From assembly GCA_018644725.1 (NCBI GenBank), contig JABGPZ010000094.1:1-64000 (forward strand): DNA of 64,000 nt. The letters are read 5' to 3'. The notes beneath the pieces are model-generated. The model did not search any database. It had not been told where the DNA came from and saw only the letters and a program-made list of their open reading frames with translations. Both the position numbers and the translations under genes were made by a program. Below, in pieces: positions 1 through 64,000 of the stretch. Source of the DNA: Phycisphaerales bacterium (lineage in GTDB: Bacteria; Planctomycetota; Phycisphaerae; SM23-33). Positions within the stretch are counted from its first letter, which is position 1. The number at the start of each line of letters is the position of its first letter.

Positions 1-101
1 CGCCGTCCAATCACATCCCTCACCCCGAAAAACGGTATTTTTCAAGATGCCCAAAATCATCAACCCAACATGAATGTCGGGCCGATAATTGAAGTAACCA
101 T

Positions 102-998
102 ATGAACACACCGATGCAAAATCAAAACGTGACATCCCGACTTGGAGGGCGAACAGGAATGAGCTTCCTTCGCATTGTGACATTCTTGCTGTGCGGATCT
201 TTTTTTTGTGGAGGGTGTTACAACCCCGACGATGTGAAATCGTTCTTGGCCAACCCGCCTCGTCCGGTCGCGACGGCAGAGTACCGCGTCTACCCGCCCG
301 ACCAGCTTCTTATCAGCAGTGACAACATGGAAGAGTTCAAGGCGGAGCTGGGCAAGCGCGGGATGATCATCGATGTCAAACCCGACGGCAAGGTCAACCT
401 GCCGCTTTTGGGTGAAGTGTATGTCGCGGGCAAAACCCTCAAGGAAATTGAGAAGGAAATTCTCAAGTCTGCCAGCAAGTACTATTCAGAAGCAACCTGC
501 GACGTCGATGTCCTGCAATACAATTCGCAGAAGTATTACGTCTTTGGTCAAGTCAACAATCCTGGACCCAAGCCTTGGTCGGGACGCGATAGCGTGATTG
601 ATGCACTGTCGATTTCCCTGCCCACGGAATTGGCGTGGACCGAGCGGATTGTGATTGTCCGTGGCGAAACCCCGCAAATGGGCGGGTATGAGCGCAAGCA
701 CAGCAAGCAATACATCCACACGGGTGTCAACCCCGAGCGTCGCGGTCATCCGCGTCGCCGGATGGTAGTGAACATGCTGGCGATGATACGGTCGGGTGAT
801 TTGAGCGGTAATATACTGCTCCATCCCGGTGACATCGTATACGTCCAGCCTACTCCCATGGCCAAGATCGGACTTTTCTTCCGCAGAATTGGCTTCCCAA
901 TGCAGGAAGCAAGCACTGCCGTTCGATCCTGGCGTGAAATTTCAGACCCGAGCTATAGTCGTGGTGTCTGGAGCAACTCAAGTGATGGAGGCAGGTAG
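102..998 (+). CDS. Polysaccharide biosynthesis/export outer-membrane lipoprotein (Wza/OPX-like, SLBB)
   Basis: Lipoprotein-type signal (LLCGSFFCGGC); YRVYPPDQLLISS...GKVNLPLLGEVYVAGKTLKEIEKEI poly-export motif; next to Wzz-like and Wzc-like genes. Confidence 0.85.
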   Translation: MNTPMQNQNVTSRLGGRTGMSFLRIVTFLLCGSFFCGGCYNPDDVKSFLANPPRPVATAEYRVYPPDQLLISSDNMEEFKAELGKRGMIIDVKPDGKVNLPLLGEVYVAGKTLKEIEKEILKSASKYYSEATCDVDVLQYNSQKYYVFGQVNNPGPKPWSGRDSVIDALSISLPTELAWTERIVIVRGETPQMGGYERKHSKQYIHTGVNPERRGHPRRRMVVNMLAMIRSGDLSGNILLHPGDIVYVQPTPMAKIGLFFRRIGFPMQEASTAVRSWREISDPSYSRGVWSNSSDGGR

Positions 999-2643
999 CA
1001 CATCCATGGCTGAAAGCACTTTTATCACAGGGAAAACCCCTCGCGACTTCGTTCGAATTCTATTCCGACGCAAGCGCGTATTTTTGCTGGCCGTCGCGAC
1101 GGTGATGATTCTGGCATTGCGCGTGTCAACGGAGTTGCCGCTTCGATATGCCGCTACCGCCAAGTTGCGTCGCGTGTCCAGCGGGACGATGGAACGAACG
1201 AATCAGACGATTTTTGATGATGTCAAACGTTCGCTCAATGATGACCTCGCCGGGCGACGTGCGGTGGAACGTGCCTTGAGCGCGTTGGGAATGGACAAAA
1301 AACTCTCCCATGAAACCACAGGTGAGCTGACCCCCGAAGGGCGGCAAGGCTTCGAGGACATGGTTGACAAGGTGTTGGCGGACACTCGGATTCGCTGGGC
1401 GGTCAAAAGTAAGAATAAGGATGACATTTCGATTGAGGTCACCCATGCCGATCCCCAAAAGGCCCGTGAAATCCCCAATCAGCTCATCGACAGCTATATC
1501 ACCACGACGCTGCGGGAAATTACCGAGAAACTTACGCGCGAAAGTGATTTTTACGGGAAAGAGTACAACCGGACCCTCGGCGAACTTGATGCATTGCGTG
1601 CCCGCAAACATAAGCTTCAGCGTGAACACATTGGCCTGAGCCGTTCGATTCCGTACCAGATGATCCACGAGATGCAACGCACTCGCGCTCAGCTGGAAGG
1701 CGAGGCCGTACAGATCAAAACCGCCAAGACACACTTGGCGAGGCTGGAAAAACGTCTTCTGGATATGCGGGACGGAAACGTTCCTGACAGCGTGCAGTGG
1801 GGGCCGAACCCGGAACTCGAACGCCTCGCTGTGGAACGTCGCAATCTTCAGGAACGCCTCGAATCATTGCGCTATCTCCAGCACATGACGGACGATCACC
1901 CCTCGATCCAGGGACTGTTGCAGTCGCTGGAATTGATGGAAAAGCGAATCAAGGAAACGCCGCCCATGATCAAGGTGGGCGAGACCTATTCCTCGGCTGC
2001 AATCGATATTCTCGCCGCCGATGTCGAAGCGACGCACCACGAAATCGAACTCACCCAAAGCCGCTATAACAATCTCAAAGCGTTGCACGAAGGGTATGTC
2101 AGGCAACAGGAAGAGCTGAACACGCTGCGGGACGACTATGTGAAGTTGCTGGATGAAGTTGATGTCAAGGCCGTGGAAGTCGCTGGCTGGAATAAACGAT
2201 ATAAAGAAGCCCAGTCGTTGCTGGGTGCGGAATTGGCCCAGGAAAACAACCGCCTGACCCACTTCAAAGCTCGTATCCCCCTTCGGCCGTCTGGGCCGAG
2301 CCTGTTCCTCTCGTTCGCCGGGAGTATTGGCGGGGGGCTTGTGGTAGGGCTGGGTCTGGTGTTCTTGTTGACGCTTCTGGACCGGACGGTCTCGACCGCT
2401 GACGAAATTGAACGCTACTTCGGCGTTGCCAGCCACGGGTCCGTGCGAGAAATCACGACCCATCGCGAGCGCGTCCGTCGTTGGCAATGGCGAATTCTGG
2501 TCTGGCCACTGTTCACAATTGTGGCGGTGTTGCTGATTGCCTACTACAGCGTTACGCTTTATCTCCGCCTGGCGGAACCGATCCTCTACAAAGAGTGGCA
2601 GGCTTCGGCCATCGATCTGATCCTCAAGCAATTTGGAGGCTAA
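985..2643 (+). CDS. Wzz/GumC-like chain-length determinant protein
   Basis: N- and C-terminal TM segments around a long coiled coil; C-terminal P-x2-P-x4-P style region (IPLRPSGPSLFLSF). The ORF opens at 829, but an ATG at 985 or 1006 is more plausible. Confidence 0.8.
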   Translation: MEAGSTSMAESTFITGKTPRDFVRILFRRKRVFLLAVATVMILALRVSTELPLRYAATAKLRRVSSGTMERTNQTIFDDVKRSLNDDLAGRRAVERALSALGMDKKLSHETTGELTPEGRQGFEDMVDKVLADTRIRWAVKSKNKDDISIEVTHADPQKAREIPNQLIDSYITTTLREITEKLTRESDFYGKEYNRTLGELDALRARKHKLQREHIGLSRSIPYQMIHEMQRTRAQLEGEAVQIKTAKTHLARLEKRLLDMRDGNVPDSVQWGPNPELERLAVERRNLQERLESLRYLQHMTDDHPSIQGLLQSLELMEKRIKETPPMIKVGETYSSAAIDILAADVEATHHEIELTQSRYNNLKALHEGYVRQQEELNTLRDDYVKLLDEVDVKAVEVAGWNKRYKEAQSLLGAELAQENNRLTHFKARIPLRPSGPSLFLSFAGSIGGGLVVGLGLVFLLTLLDRTVSTADEIERYFGVASHGSVREITTHRERVRRWQWRILVWPLFTIVAVLLIAYYSVTLYLRLAEPILYKEWQASAIDLILKQFGG

Positions 2644-2661
2644 CCCTAAACGGGAAACACC

Positions 2662-4320
2662 ATGTATCTCGACTATTACAATCTAGAGGAACACCCCTTC
2701 TCGCTGAACTGCGATGAGCGGTTCTATTACAAAAGCGCCGTCCACGCCGAGACGCTCGAGAACATCCTCTATACGGTTCGCCAGCGCCAGGGTTTGGTGT
2801 TGGTGACGGGGGAAATCGGTTCGGGTAAAACCTTTATGGCTGCGATGTTGCGTAAGGCACTCGAGCCGACGACGGTGACGATTCCGATTCAAAACCCGCC
2901 GCAGTCGCCCCGCCAGCTTGTGCGGACGATGGCCCAGACAATGGGTCTGCGTGTGACCTCTGATAGCGAAGTTGACGAATTGACCGACGCGAAGCATCAG
3001 CACGCCCGTCGGATGTATAAGCGCGACCGCCTTCTGGTGATGACGATCGACGAATGCCAGGACCTTTCGGAAGATACGCTCCTGGAAATCCGCCGCTTCG
3101 CCAACTGGGAAGAACAGGGCGACCACCTCCTGCAGATGGTCCTCATCGGCCAGCCCGAACTGCGCGAACAACTTCAGTCGCCGCAGTGGGAACCGATCCG
3201 CCAGCGCGTGGTGCTCAGCTATCACCTTGGGAACCTGTCCCGCACCGATAGCGGCGCGTATATTGATCACCGTCTTTCGGTCGCTTCGGGCGAAGAGCTT
3301 CCCGGTGTGTTGTTCAGCGAAGACGCCAAAGATTCGATTTTCGAACATGCCGGCGGCACGCCGCGCGTGATTAATGTCTTGAGTGACAACGTCTTGCGAC
3401 TCGCCGCAAGCCTCCAGGAACGCACGGTGACCGCCGAGCGCGTCGAACAGGCTGCGCGGGAAATGGTCCTCGCTGACCCGGCCGGCCCGAGCCCGCTTCA
3501 CCTCAAAGACGAGGTGGAACTTGTTGAGTTGGCGCCGACCGCAGAGGGCGAACCCGCCCCCCGAGCTCACCGCGCGATTCCCACGCCGCCCAAAACGGTT
3601 CGCCCGTTGCCGCACCGCATGGTGCGCGTCGATAAGGCCAAGGCCGACAAGACCTTCAGCGAATTGCTCGTGTCTCATCATGACCGTGGCGGCGCCATTG
3701 CCGAAGAATATCGCGCGTTGCGCACGAGTCTTATTGCCCAAGCTGGCGGCGAACGGTTCTGCTATATGGTGACCTCGGCCGAGCCGGGCGAAGGGAAAAC
3801 CGTCACGACGATCAACCTCGGGCTGGTCTTGGCCGAATGGGCCGACAAAAAGACCATCCTCGTCGACTTCAATATGCGAAATGGCCGGAAAATGGCCAAA
3901 ATGCTCCACGGGAATATTGGCCCGGGCATGGCCGAGATGCTTCGCGGCGAAGCGACCCTCAACGAGGTGATCCAGCCGACCCCCTATGACAACCTGTTCT
4001 TTATTTCCGCCGGCGATGTCAAACCCGGTGAAATTGGCAATCTGGTCTCCCACGGCGAGCTTGAAGAGCTTGTGATTGACCTGCGCCGCATCTACGATTT
4101 CGTGATTTTCGATACGCCAGCGATCAACCAGATCGCCGATGCGGGCATGCTGGGCCTGTCAGCCGGCGAGGCCCTGTTGGTGGTGCGGATGTACAAAACC
4201 CGCCGCGAATCGGTCGAAACTGCCATCCGCCTGCTCGAAGCGTCCAACGTCAAGTTTGGCGGCGTGGTCCTTACCGACCGCAAGCACTTTATCCCCGACT
4301 GGCTCTATGACATGGTATAG
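2662..4320 (+). CDS. ExeA-type AAA ATPase fused to CpsD/Wzc-like P-loop ATPase
   Basis: N-terminal YYNLEEHPFSLNCDERFYY + GEIGSGKT + MTIDECQDL (ExeA/XrtA-associated ATPase type); C-terminal AEEYRALRTSL...TSAEPGEGKTVTTINLG...VIFDTPAI (BY-kinase/MinD fold). Confidence 0.88.
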   Translation: MYLDYYNLEEHPFSLNCDERFYYKSAVHAETLENILYTVRQRQGLVLVTGEIGSGKTFMAAMLRKALEPTTVTIPIQNPPQSPRQLVRTMAQTMGLRVTSDSEVDELTDAKHQHARRMYKRDRLLVMTIDECQDLSEDTLLEIRRFANWEEQGDHLLQMVLIGQPELREQLQSPQWEPIRQRVVLSYHLGNLSRTDSGAYIDHRLSVASGEELPGVLFSEDAKDSIFEHAGGTPRVINVLSDNVLRLAASLQERTVTAERVEQAAREMVLADPAGPSPLHLKDEVELVELAPTAEGEPAPRAHRAIPTPPKTVRPLPHRMVRVDKAKADKTFSELLVSHHDRGGAIAEEYRALRTSLIAQAGGERFCYMVTSAEPGEGKTVTTINLGLVLAEWADKKTILVDFNMRNGRKMAKMLHGNIGPGMAEMLRGEATLNEVIQPTPYDNLFFISAGDVKPGEIGNLVSHGELEELVIDLRRIYDFVIFDTPAINQIADAGMLGLSAGEALLVVRMYKTRRESVETAIRLLEASNVKFGGVVLTDRKHFIPDWLYDMV

Positions 4321-4516
4321 TCGCGCAGCCTTGGGCTGATCGTGTGTTTTTCTACTGGCTGCGGCATCGGCCAACAGTGTCATCCTCACTCGACGACCCT
4401 TTTGGGGTTCAGGAGTTGTTTTTTTGGAGCAATTGGTTGGGAAAACCAGAGGAATTGTGCTATAGTTTCCTCCGGTTTCGCCATCGGGCGAGCGGAGCAA
4501 TACGTAAGGACGATTC

Positions 4517-5551
4517 ATGCAACACCGACGGTACAATTTACTTTGGTTGGTGGCGATTTCCGCCGCGACGCTGCTGGGCGGTTGTGATGTTCAGCATGAC
4601 ACGTATACGCAGGAAATCCGCCGCGAAAACGGCCTGGTGGTGATCCTCCCCGGCATCGAAGGCACGAGCGGATTCAACCTCGATATCCGTCGTGGCCTCG
4701 ACCAGGCGGGCTGTTATCGTTCGATCCCGATTTACAATTGGGGCAACCCCGTTCCGTTGGTGGGTATGCTTTTCAAGCAGGCAGGCCTCGGCAATCGCTG
4801 GAGCGCCCAGGATATCGCCGGTCGGATCGAAGACTACGTCGACGAATACCCCAACCGCCCAGTCTATATCATTGGCCACAGCGGTGGCGGGGCGTTGGCG
4901 GTTCTCATCGCCGAGGAAATGCCCGAAGACAAGCCCGTCGACGGCCTGATCCTGCTCAGTGCCAGTATTTCCAGAGGCTATGATCTTACCAAGGCCCTTG
5001 CGCGTTGCCGCCGGGGGATCGTGAATTATTACAACACATCCGACGTGGGGCTGTTGGGCGTTGGCACGGTGCTGTTCGGCACGGCCGACGGCGGGCGCGG
5101 TGCGAGCGCAGGCCTCACGAGCTTCGATTTCGGTGACGACAAATTGTATCAGGTGGAACTCACCCGCGAGATCACCGGTCCGTTCGGCGGGAGCGCACAT
5201 GCCGTGGCGACCAATCCCGGATTCGTCAGCCGCTATGTCGCGCCGTGGGTGCTCAACAGCATTTGGCGCGAAGACCTCATCAGCGTTCCCGTCACCCAGC
5301 ACGGCCCGCGGCCCGAACCCGAGCCCGAACCTCAAGAACCTTTGGATGACGAGGGCGAATTCGCGGCCGATGTCGATTCCGACATGCTCCCCGATTCGGA
5401 GGAGGCTCCCGATGAGGCCCCCGCCGACTCGGCAGAGAATGACCAAGCGCCCGCCGAAGCCGAAGACGCGGATGAGCAATCTGAACTCGACGATAAATCC
5501 GATGCGACGGCGAAACGTTCTGCGAAGGAATCCGGGACCGATTGGCAATAG
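4517..5551 (+). CDS. Lipoprotein alpha/beta hydrolase with acidic low-complexity C-terminus
   Basis: Lipobox LLGGC; nucleophile elbow GHSGGG; D/E/P/A-rich tail. Confidence 0.65.
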   Translation: MQHRRYNLLWLVAISAATLLGGCDVQHDTYTQEIRRENGLVVILPGIEGTSGFNLDIRRGLDQAGCYRSIPIYNWGNPVPLVGMLFKQAGLGNRWSAQDIAGRIEDYVDEYPNRPVYIIGHSGGGALAVLIAEEMPEDKPVDGLILLSASISRGYDLTKALARCRRGIVNYYNTSDVGLLGVGTVLFGTADGGRGASAGLTSFDFGDDKLYQVELTREITGPFGGSAHAVATNPGFVSRYVAPWVLNSIWREDLISVPVTQHGPRPEPEPEPQEPLDDEGEFAADVDSDMLPDSEEAPDEAPADSAENDQAPAEAEDADEQSELDDKSDATAKRSAKESGTDWQ

Positions 5552-5701
5552 TTGCACTTCGAAATGGAGACAGTCAAGCTTCTGGCTGTGATGAAACAGG
5601 CGGAAATGAAAGACCAAGGATGAAAAACGAAAGAGTGGGGACAAATCGGTTGCAAAACCACCCCCGCTGACGTAGAGTAAAGCATGAAATGATCGGACGA
5701 T

Positions 5702-5995
5702 GTGATGAGGACGAGCAAATCCAATCCCTCGACGTTTCCCGTGGAGGACCGACAAGCCTGGATCTGTCGCGGCTTAAGCCAGGCAGAACGGACGATGGTG
5801 CTTTTGCGCGATCGTTGTTTCTTTGGATCGTGGGCGGCACTGCGGGCAATGCTCCAATGTGAAGTTGCCTCGCCTCGCCCGAAATCGCCTCATCTGATCG
5901 AACGCCTCGAACGTGATCTTCAGTGCCTGGATTCGCTCCAGCGCCTCGAACAATTAGAAGGAATTCAGCTTGCGGTGGTCCCGCAAGCAGGTTGA
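5702..5995 (+). CDS. Small hypothetical protein
   Basis: 97-aa ORF between two clear CDSs; no recognised domain. Confidence 0.4.
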   Translation: MMRTSKSNPSTFPVEDRQAWICRGLSQAERTMVLLRDRCFFGSWAALRAMLQCEVASPRPKSPHLIERLERDLQCLDSLQRLEQLEGIQLAVVPQAG

Positions 5996-6010
5996 ACCAA
6001 GGAGACCTCC

Positions 6011-7237
6011 ATGACCCAACGCGTGATGTGGATGATGATTTTGGCATACGGTAGCCTGATGGGCTGTACGACACCCGTGAGCTATGCGCCGTCGAATACC
6101 CCCACGGCCGTCGAGCCCGTTGCCACCAAGGCCAAGCTCAAGAGCCTCGGCTTGCAGTATTACTGGAAGGGCAAGGTCCCGCTGCAACCGGCGGAAATCA
6201 TTACCAAGATGTGGGCGGTGGATGACCTGATCTATTTCCTGACCAACCAGCGCAATCTCTACGCGTTCAATGCGCGCGTGGGCGTGCCGATGTGGGCGGT
6301 CAATGTGACGTCCAAACCCGAACCGATCTATGCGCCGACCCATTACCGGGGGATGCAGCTGACGAAAGAAGTGGGTGGGGTGAAGGAAATTCAGACCCCG
6401 CCGAGTCCCGAGAAAATAAAATCGATCGACGCGACATTGATCAATACCGCCACGCGCGTTGTGGTGATCGACGGCAAGGGCAAGGTCTGGCGCGATTTCT
6501 CGTACCGGAATTTCTCGGCCGGCGCCAAGGCCGCCACCAACGGCTGGAACATCTACGTCCCGACCCCGACCAAGCTCGCCTACTGCGTGCGCCTCAACGA
6601 GGCGGTCACCTGCTGGTGGCGCAGCATCAATGGCGGCGAAATGATCAAGGCCCCCATGATCGTCTATGACAAGAACGTCTTTATCGGTACGATGGACGGC
6701 ACCGTCAAGCTGATGGACACCGAGACCGGCGGGCACACGTGGAGAAAAACTCTCCCCGGCACCATCGACACGCCGTTCCACGTCGACGGGCGCGGAATTT
6801 TTGTAGCTTGCGGCGACCGGAACATCCACGGGCTGAATTTCTCGGGCGTGGCACTGTGGTATCCCTGCACGTTCGATAGCGAATTTGTTGGCCCGATGCG
6901 CGCAACCGACCGCTCGCTGCTCCAGCGCACCCTCGGCGAAGGGCTCTGCTGCGTGAACGTGACCACTGGCAAGCTCCGCTGGTCCAACACCAAGCTCGTC
7001 AAGCCTGTCGCGCTGATCGAGGGCAAGATGTTCTGCCTCGACACCGCCGGGAACATCCAGGCCATCAACGAGATCACCGGCAAGGCGACGATAACCATCC
7101 CCGCGACCGGATTCGACTTTGTCGGAACCAACCTGCGCGCGAAAAGCATCTACGGCGCAACCTCCAATGGCATCGTCTATTGCATTCGCCACGAAGACGC
7201 GGGCATTTTGACCTCCGAAGAATTCCAGCGCCAATAG
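6011..7237 (+). CDS. PQQ-like beta-propeller repeat lipoprotein
   Basis: SD AAGGAGA; lipobox LMGCT; repeated NLYAFNARVGVPMWAVNV / GTVKLMDTETGGHTWRKTL blades. Confidence 0.75.
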   Translation: MTQRVMWMMILAYGSLMGCTTPVSYAPSNTPTAVEPVATKAKLKSLGLQYYWKGKVPLQPAEIITKMWAVDDLIYFLTNQRNLYAFNARVGVPMWAVNVTSKPEPIYAPTHYRGMQLTKEVGGVKEIQTPPSPEKIKSIDATLINTATRVVVIDGKGKVWRDFSYRNFSAGAKAATNGWNIYVPTPTKLAYCVRLNEAVTCWWRSINGGEMIKAPMIVYDKNVFIGTMDGTVKLMDTETGGHTWRKTLPGTIDTPFHVDGRGIFVACGDRNIHGLNFSGVALWYPCTFDSEFVGPMRATDRSLLQRTLGEGLCCVNVTTGKLRWSNTKLVKPVALIEGKMFCLDTAGNIQAINEITGKATITIPATGFDFVGTNLRAKSIYGATSNGIVYCIRHEDAGILTSEEFQRQ

Positions 7238-7256
7238 AGGCCGAAGCAAACTACAC

Positions 7257-7282
7257 ACCGCCCCCCTGTGGGGCGGTTTTTG
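7257..7282 (+). terminator. Rho-independent terminator
   Basis: ACCGCCCC-CCTGT-GGGGCGGT then T-run. Confidence 0.85.
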
Positions 7283-7295
7283 TATAATGGGACAC

Positions 7296-7312
7296 ATACC
7301 CCCATAGAGTAT
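7296..7312. promoter_or_regulatory. Second, imperfect CsoR-type operator
   Basis: ATACCCC-CAT-AGAGTAT, same 7-3-7 layout as the perfect site at 7375. Confidence 0.5.
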
Positions 7313-7336
7313 TTCTCGAAATATCAGGTTTTGCAC

Positions 7337-7391
7337 TTGACGGGCGAGAAGGGGCTGGCTACAGTGTAATGGACATACCCCGAGGGGGTAT
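7337..7391 (+). promoter_or_regulatory. csoR operon promoter plus CsoR-type operator
   Basis: TTGACG (7337-7342), 17 bp, TACAGT (7360-7365); perfect inverted repeat ATACCCC-GAG-GGGGTAT at 7375-7391. Confidence 0.8.
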
Positions 7392-7418
7392 CCTACTTCT
7401 ACCGACAGGAGGCCTCGA

Positions 7419-7700
7419 ATGCCCATTTGTGATTGCAACAAAACACTGCTACTGAACCGAGTCAAGCGCCTGGAAGGTCAGCTTCGCGGGATTCGCAAAA
7501 TGATTGAGGAAGATCGCGATTGTGTGGATGTGTTGCGGCAGATTGCTGCGGCGACTGGCGCGGGGAAATCGTTGGGGATGGTGATGCTCGAAGACCACAT
7601 GAAGACGTGCGTTGTCGATGCGTTCGAGTCTGGCAACGAGGGGCGCAAGACCCAGCGCGTGGACGAAGTCGTTGACCTGATCCGGAAATTCAGCCGCTAG
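7419..7700 (+). CDS. csoR: CsoR-family metal-sensing transcriptional repressor
   Basis: DUF156 fold; C35-x24-H60-x3-C64 ligand set with the spacing used by M. tuberculosis CsoR; extra N-terminal CxC. Confidence 0.9.
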   Translation: MPICDCNKTLLLNRVKRLEGQLRGIRKMIEEDRDCVDVLRQIAAATGAGKSLGMVMLEDHMKTCVVDAFESGNEGRKTQRVDEVVDLIRKFSR

Positions 7701-7718
7701 GCTGGCAAGGAGATTCGC

Positions 7719-9359
7719 GTGAAACGTAATGAAGATTATCCAGTGGAATCGATTTCCCTTGACCGCCTCGGCGCAAAGGCATCGCCCGAGAGTACTCCGT
7801 CGCATCCGCCGCTGCCGAAGCGCAAGTGGAAGTCTCGCATCCTGGCGCCGCTGGCGTTGTTGTTGGTTTTTGGAGGGATTCTGGGCTTGGCTGCATTGGA
7901 TGTGCTGTTCCCGGGCCGCTCTGTTGAGGTCATTCCGGTTGTGCCCCGCGCGGCGACGCATCCCGTTTCCGTCGAGCCGTCCAAGGCCCCCGCAACCGAA
8001 GCGACCGTGACCACCGGTGGCCAACTGGTTGCCCAGGGCAGCGGTTGGGTCGAGCCTGATCCGTATGAAGAATATGCCACTGCGCTCACGGGCGGGGTGA
8101 TTTCCGAGATTTTGGTTCTCGACGGCGAGGCCGTGACTCCGGGGCAAATCGTCGCGAAGATGGTGTCCGACGGCGCGGAAATCGCGCTTGCCGGTGCCGA
8201 GGCCAAGCTGGCCACCGCACAGGCGGCGTCGCCGTTGGCGATGGCAGAGCTCCAAGGCGCCCAGAGCGATTGGGACAATCCCATCGAGCAGGAGCGCAAG
8301 GTCGAAGTGACCACCGCCGCACTGGCAGAAATTCGTGCCGAGCGCAAGCAACTCCCCGCGCTGATCGCAGCGGAGGGAGCGCTGTGCAAGCAGCTCAAAG
8401 ACGAGTTGAATCGTATGACTGCGGCACGCAAAAAAGAAATCGCAACCGACTTTGAACTCAAGAGCGCTCAATATCGCCTCGAGAGTCAGCACGCCAAGCA
8501 CGAAGCGATGATTCAGCGCAAGGCGATTCTTGACGCGAAGATCGCCGGCCTCGAGTCGGAGGTCAAAGCCGCTCAGCGCGACTTGAAACTTCGCATCAAC
8601 GAGCGGCGCGCCCTCGACCAGGCCAAGGCGGCCGTCGCGAGTGCCAAGGCCACGGTCGCATCGGCCGAGTCCGACCGCCGCGATGCCAAGCTGCGTCTGG
8701 ATCGGATGTCCATCCGCGCCGTCAAGGCGGGCGTGGTGATGCGTCGGCTCAAAAGCCCGGGCGAAAAGCTCAGCGTGATTTCCGACAATCCCGATTCGGC
8801 GAAGGTGCTGAGTCTCTACGATCCGAAGAAGCTGCAGGTCCGCGTGGACGTTGCCGCCAGCGAGGCCAAGCCCGTTCAGGTTGGTCAGCGCGCCGAGGTT
8901 GTGATCGACATTGAAGGCACGACGGTCTTTGCCGGGCGCGTGACGCGCATCGTCAACGAGGCCGACGCCCAGAAAAACACCCTCGAGGTCAAGGTCGCCA
9001 TTGATGCGCCCTCGGCCGCAATTCGCCCGGGGATGTATGGCCGTGTGAAATTCTATTCCCGCGGCAGGACGGTCGCCGCCTCGTCGGGGTCCAAGTCCGT
9101 TGGCGAGGGCGCGGGGATGGTCGCGCTGTATCTGCCCAAGGCGCTCATCGTCGAGCATCAAGGTGCGAAGGTCGTTTGGCTGTCGATGGATGGCGTTGCC
9201 CAGCGCACCGAGGTCACTCTTGGCCGCGGCGAAGACGGCGATTGGGTGGAAGTTGCCACGGGTCTCCGCGGAGGCGATCGTGTGATCGTTGGCGATCTTT
9301 CGGATCTGCGCGACGGTGAAAAGGTGACCGAAATTGGAGAATCCAAAGACTACCGCTGA
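7719..9359 (+). CDS. HlyD/MacA-like periplasmic membrane fusion protein
   Basis: GTG start with AAGGAG SD; TM anchor, biotinyl-lipoyl halves, long coiled coil, beta-barrel (VQVGQRAEVVIDIEGTTVFAGRVTRIV). Confidence 0.85.
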   Translation: MKRNEDYPVESISLDRLGAKASPESTPSHPPLPKRKWKSRILAPLALLLVFGGILGLAALDVLFPGRSVEVIPVVPRAATHPVSVEPSKAPATEATVTTGGQLVAQGSGWVEPDPYEEYATALTGGVISEILVLDGEAVTPGQIVAKMVSDGAEIALAGAEAKLATAQAASPLAMAELQGAQSDWDNPIEQERKVEVTTAALAEIRAERKQLPALIAAEGALCKQLKDELNRMTAARKKEIATDFELKSAQYRLESQHAKHEAMIQRKAILDAKIAGLESEVKAAQRDLKLRINERRALDQAKAAVASAKATVASAESDRRDAKLRLDRMSIRAVKAGVVMRRLKSPGEKLSVISDNPDSAKVLSLYDPKKLQVRVDVAASEAKPVQVGQRAEVVIDIEGTTVFAGRVTRIVNEADAQKNTLEVKVAIDAPSAAIRPGMYGRVKFYSRGRTVAASSGSKSVGEGAGMVALYLPKALIVEHQGAKVVWLSMDGVAQRTEVTLGRGEDGDWVEVATGLRGGDRVIVGDLSDLRDGEKVTEIGESKDYR

Positions 9360-9387
9360 GGCAAGCGCCCCGGCGAAAGGATGAATC

Positions 9388-10191
9388 ATGACGTTAATTG
9401 AATGCAAAAATCTGACACGAACCTACCGCAAAGCAGGCCGCAGTGGCGCGGAAGTGACCCCGTTGCGCGAGATGAATCTCAACGTGGACCAGGGGTCGTT
9501 TCTGGCGCTGATGGGCCCGAGCGGCTCGGGCAAAACAACGCTGCTGAATATGCTCGCGGGCATCGACCGGCCCACCGGCGGCGAATTGTGGATCAGCGGG
9601 ATGAACATTGCGGACCTTTCCCGCGCGGCGTTGGCGGATTGGCGCGCGAAGTCCATCGGCTACATCTTCCAACTGTACAATCTCGTGCCGGTTCTCACCG
9701 CCTACGAAAATGTCGAGCTGCCGCTGCTGCTGCACAAGTTGACCCGCGCTGAGCGGCACGAACGTGTCTGCACCGCGTTGGACCTTGTGGGCCTCAGCGA
9801 CCGTCACGATCACTACCCGCGCCAGCTTTCTGGCGGCCAGGAACAGCGCGTCGCGATTGCCCGCGCGATTGTGACCGACCCGGACATCATCGTTGCCGAC
9901 GAACCCACGGGCGACCTGGACAAGGCCGGCGCGGTGGCGATTATGAACCTGCTGTGCCGCCTGAATTCCGAAATGGGCAAGACGCTCATCATGGTCACGC
10001 ACGATCCGAAATGTGCCGACTATGCCAACCAAACCCTGCACCTGGAAAAGGGGAAACTCGTCGAGGCGGAAATGCTCAACGAGGACGAAGTGATTGTGGT
10101 TCACGACGACGAAGTGGAAATTTGCCGCTGCGAAATCTGCGACTGTGACCCCTGCGAGTGCGCCCCGGGAGAGACTGAAGGCCAAGCATGA
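9388..10191 (+). CDS. ABC transporter ATP-binding protein (MacB/LolD-like) with C-terminal Cys-rich tail
   Basis: [35 protein letters not shown]; tail [13 protein letters not shown]. Confidence 0.93.
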
Positions 10192-11357
10192 TTCACCCTC
10201 GATACATCCCGGTGGTCGTTCGGCAGGTGATGCGTCACACGACGCGCTCGCTGCTGACGATAGGCGGCGTGGCGTGTGCGATGTTCCTATTCTGCGCGAT
10301 TCAGGGCATGCAGCGCGGCGTTGATATGGCGACCCAGGCCAAGGCCGATGACGAAACTCTGATCGTGTACCGCAAGGACCGCTTCTGTCCGGAGGCGTCC
10401 AAATTGCCCACGCACTATCTCCCGCGCATCAAGCAGATCAAGGGCGTCAAGCATGTCATGCCGATGCGCGTGATGCCCACGAGCTGCACGACGACGCTGG
10501 ACGTGATCGTTTTTCGCGGAGTGCCGCGCGAGGAGTTTTCCCGAACCGATGGGACGGACCTCGATATTGTTGCCGGTAGCCTGGCCGATTGGGCCAAGCG
10601 CGAAGACGCGACGATCATTGGCGAGGAGATGGCCAAGCGCCGCAAGCTGAAGATCGGCGATTCGTTCGAGGCCGCGGGCATGAAACCCAAAGTGGCGGCT
10701 ATCTTCCGCAGCGCCGACCCGCAGGAACAGTCCGTCGCTTACATGGACCTGTTCTATGTGCAGAAAACGCGCAAGGGCCCCCAGCGCGGCAAAGACGGCC
10801 AGGGCGTGGTCACGCAGTTCCGCGTGCGCGTGGATGACCCCAAAAATCTCGATGCCGTTGCCAAGCAGATTGACGAGGAATTAGCGCACGACGTCGAGCC
10901 GACCGTGACGCGGACCGAAAAAGAACACGTCGCCCGTGCGGCCTCGGCGGCGATGGAGCTGGTGGGCTTTACGGGCTATCTCGCGATGGCATGCCTCGCG
11001 GCCGTGCTGGCACTGGTGGCCAACGCCATCGTCCTCAGCGTTCAAGACCGTGTGCGCGACATCGCCATCCTCCAGACGCTGGGCTATCGCCGCGGGTTGA
11101 TCTCGCGAATGATCATGACCGAAGGGTTGCTGATGAGCGTGGCGGGGGGCTTCGTCGGGACACTGGCTGCGTGGATCATGGTGATGCAGACGGGCTGGTC
11201 GATCTCGGCCGAGGGCGTGACCCTGCCGATTATTCTGGATGGCTCGGTGGTGCTGATGGGCTTTGGAATCAGCATCTTCGTGGGCGTGGCGGCCTCGCTG
11301 GTGCCCGCGCTTCAGGCAGCGAAAAAAGAAATTGCAACATGCTTCCGTGCGGTCTAG
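10188..11357 (+). CDS. MacB/FtsX-type ABC transporter permease
   Basis: MacB-like periplasmic core plus four-TM FtsX architecture; overlaps the ATPase gene by 4 bp. Confidence 0.88.
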   Translation: MIHPRYIPVVVRQVMRHTTRSLLTIGGVACAMFLFCAIQGMQRGVDMATQAKADDETLIVYRKDRFCPEASKLPTHYLPRIKQIKGVKHVMPMRVMPTSCTTTLDVIVFRGVPREEFSRTDGTDLDIVAGSLADWAKREDATIIGEEMAKRRKLKIGDSFEAAGMKPKVAAIFRSADPQEQSVAYMDLFYVQKTRKGPQRGKDGQGVVTQFRVRVDDPKNLDAVAKQIDEELAHDVEPTVTRTEKEHVARAASAAMELVGFTGYLAMACLAAVLALVANAIVLSVQDRVRDIAILQTLGYRRGLISRMIMTEGLLMSVAGGFVGTLAAWIMVMQTGWSISAEGVTLPIILDGSVVLMGFGISIFVGVAASLVPALQAAKKEIATCFRAV

Positions 11358-11388
11358 CGCACCGGAACACAACGAATAGAGACACACC

Positions 11389-12552
11389 ATGAAATGGATT
11401 CCCTGGGAATATGGATTGCGAAACCTTGGCCGAAGCCCGCTACGCGCGGCGCTGACGGCACTGGGGGCGATGCTGGTGGTGGGGCTGATCCTCGCGGCCG
11501 GGTCGTTCCTCGCGGGCATCGAGCGCCAGCTGGCCTCGACGGGCGACGAGGGCAACATCCTCATTATCGGCAAAAGCTCGCAAGAGTCGATGCTGCGGAG
11601 CGAAATCCCCCTCAAGCTGGACACTGTTGCTCGCGGCGACATCACGGGAATCCAGGAACGCTTCGGCGTGCAATATGTCTCGCCCGAGATCCTGTTCATG
11701 CCCGCGCTGAAGCTCACCAAGAAGGACTACAAGTCCCATCAGATGATTTTGCGGGGCGTGGTTCCTGCCGCCGCGCTGGTCCACCCCAAGGTGCGCGTTG
11801 TCGAGGGGCGGTTTCCCGCAGGCGGAGACGAGCTGATGATTGGCGCGCTGACACCCGTTCAACTTCAGACAACCCACGAGCGGCTGGCCATTGGCGAAAA
11901 GCTCTATTTTGACGACAACGCGTGGACGATTGTCGGGAAATTTGAAGCGCCCGGCACGGTGTTTGAGACCGAGATGTGGGCGCCGATGACGAGCCTCAAA
12001 GCCGCCTCCAAGCGCGAGGGGATTTCGACGCTGGTGGTTTCGGCCGATGCCGACGGGTTGTCCGATGCGAAAATGATGGCGGGGCGATTGATCAATGACG
12101 AAATCGTCGCGATGACCGAAAAAGAATATTACGCCAACACGGGCAAATTCTATGAGCCGATCCGCATCATGGTCTGGGCGACGGCGGGGCTGATCGCCAT
12201 GGGTGCGCTGCTGGGCGGGCTGAATACGATGTACGCCGCGTTCGCCGCCCGCGTTCGCGAAATGGCAACGCTCCAGGTGCTCGGCTATTCCCGCGTCGCG
12301 GTGGCAGTGAGCCTTCTGCAGGAGTCGCTGCTGGCGACGGCGGCGGGCGGATTGATCGCTTGCGGGCTGGGCAAATTGTTCCTCGACGGCACGGCCGTCC
12401 GATTCAGCACCGGCGCAATCACTCTGAACGTGGACGCGTCGGCGATTCTCATCGCATTGCTTGCGGGGATCCTTCTGGGCATCGCCGGGGCATTGCTGCC
12501 CGCATGGCGCTGCTTGCGCCGACCCATTCCCGATGCACTTCGCGCGGCATAA
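11389..12552 (+). CDS. MacB/FtsX-type ABC transporter permease
   Basis: EYGLRNLGRSPLRAALTALG N-terminus; FtsX C-terminal TM bundle. Confidence 0.88.
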   Translation: MKWIPWEYGLRNLGRSPLRAALTALGAMLVVGLILAAGSFLAGIERQLASTGDEGNILIIGKSSQESMLRSEIPLKLDTVARGDITGIQERFGVQYVSPEILFMPALKLTKKDYKSHQMILRGVVPAAALVHPKVRVVEGRFPAGGDELMIGALTPVQLQTTHERLAIGEKLYFDDNAWTIVGKFEAPGTVFETEMWAPMTSLKAASKREGISTLVVSADADGLSDAKMMAGRLINDEIVAMTEKEYYANTGKFYEPIRIMVWATAGLIAMGALLGGLNTMYAAFAARVREMATLQVLGYSRVAVAVSLLQESLLATAAGGLIACGLGKLFLDGTAVRFSTGAITLNVDASAILIALLAGILLGIAGALLPAWRCLRRPIPDALRAA

Positions 12553-12630
12553 TTCACCAACCTTCCCGGCTGAGACCGGGGTTCCATACAACACAAACCA
12601 ATTCCAATCATTGTCACGAAAGGACACACG

Positions 12631-13227
12631 ATGAAACATGTTTCTACTGCACTGCTTCTCGCGGCGACGCTTCTGACGGCGGGCTGTGGCGCCAAAGACA
12701 AGGCGACCAACGATCACGCCAAAGCCGACGCGAAGCTCTTTCCCGCCACGCTGCTCACCGAGGCAGAACTCGAAGGCGAAATCGCCATTGCCAAGGTCAA
12801 GGCCGACAAACTCGAAGCGGGCAAGGTGATTGTGGTTACCGGCATGATCGGTGGCCGCGCCGAACCGTTCAACGAGGGACTTGCAGCGCTCTTTCTCGTC
12901 GATGAGGCCATCAAGCCCGCCGGCGACGGATGCCCCTGTGGTTCCAAACCGTGGATGTTCGGATGTACCGATGCCAAGGAATTGATCCCGCACCTCGCGT
13001 TTGTCCGGGTCCTCGGCACCGATGGCAAAGTCATCAAGTCGACCCTCGAGGGGTTCGGCGGCCTCAGCGGTGGCAGCGAAATTACGATCCAGGGTACGGT
13101 CTCGTCCAACGACGAAAATGGCCTGGTGATCGACGCGACTGCGATTCACGTTCACGAAGAAGGCGAAGACCATGACGAGCACGAAGAAGGCGACGAGCAC
13201 GAAGAAGGCGAAGACTGCGACCACTAA
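12631..13227 (+). CDS. Lipoprotein with CPC/Cys motif and His/Glu/Asp-rich tail (putative metal-binding)
   Basis: Lipobox LTAGC; GDGCPCGSKPWMFGC; tail HVHEEGEDHDEHEEGDEHEEGEDCDH; last gene of the csoR operon. Confidence 0.8.
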   Translation: MKHVSTALLLAATLLTAGCGAKDKATNDHAKADAKLFPATLLTEAELEGEIAIAKVKADKLEAGKVIVVTGMIGGRAEPFNEGLAALFLVDEAIKPAGDGCPCGSKPWMFGCTDAKELIPHLAFVRVLGTDGKVIKSTLEGFGGLSGGSEITIQGTVSSNDENGLVIDATAIHVHEEGEDHDEHEEGDEHEEGEDCDH

Positions 13228-13253
13228 GCTCTAGCCACACCAACGCTACACAT

Positions 13254-13279
13254 GCCCGCGAGAGATCGCGGGCTTTTTT
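13254..13279 (+). terminator. Rho-independent terminator of csoR operon
   Basis: GCCCGCG-AGAGAT-CGCGGGC-TTTTTT. Confidence 0.9.
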
Positions 13280-13418
13280 GTGCGTGCAGCGAAAAATATA
13301 TCGAAAAGAGTTGGCAGAATCTCCTGGTCGTGGTGCTATAATGGCTTGTATACACAATCCTTAGTCGCGTTGGAAGACGTTACGATTTTCGGCGTGGCGC
13401 ATTTGGCGAAGGAGACGG

Positions 13419-16169
13419 ATGATGTTTGAACAAGGAACCCGAATTCGAGTATTGGCACTGGTGAGCCTGGGTATGCTGGCCTTGGTTCCCGCGGGTGTGT
13501 TTGCCTCGGCGACCTCGGATGCCTCGCATGTTGTGACCCTTCCGAGTCTCGCCCCCGCGACCATCACGGGCGAATATCACGTTACGCTCAACGGGACGAG
13601 CAGCCGCGATTTGCTGAGTGATAAGGGCACGGCGATCTATTCCAGCGATGGGAATATCGAAGTGCGTCCAGAGATGTATGACACGGCCTTCAGCAATGCG
13701 CGCCAGATCAAGATCGCTGTCTGGAAGGGCAACGAGCCATTCTGGCCGAGCTACAAGACGATGGCGAACGGGGTGGACAGCTATATCTACCGCTTCCGCA
13801 TGGACAAGGATAAGACGTATGGCATGAAGATTCAGATTGTCACTCGCGATGGCAAGACGGTCACGCCGAAGAATTTTCCGCGCGAGTTTACCTGGAAAAC
13901 CACGGCGACTCCCGCGACCAAACCGATCGGTCAAATCCAGCCCGGGATGGCCAAGAATGTTTTGATCTCCAAGGCGGATGACCTCGTTTCGTTCCGCGGT
14001 GTCTATGGCCAGCCGATGGAATTGCGGTTTGTGCGGGGCAACGCGACGGAATTGCAGTTCCTTCATACGGGCCGCCGCGCGCCCTATTCTTCGCTGCGGA
14101 CGTACCGGAACTATATTGCGCTGAACGGGCGCTGGACCGAGACGTCGAGCTATGCCAAGAACACGGCCGCGAGCAAACGCGTGAAATTTTCCGCGAGCGA
14201 CAAGACGTCCAAAGACAAGGTGTTGGTGTGCGATTTCAAAGTGACGGTGCCTCGCGGAGAACGCTATACGGTGCAGACCAAGCAGGGTGACAAATGGGTC
14301 CTGTTGGCCTATCTGTCCAACCGAACCGCGCCGCCGGTGATTGTACTTCCCGAGCGACCGACCCCCCCGACGACCCCCGCGCCAGCGACTCGGCCCAAGA
14401 CGATTACAATCGAACGGCCCGGCGGGACCATTACGATCAGTGGCCCTAAGGCCTTGCCTCGGGACTATCGAATTGTAGCGGATGGTTCCAGCGCCGTTGC
14501 GTTTGAGTGGAGATATACGGGCAATTTTAGCTATGGCGGGTTGAGGACGTATGCGACCTACATTCACCATGGTTCATCGTATTACGCCCCGAGTACCTAT
14601 CAGCGCAGTTCCCATGTGAGCAAGAATTTCGTTCTGGGTTCGCAGTCGGAATCGCCCTCTGGGACGGTTCGCTGGACGCTGGCGGTGACCTTGCCCTCGA
14701 ATTCGAGCTACGGCCTCTACAAACAGGACCGGGCGAAGGGCGCCTGGGTGCTTCAGGCTCGGATTGTTACCCCTGCGGCCACTCGTCCGACGCGCCCCAC
14801 AGGCCACGGCGGGCGGCGGCGGATGACCCTCGAAGAGGTCGGGCGACTGAACCAGGCGTACAACAATGCCTATCGTCGTGCGCTGGCATTGATTGCCCAA
14901 GGTCGCTCCAATACCCCCGAGGCCCGCAAAGCGCATCAGGACTATCTCGTCGCCAAGGCCGCCTATGAGCAGGCCAACACGGCCTATCAGGCGATGCAGT
15001 TGCGCTCGATCACCAACCCCGGGTCTGGTTCGTCCCGGCCTCATCGGCCTCATCGGCCGCGGCGGATCACGCAGGCGGATGTCGATCTTGCACACCAGAA
15101 ACACACGGCCGCCTATGCCGAGGCGATGCGTCTGTACCATGCGGGCCGTGCCGGCACCCCCGAAGGCAAGGCCGCGTACGCCGAGCACGACCGCACCCGA
15201 AAGGTCTATCTCGACACCAAGGCCGCGTTCGAAAAACAGCCCCCCGTGCCCACCACGACCAAGCCGGGCACGGTGATCGTTACGCCTGTGCCCACGACCC
15301 CCACGCGCCCGCCGACCAAGGCCGAGCTGGATTGGTTGTATCAGGAATATCTCGACGCGCGCAACAAGGCTTCGATTTTGATCGATGCCGAGAAGGGTAG
15401 CACCGCCGAAGGGCGCGAGGCCTACAAGAATTACGAGGCCGCCAAGGACACCTATCTCAAGGCGAAGGCCGCCTATGACAAGGCCCAAACCTCCACGCCG
15501 GCGGCAGCCTCGACCGTGCCGACCCAGGCCGAAGTGGACAAGCTCTATCAGGAGTATATCGCGGCCCACAACAAGCTGACGTACTTGATGAAGAACGGGC
15601 AGGGGGATTCGCCATCGGCCAAGAGGGCCTATGCCGAGTACGAGGAGGCGAGAAAGAAACATGAAGCCGCCAAGGCCGCGCGCGATAAGGCCGACCAGGC
15701 CGACCAGGCCGCGGAGGCGCGTGGCGTGGTCATCACACCCGTCCCCGCGGCAGGCAGTGTTCCCACGCCGGAGCAGGTCAACGTCCTCTACAAGGAACTC
15801 GTCGCCGCGCATGATGAGATGAACAGGCTCATCAAGGCTGGCCAGGGCAATTCCGCCGCCTATCGCGCAGCCAAGTCGAACTTTGACGCTAAAAAAGCGG
15901 AATACGAAGCCGCCGTTGCTGCTCGAAAAAAAGCGGCCGCGACTCCTGCGCCCAAGTCCCCTCCTGTGGCGACCAAGCCTCCGCCCGCGCCAGCGCCCAA
16001 ACCCGCGCCCGCGAAGGTCGACGACAAGGCAGTCTACAATCGCTACGTTGCAGCCTCCAACCGCTATCTTCAGATCAAGTCTCAGGGCAAGCTCGCCACG
16101 GCCGAAGGCCAAGCCATCGAAAAGGAATATCAGGCCGCGCGGGCTGCGTACCTCGCCTCAATGAAATAG
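13419..16169 (+). CDS. Secreted protein with six tandem ~60-aa helical repeats in the C-terminal half
   Basis: Signal peptide; Pro-rich linkers; repeats such as TQAEVDKLYQEYIAAHNKLTYLMKNGQGDSPSAKRAYAEYEEARKKHEAAKAARDKA. Confidence 0.75.
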   Translation: MMFEQGTRIRVLALVSLGMLALVPAGVFASATSDASHVVTLPSLAPATITGEYHVTLNGTSSRDLLSDKGTAIYSSDGNIEVRPEMYDTAFSNARQIKIAVWKGNEPFWPSYKTMANGVDSYIYRFRMDKDKTYGMKIQIVTRDGKTVTPKNFPREFTWKTTATPATKPIGQIQPGMAKNVLISKADDLVSFRGVYGQPMELRFVRGNATELQFLHTGRRAPYSSLRTYRNYIALNGRWTETSSYAKNTAASKRVKFSASDKTSKDKVLVCDFKVTVPRGERYTVQTKQGDKWVLLAYLSNRTAPPVIVLPERPTPPTTPAPATRPKTITIERPGGTITISGPKALPRDYRIVADGSSAVAFEWRYTGNFSYGGLRTYATYIHHGSSYYAPSTYQRSSHVSKNFVLGSQSESPSGTVRWTLAVTLPSNSSYGLYKQDRAKGAWVLQARIVTPAATRPTRPTGHGGRRRMTLEEVGRLNQAYNNAYRRALALIAQGRSNTPEARKAHQDYLVAKAAYEQANTAYQAMQLRSITNPGSGSSRPHRPHRPRRITQADVDLAHQKHTAAYAEAMRLYHAGRAGTPEGKAAYAEHDRTRKVYLDTKAAFEKQPPVPTTTKPGTVIVTPVPTTPTRPPTKAELDWLYQEYLDARNKASILIDAEKGSTAEGREAYKNYEAAKDTYLKAKAAYDKAQTSTPAAASTVPTQAEVDKLYQEYIAAHNKLTYLMKNGQGDSPSAKRAYAEYEEARKKHEAAKAARDKADQADQAAEARGVVITPVPAAGSVPTPEQVNVLYKELVAAHDEMNRLIKAGQGNSAAYRAAKSNFDAKKAEYEAAVAARKKAAATPAPKSPPVATKPPPAPAPKPAPAKVDDKAVYNRYVAASNRYLQIKSQGKLATAEGQAIEKEYQAARAAYLASMK

Positions 16170-16208
16170 CCGCGCTCCATTTCGCACCCTCTCCATTCCA
16201 CACCCCTC

Positions 16209-16235
16209 AGGGCAGGCTTCGGCCTGTCCTTTTTT
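16209..16235 (+). terminator. Rho-independent terminator
   Basis: AGGGCAGGC-TTCG-GCCTGTCCT-TTTTT. Confidence 0.85.
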
Positions 16236-16290
16236 ATGGCACCCCTCTTTTTGTGGTGCGGGCTTCCAGCCGGCATGCCTATGATGGTGC

Positions 16291-16689
16291 ATGAGTCAAG
16301 AGGAACCAATCAGCTTGCCGCCCGCGCTCGCTCGTGAAACCAAAACCGTCGAGACGATGATCGGCCTGTATTGCGCGGGCAAGCACGGCCGGGGCAGGGG
16401 TGCCCCGCTTTGCGACGACTGCGCGGCGTTGCTGGGATATGTCCGCGAGCGACTCGCCAAGTGTCCGTATGGTCTTCCGAATCGCGAGAAGCCCCAGGGC
16501 GCGGGGGAGGGGGAATTGCCGAAGCGACCTCAGGGAAAACCGAGTTGCAGCAAATGCACCATTCACTGCTATCGCGAGCCAGAGCGCACGACGATCCGCA
16601 AGGTCATGGCCTATGCTGGCCCGCGCATGGCCCTGCGCCACCCCATCCAAACCGTCAAACATCTGCTGAATAACAAAGCAAAAAAATGA
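16291..16689 (+). CDS. ygbA: YgbA_NO family (nitrous oxide-stimulated promoter) protein
   Basis: KTVETMIGLYCAGKH...LCDDCAALLGYVRERLAKCPYG...KPSCSKCTIHCYREPERTTIRKVMAYAGPRMALRHPI. Confidence 0.85.
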   Translation: MSQEEPISLPPALARETKTVETMIGLYCAGKHGRGRGAPLCDDCAALLGYVRERLAKCPYGLPNREKPQGAGEGELPKRPQGKPSCSKCTIHCYREPERTTIRKVMAYAGPRMALRHPIQTVKHLLNNKAKK

Positions 16690-16702
16690 GAGGTGCAAAC
16701 AT

Positions 16703-16730
16703 AAAAAGGGCACCCACAAGGGGCGCCCTT
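16703..16730. terminator. Bidirectional terminator between convergent genes
   Basis: AAAAAGGGCACCC-ACAA-GGGGCGCCCTT. Confidence 0.65.
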
Positions 16731-16754
16731 ACGAATTGATCTATGTTCTGGCGG

Positions 16755-18317
16755 CTACGCTTTGGTTCGGTATTTTCGGTAGTCGATTTGGAGTTGCTTG
16801 ATGCGGTAGCCGAGGATGCGCTGGGTGGTTTCGAGTTCGCGCGCGGCGGCAGAGACGTTTCCGCCGGTGCGTTTGAGCGCGTCGACGATGATGTCCCGTT
16901 CGAACAGCGCGACGCGGTCGGCGAGCGCGCCTTGGCCGGATGTGTCGGTCGCGTCAGAGGTCTGCAAGCTCGGCGGCAGGTGGTGGCCGCGGATCACGCC
17001 GTCGCTGCTGAGCAGCACAGCCCGCTCGATGCAGTTCTCCAGCTCGCGGACGTTGCCCGGCCAGTGGTAGACCATCATCATGTTGATCGCGGGTGTGGAG
17101 ATGCGCAGGATCGGTTTGCCCATTCGCTTGGCATAGCGCTCGGTGAAAAAGTCCGCCAACAGCGTCACGTCATCGCGCCGGTCGCGCAGCGGCGGCATGT
17201 GGATCGGGAACACGTTGATGCGGTAGAACAGGTCCTGACGGAACTCGCCAGCCTCGACCATCGCGTCGAGATCGCGGTGGGTCGCGCAGACAATCCGCAC
17301 GTTGGCCTTGCGATTTTCGTTGCTGCCGACACGCTGGTATTCGCGCTCCTGGAGAATGCGCAGGAGTTTGACCTGGGTCGAGTGGGAGAAGTCGCCGATT
17401 TCGTCGAGGAACAGCGTGCCCCCTTCGGCCTCTTCGATGCGCCCTTTGCGGGCCTGGAGCGCGCCGGTGAACGCGCCTTTTTCGTGGCCAAAGAGTTCGG
17501 ACTCGATGAGATTTTCGCTGAGCGCGGCGCAGTTGACCTTCACGAATGGTCCCTTTGCGCGCGGCGAGGAATAGTGAATCGCGTTGGCGACGAGTTCCTT
17601 GCCGGTCCCGCTTTCGCCGCCGATGAGTACCGAGGCATCCGAGGGCGAGACCTGGTGGATCAGGCGATAGACTTCGCGCATCGCGCCGGAATTGCCGATG
17701 AGGTTTTCCGGACGAAAGCGGTCTTCGAGCTGTTCGCGAAGGCGAAGGTTTTCTTCTTCGAGGTGTTGACGTTCGAAGGCGGACTGACGGCGGAAGTGGA
17801 CCGTTCGCGCGATCATGCTCGCGATGATTGAGACGCCCTGGGCGATGTCCTGGAGATCTTGCGCGGCGTCGAACTCCACGTCGCACGCGAGCGCGCCGAT
17901 GGATTCGTTGCCGAGGAGGATCGGCACACAGATAAAGCTGATCTCGTTGTCGGCGGTGACGCGACGTTTGTGGAGGCGGTCGAGAAAGTCCGGCTCTTCG
18001 GAAATCTTGGGGATGATCGCCTTGGTGCCAGTTTTGACCACGCGCCCGACAATGCCCTCGCCATGCAAATAGCGGGTCTCTTGCGCGCCGCGCGGAGAGA
18101 CATTGTGGGCGATTTCGGTCGTGATCTCGCTGCCATCGGCGCTGAGGAGCATCACCGTGCCGCGCAGCAGGGCCATCTCGCGGTCCATGACCTCGAGGAC
18201 TTCGGCGAGCATTTCACGTTGCGCAGTCCCGGCCGCGAGAATTTGACTGATTTGATACAATCCGTCGAGGCTTTGATGGCTTCCCGAGGCGGACGAAGTA
18301 GGTTGGAGTGAAGACAT
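16755..18317 (-). CDS. NifA-like sigma54-dependent activator (GAF-AAA+-Fis HTH)
   Basis: [14 protein letters not shown] ([17 protein letters not shown]), [14 protein letters not shown]-terminal HTH. Confidence 0.93.
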
Positions 18318-18566
18318 TGTTTTCTCCAGATTTGTCGCGGTCCTAATGCGATATTACAGAATTGTAACGAAATCGGTGGAAATTACAAGCATGAAGTGGG
18401 AATTGTGACGAGAAATGGATTTGTGCCGGTATGTTTGCAGGGAGTTGGAGACAAGTTGGGTGTCATGAAAAAAACAGTGCTCCGAGGGTCTTTTGGCTTG
18501 AACCGAGTGAGCGAAAATCGTATTTTTGAATGGTCAGCCCCACAACCGACAAGGAGGTCGAGAGTC

Positions 18567-19862
18567 ATGGCACGGACGCAATTTCATTTACTCGTGGTAA
18601 TTCTATTTCTGGTGAGCGGTGTAAGTTTGGCCGCACCACCGGCGGCCTCCAAGGACGACGACCTTCAGAAGCTTCGCAAGCAGATGGCGAAGATGGCCAA
18701 GCGCCTCGCCGAGCTGGAGAAGGACAAGAAGGCTGCGACCCTTTCGGCCGAGCAGAAAAATCTCATCAAAGAGATGATCCAGGACTCGGCGAAGAATCAG
18801 CCGGTCATGCCGAACTGGCTCGATGGGTTGACGTTCTCCGGCGACTTCCGTCTTCGCATGCAGAATGACGTCGCCAACAAGGGCGGCGGCGACCGCAATC
18901 GCGCACGATTCCGTTTGCGATTTGGGTTTACTAAGAAGTTCAATGACGAATGGCTCGTCGGTTTCCGTTTGGCCAGTGGCGACTCCGACATCGCCACGAG
19001 CACCAATCAGACCATGGGCGGCGCGTTTTCGAAGAAGTCGATTTGGCTCGATTTGGCCTATGCGAAGTACACGCCCAAGGCCGCGCCGGGCTTGGTGCTG
19101 GTCGCCGGGAAGATGAAAAATCCGCTGGTGACTTCCGGGCTGGTGTGGGATTCGGATGTGAACCCCGAAGGCATCGCCGGGATTTATTCCTGGGGCAGTG
19201 GCAACTTCAAGCCGTATGTCGCGGCGGGGTGGTTCTTTGGCTTCGAAGGCAAGCCCGGCAAGGCTCACGATGTGACGCTGCTGGCGATTCAGGGCGGCTT
19301 TGTCTGGCAGATTTCCAAGACCGCCAAATGGACCTCGGCCGTGACGTGGTACGACTGGGAAGACGTCGGCACGCTGAATACCGTCAATACGACGAAGTAC
19401 GGCAACAGCTCGGGCGTGATGGCGTTCCAGACGATCAACTTTACCAACAAGCTGGCCTTTGCCATGCCCAATCCATTTTCGACTTCGCGAAAGAGGATCC
19501 CGGTGGGGCTGACGCTTGACCTGATCCGCAACTGCGCCGACGAGGAAACCGCCAGCCGCTGGAAGGGCAACGACTTCGGCATGTACGCTGGAATCAAGGT
19601 CGGCCAGAACAAGAAAAAAGGCGACCTCTCTGCGAACTATGGCTACTTTTATATCGAAGCCAACGCCACGCCGGGCTACTTCCTCGATTCGAGCTTCGGC
19701 TGTGCGAACTCCCAAGGCCACGTCTTTAGCGTGACCTATAGCGTCTTCGCCGCGATGACCGTTCGCGGCCAGGTCTACCTGACCCAACCGATCATCACCC
19801 CGGGGGACTCGTCGAAAGACAATGACATCTCCGCTCGCATGGAACTTCTTTGGAAGTTCTAA
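18567..19862 (+). CDS. Putative porin (signal peptide, coiled coil, beta-barrel)
   Basis: SD AAGGAGG at 18551; signal peptide VVILFLVSGVSLA; DDLQKLRKQMAKMAKRLAELEK coiled coil; barrel-type C-terminus ending in F. Confidence 0.75.
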   Translation: MARTQFHLLVVILFLVSGVSLAAPPAASKDDDLQKLRKQMAKMAKRLAELEKDKKAATLSAEQKNLIKEMIQDSAKNQPVMPNWLDGLTFSGDFRLRMQNDVANKGGGDRNRARFRLRFGFTKKFNDEWLVGFRLASGDSDIATSTNQTMGGAFSKKSIWLDLAYAKYTPKAAPGLVLVAGKMKNPLVTSGLVWDSDVNPEGIAGIYSWGSGNFKPYVAAGWFFGFEGKPGKAHDVTLLAIQGGFVWQISKTAKWTSAVTWYDWEDVGTLNTVNTTKYGNSSGVMAFQTINFTNKLAFAMPNPFSTSRKRIPVGLTLDLIRNCADEETASRWKGNDFGMYAGIKVGQNKKKGDLSANYGYFYIEANATPGYFLDSSFGCANSQGHVFSVTYSVFAAMTVRGQVYLTQPIITPGDSSKDNDISARMELLWKF

Positions 19863-19922
19863 GCTCTCCGCATTAGGACCGCGCGCTCGTACGCTCCATG
19901 ATGTCGCGCGACCTATGTATTG

Positions 19923-19956
19923 TCCCTGATGGTTCCATCACCATCGGGGATTTTTA
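19923..19956 (+). terminator. Rho-independent terminator
   Basis: TCCCTGATGG-TTCCATCA-CCATCGGGGA-TTTTT. Confidence 0.75.
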
Positions 19957-20011
19957 TTGTCCCGAGCGGGGTTGCGGGAATCTCGCGGCGACCTGCGGCC
20001 ACTGCGTGATC

Positions 20012-20040
20012 TTGTATCTCTGCTAGAGTGCGGGTATAGT
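20012..20040 (+). promoter_or_regulatory. Promoter of a predicted leaderless mRNA
   Basis: TTGTAT-17 bp-TATAGT, then 6 nt, then ATG at 20047. Confidence 0.7.
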
Positions 20041-20046
20041 GGGGCG

Positions 20047-21174
20047 ATGGGCACACCACTTCGAATTTTGGCGCTGGAGGGCTACTACGGCGGGAGTCAC
20101 CGCGCGTTTCTCGATTCCGTGATCGCCGGGAGCTCTCATGCTTGGACGGTGCTTTCCGAGCCTGCGTCGCACTGGAAATGGCGGATGTTTCATTCGTCGA
20201 TCACGCTGGCGGACAAGGCCCGCGCACTGGTCGAGGCGGGGGAAGAGTTTGACGTTTTGTTGTGCGGCGGCATGGTGAACCTCGCCGAGTTTCGCGCGTT
20301 TGCGCCTGCGGACATTTCGTCGCTGCCGTCGGTGTTGTATGTCCACGAAAATCAGATCGCCTATCCGTTGCGCGACGGCCAAAAGCAGGATTACCGCTTC
20401 GGGCTGATTCAGCTCGCGAGCGCACTTGCGGCGGATCGCGTGTGGTTCAACTCCGAGTACAATCGTGCGACGATGCTCGACGGCCTCGCGGCGTGGTTCA
20501 AAACGCTTCCCCCCGCAGGGATGGCCGCGAAGCTTCCGCTCGTGCGCGATCGCAGCGAAATTGTCTATCCCGGTGTGGCGCTGCCGCAGGTGGTGGCGCG
20601 CGACGGGCGAACCGGGCCGCTGCATATTCTCTGGGCGCATCGATGGGAATATGACAAGCAGCCCGCCGTCTTGCTGGGCGCATTGCGCGAGTTGCGCCGG
20701 CGGGGCGTCGAGTTCCGCCTGAGCGTGATCGGCGAGCAGTTCCGCACCCACCCCGGCGAGTTCGAAACGATTCACGCCGAGTTTGCCGAGGCCATTGTGC
20801 GCTGGGGCTATCAGCCGACGCGGGAGGACTATCTCGCGGCATTGGCCGAGGCGGATGTCGCGGTGTCGACGGCGAGTCACGAATTTTTTGGCATTGGCAT
20901 GGTCGAGGCCGCCGGCGCGGGATGCGCGGTGGCACTGCCGGACGATTTGGCCTATCCCGACGTGTTTGGCCGCGAGGAGAATCCCGAGTGGTTCTATCCG
21001 TCGGGTGAGGCGAATGCGCTGGCGAAGATGCTGGCGGGGCTTTCGCCAGAGACGGCGGCAGAGCGAGGCATGGCTGCGCGGCGGCGTGTGGAACGGTACG
21101 AGCTTGCCGCGAGTGTGGCGGCGATGGACAGCAAACTTTTGGCCTTGGCCGAAATGGGGACGACACATGAGTGA
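20047..21174 (+). CDS. DUF3524 glycosyltransferase, tRNA-queuosine mannosyltransferase (QTMAN)-like
   Basis: ILALEGYYGGSHRAFLDSV...WKWRM...PSVLYVHENQIAYP...FNSEYNR N-terminal signature; GT4-like C-terminus. Confidence 0.75.
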   Translation: MGTPLRILALEGYYGGSHRAFLDSVIAGSSHAWTVLSEPASHWKWRMFHSSITLADKARALVEAGEEFDVLLCGGMVNLAEFRAFAPADISSLPSVLYVHENQIAYPLRDGQKQDYRFGLIQLASALAADRVWFNSEYNRATMLDGLAAWFKTLPPAGMAAKLPLVRDRSEIVYPGVALPQVVARDGRTGPLHILWAHRWEYDKQPAVLLGALRELRRRGVEFRLSVIGEQFRTHPGEFETIHAEFAEAIVRWGYQPTREDYLAALAEADVAVSTASHEFFGIGMVEAAGAGCAVALPDDLAYPDVFGREENPEWFYPSGEANALAKMLAGLSPETAAERGMAARRRVERYELAASVAAMDSKLLALAEMGTTHE

Positions 21175-22417
21175 ACCGGAATTTGATTTTGACGTGATTG
21201 TCATCGGCGGCGGCCCGGCCGGTTTGACGGCGGCGATTGCTGCGGCTGAGGCCGGCCGGCGTGTCCTCGTGTTTGAGCGCCTTCAGCGCCCCGGGCGAAA
21301 ACTGCTCGCCACGGGCGGCGGGCGATGCAACCTTACGCGCGATGAAACGCCGAAACAACTCGCGGCCGAATTTGGCCGGCGACGACATTTTATTATGCCT
21401 GCGCTGTGGGGCCTCTCGCCGGAAATGTTGCGCTATTGGCTTGCGGAGATCGGTATCGAGACCGAGGCCGATGAGCAGGGGCGGGTCTATCCCGCGTCGC
21501 ACAAAGCCGTCAATGTGCTGACGGCGTTGATGGATCGTTGCAAAGCGGTGGGGATGGTCTTTCGTTGCGGCGCGAGCGTTGGGGAAATTCGTGTCGACGA
21601 GGGTCGCGCAGTTGGCGTGGTGGATGTGCGCGGCCGGGAGTTTTCGGCCAAGGCGGTCGTTCTGGCGGCGGGCGGAATGTGCATGCCCAAGCTCGGCAGT
21701 GACGGCAGCGGGTTCATGCTGGCAGAGGCGGCGGGCCATTCGTTGTCCGAGCCCGTGCCCGCGCTGGTGTCGCTGGAAACGCGCGAGAAATTCGTGGCTG
21801 ATCTTGCGGGCGTGGTGACGAATTGTCGTGTGCGGCTTGGGCTCAAGGGCCCCGCGGGTGCGCCGCGCGAAGGCGAATTATTGTTCACGCATCGCGGTGT
21901 GTCTGGGCCGGTGATTTTGGATTTGTCCGGCGAGGTTTCCCAGATGCTCGACGAACTTGACGAGGTTGGAATGCGGATCGAACTTGTCGCGGGGATGACG
22001 GCCGAGGCGTGGCGCGAGCAGTTTGCCGCGTGGCGGGAAGCGGCGTCGGCGAAGAGTGTTCGGAAACTTCTCGGCGAGCATCTTGTTCTGCGCTTGGCGG
22101 ATGTGGTGTGCGGGTTGGCGGAGATCGATTCGACGCGCCCCCTGGCGGAAGTTGGCGCCAAGGCGATCCGGCGACTTTGTGAAATTCTCGGCTCGATGGA
22201 ACTCACCATTGTGGACACAGCCGGATTCGACGCGGCGATGGTCACGCGCGGGGGAGTGCGCCTCGGCGAGGTCAACGAAGAAACGCTTGAATCGCGCATC
22301 GTCAATGGCCTGTTTTTCGCGGGCGAAGTGCTCGACATCGCCGGGCCGTGCGGCGGGTACAATCTGACGTGGGCATTCGCCTCGGGCAAGCTCGCGGGAG
22401 AATCCGCAGCGGGGTAA
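21167..22417 (+). CDS. HI0933/YhiN-family NAD(P)/FAD-dependent oxidoreductase
   Basis: VIVIGGGPAGLTAAIAAAEAGRRVLVFER; GRKLLATGGGRCNLT; FFAGEVLDIAGPCGGYNLTWAFASG. ATG overlaps the stop of the upstream gene. Confidence 0.88.
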   Translation: MSEPEFDFDVIVIGGGPAGLTAAIAAAEAGRRVLVFERLQRPGRKLLATGGGRCNLTRDETPKQLAAEFGRRRHFIMPALWGLSPEMLRYWLAEIGIETEADEQGRVYPASHKAVNVLTALMDRCKAVGMVFRCGASVGEIRVDEGRAVGVVDVRGREFSAKAVVLAAGGMCMPKLGSDGSGFMLAEAAGHSLSEPVPALVSLETREKFVADLAGVVTNCRVRLGLKGPAGAPREGELLFTHRGVSGPVILDLSGEVSQMLDELDEVGMRIELVAGMTAEAWREQFAAWREAASAKSVRKLLGEHLVLRLADVVCGLAEIDSTRPLAEVGAKAIRRLCEILGSMELTIVDTAGFDAAMVTRGGVRLGEVNEETLESRIVNGLFFAGEVLDIAGPCGGYNLTWAFASGKLAGESAAG

Positions 22418-23215
22418 CTATTTCGGTTGTTGCGCGGGGTCCTGTTTGTAGAACGCCTTGAATTGTTCGTAGAGATCGGGGTGGAGGCGCAACAGTTGGT
22501 GGGGCTGTTCGAAAAATTCTTCGGTGACCACGGCGAAGAACTCGGCCGGGTTGGTCGCGCCATATTTGTCGAGTGATGATTTGCGGTGTCGCATGGCCGC
22601 GTCGACGAGTTTCTGATATTCCGTGCCAAGCACCCGCGCCCACGGGCCATATTGACGCCGGTCGCCGAGGACCGGTGCGCCGTCGGTTCGGCCGGATTCA
22701 TCGTCGAGTTGGTGCGCGAATTCGTGGAACACCACATTGTGGCCGTCGGCGTCGTTTGCCAGGCCCATCTCGACGTTGCACCAGCTCAGCACGATCGGCC
22801 CGCGGTGCCAGCTTTCGCCGAGGATCGTCGAGTCGCTTTCGATTGCCAGCCCGCCCTCGAAGTGTCGCATCGTGGTGCGCTCGTACTGCTGGGGATAGAC
22901 GAAGATGGACGTCAGCGAGGGGTAGCATCGCGCCTGATTGTCCTCGAAGCCCACCAGCAACATGCACGCGGCGGCCGCGATGGTCACGCGGATCTCGTCG
23001 GTCATCTCCAGGCCGTCGCAGCCGGTGAATTCTTTCTCGGCGAGGAAAATCTGTGTCCAGTCTTCGAGCCGTTTTTGCCCGGCCGTGTCGAGACGGGAAT
23101 AGGCCGGAATCCGTCGCGCGATGATCTCGCGCCAGGCCTCAGAGAAGGGCGCCTGGCGGATCTTTGCCCAGCGGCGCTTGCGGAAGTGATGCGTGATGCG
23201 TTGAATATAGAACAT
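22418..23215 (-). CDS. mtfA: MtfA-family zinc peptidase
   Basis: VVFHEFAHQLDDESGRTDGAP HExxH motif; NPAEFFAVVTEEFFEQP. Confidence 0.88.
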   Translation of the reverse strand: MFYIQRITHHFRKRRWAKIRQAPFSEAWREIIARRIPAYSRLDTAGQKRLEDWTQIFLAEKEFTGCDGLEMTDEIRVTIAAAACMLLVGFEDNQARCYPSLTSIFVYPQQYERTTMRHFEGGLAIESDSTILGESWHRGPIVLSWCNVEMGLANDADGHNVVFHEFAHQLDDESGRTDGAPVLGDRRQYGPWARVLGTEYQKLVDAAMRHRKSSLDKYGATNPAEFFAVVTEEFFEQPHQLLRLHPDLYEQFKAFYKQDPAQQPK

Positions 23216-23221
23216 GCTTCG

Positions 23222-23250
23222 ATGGTAGCGGTTTGGGATTTCGCATGCAA
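23222..23250 (-). promoter_or_regulatory. mtfA promoter (predicted leaderless)
   Basis: On - strand TTGCAT-17 bp-TACCAT-6 nt-ATG(23215). Confidence 0.65.
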
Positions 23251-23255
23251 GCCAA

Positions 23256-23284
23256 TTGCGACGCGGCGCGTGGTTTGGTATGCT
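23256..23284 (+). promoter_or_regulatory. Epimerase promoter (predicted leaderless)
   Basis: TTGCGA-17 bp-TATGCT-6 nt-ATG(23291). Confidence 0.65.
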
Positions 23285-23290
23285 CGGGGG

Positions 23291-24271
23291 ATGAACAATG
23301 CAGCGACAACTCGGACGGTTTTGATTACGGGCGGCGGCGGCTTCATCGGTTCGCACCTCGTCGAGCGGATGCTCGCCGATGGCTGGGCGGTGGTGGTGTT
23401 GGACGATTTTTCCACCGGCCGACGCGAAAACCTTATGGCCGTTGCGGAGTCTGCCGCATTGCAGATTGTCGAAGGGTCGGTGTGTGACGCGCCGCTGGTG
23501 GCCCGGCTGGTCGCCGAGGCCGACGCGGTGGTGCATCTTGCTGCGGCGGTGGGGGTGCGTCTGATCGTCGAGCAACCCGCGCGAACGCTGGAGACGAATA
23601 TTCAAGGCGCGACGAACGTACTCGACGCAGCCGCCGCTGGCGGAACGCGAATTCTGCTGGCGTCGACGAGCGAAGTCTATGGCAAGTCCAGCGCCGTGCC
23701 GTTCACCGAAGAGGCCGACCTGGTTCTCGGCCCGAGCACGCACAGCCGCTGGGGCTATGCGTGCAGCAAGCTCGCGGACGAATTTCTTGCGATGGCATAC
23801 CACGCCCAAAGTGCGCTACCCGTGACGGTCTGCCGACTGTTCAATACGGTCGGCCCGCGCCAGGTCGGGCGCTATGGCATGGTCGTTCCGCGTTTTGTGG
23901 ACTGGGCGCTCGCCGGCAAACCGTTGGAGGTCTATGGCCGCGGCGAACAGACGCGCTGCTTCTGCCACGTCGGTGATACCGTAGAAGCGCTGGCGCGATT
24001 GCTGGCGAATGACGAGGCCGCTGGCGAGGTGGTCAACGTGGGGGCCGACGCGGAAATTTCGATTCTGGATCTCGCTCGGCGCGTGAATGAAAGTACGGAC
24101 AACGCTGCGGGGGTTGTCCATCGCACGGCTGAGGAAGCCTACGGCCGGGACGTCGAAGACATGCAACGCCGCGTACCATCCATCGATAAACTTGAAGCGC
24201 TCACCGCCTTCCGCCCTCAGCGCACTCTCGACGACATCCTTCGCGACGTCATCGCAGAAAAAAAGGGCTAG
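23291..24271 (+). CDS. NAD-dependent epimerase/dehydratase (extended SDR, nucleotide-sugar)
   Basis: TGGGGFIGSHLVERML; HLAAAVGV; YACSKL YxxxK. Confidence 0.9.
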   Translation: MNNAATTRTVLITGGGGFIGSHLVERMLADGWAVVVLDDFSTGRRENLMAVAESAALQIVEGSVCDAPLVARLVAEADAVVHLAAAVGVRLIVEQPARTLETNIQGATNVLDAAAAGGTRILLASTSEVYGKSSAVPFTEEADLVLGPSTHSRWGYACSKLADEFLAMAYHAQSALPVTVCRLFNTVGPRQVGRYGMVVPRFVDWALAGKPLEVYGRGEQTRCFCHVGDTVEALARLLANDEAAGEVVNVGADAEISILDLARRVNESTDNAAGVVHRTAEEAYGRDVEDMQRRVPSIDKLEALTAFRPQRTLDDILRDVIAEKKG

Positions 24272-24338
24272 AAGAACACTCGACAGGCAAGCGTCATTTG
24301 TAAAGAGTCACAGGGTCCCGCGTAGTTCTTTTGGGTGC

Positions 24339-24542
24339 CTAGCAGGCGAATGTCATTTGCTTGGGCACAAAATAGCGGTCGTAGCGGTGGGGGGCTTGGC
24401 CAAAGGCCATGCGCGGCATCTCGAGAATATGAAGATGGTCGAGATACTCTTCGAGGTCGTTCTCGTTGAAGTCGGCCAAAAAGCCCGGCTCGGCGGAGAG
24501 GTTAATCTTCATGATTTCGTCAATCATTTCACGCTTGGTCAT
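24339..24542 (-). CDS. Conserved-looking small protein (67 aa)
   Basis: SD AAGGAGG upstream; MTKREMIDEIMKINLSAEPGFLADFNENDLEEYLDHL. Confidence 0.6.
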   Translation of the reverse strand: MTKREMIDEIMKINLSAEPGFLADFNENDLEEYLDHLHILEMPRMAFGQAPHRYDRYFVPKQMTFAC

Positions 24543-24699
24543 AATCTGATCCTCCTTGTATGGCGCGCATAACATCAATCCTTTGATGTAGCTATGAACT
24601 ATATCGACAGTTTTTCCTGCGGACTTTACAAAAAATGAGTCGCCGTGGAGGGGGTCGGATTGCTTTACGGGGGAGGGGAAAAAGTGTATACTGCGCACC

Positions 24700-25596
24700 A
24701 TGCAATCGGAACCGACATCGACAACCCGAACCTTGGGCGACCTGCTTTCGCCGCTGGCGGCCCAGGCCGAGGCGGCTTTGGCGCAGTATCTTCCCGAAGA
24801 GGCCTCCCCCGAGGCGCTTACGGCGGGAATGCAGTATTGCGTCGAAGGCGGAAAACGGTTGCGCCCTGCACTGGTCTATCTTGCCTACAATGCTTGCGGT
24901 GGCGGCGACGATGAGCTTGCCGCCCGATGCGCAGCCGCGATCGAAATGGTCCACGTCTATTCGCTGGTGCACGACGATTTGCCCGCGATGGACGACGACG
25001 CCTTGCGCCGAGGGCGACCGACGGCGCATGTGAAATTCGGCGAGGCGATGGCGATCCTCATCGGCGACGCGCTTTTGACGCGTGCGATGGCGGCAATTGC
25101 CGAACGCGGGACCGCCTCGGCGGCGCTATGCGTGGCCGAGCTTGCTACGGGCGCGGGATGCTCGGGCATGGTCGCGGGACAGGTTGCAGACATGGAACTT
25201 TGCGAGGTCGCCGACGGGCTCGAAGGCCTCGAATCGATTCATCGTCGCAAAACGGCTGCACTGCTGGTTGCGGCACTGCGCATGGGCGCGTTGGCGGCCG
25301 GCGCGAGCGAAGCTCAGCTTGCCGCGTTGACGACCTATGGCGAAAAACTCGGATTGGCGTTCCAGGTCTTCGACGACCTGCTGGACGTGACGGCCTCGGC
25401 GGCGGAACTCGGAAAAACGCCCGGCAAAGATGCCGCTGGCGGAAAACAGACTATGGCCTCGTTGCTGGGGCTCGACGGCGCGCGCGAATTTGGCGAGCGT
25501 CTCACGGCGGATGCCGTTGCGGCGCTAGCGCCCCTCGGCGGCGCGAGCGAACCCCTGACCTTGCTGGCAGAATACCTCACCACACGGCGGAATTAA
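24700..25596 (+). CDS. ispA: Polyprenyl (farnesyl/geranylgeranyl) diphosphate synthase
   Basis: VHDDLPAMDDD and FQVFDDLLD; adjacent to dxs. Confidence 0.93.
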   Translation: MQSEPTSTTRTLGDLLSPLAAQAEAALAQYLPEEASPEALTAGMQYCVEGGKRLRPALVYLAYNACGGGDDELAARCAAAIEMVHVYSLVHDDLPAMDDDALRRGRPTAHVKFGEAMAILIGDALLTRAMAAIAERGTASAALCVAELATGAGCSGMVAGQVADMELCEVADGLEGLESIHRRKTAALLVAALRMGALAAGASEAQLAALTTYGEKLGLAFQVFDDLLDVTASAAELGKTPGKDAAGGKQTMASLLGLDGAREFGERLTADAVAALAPLGGASEPLTLLAEYLTTRRN

Positions 25597-25600
25597 ATCT

Positions 25601-27490
25601 ATGACGGAACCCAACGACATCACCTCGCAGTTTCCTTGCCCCGACGACCTTCGGGCGATGAGCCTGACCGAACTTCAAGCACTGGCCGAGCGCGTGCGCA
25701 CCATGATCGTGCGGACGGTCTCCTCCAACGGCGGACACCTCGCGAGCAACCTTGGAACGATTGAGATGACCATCGCGCTGCACCGAGTGTTCGACTTTTC
25801 CAAAGATCGTCTGCTCTGGGACGTAGGCCACCAATGCTATGCACACAAGATTCTCACCGGGCGCGGCGAACGGTTTGACACGCTTCGACGCGAAGGCGGC
25901 GTCGGCGGGTTTCCCAGCCCCGACGAAAGCGAGTACGACCTGTTCCACACCGGCCACGCCGGGACGGCGATTTCCACCGCCACTGGCCTCGCCCAGGCCG
26001 ACCAAATGCTTGGCCGCGACAATCGGACCGTGGCCATGGTCGGCGACGCATCCATCGTCAATGGCATGAGCCTGGAAGGGCTCAACAATGCCTCGCTGCT
26101 CAAGCGCCAGTTCCTCGTCGTCCTCAATGACAATTCCATGGCGATTGACAAATCGCGCGGCGCACTCGCCGAGGCGATGGACAAGCTGCGCCTGACGCAC
26201 ACCTATCACGACATTAAGACCTCGACGGAAAAATTCCTCCGCCACATTCCGCTCGGCTCGAACATTTCCGACGCACTGAAACATCTGCGTAGCGGCATCA
26301 AGTCCACGCTGCATACCCCGCGCGTGTTCGAGACGCTGGGCTTTAACTATTTTGGCCCGATCGACGGGCACGACATCGGTTCGCTGATCGGCGTGCTCGA
26401 GCGCGTCGCCGAGCTTGACCGGCCTGTCGTCCTCCACGTTCACACCCAAAAGGGGCGTGGCTGCGCGTATGCCGTGGACGACCCGTGCCGATTCCACTCG
26501 CCCGCCGCCCACTGCATCGAGGGCGAGACGCCCGTGTTCGCCGACAAGAACTATCCCAGTTGGACGTCCGTATTCGCCGACGATCTGATCGCCCAGGCCA
26601 AGCGCGACGAGCGCGTCGTGGCGATCACCGCGGCCATGCCCGACGGGACAGGCCTCGCGAAATTCCGCGAAGTGTTCCCCGAGCGCACCCTCGATGTCGG
26701 CATCGGCGAAGAGCATGGTGTGGCGGTGGCGGCCGGAATGGCCAAGGCCGGACTCAAGCCTGTCGTGGCGATTTACTCGACGTTCATGCAACGCGCATTC
26801 GACCAAGTGTTCCATGAGTGTGCCCTGCAGAAATTGCCCGTAGTGTTCTGTATGGACCGCGCGGGCCTTGTCGGGTCCGACGGCGCGGTGCATCATGGCT
26901 TCAGCGATATCGCGACGATGCGCGTGTTGCCGGGCGTGGCGGTTTGTGCGCCCGCAGATCCGGCCGAACTATCCGCCGTGATGACCTATGCCCTCGCCAG
27001 CGAGACCCCCGTGGCGATTCGCTATCCGCGCGATGAGGCACGATTGGAACTGCCGGGCGAGTGCCCCGCATTTGTGCCCGGCCAGTCGCGCACTCTTCGA
27101 GAGGGCCCCGACGCGACACTGCTGTGCTATGGCACGATGGTCGAAACGGGCCTCATTGCGGCCGAGCGCCTCGCCGAGGACCATGGCCTGAATGTCGCGG
27201 TGGTGAACGCCCGATTCGCCAAGCCCCTCGACCGTGATGAAATCGCCAAGCGCCTCCAGACCTCCGCGCCCTTGTTGACCATCGAAGACCACGCCGTCGT
27301 CGGTGGGTTCGGTTCGGCCGTCCTCGAGGCCGCCAACGAGCTGGGCCTCGACACGTCGCCCATCACCCGTTGCGGCATCAGCGACACCTTTGTCGCCCAC
27401 GCTTCCCGCGATCGGCAACTGTGCGAGGTGGGCCTGGACATCGATTCCATTGTGCAACTCGTTCTCGAAAAAATCGCCCAGACGCGCTAG
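25601..27490 (+). CDS. dxs: 1-deoxy-D-xylulose-5-phosphate synthase
   Basis: Full-length: HLASNLGTIEMTIALH, WDVGHQCYAHKILTGR, MVGDASIVNGMSLEGLNN, DVGIGEEHGVAVAAGMA. Confidence 0.97.
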   Translation: MTEPNDITSQFPCPDDLRAMSLTELQALAERVRTMIVRTVSSNGGHLASNLGTIEMTIALHRVFDFSKDRLLWDVGHQCYAHKILTGRGERFDTLRREGGVGGFPSPDESEYDLFHTGHAGTAISTATGLAQADQMLGRDNRTVAMVGDASIVNGMSLEGLNNASLLKRQFLVVLNDNSMAIDKSRGALAEAMDKLRLTHTYHDIKTSTEKFLRHIPLGSNISDALKHLRSGIKSTLHTPRVFETLGFNYFGPIDGHDIGSLIGVLERVAELDRPVVLHVHTQKGRGCAYAVDDPCRFHSPAAHCIEGETPVFADKNYPSWTSVFADDLIAQAKRDERVVAITAAMPDGTGLAKFREVFPERTLDVGIGEEHGVAVAAGMAKAGLKPVVAIYSTFMQRAFDQVFHECALQKLPVVFCMDRAGLVGSDGAVHHGFSDIATMRVLPGVAVCAPADPAELSAVMTYALASETPVAIRYPRDEARLELPGECPAFVPGQSRTLREGPDATLLCYGTMVETGLIAAERLAEDHGLNVAVVNARFAKPLDRDEIAKRLQTSAPLLTIEDHAVVGGFGSAVLEAANELGLDTSPITRCGISDTFVAHASRDRQLCEVGLDIDSIVQLVLEKIAQTR

Positions 27491-27507
27491 CCGCCAAGGA
27501 CCAGACC

Positions 27508-27762
27508 ATGACCGACCCTTTTGAAGTTGCCTATGATCGTGTGTTTGACACCACCTGTGCTTCCATCGAATCGCGCCGTCACGACGAAGCGAGCTTTAGA
27601 ATTCACGACCTGGAAAAATTGCTCGAGTCACAGTACGTCGCCGAAGGACTGAAGTGGACAGGCCGCAACAGCCCCCAGGAAATCCGCCGCACCGCGACCA
27701 TCGCGGCCTATGAACACGTTCTCGCCGAATGGCGCGCCGAATCTTCCAAGGAGACATCGTGA
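27508..27762 (+). CDS. Small hypothetical protein (84 aa)
   Basis: Close behind dxs; stop overlaps the next GTG start. Confidence 0.6.
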   Translation: MTDPFEVAYDRVFDTTCASIESRRHDEASFRIHDLEKLLESQYVAEGLKWTGRNSPQEIRRTATIAAYEHVLAEWRAESSKETS

Positions 27763-29243
27763 AGAGGATTACGACTCTATTTGCACTGGCCGTGTTGGGC
27801 GTTTCGCCCCTCGCCGCACAGACCTCGCCGGCGGCGATCACCACCGCCGAGCAGTTTTTCGCCCGCGCCCTCAATGACGATTTGCAGTTGCCCATCGTGC
27901 TCGCGACGCTTCGCAGCCGCGGCGGTGCGCCCCTTGAGCCCCTCCTCAAGGCATTCGTTCAGTCCAGCGACAAACGCGTACGCCTCGTGGCCGTGGATGT
28001 GACCGGGGAGATTCTTCCGGCCAAGTTGGCTGCGCCGATTCTGCGTCTGCGCTTTCAGAACGATCGCGTGATGACCGTGCGCGCCAAGGCGTTTGTGGAG
28101 CTGAATCTGATCGAGGCACTCATGGACGAGGACATCAAACTGGCGCTCGCGACAGACGACGAAGAATTGCAGCTCCTCGCCGCCCGGGCCCTTGTGCGTC
28201 GCAAGCAAGTCCCCGCCGCAACCAAACCTCTCGTCGCGCTCACCCGGAGCCGCGACCTCGATACCGAACTGTTCGCACGGATGACGCTCCTTGCAACGGG
28301 CGACACGACGCAGTTCGCGCCGCTGCAAAAGGCCATGAACAATCCGCGTTGCCCGCGCGATACCCGTCAGTTGCTCCTCGCGCAGATTCGCCAGGAATCG
28401 GTTACTGGCGCGCTGAAGCTTCTCGACCGGTTTACAGCGGTGACGTGGTCCCTCGAAACGCGGGCACTGGCGTGGATGGCGATCGCCAAGGTTGACCCCG
28501 CCGCGACGACCAGCCTTGCGCGGGGGATTGCGGGTTGCGACAATCCCGTCCTCCAAATGAACATTCTGCGTCTGTTGGCAACGCGTTCGGACGCGACGAA
28601 ATCGCTGGAGGTCATTGCGAAACGGACCGACTTTCTCGCCACCGTCGCCCGGTACGAACTTGCACGGCCTTCCGGCAAACACGTCGCCGCGCTCTCTGCC
28701 GATGTACTGATCAAGCAGGGCCATCCCGTCGTGCTGGACTATCTCTTCGCGCGCATTGGCGAGGAGGTTGCGGCGTCGCCCAAGCGCGGAGAGTGTTACG
28801 TGCCGCTGTTGGCGAAGTTCATTCGCGCCACGACGATCCACCCCACGCGCATGACCGTCGAACACGTTCGCGCCGCTCGCGCCGCAGAGCTGCTGGGGCG
28901 GGTGGGAACTCCCGCCGCACTGAGCGAGCTTGAGACGTTGCTGACCAAGGACACGTCGATTCCGCGACGGAGCCTGGTGGCCGCAGCGCTCTATCGTTGT
29001 GACAACCAGGCCGTGGCGAAGCTTCTCGGCGGATGTCTCCAGAGCGGTTATCCGCGCGTGCAAACCTACGCCGCGTTGAGCTTGGCCAAGGCGGGCGATC
29101 CGCGCGCACTGAAAGTCCTCACCAAGCTCCAGTCACAGGTCGCCCTCAAAGACGATCTGCGAATCTTGGTGAACTGGTATTTGCTGACATCCAGCAAGAC
29201 GTCCGCAGCAAGCTTCCAGCGCATCGCCAAAGAAATCCGCTGA
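27759..29243 (+). CDS. Secreted HEAT-repeat protein
   Basis: GTG start with AAGGAG SD; signal peptide; repeated helical pairs (QLLAARALVRRKQVPAATKPLVALTRS). Confidence 0.7.
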   Translation: MKRITTLFALAVLGVSPLAAQTSPAAITTAEQFFARALNDDLQLPIVLATLRSRGGAPLEPLLKAFVQSSDKRVRLVAVDVTGEILPAKLAAPILRLRFQNDRVMTVRAKAFVELNLIEALMDEDIKLALATDDEELQLLAARALVRRKQVPAATKPLVALTRSRDLDTELFARMTLLATGDTTQFAPLQKAMNNPRCPRDTRQLLLAQIRQESVTGALKLLDRFTAVTWSLETRALAWMAIAKVDPAATTSLARGIAGCDNPVLQMNILRLLATRSDATKSLEVIAKRTDFLATVARYELARPSGKHVAALSADVLIKQGHPVVLDYLFARIGEEVAASPKRGECYVPLLAKFIRATTIHPTRMTVEHVRAARAAELLGRVGTPAALSELETLLTKDTSIPRRSLVAAALYRCDNQAVAKLLGGCLQSGYPRVQTYAALSLAKAGDPRALKVLTKLQSQVALKDDLRILVNWYLLTSSKTSAASFQRIAKEIR

Positions 29244-29317
29244 CGGCAGCGTAGATCCAGAGCAAAAATTTTTTTCGGTTTCACCGCTCCAGAGGCCCAT
29301 GTTAGGGCCTTGTGGGG

Positions 29318-29345
29318 TTGTCATAGCGGATAGGTTGTGTATAAT
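29318..29345 (+). promoter_or_regulatory. Sigma70-like promoter
   Basis: TTGTCA-16 bp-TATAAT. Confidence 0.6.
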
Positions 29346-29431
29346 TGCCCGAACGATCCGATTAGAGAAAAAAACAAACCCCTTGGCCTTTGAGCTGGTT
29401 CGCCAGCGGAACGATGCAGGAGTATTCACAC

Positions 29432-30748
29432 ATGGAGCAGGAAACAGTCAATATTATCGACGTCATTGAGGCGTGGAACCAAGCCGACAGCGTGACCCTC
29501 GACAGCTTCCGCCAGTTTGTAGCCAACCTGGGCGAAGTGCATGACGTGACCGACAAGTTCGCGACGCATGTCGGGAGCATGGACGACGACGTCAAGGGCC
29601 TCGACGCGATGAAGCTCGGCGTGTGCGAGTTGATTCTCTGCCGCTACGCCAAGGCGATCGAATCGTTCAAGGCCTCCACCGACAACAAGGAACGGCAATA
29701 TTTCCTCGGGCTGTGCTATCAGGGCCAGCGGGACTTTGCTGCAGCGGCCGACGCGTTCGACAAGGCGCTGGTGAAAGGCCTCGTTGAAGCGGCCCCGCGC
29801 CAGATTGAAACCCTCGCGTTCAGCGGCGACCTCGCCGGCGCGGCCAAGGCGCTCAAAGTGGCCAAGCTCGATGGCACCGCCGATGGCGCGTACCTCGACG
29901 GGCTCCTCGCCGAGCTGGACCGCGACGTGGACAAGGCCGTGGCCTGCTATGACGCAGCGCGCGAAATTCAGCCCTCCCACCCCGAAGCGACATTCCGCCT
30001 CGCGTACAACCTCGACCTCTATGGCGACGACGAAGAAGCGATTTCGCTTTATTATGAAAGCGTCGAGCAGCGTCCGGTCTACAGCGAAGCGCTGTTGAAC
30101 CTTGCGATCCTTCTTGAGGATGCAGGCCAGAACGAAGACGCGCTGCACCTGCTGACCCAGGTTCTCACCGCCAACCCCAACCACGTCCGCGCCAAGCTGT
30201 ACTTCCGGGACGTGGAATCCAGCGACGACATGTACTATGACGAAGACCAGGCCCGCCGCGTCGCCAAGCGCAACGCCGTGCTGGACATTCCGGTCACGGA
30301 CTTCGAGCTGTCGGTTCGTGCGCGCAATTGCCTGCGGAAGATGAACATTCTTTCGCTGGGCGACTTGGTCCGCACGACTGAAGCGGAATTGCTGGGCTAC
30401 AAGAACTTCGGCGAAACGTCGCTGAAGGAAATCAAGGAAATCCTCTCGGCCAAGGGCCTGCGTCTCGGCCAGGCACTCGAAGAAGATTCCGAATTGGGCC
30501 TTTCGCCCGCGCCGATGACCCTGCCCGAAGGGGTCGACGAAGGCATCGCCGCCACGCCGATTTCGCAGATCGAATTTTCGGTTCGCGCCCGTCGCGTCCT
30601 CGAACAACTCAACTGCGCGACGATTGGCGAGCTTGCCCAGAAGTCCGAAGCCGAGCTGATGAGCATGAAGAACTTCGGCCAGACCTCGCTGAACGAAATG
30701 CGTGACCGCCTGGCGGACTACGGCATGAAATTCCGCGACAGCGTCTAG
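29432..30748 (+). CDS. TPR protein with two tandem RNA polymerase alpha-CTD modules
   Basis: TPR segment followed by two alpha-CTD units: [51 protein letters not shown] and [51 protein letters not shown]. Confidence 0.9.
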
Positions 30749-30768
30749 TAATTGATTCCGATTGATCA

Positions 30769-30799
30769 CCGGCGGCCCGTTTGGGTCGTCGGTTTTTTT
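30769..30799 (+). terminator. Rho-independent terminator
   Basis: CCGGCGGCCC-GTTT-GGGTCGTCGG-TTTTTTT. Confidence 0.9.
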
Positions 30800-30855
30800 A
30801 TGCAGAGAGGGCGGGCGAGGTCGTAAATCGCGCGGCGAGTCGTTACAATGAATCG

Positions 30856-32643
30856 ATGCGACGCGCCTCACTCTATTTTGGGTTTGCCTGCTTGATGGTG
30901 GCCGAGGTGTGTCTGGGCGCGGGGGTGAAGCTGGCGGACAACGTTCCGTTGCGCCTGAGTGCCCAGCAGCGGAAATCGTTTTCGGCGTTGCCTCTGCTCG
31001 CGCCACTCAAGGCCGGGGAGTCGGCCGAGACGCTGGTGCGCACGACGTTAACGCGCCTGGATCAGGAAACGATTTCGCTGACCGAGGCGGTGGATGTATT
31101 GCTTCGGGCGCTGCGGTCGTTTCCGGAGATTCCGGCCGAGCCGTGGGCGGTTGAAGGCACCTTTGAGCTTGCGCGTCTGCTGGAGAAGGCCAAGTGCACG
31201 ACGGCGGCGTATGAGTGCTATCGGTCGGTGGCGGATCACTTGCAGAAGAATTCGACTCAGGACGCGTGGCTGGAAAGCGAACGGTTGCGGCCTTTGTTGA
31301 TTGAACCCGAGCGGCTGTGGGTTCATCAGGCGCGGGTGGCGATTGCGTTGGGGAATTTCATCACGGCCGAGCGGCTGTTGCTGCGGGCGCGGGACTATCG
31401 GCGGAGATATCCCGCTGCGGTGGCGGGGCTGTTTCAGATGTATTTGGCCTGCGACGAATTTGCGCGCGTGGAATCAATCCTTTTGGAGACGTCGGGCAAC
31501 GAAGAACTTCAGTCCCTGTGCGCGGCGGCCTATCGTCAGCTCGGGAGTCTCAAGTCCGATCCGACGCGGCTGAACCGATTGGCGACGCCGCTTTTGGGCG
31601 ATCGACATTTTCTTGGCCCGATGGCGGTAGAGTTCTATTGCGTGGCGCGCACCCAGGGCGAAGATGCTCTGGCGGAGCGGTCGTTGGCGCACCTCGCCAA
31701 GGCGGTGAGCTCGACGTGGAAGGCGTGTGATCTGTTGGTGGGGGACCTCGGTCGACGCGGGTATACCGACGGCGGGTTGGAATTGTTGGCGCGTACGATT
31801 CAGGCCTCGCCCGAGATTGGCGAGTTTGCGATTGATACGATGGGTGAAATGAAGCTGCAGCCGCCTCGTAAGGTGGCGCGCGGATTGCTTCGCGATGTGG
31901 AGGACCGGCCCAAGGCCCAGCAGGCGATCTATCATCATCTCGCGGGAGTTGTGTATCTGCTTACCGGGGATCATGCCCGGGCGGAGGCGCAATTTCGTGC
32001 GGCCATCGCGGCGAATCCGGCCTATCAGGCGCCCTATCTTCCGCTGCTGGATTTGCAGGCGGGCAATGCGGAGGCGATCGCGAAGATTCTCAAAACGTTG
32101 GAAGGCCATCGCCCTGCGGACTATTTTATGCTGCACTTGCGCGGGCGCGCACAGCTTGGGGCGCATCAACAGCTCGAAGCGCTCAAGACGCTCAAGGCCT
32201 CGGGGCAGAAGGATCGGACCTACCTGCCGACCCAGCTTCAGCTTGCGAAATGTTTTATCGCACTGACGAGGCGGACCACCCGCGAGGATCAGCAGGCGGA
32301 GTTGACCGAGCTTGCCGAGTTGGCGTTCAAGACGGCGATTTCGCTGGAGACCGGGCGGTTTTCGACCCATCGGTCCTTGCTGAAGCTCTATCTCGATACG
32401 AGTCAGCGGGACAAGGCGTTCCGCCTGGCGGTGTCGATGGTGCGAAAGTTCCCGTCGCGGATCGAGGCCAAAGCGCTTCTGGGCGAGGTGTATCTTCAGA
32501 ATCATCGCCTGGATCGCGCGAAAATCATCCTGAATTACATCAAGGCCAAGGCGCCCGAGCATCCAGCCGTCAAGCGATTTTCCGAGGCCGTCCGCCAGGC
32601 CTCTCAACCTGCGCTGCCAGAGGTGCCTGTCGCTCCGGTGTGA
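30856..32643 (+). CDS. Secreted TPR-repeat protein
   Basis: Signal peptide; ARAEAQFRAAIAANPAYQAPYLPLLDLQAG TPR-like repeats; ATG lies 6 nt after TACAAT. Confidence 0.7.
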   Translation: MRRASLYFGFACLMVAEVCLGAGVKLADNVPLRLSAQQRKSFSALPLLAPLKAGESAETLVRTTLTRLDQETISLTEAVDVLLRALRSFPEIPAEPWAVEGTFELARLLEKAKCTTAAYECYRSVADHLQKNSTQDAWLESERLRPLLIEPERLWVHQARVAIALGNFITAERLLLRARDYRRRYPAAVAGLFQMYLACDEFARVESILLETSGNEELQSLCAAAYRQLGSLKSDPTRLNRLATPLLGDRHFLGPMAVEFYCVARTQGEDALAERSLAHLAKAVSSTWKACDLLVGDLGRRGYTDGGLELLARTIQASPEIGEFAIDTMGEMKLQPPRKVARGLLRDVEDRPKAQQAIYHHLAGVVYLLTGDHARAEAQFRAAIAANPAYQAPYLPLLDLQAGNAEAIAKILKTLEGHRPADYFMLHLRGRAQLGAHQQLEALKTLKASGQKDRTYLPTQLQLAKCFIALTRRTTREDQQAELTELAELAFKTAISLETGRFSTHRSLLKLYLDTSQRDKAFRLAVSMVRKFPSRIEAKALLGEVYLQNHRLDRAKIILNYIKAKAPEHPAVKRFSEAVRQASQPALPEVPVAPV

Positions 32644-32691
32644 TGTTTGGGCGCGGCGGGGAAGTTCTATGGATTTCGGCGGGGAAACTGT

Positions 32692-32720
32692 TTGACCTGT
32701 TTCGTGTGGATTGGTACAAT
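32692..32720 (+). promoter_or_regulatory. Promoter upstream of rny leader / putative RNA
   Basis: TTGACC-17 bp-TACAAT. Confidence 0.75.
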
Positions 32721-32726
32721 TCCTTT

Positions 32727-32935
32727 GATGAAATAGAGCATCTGCATGGAGCGGATGCGTAATGAACTCCCCACGGACGAATCCAATCCCGTGGGACCCA
32801 GCGAAGCGATGGCCGGCCAGGAGGGCCAGATCGCAGCCGCGCCCGCCCCGCAAGGGGAATTGCCAAAGGGGCGCTTCTGCGAGGGACCATCGAGATCGCA
32901 CTCCCCTTGGGGGCGTGCGGGCCGTACGGCCATAG
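32727..32935 (+). ncRNA. Structured 5' leader of rny, or independent ncRNA
   Basis: Successive hairpins GCATCTGC-ATGGA-GCGGATGC, CCCACGG...CCGTGGG, GCGATGGCC...GGCCAGATCGC, CGCCCC...GGGGCG just downstream of the promoter. Confidence 0.4.
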
Positions 32936-33125
32936 ATTTACCAGAACGAACGAAGCAGCAAATCCAGTGCAATCCGCCCGTTTGGGGCATCGTAGCGCGG
33001 AAATTTACCCGCTACGGTCTTGTGGTTGCTTTGTTGTACGGTGAATTTGGCCGAGGCATATGGTCTTGTTTCGCATGTGGTCCTGTGTGGTTTGTGTCGT
33101 CCGACAACGTGAAAGGCGGAAACGG

Positions 33126-34745
33126 ATGACTCCGTTACTTATTGCAGCAGGAGAAGCAGCCGCATCGACCGGCGTGCAGACTTTTGAATTGCCCGTGCTG
33201 ATTGGTGCTGCCGCTGGCGGTCTGGTGCTGGGCCTGGTGGTGATGGCGCTGATCAAGTCGGCCTCGGCCAAGGCAAACCGGAAAACCGTTGAGGCGGAAA
33301 TCGCCGCACTCAAGCAGGCAGCTCAAGCCGAAGCCCAGACCATTCGTGTCGAGGCCGAAGCCAAAGCCAAAAGTGAATTTATCAAGCGTCGCGAAGAATT
33401 TGACCGCGATACGCAGGAGACCCGCAAAGAACTTCGCGAAGAAGAAAAGCGCGTCGCCAAGCGTGAAGACACCATCGACCGGAAGCTCGACACGCTTGCG
33501 GCGAAGGAAAAGAACGTTGCCACGGCCGAGCAGAGCATCGCCGATCAGAAGCAGCACATCGAGGCGAAAACCAAGCAACTCGACGAGCAGATTGCTCAGC
33601 AAAAATCGCAGCTACTGAAGATCTCTCAGCTCACCCGCGAACAGGCCCGCGAAATCCTTCTGCAGAAAATTGAGAAGGACGTGGAAATGGATGCGGCCAA
33701 GCTGATCGACCAGAAGCTCTCCGAAGCGCGCGAAACCGCCGAGGTCGAAGGGCGCGAAATTCTGCTTCAGGCCATCCAGCGCTATGCCAGCGAACACACC
33801 GCTGAACACACCGTCTCGACGGTGGATATCCCCTCTGACGACATGAAGGGGCGTGTGATTGGTCGCGAAGGGCGCAACATTCGCGCATTCGAAAAGGCGA
33901 CTGGCGTGGACGTGATCGTCGACGACACACCCGGCGTGGTGGTCTGCAGCGCGTTTGACCCGGTCCGCCGCGAAGTGGCCCGCCGGAGCCTGGAGAAGTT
34001 GATTCAGGACGGCCGAATCCACCCCACGAGGATCGAAGAAGTCGTCGACAGCGTCCAGAAGGATGTCGGCAAAGAAATCGTCGCCGCGGGCAAGAATGCC
34101 GTGGTCGAAGCGAATATCCGCGGGTTGAACCCCAAGCTCGTCGAGCTTCTCGGCCGGCTCCAGTTCCGCACGAGCTACGGCCAGAACGTTCTGCGCCACA
34201 GCCTCGAAGTGGGCGCGCTCTCCCAGGTCATCGCCGAACAGCTCGGGCTCAATGGTGAGCTCGCGCGTCGCTGCGGGATCCTGCACGACATCGGCAAAGC
34301 CGTCGACCATGAAGTCGAAGGCGGCCACCCGCAAATTGGTGGTGACCTGCTGCGCCGCTATGGAGAAAAGGAAGAAGTCATCAACGCCGCCGCTGGCCAC
34401 CACGGTGACGTCGAAGCGATCAGCGCCTACACGCCGATTGTTCTCGCCGCCGATGCCGTCAGCGCCTCGCGTCCCGGTGCGCGCCGCGAAAGTCTTGAAC
34501 GCTATATCCAGCGCCTCGAAAAACTCGAGGGCATTGCCAATGCGTTCGAAGGCGTCAAAAGCAGCTACGCCATCCAGGCAGGCCGCGAAGTGCGCGTGAT
34601 CATCGATCCCGAAAATGTCGACGACCGTCTGATGCAAAAGGTCGCCCACGACATCGCCAAGCAGATCGAAGAAGAAATGGAATATCCCGGCGAAGTCCAG
34701 GTGACGCTTATCCGCGAAACCCGCTGCGTCGATTACGCAAAATAA
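33126..34745 (+). CDS. rny: Ribonuclease Y
   Basis: N-terminal TM, coiled coil, KH ([33 protein letters not shown]), HD domain ([10 protein letters not shown]). Confidence 0.97.
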
Positions 34746-34763
34746 TCCAGCAAGACAACAAAA

Positions 34764-34803
34764 CCCCCGTCACACGATCTGCAGTGTGGCGGGGGTTTTT
34801 TTA
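34764..34803 (+). terminator. Rho-independent terminator
   Basis: CCCCCGTCACAC-GATCTGCA-GTGTGGCGGGGG-TTTTTTT. Confidence 0.92.
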
Positions 34804-34820
34804 TGGATTCGTTTTGCGGG

Positions 34821-35696
34821 TTACACTTCGTCGGGTCCGGGGCCTTGGGGCTCGACGGGCGCGGGTTTGGGTGCGGGCTTGGGCGCGGCCGGCTTGGCGG
34901 GTATGGGTTTGGCGGCGGCTTGTTGGGCCTTGGGGAGCAAGGCCTTGATCTCGGCGGATGGAATGATGATGGGCATGGCCGAGATGGAGGCGCGGCCTGT
35001 GCTGGCTGAAACGCCGCCCGTGGTTTTCTTGATCACGGTCAGGCCGAGGAGTTTTCCTTGGGCGGTGAAGACCATGGAGCCTACCGAGGCACCTGCGAGG
35101 TAGTAGCGGGTGGGGCGGGTCACGACCGAGGCGATGCGCGTTAGTGAGCACACCGGGGCGTAGTTCGTGGCTTTGTTTCCTCGGGCGAGGACGATGATTT
35201 CGTCGAGAATGTCCGCAGAGGTTGCATCGAGTGAGACCACGGCGATGGCTGCTTTTTGGTCGGCGGAGAGAGCCTTGAGCGGTGCGACAAAGGCGAGATC
35301 CTTTTTGGCATCCGTGTAGACCACGCGAGCGGGGACCATCGTGCCGCTCGAAAGGCGCATCGTCAGGCCGGTCACTTCGCCGCGGAGTTTCACCGTCATG
35401 CCGTTGCGCGCAGAAATGGTTCTCCCGCCTGCGAGAGGATTGATCTTCGTCAGCGAGCAGACCGCCAGGCCCGAGGCGTCGACGATCATGCCGCGAGTGG
35501 CCACTTGTTGCTTGGGGACGCGAAGTTTGTCGGCATGGTCCCCCGAGGCCTTGGCGACGATTGTCCCCGCGAGTTCCACCGAGGCGTTGATTTTGGATTT
35601 GAGTACATCACGCGCGACATCGGCGGTGTCGGCCGAGACTGTGGCGGGTACGGCCAGCAAGCAAGCCAGCACCAGTAGGGAAGTTCGGTTCAGCAT
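34821..35696 (-). CDS. Secreted trypsin/HtrA-fold-like protein, probably catalytically inactive
   Basis: Signal peptide; TRGMIVDASGLAV, DLAFVAP, GASVGSMVFTAQGKLLGLTV align with HtrA landmarks; P/A/K-rich tail. Confidence 0.5.
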   Translation of the reverse strand: MLNRTSLLVLACLLAVPATVSADTADVARDVLKSKINASVELAGTIVAKASGDHADKLRVPKQQVATRGMIVDASGLAVCSLTKINPLAGGRTISARNGMTVKLRGEVTGLTMRLSSGTMVPARVVYTDAKKDLAFVAPLKALSADQKAAIAVVSLDATSADILDEIIVLARGNKATNYAPVCSLTRIASVVTRPTRYYLAGASVGSMVFTAQGKLLGLTVIKKTTGGVSASTGRASISAMPIIIPSAEIKALLPKAQQAAAKPIPAKPAAPKPAPKPAPVEPQGPGPDEV

Positions 35697-35755
35697 GAGT
35701 TGATCCTTTCGAGGGGGGCGAGGGCAAGGAGCCGCTACAACGTAGCGCTGCGGAA

Positions 35756-37099
35756 TTAAGTTTCCTGCGTTGAAAAGATTTCGTCAAACGCAGGGGCTGT
35801 TTTTTGTTTGAGATCGCGCGTCGGGCCGAGAAGGCGATGGAAGAAGTGTCCCTGAGCCATGAACGCGCCCACCAGCCCGCCAAGCAGATAGCACAGCAGG
35901 TCGGTTGTGGTGGCATATCGATTGGCCAGAAGCAGTTGTCCTGCCTCGACAAGGAGCCCCCATCGCAGCGTCAACAGCAGTGCGCGGAGTGTGACCAGGC
36001 GTGCAGGTCGGCGTGCGCCCGCCCAGCAGAGTGTCAGTGCGGCGCCGAGGGCGATGGTTTGGAAAAAGTTGAGCAGGTCACTGGGCGAGGCATCGGCATA
36101 GTGATAGAGCGGAAGCCATGCGGCGCCTTGAGGGAGGCGAGTTTGCCAGTCGGCCGGGCCAATGTAGACAGATTCGCACCATCCCCGCGCAAGGCAATAT
36201 CCCGCGCAAGCCAGTCCGCCGAGCAAGAAACGGCTTTGGGGGGTGAGGCGTTTGAAAAGAATTCCACCCACCAGTGCCGCGCCGATTGCTCCGAAGGTTA
36301 CGACGGCAATTTGTGCGACATTCATGGCATCGGCTGGCAGGAGGATTTTCGCGGTTTCGACCACCGTCGCGAAGACGACACACGAGAGGATCGCCAAGCG
36401 CCAGCGGAAGGATCGCTTGCCGATGGCCCCGGCGAGGAGCAGCACGAGAATGGCCGCGGGCATTGCACGCAGCCAGAGCCAATAGCTCGTGGAATGTTTC
36501 GTCAGCCCGTCCGAGACCGTCAGGGAGCTGTTTTGAAAATTGGCGTTCATCAACTTGAGCTTGAGCGTCGGCCAGTAGGGGAACAGCTGGTCGGCCATCC
36601 AGTAGACCGCGACGGCGACGGCCATCCCCAAATAGGGAAGGGCGGCAATCGAGCGGCGGATGGCCCGGCGCGCGAGAATCCAGTATCGTCGGCCAAAACT
36701 CCGCGCGGCAAATGCCCCCGCGGCGGTGCCCGCGACGTTCGTCAGAAAGTCATGAATTCCGCTGTCGCGTGTGGGTTCGAACAGTTGGATGGATTCGACC
36801 AGCAGACTCAGAGCGGCCCCGGCGAAGATGGTATAGGTGACTGCCTCGTTGGGGGAGGTGAACCGGTCGAAGCGAATGCGGGTGGTGAGAAGAAACCCTA
36901 GCGGGACATACAAGATGATGTTGGAGATCAGGTCGCGGCCCCCTGGCCAAACGGGCCCGAGGGGGAAATAGGTAAAAGCACGGTGAAATTTTTGTGTTGC
37001 AGCCTCCATGCCCAGGGAGAATTCCCACGGCATGCAACTGCCATACAGAACTGCTAACGCAAACCCCAACGTCAGCCATGATAGCCCTCGCCGAGACAC
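35756..37099 (-). CDS. VanZ-like multi-TM membrane protein
   Basis: GGRDLISNIILYVPLGFLLTTRI...SLLVESIQLFEPTRDSGIHDFLTNVAGTAAGA. Confidence 0.8.
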   Translation of the reverse strand: MSRRGLSWLTLGFALAVLYGSCMPWEFSLGMEAATQKFHRAFTYFPLGPVWPGGRDLISNIILYVPLGFLLTTRIRFDRFTSPNEAVTYTIFAGAALSLLVESIQLFEPTRDSGIHDFLTNVAGTAAGAFAARSFGRRYWILARRAIRRSIAALPYLGMAVAVAVYWMADQLFPYWPTLKLKLMNANFQNSSLTVSDGLTKHSTSYWLWLRAMPAAILVLLLAGAIGKRSFRWRLAILSCVVFATVVETAKILLPADAMNVAQIAVVTFGAIGAALVGGILFKRLTPQSRFLLGGLACAGYCLARGWCESVYIGPADWQTRLPQGAAWLPLYHYADASPSDLLNFFQTIALGAALTLCWAGARRPARLVTLRALLLTLRWGLLVEAGQLLLANRYATTTDLLCYLLGGLVGAFMAQGHFFHRLLGPTRDLKQKTAPAFDEIFSTQET

Positions 37100-37110
37100 G
37101 CCTAGCTCAC

Positions 37111-37452
37111 TTATGCTCCGGACAGGGCGGCCAGGGCGGCTTCACGGGTCTCGTCGATGGAGGCGATTTGCTCGAGGCGAACCAACTGGAAAATCACCTG
37201 CACCGGCTTGGCGGCGTTGCAGAGGCGAAGCTCGTTGTTGCATTCTTGGCTTCCGCGCAGGCTCGAAAGAATCGCACCAATGCCCGAGGAGTCCATGAAT
37301 TGAATGTTCTGAAGATCCAGGATCACCTTCGCGTTGTCGCGCACCAAAGGCAGCAGCGCGTCTTTGAAGTCCCGGTAGTTCCCTGCGTCGAGATGGGGAC
37401 CAACTGGGAGCACCACCGTAATGTCTCCAATGTCCTGCGTGGTCAATTCCAT
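37111..37452 (-). CDS. STAS-domain anti-sigma factor antagonist
   Basis: VILDLQNIQFMDSSGIGAILSSLR. Confidence 0.88.
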   Translation of the reverse strand: MELTTQDIGDITVVLPVGPHLDAGNYRDFKDALLPLVRDNAKVILDLQNIQFMDSSGIGAILSSLRGSQECNNELRLCNAAKPVQVIFQLVRLEQIASIDETREAALAALSGA

Positions 37453-37539
37453 GATGGATCCTTTCCAATCTAAAAATCGAGAATTACCTCGCGGTCGCGC
37501 GAAGTCCTCAAGAGGGCGTATCATGCTCGATTCAATGGT

Positions 37540-37568
37540 ATTATAGCCCTCGGCAGAATCAACAGCAA
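37540..37568 (-). promoter_or_regulatory. STAS gene promoter
   Basis: On - strand TTGCTG-17 bp-TATAAT. Confidence 0.6.
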
Positions 37569-37761
37569 GCCCCAAACCACACTCTCTGAAAAAAAATGCG
37601 AAGACTGAACGCCTGTAACATTCTTTTCCCGCCGGAATAATGCGGATGGATGCCTTGGCCAGTGTCCGCCATTGGATGTGACTGCAAGGGGGTGAATTCG
37701 AGGGCCTATGATGGCGATCTATACCTGTAATAGGCTTTCCCTACGCACGCGCGAAGAACAT

Positions 37762-37795
37762 AAAAAAGCCCGACGACTCGCGTGGAGCCGCCGGG
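37762..37795 (-). terminator. galK terminator
   Basis: On - strand GCCCGGCGGCTC...GAGTCGTCGGGC-TTTTTT. Confidence 0.85.
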
Positions 37796-37815
37796 CGGGT
37801 GCCTTTTTTCTGCGA

Positions 37816-38967
37816 TTATTCGATGATGCACGCGCCTTTGGCGGGCTTGGTCGCGAAGATCGCGCAGTCGTGGTCGAAGGTCGCGCGGAATTCGGCCTCG
37901 ATTTTTGCCTGGGTCGCGTCGGCGTTGTCGGCCTTGACCAGCACAATCGCGCAGCCGCCGAAGCCGCCGCCGGTCATGCGCGCGCCATAGACGCCTTCGC
38001 AGGTCGCTGCGATTTCGACGATCTTGTCCAGCTCGACACAGCTGACTTCGTAGTCGTCGCGCAGGGAGTTGTGCGAGCCGAACATCAGTTTGCCGAATGC
38101 GTCGAAGTCGTTCTGTTCGAGAACCTTCACCGCGTCGACGGTGCGCTGGATTTCGCCCACGACGTGGCGGACGCGCATTTTTTCTTTGTCGGTGTAGTCA
38201 TCGCTGGCGACGACGGCGTCGACCTGGTCGGCCGTCGCTTCGCGCAGAAGTTTCACGCCGAGTTTCTCTGCGGCCGAGTAGCACTGGTCGCGCCGCGCGG
38301 CATAGCCGCCGTCGTTCAGCGCGTGCTTGACCTTCGTGTCGCACACCAGCAATTTCGCGTGGGAGCAGTCGAAGGGGATCAGCGTCTGGTCGCCGCTGAC
38401 GCAGTCCAGCAGCAGGGCGTGGCCGTCTTGGCCGAGCGCGCTGATGGCCTGGTCCATAATGCCGCAGGGCGTGCCCGCGAAATCGTGTTCGGCCTTTTGG
38501 CAGAGCAGCGCCATTTCGTAGCGGTCCATGGTCTGCCCGGCGGCCTGGAGGACGGCCATCGCGGTGGACATTTCCAGAGCGGCCGAGCTGGAGAGCCCGC
38601 TGCCGATGGGAACCGTCGAAACGTACATCAGGTCCATGCCGCTCATCGGCACGTTTTTCTGCTGCATGCCCCAGATCACGCCGCGGACATAGTTCGCCCA
38701 CTTCACTTCGGTCTTCTCGACGGGTTGGTCGAGGTCGATGGTGGTGTAGATGTCGTCGGGTTCTTCGGGGATGAGGTTGAGAATGTTGTCGTCGCGCCGC
38801 GCCCAGGCGACGATGGTCTTCTTGTCGATCGCCATCGGCAGGACGAAGCCGCCGTTGTAGTCGGTGTGTTCGCCGATGAGGTTCACTCGGCCGGGGGCGG
38901 TGACAATGCCTTCGGGGGCCTTGCCGGTCTTTTCTTCGAATACGCGTTTGATGTCGTCGAGGGTCAT
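37816..38967 (-). CDS. galK: Galactokinase
   Basis: APGRVNLIGEHTDYNGGFVLPMAI; VPIGSGLSSSAALEMS; GARMTGGGFGGCAI. Confidence 0.95.
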   Translation of the reverse strand: MTLDDIKRVFEEKTGKAPEGIVTAPGRVNLIGEHTDYNGGFVLPMAIDKKTIVAWARRDDNILNLIPEEPDDIYTTIDLDQPVEKTEVKWANYVRGVIWGMQQKNVPMSGMDLMYVSTVPIGSGLSSSAALEMSTAMAVLQAAGQTMDRYEMALLCQKAEHDFAGTPCGIMDQAISALGQDGHALLLDCVSGDQTLIPFDCSHAKLLVCDTKVKHALNDGGYAARRDQCYSAAEKLGVKLLREATADQVDAVVASDDYTDKEKMRVRHVVGEIQRTVDAVKVLEQNDFDAFGKLMFGSHNSLRDDYEVSCVELDKIVEIAATCEGVYGARMTGGGFGGCAIVLVKADNADATQAKIEAEFRATFDHDCAIFATKPAKGACIIE

Positions 38968-39017
38968 ATCGAGTCTCCTGATTGAGGAACGGTGTCGAGG
39001 CAAAATTTGAAGCTACC

Positions 39018-39046
39018 ACTATACCGCGTGATCGAGAGCGGGTCAA
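39018..39046 (-). promoter_or_regulatory. galK promoter
   Basis: On - strand TTGACC-17 bp-TATAGT. Confidence 0.75.
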
Positions 39047-39213
39047 GCACCCGTCTAACACGTTTGCCGAATTTCTTGCGCTGTTGATTGTGTGCGTTGT
39101 GTGCGTGCCTGTTGTTTGTGGTGAAAATTGAATTGCTCTCGGGCGGCAATCTTCTTTTCAGTGGCGCGGCGGCTTGCTATACTACTACCTTGATCACCCC
39201 ACAGGAGCCCGCA

Positions 39214-40602
39214 ATGCCCGAAACCCGATCCCCCGTTCATCAAGAGACCCACTCCGACGAAGCGCTCAACCGCGTCGTGCCGCACAACATCGAGGCCGAG
39301 GCCTGCGTGCTTGGCGCGATGATCCTCGAGCCCGTCGCGATTGACATCGTCGCCCAGAAACTCAAGAGCGAACACTTCCATCGACCCGCCCACCAGATTA
39401 TCTTCGACCGGCTGATCGACATGCGCGAGGCCTCCACGCAGATCGACCTCGTGTCGATGAAGGAAGAATTCTCGCGCTCCAAACAGCTCGAAACCATCGG
39501 CGGCATCGACTACCTCGTCGCGCTCGTCGACGGCGTGCCGGGCATTGGCAACGTTGAATATTACGCCGACATCGTCAAAGACAAATCCGCCCTGCGCGGA
39601 CTGATCTCCGTCGCGCGGGAGATCGTCACCGATGCCTACGACTCGGCCGACGATGCGGGCGATGTGCTCGAACGCGCCGAAAAGGCCGTCTTCGATCTCA
39701 CCGAGGACCGCGTCGGCGAAATCACCGAAGGCCTCAAGGGCGTGCTGCAGGACGTCTTCCGCAATATGGAAGAAAACGCCGGCAAGGCCATCACCGGCAT
39801 GGCCACCGGCTTTGCAAAACTCGATGACATGACCGGCGGTTTCCACGGCGAAGAGCTGCTCATCCTCGCCGCGCGTCCGTCGATGGGTAAAACTTCGATC
39901 CTGCTGAACATCGCCGAGCACATGGCCGTCGTCGAGAAAAAGCCCATCGCGTTCTTCAGCCTCGAAATGTCCTCCCAGCAGATCGCCCAGCGCCTGCTTG
40001 CGTCCAACGCGCAGTACGACCTGAAAAAACTTCGCCAGGCAGCGATCACGCCCGAGGAGTGGACCTCGCTGCAGAACGCGGCGAACGACCTCAACGACGC
40101 GCCGTTTTATATTGACGATTCGCCCGTGCTCACGCCGCTCCAGCTGCGCGCCAAGGCGCGGCGCATGAAGGCCCGCTTCGATATTCAGGTGATCTTCATC
40201 GATTATTTGCAGCTGATGAGCGGGTCCAAGCGCGGCAATCAGAGCGCGCGCCACGAGGAAGTCGGCGAGATTTCGCGCTCGATCAAGGCGCTTGCGCGTG
40301 AGCTGGACATTCCGATTTTGTGCGCCGCGCAGCTCAACCGTGGCCCGGCCGACCGCCCGACGCACACCCCGCGCATGAGTGACCTGCGTGAATCGGGCTC
40401 GCTCGAACAGGACGCCGACGTGGTCATGCTCCTCCACAACGAGGACTACTATCACCGCGGCGACGAGGAATATGTCAAGGAAGACGTCACGCGATTGATT
40501 ATCGAAAAGCAGCGTAACGGCCCGACCGGCGTGATCAAACTCGTCTTCCGCCCCGAGTGCACCAAATTCGAATCCGCCGCACCGGAATATATGGGGTACT
40601 AA
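39214..40602 (+). CDS. dnaB: Replicative DNA helicase DnaB (no intein)
   Basis: VVPHNIEAEACVLGAMIL; ARPSMGKTSILLNIA; IFIDYLQLMSG; uninterrupted at usual intein sites. Confidence 0.96.
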   Translation: MPETRSPVHQETHSDEALNRVVPHNIEAEACVLGAMILEPVAIDIVAQKLKSEHFHRPAHQIIFDRLIDMREASTQIDLVSMKEEFSRSKQLETIGGIDYLVALVDGVPGIGNVEYYADIVKDKSALRGLISVAREIVTDAYDSADDAGDVLERAEKAVFDLTEDRVGEITEGLKGVLQDVFRNMEENAGKAITGMATGFAKLDDMTGGFHGEELLILAARPSMGKTSILLNIAEHMAVVEKKPIAFFSLEMSSQQIAQRLLASNAQYDLKKLRQAAITPEEWTSLQNAANDLNDAPFYIDDSPVLTPLQLRAKARRMKARFDIQVIFIDYLQLMSGSKRGNQSARHEEVGEISRSIKALARELDIPILCAAQLNRGPADRPTHTPRMSDLRESGSLEQDADVVMLLHNEDYYHRGDEEYVKEDVTRLIIEKQRNGPTGVIKLVFRPECTKFESAAPEYMGY

Positions 40603-41738
40603 CGTGCGGCGAGGACGCCGGTGGTGAATCGTGCAAGGACTTCGTCGAGGTTCGCCGGCGGGGTCGCGAAATTGATGCGGACCGATTGATTGTCGCCGTA
40701 AAAACTGCCGAAGCCCGGCGCGAGTTTGTGTCGCACGAAATGTTTCGCCGGGTCATCAAGGCCGAGTTCGCGGCAGTCGATCCACGCGAGGTAGGTCGCC
40801 TCGGGTTCGATCATCGTCACGCCGTCCAGGCCGGCGACGGTTTCCATCACGCGGTCGCGATTGGTGCGCAGTTGTTCGATCAGCGCGACGCGCCACGGTT
40901 CGCCGTGTGCGTAGCCGGCTTCGGTCGCGACGTAGCCAAGCTGGTTGACTTGCGGCACGAGTCCGTCGTGGGTCGGTTCGAATCGTTTGCGCAGTGCGCC
41001 GTTTTCGACCACGGCGAACGAGCAGCCCAGCCCCGCGATGTTGAATGTTTTGCTCGCGGCGAGGAGCGTGATGGTACGGTCGGCGATCTCGGGAATCGCC
41101 GCGGCGATGGACGTGTGCGTCGCGGCCGGGTCGAGGACCAGGTCACAGTGAATCTCGTCGCTTACCAGCAGCAGGTCGTGGCGTGTGACGAATTCGGCGA
41201 CCTGTTGAAGCTCGGCGAGGGTATAGGCCCGGCCCGTGGGGTTCTGCGGATTGCACAGCACCAGCATGCCGGTTTGCGGCGTGACGGCGGCATCGAGCGC
41301 GTCGAAGTCCATCTCCCAGCGCTCTCCGCGCGTCATGTCGACGGTGACGGTTTTTCGGCCTTGGTTGGGTGCGCAGTGGTGGAACGGCGGATAGGCCGGC
41401 GTGGGGATCAGCACCTCTGCATCGGGTTCGAGCAGTGCCGTCGCGAGGTTCAGCGCCGTGACCAGGCCGGGCAGAAACACGAGCGATTTGGCGTTGACGT
41501 CCCACTTGTGGCGCGTCGCGAGGCGATCCAGAATGATCTCGACGAGTTGGTCGCGCGGCTTGGTATAGCCGAACACACCGTGGTCGATGGCGGCGCGGAG
41601 TGCGTCGAGCACACACGGCGGGCTGGCGAAGTCCATGTCGGCGATCCACACCGGCAGAACGTCCGGCGCGAAGGATTCATATTTCCAGCTGCCGGTGTCG
41701 CGGCGGTCAATTACGGTGGTGAAGTCGAAGTCAATCAT
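40599..41738 (-). CDS. MalY/PatB-family aminotransferase (cystathionine beta-lyase-like)
   Basis: VLPVWIADMDFASPPCVLDALR; LCNPQNPTGRAYT; PLP lysine region LLAASKTFNIAGL. Confidence 0.92.
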   Translation of the reverse strand: MIDFDFTTVIDRRDTGSWKYESFAPDVLPVWIADMDFASPPCVLDALRAAIDHGVFGYTKPRDQLVEIILDRLATRHKWDVNAKSLVFLPGLVTALNLATALLEPDAEVLIPTPAYPPFHHCAPNQGRKTVTVDMTRGERWEMDFDALDAAVTPQTGMLVLCNPQNPTGRAYTLAELQQVAEFVTRHDLLLVSDEIHCDLVLDPAATHTSIAAAIPEIADRTITLLAASKTFNIAGLGCSFAVVENGALRKRFEPTHDGLVPQVNQLGYVATEAGYAHGEPWRVALIEQLRTNRDRVMETVAGLDGVTMIEPEATYLAWIDCRELGLDDPAKHFVRHKLAPGFGSFYGDNQSVRINFATPPANLDEVLARFTTGVLAAR

Positions 41739-41779
41739 GGGCGCATTGTAGCGTGAGCGGCGCGGCGAATACAAGAAAA

Positions 41780-41808
41780 TTGATTTTGCCCTACCCTACG
41801 CCTATAAT
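41780..41808 (+). promoter_or_regulatory. Rubrerythrin promoter
   Basis: TTGATT-17 bp-TATAAT. Confidence 0.75.
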
Positions 41809-41846
41809 AACACTTCAAATTCACCATTTCTCACAAGGAGCCCATC

Positions 41847-42425
41847 ATGGCAGAACTGCAAGGTACCCAGACGCAGCAAAATCTTCTCAAGTCGTTCGCT
41901 GGCGAATCCCAGGCCCGCAACCGCTACACCTATTTTGCCGGGGTCGCCCGCAAGGAAGGGTTGCGCCAGATTTCCGAGATTTTCGAAGAGACCGCGAATC
42001 AGGAATCGGTTCACGCCAAGATGATGTTCAAGCACCTCCAGACGGGCGAAGGCCTCGAGATCACCGCGACCTATCCGGCCGGCACGATCGGCACGACGCT
42101 GGAAAACCTGACCGCGGCCGCCGGCGGCGAAAATGAAGAATGGACTGAACTCTATCCCGCGTTCGCAGCAACCGCCGAAGCCGAAGGCTTCCCCAAGGTC
42201 GCTGCAATGTACAAGGCCATCGCCGTGGCTGAAAAGCAGCACGAAGCACGGTATCGCAAACTCGCGGAAAACCTCGAAGCTGGCAAGGTCTTCGAGAAAG
42301 ACGGCGTGGTGACCTGGCGCTGCATCAACTGCGGCTATGTCCACGAAGCGCCCAAGGCCGCGGGAACGTGCCCGGCCTGCCTCCACCCGCAGGCACACTT
42401 CGAAGTTCTGGCGGCGAACTACTAA
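41847..42425 (+). CDS. Rubrerythrin
   Basis: [19 protein letters not shown] ... rubredoxin [23 protein letters not shown]. Confidence 0.96.
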
Positions 42426-42443
42426 ACACCGCGCAATACGCAA

Positions 42444-43259
42444 TCACACAGAGCGGCCTTCGGGTCGCTCTTTTTTTGTGTCACGGCAGGAGGCCTCTTC
42501 AGGTGGCATTAGAGAGTCTTGGGTTTCGGTAGAAGGCGAAACTGTGTGCCCGCGGCTTTCCAGGTCTTTCTCCCATTCTCGCTGATATTTGTCTGCGGAG
42601 TGTTTTCGATAGACAGGGTCGTGTGAGCGGCGGTGTGCTCGCAGGTCGAGTATGGTTTTTCCAATGGTAAGGAGACAGGCGGGAGCAACGGCGGAATGGA
42701 GAGAGAAAAGATGCTTCAGGAATAGTGCGACAAATGACCCCAGGACGATAGCGACCAAAAGCAACTTCACGCGGTCGCCAAAGATGCCGAGTATCATGAT
42801 GGGTGAAGTGGAGTGTCGTTCGCCACGCACAAACCAGTTCCAAATCAAAGAGAAGCCATGGCTGAGGAAAAGCAAGAAAAGCCATAGCATGCCGGAGAGG
42901 ATCGCAGCATCAGAAATGTCGACACTTTGCCCGTTACTTCTTGAGTCAACCATGTCGAGAGAGAAGATGAGTACAAAGATCCCCAATAGTCCCGAGATAA
43001 ATAAATGGGAAGCGAGAAACTGGGCTGCTAAAATAAAGGGGTTTTTGTTGAGAGCCGGGACAAGAAAATAGTTTGCAGAGAGAACCTTGATGAAAACAAA
43101 GCCGCCAACGAAGACAAGCTCCAGCCAGTAGAGAACCAGGATGCTTTCAATGCTGAAGCGCCCCGCTGCGGCCATTGCCAGCGGGAAGATGTTCACGAGA
43201 ATCAGCGGAAGAGAGGACCAGTCGAATCCGGCAGAGGTCTTTGGGGCGGGGGCGGTCAT
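42444..43259 (-). CDS. DUF6498-like multi-TM membrane protein
   Basis: LILVNIFPLAMAAAGRFSIESILVLYWLELVFVGGF; ATG overlaps the cca stop. Confidence 0.65.
   Translation of the reverse strand: MTAPAPKTSAGFDWSSLPLILVNIFPLAMAAAGRFSIESILVLYWLELVFVGGFVFIKVLSANYFLVPALNKNPFILAAQFLASHLFISGLLGIFVLIFSLDMVDSRSNGQSVDISDAAILSGMLWLFLLFLSHGFSLIWNWFVRGERHSTSPIMILGIFGDRVKLLLVAIVLGSFVALFLKHLFSLHSAVAPACLLTIGKTILDLRAHRRSHDPVYRKHSADKYQREWEKDLESRGHTVSPSTETQDSLMPPEEASCRDTKKERPEGRSV
42450..42477 (+). terminator. Rubrerythrin terminator
   Basis: AGAGCGGCC-TTCG-GGTCGCTCT-TTTTTT. Confidence 0.9.
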
Positions 43260-44485
43260 GGCAGGAGGCCTTGTTCGCTGGCGGCGGTGAGGAGGGTGTC
43301 AAGGTCGGCCGGTTCGATTTCGAGCTGGAGCGTGTAGAGCGTGCGCAGGAGCTTGCCGAGTTCGGGACTTTCGACCAGGTCGAAGCGGTCCATGGCCATC
43401 GCGCCGGTCAGCAGCGGCGGCGGGGAAATCTGCGCGGGGTCGAGCGTTGCGACGAACCCGTCGATGGCGTCGCACGTGGCATGGCGGCCGGTCTGGCATC
43501 GTTCGCGAATTTCCCACAGCGCACGAAGGGTGCTATAGCCCGGCCGCGCGAGGAGGCGTTTGCGCTCGGCGAGCGTGGGCCAGCTGAGGAACGTGGCCCA
43601 GCTGTCGCGATGTTCGCGCACGAGGCGCAGCAGGTCGCGGAAGTGGTTCGATGCGCCCCAGCGACGCAGCAGGCGGTTGGTGTCGGCCACGGGCAAGTCG
43701 CCCAGCAGCGCCAGGAAACAGAGCATGCTGTCGTCGTGTTCGGATGCCATGGCGACGCGTTTGAGCGCGGCGGTCCATGCCTGGTCTTCCAGCAGCTGCG
43801 CGGGGAGGACCTCCTTGGCCAGGTCCAGCTTTGCGAGCAGCTCCAGCGATGCCAGCGCCGTCGGCTTTGCGAGCATGTTCTCGATCTCGTCGAAAATCCG
43901 TTCGCCGGAAATGGTATTGATCTGCGGCGCGAATTGGATGACGGCTTTGCGCGTGGCCTCGTCGAGCGTGAAACTCAGCCGCGTGGCAAATCGCACGGCG
44001 CGCAGCAGGCGGAGATAGTCCTCGCCGAAGCGCTCGGCCGGTGTGCCGATGGTGCGGATGAGGCCGGCTTTGAGATCGATCTGGCCGTCGACATAGTCGA
44101 TCACCTTCTCCTCATCGGGGTCGTAGAACATGCCGTTGATGGTGAAGTCTCGCCGGAGGGCATCTTCGCGCGGGGACGAAAACGTCACGCCGTCGGGCCT
44201 GCGCCCGTCGGTGTAGCTCGCATCGGTGCGGAAGGTGGCGACCTCAATGTGCTGGCGGTGGTGAATGACCATCGCTACGCCGAACTTCGCGCCGACCATC
44301 AATACGCGCCGGAAGAGCGCCTCGACTTGCTCGGGCGTGGCGTCGGTGGCGATGTCATAGTCCTTCGGTTCGGTGGACAGAAGCATATCGCGCACGCATC
44401 CTCCGGCGAAGAAGGCCACATGGCCCGCGTCGCGAAGACGGTGGAGCACGAACAGTGCCGACGATTTGTCACAGCCGATTGCCAT
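43256..44485 (-). CDS. CCA tRNA nucleotidyltransferase / poly(A) polymerase family
   Basis: AFFAGGCVRDMLLSTEPKDYDIATDATPEQV; RRDFTINGMFYDP. Confidence 0.93.
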   Translation of the reverse strand: MAIGCDKSSALFVLHRLRDAGHVAFFAGGCVRDMLLSTEPKDYDIATDATPEQVEALFRRVLMVGAKFGVAMVIHHRQHIEVATFRTDASYTDGRRPDGVTFSSPREDALRRDFTINGMFYDPDEEKVIDYVDGQIDLKAGLIRTIGTPAERFGEDYLRLLRAVRFATRLSFTLDEATRKAVIQFAPQINTISGERIFDEIENMLAKPTALASLELLAKLDLAKEVLPAQLLEDQAWTAALKRVAMASEHDDSMLCFLALLGDLPVADTNRLLRRWGASNHFRDLLRLVREHRDSWATFLSWPTLAERKRLLARPGYSTLRALWEIRERCQTGRHATCDAIDGFVATLDPAQISPPPLLTGAMAMDRFDLVESPELGKLLRTLYTLQLEIEPADLDTLLTAASEQGLLP

Positions 44486-44638
44486 GGGGGTAGTATATCC
44501 AATTTTCCGCAGAATGCTATTGTAGAGTCCGGCAAGATTTACAATTGCTGAGGCGGTTACGTTCTGGCGGTTCGGCCGGCGACCCACGGCCGCGGGGCTT
44601 GGCCGCTGGATATTTCCAAAAGTGTCCCCGTAATTGCA

Positions 44639-44666
44639 TTGCGATTGGCGGGCTTTTATTTACAAT
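44639..44666 (+). promoter_or_regulatory. Sulfatase promoter
   Basis: TTGCGA-16 bp-TACAAT. Confidence 0.6.
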
Positions 44667-44708
44667 GGATCATTCGAAATCAATTCATATCCCTTCAAGG
44701 AGAATGCA

Positions 44709-46259
44709 ATGAAGCGTAGAACATTCATGAAAAACGTTGCCCTTACGACGGCCGCGGTGGCGGTTGGCTGCAACGACGTGACGGCCGAAAAGGCCACCGT
44801 CAAGCCCGCCCGCAAACCGAATATCATTTTCATCCTGGCCGACGACCTCGGCTATGCGGAACTCGGTTGCTATGGCCAGAAAAAAATCAAGACGCCCAAC
44901 ATCGACCGCCTCTGCAAAGCGGGCATGAAGTTCTCCGACGCGTACTCCGGCCACGCCGTTTGTGCGCCGAGTCGCTGCACGCTGATGACCGGCCTGCACA
45001 CCGGCCATAGTTATGTACGCGGCAATCTCGGCACGGCCTACGCTGGTCAGCTCGACCTTCCCCTCGACACCGTCACCGTCGCCAAGCTTCTCAAGCAGGT
45101 CGGCTATGCGACGGCGTGCTGCGGCAAGTGGGGCCTCGGCGGCCCGGGTACCGACGGTGTCCCCTGGAAGCAGGGCTTCGACGAATTCTTCGGCTACCTC
45201 GACCAGTGGCGCGCGCACACCTACTACTCGCCGTACCTCTATCACAACGAAAAGCAGGTCCCCCAGAAAAACGGCAAAGAGCTCATCTTGCACGAAAAGA
45301 TCAAGAGTCCGCTCAAAACCGAAAAGAGCTACTTCGACCGTTACGGCGGCAACGAGTATTGCACGACCGGCATGATTCGCACGGCGCTGAATTTCATCAA
45401 CACCAACAAAGAAGATCCCTTCTTCCTCTACTATGCCACGCCGATCCCGCACGTTTCGATCCAGGCGCCGCAGAAAGACTACAAGGAGTACAAGGGCAAG
45501 TTCAACGACAAACCCTATCTCGGGACCAAAGGCTATCTGCCGCATCCCCAGCCGCGCGCGGGCTATGCCGCGATGGTCTCGCACATGGACCGCAACGTCG
45601 GCAAGATCATGGACCTCGTGGCCGAGCTTGGCCTCGACGACAACACGCTGATCATCTTCACGTCCGACAACGGCCCGACCTTCAACGGCGGCAGCGACTC
45701 GACGTTCTTCGAGTCCACCCCGTTCCGCGGGCTGAAGTGCTCGCTGTGGGAAGGTGGCATCCGCGTTCCGTTCATCGCGACGTGGAAAGGCAAAATCAAG
45801 GCCGGCTCTTCGAGCGACCTGCCCGTTGCGCTGTGGGACATGATGCCGACCTTCCTCGACGCGATCGGCGAGACCGCCCTGATCCCCGAGGGAATCGACG
45901 GGCTGAGTATTCTGCCGACGCTGACGGGCAAGGGCACCCAGGAAATCCACGATCACCTGTATTGGGAGAGCGGCACGACCAAGGCCGTCCGCATGGGCGA
46001 GTGGAAGGGCTATAGCGTCGTCGAAAAGAAGACACAACAGCGACGACTCTATCTGTTCAATCTTGCGACCGACCCGAAGGAATCCAAAGACGTCGCCGAG
46101 GCGAATCCCAAGGTCGCCGCCAAAATCGCCAAGATTATGATCGAAGGCCGAACCGACTCGCCTTACTTCACCATGGGCAAGCCCTCGCCTGCGAAGGCCG
46201 AGTGGATGAAGAAAGCCAGGGCCCGCGCGAAACGACTCAAAAATGGCGAAAAACTCTAG
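44709..46259 (+). CDS. Arylsulfatase (formylglycine-type)
   Basis: NIIFILADDLGYAELGCYG; CAPSRCTLMTG FGly motif; KRRTFMK Tat-like N-terminus. Confidence 0.95.
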   Translation: MKRRTFMKNVALTTAAVAVGCNDVTAEKATVKPARKPNIIFILADDLGYAELGCYGQKKIKTPNIDRLCKAGMKFSDAYSGHAVCAPSRCTLMTGLHTGHSYVRGNLGTAYAGQLDLPLDTVTVAKLLKQVGYATACCGKWGLGGPGTDGVPWKQGFDEFFGYLDQWRAHTYYSPYLYHNEKQVPQKNGKELILHEKIKSPLKTEKSYFDRYGGNEYCTTGMIRTALNFINTNKEDPFFLYYATPIPHVSIQAPQKDYKEYKGKFNDKPYLGTKGYLPHPQPRAGYAAMVSHMDRNVGKIMDLVAELGLDDNTLIIFTSDNGPTFNGGSDSTFFESTPFRGLKCSLWEGGIRVPFIATWKGKIKAGSSSDLPVALWDMMPTFLDAIGETALIPEGIDGLSILPTLTGKGTQEIHDHLYWESGTTKAVRMGEWKGYSVVEKKTQQRRLYLFNLATDPKESKDVAEANPKVAAKIAKIMIEGRTDSPYFTMGKPSPAKAEWMKKARARAKRLKNGEKL

Positions 46260-46301
46260 GCCTCAGAACAAGCGCCAAGCATCGACATAGACTGCTTCGA
46301 C

Positions 46302-46339
46302 AACCGCCCGACCTGATCCCAGGTAGGGCGGTTTTTTTT
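46302..46339 (+). terminator. Sulfatase terminator (repeat copy 1)
   Basis: AACCGCCCgACCTG-ATCC-CAGGTaGGGCGGTT-TTTTTT. Confidence 0.88.
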
Positions 46340-46350
46340 GCAGGGAAGGG
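46306..46350 (+). repeat. ~45-bp direct repeat, copy 1
   Basis: GCCCGACCTGATCCCAGGTAGGGCGGTTTTTTTTGCAGGGAAGGG. Confidence 0.85.
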
Positions 46351-46388
46351 AGATTCTTGGATATTCGTTTGCATTCCATTGTGTTCTA

Positions 46389-46417
46389 TTGTATTCTTCC
46401 CGGATCAGGCCTACAAT
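46389..46417 (+). promoter_or_regulatory. TA module promoter with tandem repeats
   Basis: TTGTAT-17 bp-TACAAT; ATTGTGTTCT/ATTGTATTCT tandem repeat (46378-46397) overlaps the -35. Confidence 0.65.
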
Positions 46418-46438
46418 TGTGTGAGCCAAGGAGGCATC

Positions 46439-46678
46439 ATGTCCAAGACAGTCACATTGCGATTGAAGGAAGAGACGTACGAGAAATTCCGCGACATGGC
46501 GGCGGAAGACAATCGGCCGCTGTCGAATTTTATCGAGACGGCCGCGCTGCGTTTTATTCAGGAGCAGGAACATGCCGATGAATTTGAGATGGCGGAAATC
46601 CGTGAGAACGTCGGTCTCAATCGAAGCCTGACCAAGGGCCTGCGCGATGCCAAGGCAAAGCGAGGCCGCTTTGTCTGA
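46439..46678 (+). CDS. Ribbon-helix-helix antitoxin
   Basis: MSKTVTLRLKEETYEKFRDMAAEDNRPLSNFIETAALRFI; overlaps the toxin ORF. Confidence 0.8.
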   Translation: MSKTVTLRLKEETYEKFRDMAAEDNRPLSNFIETAALRFIQEQEHADEFEMAEIRENVGLNRSLTKGLRDAKAKRGRFV

Positions 46679-46952
46679 ATTTCGCCTGTTCGAGACCGAT
46701 GAGTTTTGCAAGGTATTCAAGAAATTGCCTGCCCAGGATCGGACGTTTCTGGAGAGTAAGCTTTCGTCATTTGTTACTCCACAGCTCAAGGCGGATCCAT
46801 TTTGGGGTGCCAACATCAAAAAATTGCGCGGCTATACGCCTGACACATGGCGGTATCGCATCGGAAAATTCCGGGTATTTTACATTGTCGACCAAGAGGA
46901 GAAGATTGTGTATCTTCTGACCATTAGCCACCGTAAAGACGCATACAGATAA
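46647..46952 (+). CDS. RelE/ParE-superfamily toxin
   Basis: FCKVFKKLPAQDRTFLESKL...NIKKLRGYTPDTWRYRIGKFRVFYIVDQEEKIVYLLTISHRKDAYR. Confidence 0.88.
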   Translation: MPRQSEAALSEFRLFETDEFCKVFKKLPAQDRTFLESKLSSFVTPQLKADPFWGANIKKLRGYTPDTWRYRIGKFRVFYIVDQEEKIVYLLTISHRKDAYR

Positions 46953-46974
46953 ATTATGAAAACCAGAAAAGCCA

Positions 46975-47020
46975 GCCCGACCTGATCCCAGGTAGGGCGG
47001 TTTTTTTTTGCCGGGAAGGG
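46975..47020 (+). repeat. ~45-bp direct repeat / terminator, copy 2
   Basis: GCCCGACCTGATCCCAGGTAGGGCGGTTTTTTTTTGCCGGGAAGGG, near-identical to 46306-46350. Confidence 0.85.
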
Positions 47021-47224
47021 GTGCGCGTTTGAAATGCGCCCACGGCCACGATTTGGAGTAGATATAGGAGCCGAAAAACGCGGCGTGTGATTTCGGCATG
47101 TTTTAAACGCCATTTAAGCGCCTGTCTATAGGGTCTTTGTGGGTGGAGGAAATCGAGAGAGCAAGATTGGTGTTTTAAATGAGAAATATGCTGGAAATAG
47201 GGGAAAACGAGCGAAATAAGGCAT

Positions 47225-47357
47225 AAAAAAAGCGACGGGGAAGGGAGAACCCCGTCGCAGGTGGAGAAGTTGTTTGCCTGAAGGGAGAAAAAGGCAAACA
47301 ACGCGGAGCCAATTGTGAGCCGATTTCTCGGCGAGTCAGATACGTTCATATCCGACT
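47225..47357 (-). ncRNA. Candidate four-hairpin sRNA with UUCUCC anti-SD loops
   Basis: Hairpins at 47334-47357, 47319-47332 (GCCGA-GAAA-TCGGC), 47269-47302 (11-bp stem), 47232-47258 (9-bp stem plus T7 terminator). Confidence 0.65.
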
Positions 47358-47363
47358 GAATTC

Positions 47364-47391
47364 ATTGTATCCCCACGCGGACAGGAATCAA
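47364..47391 (-). promoter_or_regulatory. Promoter of candidate sRNA
   Basis: On - strand TTGATT-16 bp-TACAAT; predicted start at 47357, the first base of hairpin 1. Confidence 0.65.
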
Positions 47392-47490
47392 GGCCATTTT
47401 TTCGATTTTTCTGACAAAACAGGGAGTTGCGGAACATGGTGCCCAAAAGAAACAGGTGGTCCGCAAGGGGAGGCATGAGCCATAAAAAAA

Positions 47491-47512
47491 GCACTCGTGG
47501 TGACGAGTGCTT
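47491..47512 (-). terminator. Terminator downstream of tRNA-Arg
   Basis: On - strand AGCACTCGT-CACC-ACGAGTGCT followed by a T-run. Confidence 0.85.
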
Positions 47513-47514
47513 CG

Positions 47515-47588
<74 letters not shown>

Positions 47589-47752
47589 GTTTCCCCAATG
47601 GGGACGAGGATTATACAGGGCTGGCGCGGAAATTCAAGGGGGATTTTCGAGAAAACCGAAAATTTTCAAATCTGCGGGAACCGAGGACAACTTCCCCGGC
47701 GAGGTCGAGATGGCAACCGGCGGGACGATTGCGGGGGTGGAATTTTTGGGGA

Positions 47753-47781
47753 TTGCCAAACCGGTGCGAATCGGGGATAAT
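47753..47781 (+). promoter_or_regulatory. proA promoter
   Basis: TTGCCA-17 bp-GATAAT. Confidence 0.55.
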
Positions 47782-47823
47782 AACATAAGAATTCGACACA
47801 TCTTCCTTCTGGAGAGCTATCCA

Positions 47824-49098
47824 ATGAATGCAGACCAACTGATTATGGACATTGCCTCGCGGAGCCGACTTGCGGCGCGTACACTTGCGGCCAGTGATGG
47901 CGGTACCCGTGCGGCGGCGATTGATGCGATGGCGTCAGCGATTCGCCAGGCCGAGGCGGCGATTTTGACCGCCAATGCGCTCGACCTTGACGCGGGTGCT
48001 GCGGCAGGACTCAGCGGCGCGATGCTGGACCGATTGAAACTCGACTCGGCGCGCGTGGAGGCGATGGCGGCTGCGCTGGAGCAGATCGCTGCCCAGGACG
48101 ACCCCATCGGCGCGACGATCAGCAGCTATACTCGCGATGATGGACTTGTCATCGAGCAGCGACGCGTGGGCATTGGCGTGATCGGCATTATTTTTGAATC
48201 GCGGCCGAACGTGACGGCCGACGCGGCGGGGCTGTGCCTCAAGAGTGGCAACGCGTGCATTCTGCGCGGCGGGAAAGAGGCCCTTCATTCCAACCTCGCG
48301 ATTGCGGCGGCGGTGCGAACCGGCGTCGTGGCAGCTGGATTGCCGGAAGATTGTGTCACCATGATCGAGACGACCGACCGCGAGATGGTCGGCGCGATGG
48401 CCCGTGCCGAAGGCGGGATTGACGTGATTATCCCGCGTGGCGGCGAGGGGCTGATCCGCGCGGTAGCGGCGGCGGCAACGATCCCCGTCATCAAACACTA
48501 CAACGGAATTTGCCACGTGTATATTCACGCGGCCGCCGATGCGGATATGGCGCGTGAGATCATTCTCAACGCCAAAGCGCAGCGGCCAGGCGTGTGCAAC
48601 GCGGCGGAGACGCTGCTGGTCGACGCGGCGCGGGCGGAGCTGTTGCCCGAGTTGGCGACGGCGCTGGGCGAGGCGGGCGTGACATTGCGCTGCTGCGAAA
48701 AAACGCTCGCGGTCTTGAGCGCGGCGGGGATCTCCGGCGACACGATCCAGCCTGCGACCGCTGAAGATTGGGCGACGGAATATCTCAATTTGACGCTTTC
48801 GGTGAAGCTCGTCGATGACCTCGCGGCGGCGGTCGAACACATCGCAACCTACGCCTCGGGCCACACCGAAGCGATCGTTACCGCCGATGCCGACGCGGCC
48901 AACGCGTTCGTCACCGCCGTCGATTCTGCCAGCGTGATGGTCAACGCCTCAACGCGATTTGCCGACGGAGGCGAGTATGGCCTCGGCGCGGAAATCGGAA
49001 TCAGCACCGACAAACTTCACGCCCGCGGGCCGGTCGGCGCACTCGGGCTGACGACCTACAAATGGGTCGTCACCGGCACGGGGCATGTGCGTGGCTAG
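47824..49098 (+). CDS. proA: Glutamate-5-semialdehyde dehydrogenase
   Basis: IGVIGIIFESRPNVTADAAGLCLKSGNACILRGGKEA; HYNGICHVYI; RFADGGEYGLGAEIGISTDKLHARGPVGALGLTTYKW. Confidence 0.96.
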   Translation: MNADQLIMDIASRSRLAARTLAASDGGTRAAAIDAMASAIRQAEAAILTANALDLDAGAAAGLSGAMLDRLKLDSARVEAMAAALEQIAAQDDPIGATISSYTRDDGLVIEQRRVGIGVIGIIFESRPNVTADAAGLCLKSGNACILRGGKEALHSNLAIAAAVRTGVVAAGLPEDCVTMIETTDREMVGAMARAEGGIDVIIPRGGEGLIRAVAAAATIPVIKHYNGICHVYIHAAADADMAREIILNAKAQRPGVCNAAETLLVDAARAELLPELATALGEAGVTLRCCEKTLAVLSAAGISGDTIQPATAEDWATEYLNLTLSVKLVDDLAAAVEHIATYASGHTEAIVTADADAANAFVTAVDSASVMVNASTRFADGGEYGLGAEIGISTDKLHARGPVGALGLTTYKWVVTGTGHVRG

Positions 49099-49906
49099 TG
49101 GAATGAGACGCGATTTGACCCCGTTTTCATTGGCTGAACCCGGCGCGGCGATTCCCGAAGGGGTCTGCGGCGCGGCGGTTCGTATTCCTGCCAGCGGCGT
49201 GGGCACGTTTCAGGCAATCGCCCGGACCATCGTTTGGCCGGCGGATGCGCCCGACGCGGAACTGTCGGCGATTGTGCCCATTGCGCACAAGCTGTGCGAC
49301 CTCGTGACTTCGGCCGTGTTGGCCGACGGCGCGGCGCGAGGCGAAAATACATTTTGTGCGCCGGGGTGCAATTTTTGCTGCGGATACGTCGTGGCCGCGA
49401 GTGGCGCGGAGATCGATTTTCTGCTCACCGTTCTGGCCGGGCTGCCGGCGGCGGTGCGCGAACCGGCTGAGGCGTTTTGGCGCGACCTTCAGGACGAGCT
49501 CGAGCGCAAAGGGATTACGGTATTGCTGGATGTCGCGGCGAGTCGCGATGAGGGGTGGGGTGCGCTGGGCGATTTTCTCCAGACGCGCGGGCTGACGTGT
49601 CCACTGCTGGACGGGGCGGGGCGGTGCAGCATCTATGCCGCGCGGCCTGTGACGTGTCGCGAGTTCTATTCCCTTGGCCCGGCGGCGCGGTGCATCGCGC
49701 TGGACACGCCGCGACTGGAGCGGCCGATGAGTTTCAACGATGTGCTGGTGAACCTCGAAGCGCGTCTGGGAACGCGGGAGGCGCGCATGTGGGAATTGCC
49801 GACGATCGCGCAACATTTTGATCGAACAGAAAGGCCGACTTTTCCGCCGGCGCACATCGCGGAACCCTTCGCGGCGTTGGTGAATAAATCGCCTATTTCC
49901 GATTGA
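49085..49906 (+). CDS. YkgJ-family cysteine cluster protein
   Basis: CAPGCNFCCGYVV...CSIYAARPVTCREFYS; start may be 49103. Confidence 0.75.
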   Translation: MCVASGMRRDLTPFSLAEPGAAIPEGVCGAAVRIPASGVGTFQAIARTIVWPADAPDAELSAIVPIAHKLCDLVTSAVLADGAARGENTFCAPGCNFCCGYVVAASGAEIDFLLTVLAGLPAAVREPAEAFWRDLQDELERKGITVLLDVAASRDEGWGALGDFLQTRGLTCPLLDGAGRCSIYAARPVTCREFYSLGPAARCIALDTPRLERPMSFNDVLVNLEARLGTREARMWELPTIAQHFDRTERPTFPPAHIAEPFAALVNKSPISD

Positions 49907-50582
49907 TGGTGATGTCGGAGGTGTAGGCGTTCTGGGGGGCGGCGAGTGCGGCGAGGATGGTTCGCGCCACCTCGGCGGGGTCCATGAATCCCGTGCCCGC
50001 GCGGTCGGTGCCGACGGCATCGCGCCAGAAGGGGGTCTCCATGCCGCCGGGGTAGACGGCGATGACATCGACGGGCGTTTGTTTCGCCTCGACGCGGAGC
50101 GATTCGGTATAGCCGCGCGCGCCAAATTTCGCGGCGCAGTACAAGGTTTCTTCTGCGCGGGGCGTGTGCGCGGAGGTGGACATGATGTTGACGATCTGCC
50201 CGCCAGCGGATTGCATCGCGGCGAACGCGGCGTCGGAAAAGAGGATCAGCCCGATGAGGTTTGCGTGGAGGGCGGCATCGACGAGCTCGGCCGAGGCTTC
50301 GCCCGCGTTGCAGAACACGCCCGCGCCTGCGCAGTTGATCACGCGCGTGAGAGTTCCCGCGGACGTTGCGGCCTCGAAGGCGGCGGCCACGGTTTGTTCG
50401 TCGGCGACGTCGCCAAGGATGTGCGTCGCTTTGCCTGCGTCCACGGCGGCGCGCCAGAGATCGTCGGTGGATTCACGACGCGAGACACCGATGACATGCC
50501 AGCCTTGGTCCAATAGGTGCCGCCCGAGCGCGAGGCCCAGGCCACTGGATACGCCCGTCAAAATTACAGTGTTCTGGGGCAT
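49893..50582 (-). CDS. SDR-family oxidoreductase
   Basis: ILTGVSSGLGLALGRHL; NIMSTSAHTPRAEETLYCAAKFG. Confidence 0.9.
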   Translation of the reverse strand: MPQNTVILTGVSSGLGLALGRHLLDQGWHVIGVSRRESTDDLWRAAVDAGKATHILGDVADEQTVAAAFEAATSAGTLTRVINCAGAGVFCNAGEASAELVDAALHANLIGLILFSDAAFAAMQSAGGQIVNIMSTSAHTPRAEETLYCAAKFGARGYTESLRVEAKQTPVDVIAVYPGGMETPFWRDAVGTDRAGTGFMDPAEVARTILAALAAPQNAYTSDITINRK

Positions 50583-50593
50583 GATGAGGTTCC

Positions 50594-51541
50594 TTACGCG
50601 ATGCCGTCTTTGGGTTGTTCTTCGCCACGGGGGCGGTGCTTCCATCGACGGTGGGTCCAGAGATATTGCTCAGGGTCGCGTCGGATGACGTCTTCGAGCG
50701 CGGTGGTGTATCGCTGGGTGATGTAGGTCAGCGGGTCGTCCACGTCTTTCCAGTCGGCAGGTTCGATGACATCTTCAATGCCGATCTCGAATCGGAAGTC
50801 GCGCCCGAGGCGCCGGCCATAGCCGACGATGACGGGGATTTCGTGCTGCATTGCGAGCAGGGCGATGGACTTATAGGTTGACGCTTTGCGGCCAAAGAAA
50901 TCGACGAACACGCCGCGTCGGCCCGCGTCCTGGTCGGCGATAAAGCTCACGGCCTCGTCGTTGTCCAGCAGGGTGGGGATCATCGCGGTCGCGCCGCGCT
51001 TGTCGAGGATCGTCATGCCCTGGCGCTCGCGGAATCCCATGACGTAGCGGTTGAGGTAGGGATTGTCGAGGAAGCGCGCGACGGCGTAGCTGGGGAACCC
51101 GAGCGCGGCCATCGAATAGCCCACGACTTCCCAGTTGCCGAAGTGCCCGGTGAGCATCAGCAGCGGCTGATCGTGGCGCAGGAGCAGCTCGATGGTGCGG
51201 TCCATGTTTTTCAGGCGGATCCGGCGGGCCCAGGAGTGGGGCTTGATCAGGCGCGGCGTGAAGGCGATCTCAAGAAAGAGATAGAACATGCTGCGCGTGG
51301 ATTCGCGGGCGATGCGGTTGGTTTCGCGATCGGAGAATTCCGGGAAGCTCAGGCGCACATGGCGCTGGGAGCGCTCGCGATGGCGCTTGGAGAGGCGATA
51401 GAACAGGTCGGCGAAGAACCCGAACGTGACATAATGCCAGCGCACGGGGAAGCACTTCAACAGGACCACGACCACGCGCGCGATGAGATACGCGAGATAG
51501 TCTTTGGTCTTGTTGCGGGATTTGCGTTTTCGTTTACCCAT
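50594..51541 (-). CDS. Lysophospholipid acyltransferase (LpxL/HtrB-like)
   Basis: LLMLTGHFGNWEVVGYSMAALGFPSYAVARFLDNPYLNRYVMGFRERQGMTIL. Confidence 0.9.
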   Translation of the reverse strand: MGKRKRKSRNKTKDYLAYLIARVVVVLLKCFPVRWHYVTFGFFADLFYRLSKRHRERSQRHVRLSFPEFSDRETNRIARESTRSMFYLFLEIAFTPRLIKPHSWARRIRLKNMDRTIELLLRHDQPLLMLTGHFGNWEVVGYSMAALGFPSYAVARFLDNPYLNRYVMGFRERQGMTILDKRGATAMIPTLLDNDEAVSFIADQDAGRRGVFVDFFGRKASTYKSIALLAMQHEIPVIVGYGRRLGRDFRFEIGIEDVIEPADWKDVDDPLTYITQRYTTALEDVIRRDPEQYLWTHRRWKHRPRGEEQPKDGIA

Positions 51542-51562
51542 AATAGAGAGTGCGGCCTGGGG

Positions 51563-52081
51563 CTAGTTGGTAGGTGTCGGCATGGTCGGTATCGGGGGCG
51601 TGTCTGCTTCCAAGGAAGGGTTCGGCATGGTGGGTTGCCTCGGATCGGTTGGCTGTTTGGGATCGGTGTCTTCCCAGAGGCCGAGCGGGTCCCAGTCGAT
51701 TTCGGTGTCCCAGTCCCAGCTTGATTTTTCGGCCTTGGGTGTGGCGATGGGTGCCAAATTTCCATCCGCGCGGAAGGGGTTGGCTTCGCGGAGAACAACG
51801 GTGTGGTTGAACTCGGTGGGGCGGATTGTCTGCAGGGGGTTGGGCAGGTAGCCTTCTTTGGAGATATAGAGGTATTCGCGGCTTCCGGGCGGTTCCATCG
51901 AGATCGACAGCGTGGCCATGCCCATGACGGTGACTTGTTTGAAGCCCGGCGAGCCGCCTTCGGAGACGGTCCACACGGTCGCGCCGTTGATGGGGTTGCC
52001 GCTGGGGTCTTCGACGTGGATGGTTTGGCAGCCCGCGAGGGTTGCGCCGAGAAGCAGGACGCATAGTCGTGTAGCGTTCAT
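51563..52081 (-). CDS. Small lipoprotein with Ig/CarboxypepD-like fold and Pro-rich tail
   Basis: Lipobox LAGCQ; VEDPSGNPINGATVWTVS...YLYISKEGY. Confidence 0.65.
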   Translation of the reverse strand: MNATRLCVLLLGATLAGCQTIHVEDPSGNPINGATVWTVSEGGSPGFKQVTVMGMATLSISMEPPGSREYLYISKEGYLPNPLQTIRPTEFNHTVVLREANPFRADGNLAPIATPKAEKSSWDWDTEIDWDPLGLWEDTDPKQPTDPRQPTMPNPSLEADTPPIPTMPTPTN

Positions 52082-52169
52082 GAGGATCTCCTTGAGTCGG
52101 TAGTGGTCGCTGTGGGCCATTGCAGCGTATTCCTGCGGCGATGTCAACCGTTTTGTCGTTCCGCGGTGA

Positions 52170-53921
52170 TTATCGCAGGGCCGCAACGCGTGCGGCGATG
52201 ACCTCGGCAGCCCCTTCGGCATCGATCATTTCGGCCCCGTCGCCTGTGCGGGATTTGAATTCGAGCTTGCCCTCGGCGAGCCCTCGTTCGCCAATGACGA
52301 TTCGCATTGGAATCCCGATCAGCTCGGAGTCTTTGAACTTCACGCCCGGGCGCGCGTCGCGGTCGTCGAGCAGGACGTCGACTCCGGCGGCTTTGAGATC
52401 GGCGTAGAGCTGTTCGGCTTTTTCCTGGATGGCAGGCTTGTCGTTGCCGATGGGAATGATTTCGACTTCGAAGGGTGCGATGGCCATCGGCAGGACGATG
52501 CCATTTTCGTCGTGGAGCTGTTCGATCGCGCCGGCGAGGATGCGGTTGATGCCGATGCCGTAGCAGCCCATGATGCAGGGGTGGGATTCGCCGTCTTCGT
52601 CGAGGAAGGTCGCGTCGAGGGAGATGGAATATTTCGTGCCGAGCTTGAAGATGTGGCCGACTTCGATGCCGTGGGTCTCGACGAGGGTCTGTCCGTCGTT
52701 TTTGGGCGCGGGGTCGCCCGCCGCGGCATTGCGGATGTCGGCGACGATGAGCTTGGCTTCGGCGTCGTCTCCCAGCGGCGCGACGACGTCACGCTGCCAG
52801 TTGAAGTGCTTGGCGTGGTGGTCGACCTGGTTCGCGCCGGATGCCCAGAACTGTGCGGCGGCGGCGTCGTGGTCGACATAGAGTGTAACGTTGTCTTTGC
52901 CGACAACCGCGTCTGGCCCGACGAATCCGATGGCGAATCCGGCAGCCTCGGCGGCGGCAAGATCGAATTCCATCGTGATATCCTGGCCGGCGAGTGCCTT
53001 GAGTTTGTTTTCGTTCAGGTCGTGATCGCCGCGAACGACCGCGATGACCCAGCCACCGGATTGGCGCTGGAACACGAGCGTCTTGAGGAAGTTGGGCGCT
53101 TTGACCTTGAGGAATTTGCCGACCTCTTCGATGGTCTTGAGTTCGGGCGTGTGGACGAGGTCGCGCTCGCCGGTGGGCTCGCCACCGAGGTCGAATGTGC
53201 GCGTGCCGATGCCGGCGGTTTCGACGTTGGCGGCATAGTCGCCGTTTTCGCTCGAGAGGATCAGGTCTTCGCCCGCGTCGCAGCGGATCATGAATTCCTG
53301 GCTGCCCGTGCCGCCGATTTCGCCGCTGGCGGCATCGACGACGACGTAGTCCAGTCCACATTTTTCGAAGATGCGGCAGTACGCGTCGTGCATGTCCTGA
53401 TAGCTTTTGTCGAGGCCTTCTTCGGTCGCGTCGAAGCTGTAAGCATCTTTCATGATGAATTCGCGGCTTCGCAGTGCGCCAAAGCGCGGGCGGAATTCGT
53501 CGCGGAATTTGGCGTTGACCTGGTAGAGGTTGATCGGCAACTGCTTGTAGCTGCTGACTTCGCGCGCGATGAGGTCGGTCATGACTTCTTCGGCGGTTGG
53601 CGCGAGGACGTTGGTGCGGCCATGGCGGTCGATGTGGCGCGAGAGCGTGTCCCCGTAGGCGACATCCCGGCCGGTTTTCTTCCAGAGTTCAATCGGCTGG
53701 AGGATCGGCGGGAGGATATCCTGTGCGTCGGCACGGTTCATCTCGGCCTTGACGATGCCCATGATTTTCTGGAGGCAGCGGTGCCCGAGAATCAGATAGG
53801 TGTAGGTCCCCGAGGCGACCTTGCGGGCATAGCCTGCACGCAGCAGGAGCTGGTGGGAGGCGATTTCCGCCTCGGCGGGGGTTTCCTTGGTCGTGGGGAT
53901 CAGGAGTTTGCTGTAGCGCAT
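52170..53921 (-). CDS. proS: Prolyl-tRNA synthetase
   Basis: PPILQPIELWKKTGR; NLYQVNAKFRDEFRPRFGALRSREFIMKDAYSFD; CYGIGINRIL. Confidence 0.97.
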   Translation of the reverse strand: MRYSKLLIPTTKETPAEAEIASHQLLLRAGYARKVASGTYTYLILGHRCLQKIMGIVKAEMNRADAQDILPPILQPIELWKKTGRDVAYGDTLSRHIDRHGRTNVLAPTAEEVMTDLIAREVSSYKQLPINLYQVNAKFRDEFRPRFGALRSREFIMKDAYSFDATEEGLDKSYQDMHDAYCRIFEKCGLDYVVVDAASGEIGGTGSQEFMIRCDAGEDLILSSENGDYAANVETAGIGTRTFDLGGEPTGERDLVHTPELKTIEEVGKFLKVKAPNFLKTLVFQRQSGGWVIAVVRGDHDLNENKLKALAGQDITMEFDLAAAEAAGFAIGFVGPDAVVGKDNVTLYVDHDAAAAQFWASGANQVDHHAKHFNWQRDVVAPLGDDAEAKLIVADIRNAAAGDPAPKNDGQTLVETHGIEVGHIFKLGTKYSISLDATFLDEDGESHPCIMGCYGIGINRILAGAIEQLHDENGIVLPMAIAPFEVEIIPIGNDKPAIQEKAEQLYADLKAAGVDVLLDDRDARPGVKFKDSELIGIPMRIVIGERGLAEGKLEFKSRTGDGAEMIDAEGAAEVIAARVAALR

Positions 53922-53989
53922 GATATCCTCGTGAAAAAAAGAACACCGACGATGGCACAAGGCCACCGCCGGCGTGATTGGGTGTGGGG

Positions 53990-54613
53990 TTACTTGGTTT
54001 CGCCGGCGGCGTCTTGCGCCTTGGCCTCTTCGACTTCGGGCCCAGCGGCGCGGATCGCGCCCTTGGTCATCCGCATGCGGGTGTTGTCGGAAATCTTAAC
54101 GACGACTTCGGTCTCTTTGACTTCCACGAGCGTGCCGATGATGCCGCCGATGGAGACGACGCGGTCGCCTTTCTTGAGGCTTTCCATCATTTCGACGTGC
54201 TTGCGCTGCTGTTTTTTCTTGCCGCGCGATCCCATGAACATCATCAGGACGAACACGCCGATGATGATGAACAGGAAGCTGTTGTTGGGCTTGGGGGGCT
54301 TGACCTTCTTGTAAACGGGATTTCCCTCGTCGTCGAAGACGGGTTTGCCATCTTTGTCGGTTTCCTGGATGGGGTTTCCTTCTTTATCGACGGCCGTGCC
54401 AGCAGGAATCTTGGTTTCCTCGGCCTTTTCGCCTTCGGATGCCTGGATGACAGCCTCTTTTGATTCGTTCTTGGGGGGTTGTTGTTCGGTCGCGCTGTCA
54501 GCTTGTTTTTCGGTGGAGACGGGCTTGGGGTCTGTGTTCAGGCCGGAGTCTTGTGCAACGGCCGGCAGGGCCAGCAGGGCAATGACCATCATGCTCAGGA
54601 AAAATTTGTTCAT
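53990..54613 (-). CDS. yajC: YajC-like preprotein translocase subunit with extended N-terminus
   Basis: FLFIIIGVFVLMMFMGSRGKKKQQRKHVEMMESLKKGDRVVSIGGIIGTLVEVKETEVVVKI. Confidence 0.9.
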   Translation of the reverse strand: MNKFFLSMMVIALLALPAVAQDSGLNTDPKPVSTEKQADSATEQQPPKNESKEAVIQASEGEKAEETKIPAGTAVDKEGNPIQETDKDGKPVFDDEGNPVYKKVKPPKPNNSFLFIIIGVFVLMMFMGSRGKKKQQRKHVEMMESLKKGDRVVSIGGIIGTLVEVKETEVVVKISDNTRMRMTKGAIRAAGPEVEEAKAQDAAGETK

Positions 54614-54766
54614 TTGAGGTGTCCTTTCTAAGGATCGGGTTGTTTTTTAGAGTCTCCCCTGGATGGGGAACGAATCATTGTACAGATTTTTCTCGATACG
54701 TCAATTCCAAGTGCGCGCTGGCAAGGGCGGATTCTTTGGGATTTCGGGTAAAAAGGTATAAAAAGG

Positions 54767-54795
54767 TTGACTGATTGCAGTTTGGGACGTAGAAT
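54767..54795 (+). promoter_or_regulatory. Promoter upstream of nusA leader RNA
   Basis: TTGACT-17 bp-TAGAAT. Confidence 0.78.
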
Positions 54796-54801
54796 TGCCG
54801 A

Positions 54802-55075
54802 ACTTGACGCAGCGGACGATTGTCCTCTGCACTTTTACTGGACACTCACGCGGCCCACGAGGGCGGCGAAGAATGGAACGACACTAAGGATGCTGACCCA
54901 CCAGCACAATGAGGAAGCGGCCCTTTGAGGGCCGGCGGGGCCAACCCGCACCCGTTGCCAGGAACTCTGTTCCCGACGACACCACGCATGTTTGCGTCTC
55001 GAAAAGAGGCGTTTAGGATGTAGGTGTTGTTTGATATGCAATTTGACGGGTGCGGCGATGGCCGGACCCGTTTTT
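54802..55075 (+). ncRNA. Putative ~274-nt structured RNA / attenuated nusA leader
   Basis: Series of hairpins (GCAGcGGAC-GATT-GTCCtCTGC; GGCCCTTTGAGGGCC; GCGGGGCCAACCCGC; GGAACTCTGTTCC; ACGCATGTTTGCGT) between promoter and terminator. Confidence 0.5.
55046..55075 (+). terminator. Terminator-like hairpin between leader RNA and nusA
   Basis: ACGGGTgCGG-CGATGG-CCGgACCCGT-TTTT. Confidence 0.7.
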
Positions 55076-55152
55076 CATTGACGGTGGATTGCGAGACTCA
55101 CATACAGGCCGACACCGCGTCGGCTGGACCAACGGACACAAAGGAACGCACC

Positions 55153-56487
55153 ATGAATCAGGAACTGCTTCGCCAGGTAGAAAGCATTGCCCGCGAGAAG
55201 GGGATTGCCCCGGATGTCATTCTGGACGACCTCGAAATGGCGATTGCTTCGGCCATCCGGAAAGCCAACGAACCCGAAGACGAAATTATCGTGACGGTGA
55301 ATCACAGCACGGGCGAGATTGCGGCATCGGTCAACGGTGTCGAGATGAGCATTCAGCGTCTCGGCCGGATCGCTGCCCAGACCGCCAAGCAGGTGATGAT
55401 CCAGCGGATTCGTGAAGCCGAGCGTGGCAGCATTTGTGACGAATATTCCTCCCGCAAGGGGCAGATTGTCTCGGGTGTGGTTTCGCGCTGGGAAGGAAGC
55501 TCCCTCGTGGTCGAACTCGACCGCGTCGAAGCGTTTTTGCCCAAGAGCGAACAGATCCCCGGAGACAGCCACCGTCCTGGCCAGCGCGTTCGCGCGATGA
55601 TCCTCGACGTGCGGGAAAACCCCGGCAGCATTCGAATCATCCTTTCGCGCACGCACCCGGATTTCATCCGCTCGCTGCTGGAAGTGGAAGTGCCGGAAGT
55701 GTCCGAAGGCATTATCGAATTGCAGGGCCTCGCGCGTGAAGCGGGCTACCGGACGAAAGTCGCGGTCCACAGTGTCGATCCCAAGGTGGATGCCGTGGGC
55801 GCGTGTGTGGGAATTCGTGGCAGCCGCATCCGCAATATCGTCGAAGAACTCGGCGGCGAAAAAATTGACGTCGTTCCCTGGAACGAATCCTCCAAGATTC
55901 TCATCGCCAACGCACTCAAGCCCGCCAAGGTTGCCGAAATCGCGCTTTGCTTTGAGCTGGGACGCGCAACGGTTGTCGTTCCGGACGATCAGCTTTCGCT
56001 GGCGATTGGCAAGCGCGGCCAGAACGTGCGCCTTGCTGCGCGCCTGACGGGCTGGGATGTTGACATCCTCACCCCGGAAGAATTCAACGCTGCCCTGGAC
56101 GTGATGGAAGAAACCCTCACAGGCGTCGAAGGCGTCGAACCCAAGCACATTGACCAGATCACTGCGCTGGGGATGGTCAGCATCCACGACGTGGATGAAT
56201 GTGGCCCGGCCTCGATGATTAGCGAACTGGAAATGAGCGAAGAGCTCGCCAAACGGATCGTCTCGGTGTGTGGCGAAGCGGCCGCCAAGATGCCCGCCAA
56301 GGGCAAAGGCCCGCGCGCGGACGCTCAGGCAGCACCCGCTTCCGACGCACCCGCAACCGAAGAGACCTCAACCGACGCACCCGTGACCGAAGAGGCTGCG
56401 CCCGTCGAAGACAGTGCCGCTGCAGAAGAAGCACCCGTCGTTGAAGAAGAAGCGACGGAAGAACCGAAACCGACTGAAACCGAATAG
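55153..56487 (+). CDS. nusA: Transcription termination/antitermination factor NusA
   Basis: S1-KH-KH: VDPKVDAVGACVGIRGSRIRNIVEELGGEKIDVV; LAIGKRGQNVRLAARLTGWDVDIL. Confidence 0.96.
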   Translation: MNQELLRQVESIAREKGIAPDVILDDLEMAIASAIRKANEPEDEIIVTVNHSTGEIAASVNGVEMSIQRLGRIAAQTAKQVMIQRIREAERGSICDEYSSRKGQIVSGVVSRWEGSSLVVELDRVEAFLPKSEQIPGDSHRPGQRVRAMILDVRENPGSIRIILSRTHPDFIRSLLEVEVPEVSEGIIELQGLAREAGYRTKVAVHSVDPKVDAVGACVGIRGSRIRNIVEELGGEKIDVVPWNESSKILIANALKPAKVAEIALCFELGRATVVVPDDQLSLAIGKRGQNVRLAARLTGWDVDILTPEEFNAALDVMEETLTGVEGVEPKHIDQITALGMVSIHDVDECGPASMISELEMSEELAKRIVSVCGEAAAKMPAKGKGPRADAQAAPASDAPATEETSTDAPVTEEAAPVEDSAAAEEAPVVEEEATEEPKPTETE

Positions 56488-56577
56488 ACTTGATATTCCG
56501 GCCGGGTGAGATCGTGTGTCTCGCCGGGCCATGACCGCGCCCCGACCCGCCACGACAGAACCAACCGGAGACCCGCA

Positions 56578-59307
56578 TTGGCTAAGAAAAAAATCTTTGA
56601 ACTCGCGAAAGAACTCGGCGTCCGCTCCAAGACGATTGTCGAGAAGTGCCACGCCGAAGGGCTGGAGGACTATGTCAAGACGCATATGTCCCCGGTGTCT
56701 GCTGGCCTGGAAGAAACCATTCGCGACTGGTTCAGCGTCGAGGACGTTGCGGCAGAACATACCGCCGTCGAAACCACCGAACACGTCGATATCGAAGCCG
56801 AACGCATTGCGGCCGAGAAAGAGCGCAAGCGTCGCGGCAAGACCAAGGCCGAGCAACGTGCCGAGGCCGAAGCCATCGTCAAGGCCGAGGAAGAAGCCAA
56901 AGCTGCTGCTGAAGCCGAAGCGAAAGCCATCGCTGATGCCGAAGCAAAAGCCATCGCCGATGCCGAAGCTGCCGTCAAGGCCGAAGAAGAGGCCGCCGCA
57001 CAAGCCGCCGCCGATGCCGCTGACGCCGCAGCAGAAGCCGAGGTCGCAGACGATGACGATGTGGCCGAAGCCGAAGAAGCGCCCGAGGAACCCGTCGCCG
57101 AAGTCGATGCCAAGGACGCGCGTATCGTTCCGGCCGGTCCGCAGGTGGTTCCCAAGCCCGCCCAACTCAAGGGCCCGCGCGTGATTCGCGTCGAAAAACC
57201 AGACTACGCCCCTCGCCCCACGCCTCGCATGGGTGGCGCGGGTGGTCGCCCGCCGGTCGATTTGTCGGCCGAGCGAAATCGTGTCGGTGCGGACATGCGT
57301 CCGCCTCCGGCGGGAGCTGCCCGCAAGGGTGGCAAAGGTGCCGCCGCCGCAGCGCGTCGGAATCCCCGTCGTAAGGGTACCTCCACCCGCTCGTTCGAAA
57401 ACTCGGGCGAAAAGCTCAAGGAATGGCGCAATGCAGATATGGCCGAGCGCGCCAACAGCATCGCGGGGGTTGGGCGCTCGCTCCACCGCCGTCGCGCGAC
57501 GACCAAGCGCGGTGGGATGAATATCTCGACCGGCGCGAAGTGCGGCAAAGTGGAAATTCCCGAACCCATCACCGTCAAGGGCCTCTCGTCCACAACCGGG
57601 ATCAAAACCGGCGACATCATTAAGAAGCTGATGGGCCAGGGCATCCTTGCAACAATTAACCAAACCATTGATTCGACCATGGCCGAGCTGGTCATGACCG
57701 AGTTCGATATCGAGCTCGTCGTCGTCGAAGCCAAGACCGAATCGGACAAGCTTCTCGATCAACTCGACGAACGCGAAGCGGGCGAGCTTGTTTCGCGCGC
57801 GCCGGTAGTGACCTTCCTCGGTCACGTTGACCACGGGAAAACCTCGCTGCTGGACTGGATCCGCAAAGCCAAAGTGGCCACCGGAGAAGCCGGCGGCATC
57901 ACCCAGGCCATCGGTGCCTATCGCCACGACATGGAAGACAAGCACGTGGTCTTCCTCGACACCCCAGGCCACGAAGCGTTTACCGCGATGCGCGCGCGCG
58001 GGGCGAACATGACCGACGTGGTGGTGCTGGTTTGCGCCGCAGATGACGGCGTGATGCCCCAGACCGTTGAAGCCATCAGCCACGCCAAAGCGGCGGGTGT
58101 GCCGATCATCGTTGCGCTCAATAAAATTGACGTCCCCAACGCCAACCCCGAAAAGGCGTTTGGCCAGCTCACCGAGCATGGCCTGCAGCCTCAGGAATGG
58201 GGCGGCGAAACCGAGCTCATCAAGACCAGCGCCATTACGGGCGAGGGGATGGATGAATTGATGGAACTGCTGAGCATGGAAGCGGAAATGCTCGAACTCA
58301 AGGCCGAAGTGGATGCGCCTGCCAGCGGCTATGTCGTTGAAGCGCGCATGGACCAAGGCAAGGGTGCCGTCGCGACGCTTCTGAACCTCAATGGTACGCT
58401 GAATATTGGCGATGTGGTTGTGGCTGGCAACAGCTTTGGCCGCGTGCGTCAAATCTATTCCGACACGGGCGACCGCATCAAAACCGCTGGTCCGGCGATG
58501 CCTGTGGCCATCATGGGGCTCGACGAAGTTCCCGATGCAGGCGATAAATTCTACGTCGTCGGCGACATTGAACAGGCCCGCAAAGTGGCCGAGTCACGCC
58601 GCCAGACCGCACGCAGCAAGCAACTCGCCGAAGCAGCTTCCGCGCCGAAGACTCTCGCGGAAATGCTCGGAAAAATCGAAGCGGGCGAAAAGCACGAAGT
58701 TTCGATCATTCTCAAGGCCGACGTGCAGGGCTCGATCGAAGCGATCACCGGATCGCTCGAAAAGATCAACACCGACGAGGTCAGCCTCAAGGTGATCCAC
58801 ACCGCTGTCGGCGGGATTACCACGGGCGACGTGACGCTTGCATCGGCTTCCGATGCGCTGATCATCGGCTTCAATGTCGTTGCTGACGGCAAGGCCCGCA
58901 AGCTCGCCGAAGAGAAAAAAGTCGAAGTCAAATCCTATCGCGTGATCTACGACATCATCGATGACATGCGCCGTGCCCTCGAACAGGGCCTCGCGCCGGA
59001 GCTTCGCGAAGAAGTCCTCGGCCAGGCCGAAGTGCGCCAGACCTTCAAGGTCAGCCGCCTCGGTACGATTGCAGGTTGCTTTGTCACCGAAGGCCTTGCC
59101 GACCGCAATGCCAAGGTGCGCATCATCCGCGACAGCGTGGTCATCGAAGACGAGCGAACCCTCGACAGCCTCAAGCGCATCAAAGACGATGCCAAGGAAG
59201 TCAAGGCGGGGCTCGAATGCGGGATCAAGCTTAAGGGCTATGACGACATCAAAGAGGGCGACATCCTCGAATTCTACAAAACCGTTGAGATTGCGCGTAC
59301 GCTTTAG
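56578..59307 (+). CDS. infB: Translation initiation factor IF-2
   Basis: TTG start ([18 protein letters not shown]); [24 protein letters not shown]. Confidence 0.97.
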
Positions 59308-59334
59308 CGGCGCAAGATAAGGATACACTCTTCT

Positions 59335-59745
59335 ATGACGATGCGAACCCAACGAGTGGGCAATCTACTGCGAAACACCCTCGGGCAACTTCTGTTGCGC
59401 GGGCTGGCTGATCCGCGCTTCGACTCGGCGACCACGACGCTCACGCGCGTGGAAGTCACCGAAGATCTGCTGACGGCGAAAGTGTTTCTATCGATTCGCG
59501 GCGACGAAAAGCACATCAACCAAACACTGTCGGCACTGCGGAACGCCTCGGGCCATCTCCAGTCGCGGATGGTCGAGGGGATGCGCCTTCGTCACACGCC
59601 CCGGCTTCAGTTCGTCATCGACGAGCAGCACATCAAGACGATGGACACCCTCGCGATCATGGCGGAGGTGAGCCGGGAACTGCGCGAAGCCGAAGAAAAA
59701 CGAGCCAACCAACCCGAGTCCCCGTCGGAAGAGGATGAATCATGA
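59335..59745 (+). CDS. rbfA: Ribosome-binding factor A
   Basis: RVGNLLRNTLGQLLLRGLADPR...LRHTPRLQFVIDE; follows infB. Confidence 0.93.
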   Translation: MTMRTQRVGNLLRNTLGQLLLRGLADPRFDSATTTLTRVEVTEDLLTAKVFLSIRGDEKHINQTLSALRNASGHLQSRMVEGMRLRHTPRLQFVIDEQHIKTMDTLAIMAEVSRELREAEEKRANQPESPSEEDES

Positions 59746-60917
59746 AAAACGCCAAAGCCTTCGAGGCCAAATTTAAAAAAGCCATCAAGAAGAAAAAAAC
59801 CGCCCTCGAGCCGGTCACCGAACCGCGCGGATGGGTGAGCTTTTTGATCCACTCGATCCTGCTGTCGGAATCGACCGAGAACCAGGCCGTGCGTGCGCGC
59901 AATGCCCTCGACCGGGAATTTGTGGACTTCAATGAATTGCGCGTCGCGCCGTTTAATGACATCGTCAATTGCCTCGGAGTGAACTATCCGCTCGTGCGCC
60001 AAAAGGCGGCCGAGCTGACCACGTCGCTCGCTGGCGTGTTCTCCAAAGCGTTCGCTATGAACATGGACTATGCCGCCGACATGAAAAAGCGCGAGCTGCG
60101 CGTTCACCTGCGCGACGACCTCAAACTGAAGCCGTTCGCCGAGGCGATGGTCGCAAACCTGTGCTTCGGTGTTCACGCGATTCCCGTTTCGGACGGGCTG
60201 ACGCGTGCGATGCAACTCAAGGGCCTGGTCGATCCCGAAGCCAGTGTCCGTGAAACGCAGGCGTTCCTCGAGCGAATTATCGCGCAGAAGGATTCGCTGG
60301 GCTATATCGAAGCGTTGATCGCGTTTGAAGTGGACAATGCCAAGGCCATCCAGAAGATTCGCCGCGAGGAAGAAAAACAGGCCGAGAAGCTTCGCAAGAT
60401 CGAAGAAGCCGAGGCGAAGAAGGTGGCCGATGCCGAGGCCAAGATTGCTGCGGAAGCAGCCGCCAAAGCCGAAGCCGAAGCGCAAGCCAAACGTGCCGCC
60501 GCCGCAGAAGTCAAAGCCAAGGCCGAAGCCAAAGCCGCCGCAAAAGCCGCCAAAGAAAAAGAAGCGAAAAAAGCCAAAGCTGCCGCCGCCCGCCGGGCCA
60601 AGGCCGCTGAAAAAAGAGCAGCGAAACAAAGAGAAAAAGACGCCCAAGCTGCCCAAGCTGCCAAGGCCGCCAAAGCCGCTCCGAAAAAAGCGGTAAAGAA
60701 GGCCTCCAAGAAGGCGACTAAATCGACCCCCAAAGCTGCCGCCAAGAAAACGGTGAAGAAGGCGACCAAAAAAGCAGCCTCGAAAAAACCCGTGAAAGCA
60801 GCCGCCAAGAAGTCGGCCGCGAAGAAACCCGCCAAGGCCAAGCCCGCCGCGAAAAAAACGGTGAAGAAGGCCACGAAAAAGGCGACCAAGAAAACTACAA
60901 AAAAGAAGAAGAAGTAA
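59742..60917 (+). CDS. HhH/EndoIII-like domain protein with Lys/Ala-rich histone-H1-like tail
   Basis: ATGA overlap with rbfA; VSFLIHSILLSESTENQAVRARNALDREFVDFNELR...LCFGVHAIPVSDGLTRAMQLKGL; ~190-aa KKA/KAA/TKK tail. Confidence 0.7.
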   Translation: MKNAKAFEAKFKKAIKKKKTALEPVTEPRGWVSFLIHSILLSESTENQAVRARNALDREFVDFNELRVAPFNDIVNCLGVNYPLVRQKAAELTTSLAGVFSKAFAMNMDYAADMKKRELRVHLRDDLKLKPFAEAMVANLCFGVHAIPVSDGLTRAMQLKGLVDPEASVRETQAFLERIIAQKDSLGYIEALIAFEVDNAKAIQKIRREEEKQAEKLRKIEEAEAKKVADAEAKIAAEAAAKAEAEAQAKRAAAAEVKAKAEAKAAAKAAKEKEAKKAKAAAARRAKAAEKRAAKQREKDAQAAQAAKAAKAAPKKAVKKASKKATKSTPKAAAKKTVKKATKKAASKKPVKAAAKKSAAKKPAKAKPAAKKTVKKATKKATKKTTKKKKK

Positions 60918-60946
60918 TTCTTCAGACTGCATAAGGAACCATATCC

Positions 60947-61834
60947 ATGGCCAACAAGACAAGCAACGATGAACTGGTTCTGGGGGTCCCTAAGGGATCG
61001 CTCCAGAAAAGCACTCTCGAACTTTTCGAAAAAGCAGGCTACGACATTCACATCCCCTCGCGCAGCTATGTGCCGACGATCAACGACGACACGATGGCAT
61101 GCCTGATGTTCCGCGCGCAAGAAATGAGCCGCTACGTCGAGCAGGGCATTGTCGACTTCGGCCTGACGGGCTACGACTGGGTCTGCGAGAACGAATCCGA
61201 CGTCGTCGAAGTGTGCGAGCTGGTCTACTCGAAGGTCTCGGCCAAGCCGGCCAAGTGGATTCTCGCCGTCCCCGAAGAAACCGGCGTCACCGATGTCAAG
61301 CAGCTCGAAGGCGGCACGGTCGCGACGGAACTGATGAACGTGACCCGCAAATTTTTCGCCGACCAGGGCGTGAATGTCAATGTCGAATTCAGCTGGGGCG
61401 CGACGGAAGTCAAGGCCCGCCTGCTCGACGGCATCGTCGACGTCACCGAAACCGGATCGAGCATCCGCGCGAACAAGCTTCGCGTGATCGCCGAGCTGAT
61501 GACCTCTACGCCGCGCCTGATCGCCAACAAGGACGCGATGGAGATTCCGTGGAAGCGCGAGAAGATCGAGAACATCGCAATGCTGCTCAAGGGCGCCCTC
61601 GACGCGCGCAATCAGTGTGGCCTGAAGATGAACGCGCCGAAAGACAGGCTCGCCGAAATCCTCGCGCTGTTGCCGAGCGAAAAATCGCCCACCGTCAGCC
61701 AGCTTGCTGACGACGACTGGGTCGCGATTGAAGTGATCGCCGAGGACCGCGCCGAACGCGACATCGCGCCGCAACTCAAGCGCGCCGGAGCCACGGGCAT
61801 CATCACATATCCCCTCAACACGATACTCCACTAA
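60947..61834 (+). CDS. hisG: ATP phosphoribosyltransferase (long form)
   Basis: LGVPKGSLQKSTLELFEKAGYDI; VDFGLTGYDWV; VDVTETGSSIRANKLRVI. Confidence 0.95.
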   Translation: MANKTSNDELVLGVPKGSLQKSTLELFEKAGYDIHIPSRSYVPTINDDTMACLMFRAQEMSRYVEQGIVDFGLTGYDWVCENESDVVEVCELVYSKVSAKPAKWILAVPEETGVTDVKQLEGGTVATELMNVTRKFFADQGVNVNVEFSWGATEVKARLLDGIVDVTETGSSIRANKLRVIAELMTSTPRLIANKDAMEIPWKREKIENIAMLLKGALDARNQCGLKMNAPKDRLAEILALLPSEKSPTVSQLADDDWVAIEVIAEDRAERDIAPQLKRAGATGIITYPLNTILH

Positions 61835-61846
61835 CACAACCGCAAT

Positions 61847-61882
61847 GCGGCGGGTCAATTCGGCCCGCCGCTTGCTTTTTTT
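61847..61882 (+). terminator. hisG terminator
   Basis: GCGGCGGG...CCCGCCGC followed by TTGCTTTTTTT. Confidence 0.75.
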
Positions 61883-61890
61883 AACGCACT

Positions 61891-62262
61891 ATGACCGACG
61901 AATCCCACGACACCATTTCCGATCCCTGCAGCGGCGATTGCCGCAGCTGTGCCACAGGTGGCCACGGCGTGCACTCACACACCATGGGGACGTGCCAAGT
62001 CCCGGGCGGCCTGGAAGGCTGGCCACTGGCGGGTGTGTCGGCGGCGACATTCCTTCTGCCGCTGGTTTGTGCCGCGGCGGGGGCGATGGCCTGTCGCGCT
62101 TCGGCGATTGCCAAGGTCGGCGCGGCGGTGGCATGCTTTGTTATCGGCGTGGTCTGTGCCAGCGCAATCACGGGCTGGATTCGTCGACGCTATGAACCGA
62201 ACCTCACGTCCGAATCGACCGATTCGGATTGCATTGAACACAGTGACAAGGAGACCCCATGA
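61891..62262 (+). CDS. Small two-TM Cys-containing membrane protein, possibly RseC-like, coupled to rnfC
   Basis: N-terminal CSGDCRSC; two TM segments; stop overlaps rnfC ATG. Confidence 0.5.
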   Translation: MTDESHDTISDPCSGDCRSCATGGHGVHSHTMGTCQVPGGLEGWPLAGVSAATFLLPLVCAAAGAMACRASAIAKVGAAVACFVIGVVCASAITGWIRRRYEPNLTSESTDSDCIEHSDKETP

Positions 62263-63614
62263 GTGTTTCAACCGCTCCGGGCAGCGGGACATTTCCCTGC
62301 GGCGTTCATCCGCCGGAAGGCAAATCGTTCGCCAAGGACTGCCCCATTGAAGTCTTGCCCACCCCCAAGCAAGTTCGCATCGCGACCCAGCAAAATGTGG
62401 GCGCGCCGTGCGAAGGGCTTCTCAAGCCCCGCCAGGAAGTCACCGCGGGCGAGCAAATTGGCTCGGCCGAGGCATTCATTTCCGCGCCGCTGCACTCGCC
62501 TTTGACCGGTGCGGCCGCAATGGCCCAGGCCGTGACGTTGGCCAATGGCCGGCACATGCAGGCGATGGTCATCAACGCCAGCGAAGAGCCCCAGCCTCTC
62601 GAAGGCCAGGCGCTTCTCGACGACGTCTACGGCGGCGACTGGCCCCTCGGCGCGCTCGAGCAGTACGCTCCCGAGCAGATCGTCGACGCGGTGAAAACCG
62701 CCGGCATCGTCGGCCAGGGCGGCGCAGCGTTCCCGACCTATGTCAAACTCCTTCGCAACGATGAGAAGCCCATCGACACGGTGGTGCTCAATGGCTGCGA
62801 GTGCGAGCCGTACCTCACGGCCGACTATCGGCTGATGGTCGAGTTCCCCCAGCCGATTCTCGCGGGTGCGATTTTGGCCGCGCGGGCGACCGGCGCGAGC
62901 AAGATCTACGTCGGCATCGAAGACAACAAGCCTCTCGCGATTGAGACCCTCCAAGCCGCTGCGGCGGGCACGGGTGTCGAGATTGCGGTGCTGAAAACCA
63001 AATATCCCCAAGGCAGTGAAAAGCAGACGATGTACGCGATCACCGGCCGCGAAGCAGGCCCCGGCAAGCTGCCCTCCGAGGTTGGCTGCTGCGTGATTAA
63101 CGTCGCGACGGCCGCTGCCATCGCGCGTGCTGTCGTCCGCAACAAGCCTCTGACCCACCGCGTGGTGACGGTCACTGGCGGCGGGATCAAAGAACCCAAA
63201 AATCTGCTCGTGCCTGTCGGCGTGAGCTGCCAAGTGCTGATCAACTATTGCGGCGGGCTGACTGACGACGCCGAACGCGTGATTTCCGGTGGCCCGATGA
63301 TGGGCTTCACGATGGGCAACATCGACTCGCCCGTCACCAAGGGCACTTCCGGGTTGACGGTGTTGCGCACCAGCGACCTCGCCCACACTACGGAAACCAA
63401 TTGCGTGCGCTGCGGGCGCTGCGTGGACGTCTGCCCGATGGGGCTGGTGCCGACGCGCATCGCGCTCGCCAGTCGCAACCAACTGTGGGACCTTGCCAAG
63501 CAGTATCACATTCTCGCGTGTGTCGAGTGTGGTTGCTGCTCGTACACCTGCCCGGCGGCATTGCCGCTGGTACAATTGATTCGCATGGGCAAAGTGTCCA
63601 TGCCCCGGGACTGA
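62259..63614 (+). CDS. rnfC: Electron transport complex subunit RnfC/RsxC
   Basis: GVHPPEGK; GQGGAAFPTYVKL; CVRCGRCVDVCPMGLVPT...CVECGCCSYTCPAALPLVQ. Confidence 0.96.
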   Translation: MSVSTAPGSGTFPCGVHPPEGKSFAKDCPIEVLPTPKQVRIATQQNVGAPCEGLLKPRQEVTAGEQIGSAEAFISAPLHSPLTGAAAMAQAVTLANGRHMQAMVINASEEPQPLEGQALLDDVYGGDWPLGALEQYAPEQIVDAVKTAGIVGQGGAAFPTYVKLLRNDEKPIDTVVLNGCECEPYLTADYRLMVEFPQPILAGAILAARATGASKIYVGIEDNKPLAIETLQAAAAGTGVEIAVLKTKYPQGSEKQTMYAITGREAGPGKLPSEVGCCVINVATAAAIARAVVRNKPLTHRVVTVTGGGIKEPKNLLVPVGVSCQVLINYCGGLTDDAERVISGGPMMGFTMGNIDSPVTKGTSGLTVLRTSDLAHTTETNCVRCGRCVDVCPMGLVPTRIALASRNQLWDLAKQYHILACVECGCCSYTCPAALPLVQLIRMGKVSMPRD

Positions 63615-63622
63615 GGTGAACG

Positions 63623-64000
63623 ATGAGTAATACCAAACCAACCCACCACGTCGCAACGAGTCCGCACCTTGCGGATGCCAAGTTCACGACGCGCCGGATG
63701 ATGACGGACGTGTTGATCGCGCTGTTGCCGCTGGTGATTTTTTCGATCTACATCTACCGCCAGTATGCGGTTCAGCAGATTCTCACCTGCGTGTCGGCCT
63801 GCGCGCTGACCGAGTTGCTGTTCTCCATGGCGCGCGGCAAGGCGTTTTCGCTGCGAGACGGATCGGCCGTAGTTACGGGCGTGATCCTCGCGCTGACGTT
63901 CCCGTGGTCGACGCCGCTGCATGTGGCGATCATCGCCTCGGCCATTGCGGTTGCCTGCGGAAAGATGGTCTTCGGCGGCGTGGGGATGAACCTGTTCAAC
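63623..64000 (+). CDS. rnfD: Electron transport complex subunit RnfD/RsxD (truncated by window end)
   Basis: SPHLADAKFTTRRMMTDVLIALLPLVIFSIYIY...FSLRDGSAVVTGVILALTFP. Confidence 0.92.
   Translation, partial: MSNTKPTHHVATSPHLADAKFTTRRMMTDVLIALLPLVIFSIYIYRQYAVQQILTCVSACALTELLFSMARGKAFSLRDGSAVVTGVILALTFPWSTPLHVAIIASAIAVACGKMVFGGVGMNLFN

Follow-up and report, generated by a model that had tools for sequence, protein, structure and literature searches.

An ABC ATPase gene (9388-10191, plus strand) of the window, that is, the whole 64-kb stretch of DNA which was analysed, ends in a cysteine tail that, judged by its sequence, is real, unusual and unique to one genome among the data examined. The gene belongs to an operon headed by csoR, and this operon and a TolC-family gene elsewhere in the genome appear to form one predicted CsoR regulon, which is a more robust result than the function of the tail. 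The reading preferred here, tentatively and at slightly less than an even chance, is a CsoR-switched tripartite ABC pump with a lineage-specific Cu(I)-thiolate tail, which would buffer metal beside the ATPase or tune its activity.

The csoR operon and its predicted regulon

Six genes, from csoR to a lipoprotein gene, run in one direction on the plus strand, and an intrinsic terminator (7257-7281, plus strand; an 8-bp stem with 7 G-C pairs, then TTTT) separates them from an upstream PQQ-like gene. csoR (7419-7700, 93 aa; PF02583, E 1.6e-28) is located 18 bp upstream of the gene for a periplasmic membrane-fusion (adaptor) protein (7719-9359, 546 aa), which is over the TIGR01730 cut-off with 128.5 bits and also matches HlyD_D23. 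The ABC ATPase that follows (267 aa; PF00005, E 1.3e-34) has a LolD/MacB-like core from residue 1 to ~228. Two permeases, both with matches to the MacB_PCD and FtsX domains, are encoded at 10188-11357 and 11389-12552, the ATG of the first (10188) overlapping the stop of the ATPase, and the lipoprotein gene is placed at 12631-13227. LolD is the best NCBIfam model for the ATPase, with its cut-off missed (219.2 vs 307.75 bits), as is that of LolC/E by the permease match (80 vs 362.45 bits).

The five-gene block from the adaptor to the lipoprotein is kept in most of the Phycisphaerae loci that were fetched and in some from other phyla. csoR was found in none of the related operons (0 of the 90 fetched loci). 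By eye, no CsoR was seen near the ATPase on the same contig among the matches listed, the nearest being ~10 kb away (G415). Similarly, no TolC gene adjoining the operon was found in the loci of the relatives.

The best solved relative of the window's CsoR is itself a CsoR, 4m1p, and the putative metal ligands C35, H60 and C64 align with the C/H/C of 4m1p and 4adz. CsoR proteins with C-H-C ligands usually respond to Cu(I), and proteins of this family can also sense Ni, persulfide or formaldehyde. The N-terminus, MPICDC (7419-7442), carries an extra C4-x-C6 which is unseen in the other aligned CsoR proteins.

A sigma-70-like promoter, TTGACG-17-TACAGT (7337-7365, plus strand), was predicted by a consensus scan (9/12, with 0.2 expected in shuffles). 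Just downstream of its -10 box, direct inspection of the sequence gives a putative CsoR type-2 operator, ATACCCCGAGGGGGTAT (7375-7391), which is palindromic with G-tracts, has the form TAC-X9-GTA and matches the operator consensus of Streptomyces lividans CsoR, ATATACCCCTNAGGGGTATAT (PMC3902906). A degenerate operator-like copy, ATACCCCCATAGAGTAT (7296-7312), has 2 mismatches to ATACCCCN3GGGGTAT and is weak, such matches also arising by chance.

The scan of the genome (2.54 Mb, 95% complete) for operators gave two perfect sites, with ~0.01 expected elsewhere at uniform base odds (1 in 4^14). The other site (G000:C100:60031-60047, equal to L219:6032-6048) is ~50 bp upstream of a TolC-family gene (L219:4323-5981, minus strand; OEP, E 1.2e-30), the one among three TolC-family genes of the genome with a perfect operator. 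On the other side of this site, a TM1266-like gene is ~170 bp away (from ~6219, plus strand); since it is further off, the TolC gene is a more likely target, though not the only one possible. The genome has one detected CsoR, which is therefore the natural reader of both operators. Because the relatives have no TolC beside the operon, it is only the operator that links the TolC gene to it. A single operator-like site was found in the loci of the relatives, in a distant one (L064), and none in those of close orthologues. Other CsoR genes of the phylum, examined by eye, adjoin operator-like sites, and the ORFs beside them resemble heavy-metal P-type ATPases or CusC/TolC-like proteins.

The lipoprotein has a predicted OB-like fold and belongs to a family that conserves C97, C101 and TPWDYCC (motif C..C.TPWDYCC). 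In the window's copy the Cys site is altered to GCPCGSKPWMFGC: the conserved C97 and C111, two of the four Cys, are lost, C103 and M109 are gained, and a His/Glu-rich C-terminal tail is added. By sequence comparison, these changes parallel those of the ATPase in the same operon and are rich in metal-ligand residues. No Pfam or NCBIfam family was matched by the window's lipoprotein. The fold search with the predicted structure gave only generic OB-fold matches (Z ~9), and for this reason the function is not readable from the fold.

The cysteine tail and its absence from relatives

Translation of 9388-10191 confirmed what the sequence-only reading had noticed, namely that the ATPase ends with six Cys in 13 residues arranged as three CxC pairs. 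In detail, the Cys are residues 246, 248, 251, 253, 256 and 258 (bases 10123-10161) and form a perfect (CxCxx)3 repeat with a five-residue period, preceded by an acidic spacer (D+E 33% and K+R 3% over residues 229-267). The C-terminal extension with spacer and tail (10072-10191, plus strand) was defined by translation, pLDDT and comparison with 187 relatives. Its placement outside the LolD/MacB ATPase core, also claimed at the outset, holds as well, the best family models stopping near residue 226. AlphaFold2 gave a confident core and a pLDDT of ~45-52 for the tail, which is probably disordered.

Cys makes up 1.0% of the residues in the coding segments neighbouring the ATPase, and at this local frequency the binomial chance of six Cys in 13 anywhere in the ATPase is ~4e-7. 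The codon profile of the tail is coding-like (GC1/2/3 of 0.69/0.36/0.67, vs 0.63/0.42/0.79 in the core). A DNA tandem repeat was ruled out as its nature on checking the DNA. When all six frames of the window were read from stop to stop, no other reading frame of 60 aa or longer had a six-Cys run. No metallothionein family matched the tail, a weak sub-cut-off hit to CRM1_repeat_2 being the only one from a 36-aa query of little power. Elsewhere in the window, the ORF at 62247-63611 contains a dense Cys run (CVECGCCSYTC) and is probably an iron-sulfur protein.

The relatives of the ATPase comprise 187 distinct sequences from a phylum search, GTDB genomes and 80 further regions; they represent Planctomycetota and a few other phyla, and 129 are at least 60% identical. 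The sequence-only reading had looked to close homologues for conservation of the Cys, and this was not borne out, as the CxC tail is present in none of them (0/187). Their tails have no Cys in 179 cases and one in 7. The remaining relative, L254, shows three tail Cys; it lacks the HLEKG end and seems to be a frame-shifted reading rather than a genuine tail. The C-termini differ widely in both length and sequence; the median tail is 19 residues and most proteins stop ~20 residues beyond the core. A Phycisphaerae MAG (L167, ATPase from 760) has at the same place a His-rich tail, DEPEHAHGHAHDHGEHRK, with seven His.

No orthologue linked to csoR, the comparison set named by the sequence-only reading, turned up, and the orthologues of the operon are all without the tail. 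Among 35 genomes of the window's family there was no close copy of the operon, and the Cys tail is known from one MAG contig. In the tree, the window's operon is basal (support 0.8) on a branch of 0.65, vs a median of 0.17. A gain of the tail is favoured, not proved, because the outgroups do not have it. As the tail occurs in one genome only, conservation gives no support for a function.

Two further searches for the motif were set aside. The phylum-wide DNA pattern search was swamped by TGC repeats, its reversed control being also rich, and the one short match of the viral scan (KCDCDPCEC, L066:5090-5130, in a viral contig) is taken as a coincidence, the rest of the protein being dissimilar.

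Possible roles of the tail and the pump

In the preferred reading, the gene product would power, as its ATPase, a type VII ABC efflux system that is LolCDE/MacB-like and split. The CsoR repressor would switch on the ABC operon together with the TolC-family outer-membrane channel, so that a predicted tripartite pump is formed, and the ATPase of this lineage would have acquired a cytosolic tail, acidic and flexible, that carries the three CxC pairs. The tail may bind a soft metal, for which Cu(I) is the likeliest candidate. Split ABC ATPases normally act as dimers, which would bring 12 thiols to the nucleotide-binding domains; there the tail would buffer metal and/or make the ATPase activity metal-dependent. 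We infer CsoR binding at both operators, the copper signal, the assembly of the pump, metal binding by the tail and its effect on the ATPase from the sequence, and it is only the CsoR fingerprint and the type of operator that would favour copper over other metals. The metal context of the tail is stronger than the sequence-only reading knew, with the C-H-C set of CsoR, its operator, the operator of the TolC gene and the lipoprotein.

Other proteins of the genome bear on copper. Its only P1B ATPase passes the cut-offs of both the Cd-type (463 bits) and the Cu-type (408 bits, cut-off 397), with the higher score for the former. No CusA-type RND pump of the genome is over the cut-off, and two RND pumps miss the CusA/CzcA heavy-metal cut-off. 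The genome has one SO_0444-type Cu/Zn efflux protein (L229:313-1689, on G000:C111), with a His/Cys-rich stretch and a C-terminal HMA domain. It could be this protein or the P1B ATPase, rather than the ABC pump, that handles copper. The fuller claim of a MacB/LolD-type (not RND) copper pump, switched by CsoR with TolC, whose Cu(I)-thiolate tail couples pumping to cytosolic copper, is in our estimate unlikely. In the literature searched, there was no paper on CsoR, MacB and copper resistance together.

The tail was suggested at the outset to be a metal receiver; as such, it would take cytosolic Cu(I) and pass it to the permeases for export through the inner membrane. In favour of this, P1B copper pumps are supplied by cytosolic CxC/CxxC donors, and the metal sensed by CsoR is cytosolic, with tail and pump in one operon. 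However, ATP hydrolysis by MacB-type transporters drives periplasmic work, and their substrate is not carried through the inner membrane (PMC5985334). The receiver role fits such mechanotransmission poorly and is improbable, and for the same reason a role in buffering or in regulating the ATPase is more plausible for thiols in the cytosol than one as an entry port. The other suggestion made at the outset, an on/off sensor, may hold. Since MacB-type systems act on periplasmic substrates, the link from cytosolic metal to pumping is not obvious in the preferred reading.

The tail might also be neutral, the loss of a stop codon having lengthened the ATPase up to the start of the next gene with a functionless Cys repeat. 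The presence in one genome only, the variable C-termini of the relatives and the long branch are in line with this, and we give it a minor though appreciable probability; against it stand the perfect three-unit CxCxx with its acidic spacer in a csoR operon, improbable by chance at the value given above, and the coding-like profile of the tail. CxC pairs readily form disulfides, and the thiols could thus serve as a redox or sulfur switch which senses oxidant or persulfide, with the window's CsoR acting like CstR. CstR is without the His of the CsoR metal-sensor set, whereas the window's CsoR has His60 and two Cys, a metal-sensor fingerprint, and such a switch seems quite improbable even with the sulfur sensor CstR being a member of the CsoR family (PMC3902906). 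A structural role, with Zn or an Fe-S cluster bound so as to stabilise the complex, has a precedent in Escherichia coli DppD and DppF, whose C-terminal Cys-ligated [4Fe-4S] clusters are needed for complex assembly (PMC12136057). Against this, the Cys of DppD (284, 290, 297 and 315) are unlike six Cys within 13 residues, all 187 relatives manage without the tail, and we consider this option very improbable.

Comparison with known systems

In CusCBA, the well-known example of tripartite copper efflux, an RND pump supplies the drive; for MacB-type ABC pumps, the known substrates are antibiotics, peptides and siderophores. If a CsoR regulon of an ABC/adaptor operon and TolC is true, copper-type efflux would be extended to mechanotransmitting ABC systems. 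The Cys tail, if true, would be a simple means of tying an ABC ATPase to metal. Because Phycisphaerae commonly have the five-gene operon, whose lipoprotein family goes unrecognised by Pfam and NCBIfam through the window's copy, these results bear on an uncharacterised transporter group.

The window's system resembles MacAB-TolC in its adaptor, its ABC ATPase and its FtsX/MacB_PCD permeases, and is predicted to have a TolC-family partner as well. Unlike MacB proper, which is a fused chain, the ATPase and the two permeases are three separate genes, so that the system may function in the manner of MacB without being one, and CsoR control, the Cys tail and the extra lipoprotein are further differences. 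The TolC gene is absent from the operon, and the one elsewhere carries the same perfect operator. The portions of the literature consulted mention no metal substrate for MacB. Separate genes for an ATPase and two FtsX-type permeases are shared with LolCDE, LolD being the closest NCBIfam model of the ATPase, but the window's operon differs in having an adaptor gene and in missing the LolD and LolC/E cut-offs.

With csoR-copA/copZ operons the window shares a CsoR repressor and a type-2 operator beside the promoter. Those operons encode a P-type ATPase or CopZ, whereas the predicted targets here are the ABC/adaptor operon and the TolC gene. In DppD/DppF, too, an ABC ATPase carries a C-terminal addition rich in Cys; unlike the window's tail, this is a folded domain whose four Cys are widely spaced, and it belongs to an importer and is essential for assembly. 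Metallothioneins have dense CxC repeats in common with the tail, which differs from them in being the end of one enzyme, with six Cys only.

Follow-up and report, generated by a model that had tools for sequence, protein, structure and literature searches.

A predicted family of paralogous small RNAs with repeated C-rich loops in a Phycisphaerales bacterium and its relatives

The window analysed here is a stretch of 64,000 nucleotides from a Phycisphaerales bacterium, and a short region on its minus strand, with a tRNA gene and proA as neighbours, raises the question of whether it encodes a small RNA (sRNA) and whether such an RNA could act on ribosome-binding sites through its C-rich loops. 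An initial annotation had described a four-hairpin sRNA candidate of this kind, and all of its elements were found on the minus strand where they had been placed, with a predicted fold that agrees with the description. The parts of the locus are as follows:

47225..47306, minus strand: conserved two-hairpin sRNA unit (type B), formed by the last two hairpins and the linker
47225..47357, minus strand: full predicted transcript of ~133 nt, if the start belongs to the upstream promoter (fold z = -7.6)
47364..47391, minus strand: promoter-like TTGATT-16-TACAAT (TTGATT 47391-47386, TACAAT 47369-47364), 9/12 matches
47357, minus strand: predicted start A, from sequence
47334..47357, minus strand: hairpin 1, AGTCGGATA-TGAACG-TATCTGACT, from sequence and fold only
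47319..47332, minus strand: hairpin 2 with a GAAA tetraloop, from sequence and fold only
47269..47302, minus strand: hairpin 3 with an 11-bp stem and the loop TTTTCTCCCTTC at 47291-47280 (that is, UUUUCUCCCUUC)
47259..47268, minus strand: single-stranded linker TTCTCCACCT (that is, UUCUCCACCU); the linker of the second copy reads UUCCCACCU
47225..47258, minus strand: terminator hairpin (47232-47258) with the loop TTCTCCCTT (that is, UUCUCCCUU), and T7 (47225-47231)
47514..47588, minus strand: tRNA-Arg(ACG), just upstream of the sRNA
At the place matching the promoter of the second copy, minus strand: weak promoter-like CTGACT-16-CACAAT

The 133-nt minus-strand RNA is predicted to fold with -53.7 kcal/mol (z = -7.6), a stability reached by none of 200 dinucleotide shuffles, and 13 of 2000 dinucleotide shuffles of this RNA place CUCC in two hairpin loops. 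UUCUCC stands in both loops and in the linker, with CUCCC in the two loops and CUCC in the linker. Such loops are rare in the window genome, as only three of 220 terminator-like hairpins (~475 kb) carry CUCC, and all three belong to sRNA genes of the family described below. The promoter match (9/12) is weak alone, with four such sites in 1.4 kb vs 1.1 in shuffles; it is the comparative evidence that is decisive. An Rfam scan of the region at gathering thresholds returned nothing except the neighbouring tRNA, and phage and plasmid collections gave no match. Elsewhere in the window, at 46451-46952 on the plus strand and pointing towards the sRNA, lies a likely type II toxin-antitoxin pair, in which a small partner, weakly matching DUF6290, is located upstream of a ParE-type toxin (PF05016, E=1.1e-7).

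The last two hairpins recur on another contig of the same genome (G000:C42:31353-31433), where they are 88% identical to the window element. The loops TCTCCCTT are common to both copies, and all stem changes keep pairing while the loops stay UCUCCCUU; four stem pairs differ, all of them paired in both copies (U-A to U-G twice, U-A to C-G, and G-C to A-U). In the second copy, a promoter-like TTGATA-17-TATATT ends ~7 nt before the first hairpin, so the RNA there would be ~78 nt long and begin at that hairpin; its predicted fold has z = -6.6. Hairpins 1 and 2 of the window are absent from this copy, and no homologue of this 5' half was found that would lend it comparative support. The proposed four-hairpin unit of 133 nt is thus reduced to its last two hairpins, which alone recur and have a predicted promoter of their own in the second copy, and the first two may form an additional 5' module or belong to an upstream region. 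Each copy follows a same-strand tRNA gene at a distance of ~200 nt, namely tRNA-Arg(ACG) in the window and tRNA-Val(GAC) at the second copy, and the spacers between tRNA and sRNA are slightly similar (z = 3.4, with 2/300 shuffles equally good), a hint that a tRNA-sRNA unit was duplicated long ago.

Beyond the window genome, the pattern TCTCCC-N-TCTCCC-N-T5 was searched over 397 genomes of the class, yielding structured matches in roughly two of every three genomes of the window's family; in the other genomes, the matches were essentially unrelated sequence. Most structured matches represent one conserved gene, here called type A, which consists of GTCCGCTGCACCC, a hairpin with the loop CTCCCTCC, the closing strand GGGNTGCGGC, and a terminator hairpin with an identical loop. 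In an alignment of 24 type A sequences, 96% of cells are paired and 12 of 27 pairs show double-sided changes; none of 500 shuffles reaches any of five measures, and slid versions of the alignment are less than 50% paired. Since TCTCCC was part of the search pattern, the invariance of that part of the type A loop is partly a product of how the sequences were collected, an effect that touches neither the type A stems and flanking bases nor the type C genes, which were collected with models. A search with the model R2 recovers type A (E<=1.3e-17) in 33 of the 35 genomes of the window's family, the exceptions being the window genome and G043, in which only weak matches to type C genes were obtained; over 392 genomes spread across the phylum, its matches were at chance level only. 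Type A follows nrdJ, encoding the vitamin B12-dependent ribonucleotide reductase, at a distance of 180-430 nt in 16 of the 24 aligned loci. A search of the window genome with one query protein, for which an empty answer is weak, did not find nrdJ. The promoters upstream of type A are uneven, with an exact TATAAT in 7/24 loci and unconvincing sequences in the others. As a family finder, the two-sequence model R1 was discarded, as it matched only its own copies and gave weak hits besides. A strict loop pattern run over a wide collection of genomes other than the window genome had, among the matches listed, scattered occurrences in unrelated taxa, and one match, in Victivallaceae, sits inside a tandem repeat.

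The weak R2 matches led to further paralogue classes built on the same plan. Type C comprises GAGGCTCCTCGG and the loops CTCCCTCC and CTCCCCTCC, with seven pairs showing double-sided changes among five sequences. The model R3, built without the window genome, detects two further genes there (C75, E=2.5e-13; C73, E=1.6e-12) and matches each of the three sister-family genomes sampled at E<=7.8e-22. Within 80 nt upstream of type C, TTGAC occurs at the -35 position in 20 of 20 loci examined, where 1.5 would be expected, suggesting that type C has a promoter of its own. The gene that usually precedes type C is, as we take it from its sequence, a putative nadD. Across the family, the loop motif appears as UCUCCCUU (window), CUCCCUCC (type A), CUCCCCUCC (type C), and ACCCCCUCC. 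Further arrangements were observed in other genomes. In G008 (G008:C140:5949-6426, L252), a C-rich-loop sRNA unit occurs three times in tandem, 195 nt apart, and genomes of genus g10 (L258, L260, L261, L255, L259) carry additional paralogue classes in which a hairpin CTTGGCAGTCAAATGCCAAG, or GTCGACAG...CTGTCG, precedes a terminator with the loop TCTCCCCCC. In f17, another family of the class, the sRNA-like genes L394 (G323:C119:9340-9416) and L395 (G103:C12:5361-5434) have a TTGACA promoter and the terminator loop TTCTCCTCC / CCCTCCTCC, and may represent either a more distant offshoot or a parallel case.

Models built from the relatives also recover the window element. R2 and R3 contain none of the window sequences, yet R3 ranks the element first in 460 kb of its genome (E=8.3e-5) and the copy on C42 second (E=0.0043), and in an 87-kb search with R2 it scores E=1.7e-5, alongside the type C gene on C75; these E-values are rough, since the calibration of the models was short. 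The element shares with the family the two hairpins, the C-rich loops, the terminator, and the compensated stems. Taken together, the second copy and the relatives support a gene on the minus strand, and the compensated changes bear out that the C-rich loops are kept while the stems vary, both as initially proposed. Judged by this comparison of sequences, the window element is almost certainly a real sRNA gene of the A/B/C family, the window genome is predicted to hold at least four related sRNA genes, and the predicted paralogous family is found throughout the bacterial family of the window, with type C also in the sister family. Two side observations concern the same genome: a tRNA-SeC gene (L308, 9516-9609, minus strand) suggests the use of selenocysteine, and a short tandem array of TTTTTCACTCTCCCCG is present at L167 (G000:C30:394-483).

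How might such an RNA act? Among 308 called genes of the window genome, with starts taken from a simple codon-usage script, the Shine-Dalgarno (SD) sequence is AAGGAGA, and GGAGA precedes 17.5% of the starts vs 1.4% in shuffles. UUCUCC therefore fits the 3' part of the SD, GGAGA(A), and the example target of the initial annotation, the sulfatase gene, does have GGAGAA at 44699-44704, 4 nt before its ATG at 44709. The loop core CUCCC would need GGGAG, and this exact complement is not enriched before the 308 genes (6 observed, 6.2 expected), nor is the full complement GGGAGA at ribosome-binding sites. Loop pairing of -9 kcal/mol or stronger is found in 21 of 308 ribosome-binding-site windows vs 2 coding windows; still, loops with permuted letters do about equally well at these sites (z -0.5 to -1.6), so that pyrimidine content explains the preference. 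Among the matches listed for perfect 12-nt complements of the type A loop, most are simply the sRNA genes, and the comparison across genomes identified no conserved target. Hfq gave no match in the 35 family genomes, with 5 of 14 controls positive. Based on these pairing data, we infer that pairing at ribosome-binding sites is plausible and would be selective rather than general, and it is somewhat favoured as the main action of the sRNA. On the whole, the locus is probably best explained as a trans-acting sRNA gene working in the proposed manner. The sRNA would be transcribed from its own sigma-70-type promoter, and its CUCC(C) loops and linker would be redundant seeds for pairing with GGAGA / GGGAGA inside or beside the SD, thereby keeping ribosomes from entering a set of mRNAs. 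It would do so without Hfq, an independence demonstrated by experiment for LhrC of Listeria.

Other explanations concern the strand, the coding capacity, and the scope of the hairpins. Read on the plus strand, the region likewise has a good predicted fold, with GGGAGA in its loops, as would a CsrB/RsmY-like sponge for CsrA with GGA-loop hairpins. Yet, it is the C-rich strand that has the terminator T-run and the promoters, and the type A alignment has 80 cells with G-U wobbles on that strand vs 5 on the other, an asymmetry that identifies the C-rich strand as the RNA and led to rejection of the sponge; as this strand is the transcribed one, the loops lack the GGA typical of CsrB/RsmY. The sponge is accordingly very hard to credit, and the same holds for a small protein-coding gene. 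Such a gene would be the 131-aa open reading frame at 46954-47349 on the minus strand, which crosses part of the region, but it has no Pfam match, and the two copies differ by gaps of 1 and 2 nt as well as by paired stem changes, which speaks against an ORF as the cause of the conservation. The hairpins might instead be mere terminators or an attenuator of neighbouring genes, devoid of any function in trans, given that the last hairpin fully qualifies as an intrinsic terminator and that type A follows nrdJ at 180-430 nt. This appears improbable. The tRNA-Arg gene is already equipped with a terminator, the hairpin upstream of the last one carries the same loop and is likewise conserved, CUCC loops are missing from the remaining 217 terminator-like hairpins of the window genome, and type C is preceded by a conserved promoter of its own.

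An alternative of greater weight, though still unlikely, accepts the RNA and assigns it another partner, an RNA-binding protein specific for CUCCC loops; the RNA would be a decoy or scaffold for this protein, and mRNA pairing would be incidental. The loops are indeed kept more strictly than pairing with the SD AAGGAGA needs, their exact complements are not enriched at ribosome-binding sites, and several paralogues per genome, together with the triple tandem in G008, would suit titration. However, no candidate binding protein is known, and the variants UCUCCCUU, CUCCCUCC, CUCCCCUCC, and ACCCCCUCC fit a purine-rich pairing partner better than a strict protein site.

Multi-loop RNAs of comparable design have been described in other bacteria. 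LhrC of Listeria exposes CUCCC in a loop, in the linker, and in the terminator loop, and it blocks the lapB SD in a way that does not require Hfq (PMC4132741). The window sRNA shares with LhrC (RF00616) the two-hairpin plan, the CUCCC of the first loop and of the terminator loop, and the presence of several copies per genome, whereas its linker carries CUCC instead of CUCCC, its stems are unrelated, and its organism lies outside Listeria. At a relaxed threshold, LhrC is the best Rfam match of both type B copies, with 39.4 bits over the full length for the window copy (E=6.6e-5) and 25.8 bits for the second, both below the gathering cut-off of 110 bits. In the alphaproteobacterial alpha-r14 RNAs, the anti-SD motif CCUCCUCCC is found in each of three hairpins whose stems differ (PMC10746234), and CcsR RNAs occur as several homologous copies (PMC10253847). 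The present RNAs resemble alpha-r14 / NfeR1 (RF02344) and CcsR1 / cuckoo (RF02791) in that the hairpins each expose the same C-rich motif, but the motif is CCUCCUCCC there and UCUCCCUU, CUCCCUCC, or CUCCCCUCC in the window, type A, and type C, respectively, and the hosts are alphaproteobacteria, including Hfq-bearing species (a Caulobacter Hfq served as control). The best relaxed matches are CcsR1 for type A, and CcsR1 and alpha-r14 for type C. The alpha-r14 / CcsR1 scores for types C and A are 28.8, 25.5, and 22 bits (type C at most 28.8 and 25.5), short of the gathering scores of 58.8 (RF02344) and 65.3 (RF02791). The analogy to CcsR/cuckoo RNAs drawn at the outset is thus echoed by CcsR1, alpha-r14, and LhrC, all known anti-SD sRNAs, being the best sub-threshold matches of different members, but scores this far below gathering keep the RNAs from being filed as members of Rfam families. 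Accessible UCCC loops of Staphylococcus sRNAs (Rsa, RNAIII) contact translation initiation sites, and C-rich boxes have been discussed as a general signature of translation-controlling RNAs (PMC3861533); the Staphylococcus RNAs have different architectures, and the window family gave no Rfam match to them. The simpler reading of the likeness to LhrC and the alphaproteobacterial RNAs is convergence rather than common descent. In the best reading, the family is new, being absent from Rfam, while its kind, multi-loop sRNAs repressing translation, is known.

A wider interpretation, put forward tentatively and with somewhat less than even confidence, is that of an order-wide, apparently Hfq-free network of ancient paralogous sRNAs. 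Each paralogue would stay at a fixed position of its own, downstream of nadD, nrdJ, or tRNA genes, and the same C-rich loops on all paralogues would imply shared targets. Multi-loop anti-SD RNAs would then have arisen independently three times, in this order, in Listeria, and in the alphaproteobacteria. The finding adds a sizeable and strongly conserved sRNA family absent from Rfam, in bacteria in which no Hfq was detected, and the fixed orthologous loci (nadD-sRNA, nrdJ-sRNA) offer a basis for a comparative target search. Finally, the finding suggests that redundant C-rich loops have arisen more than once in evolution, as a general means of addressing ribosome-binding sites.
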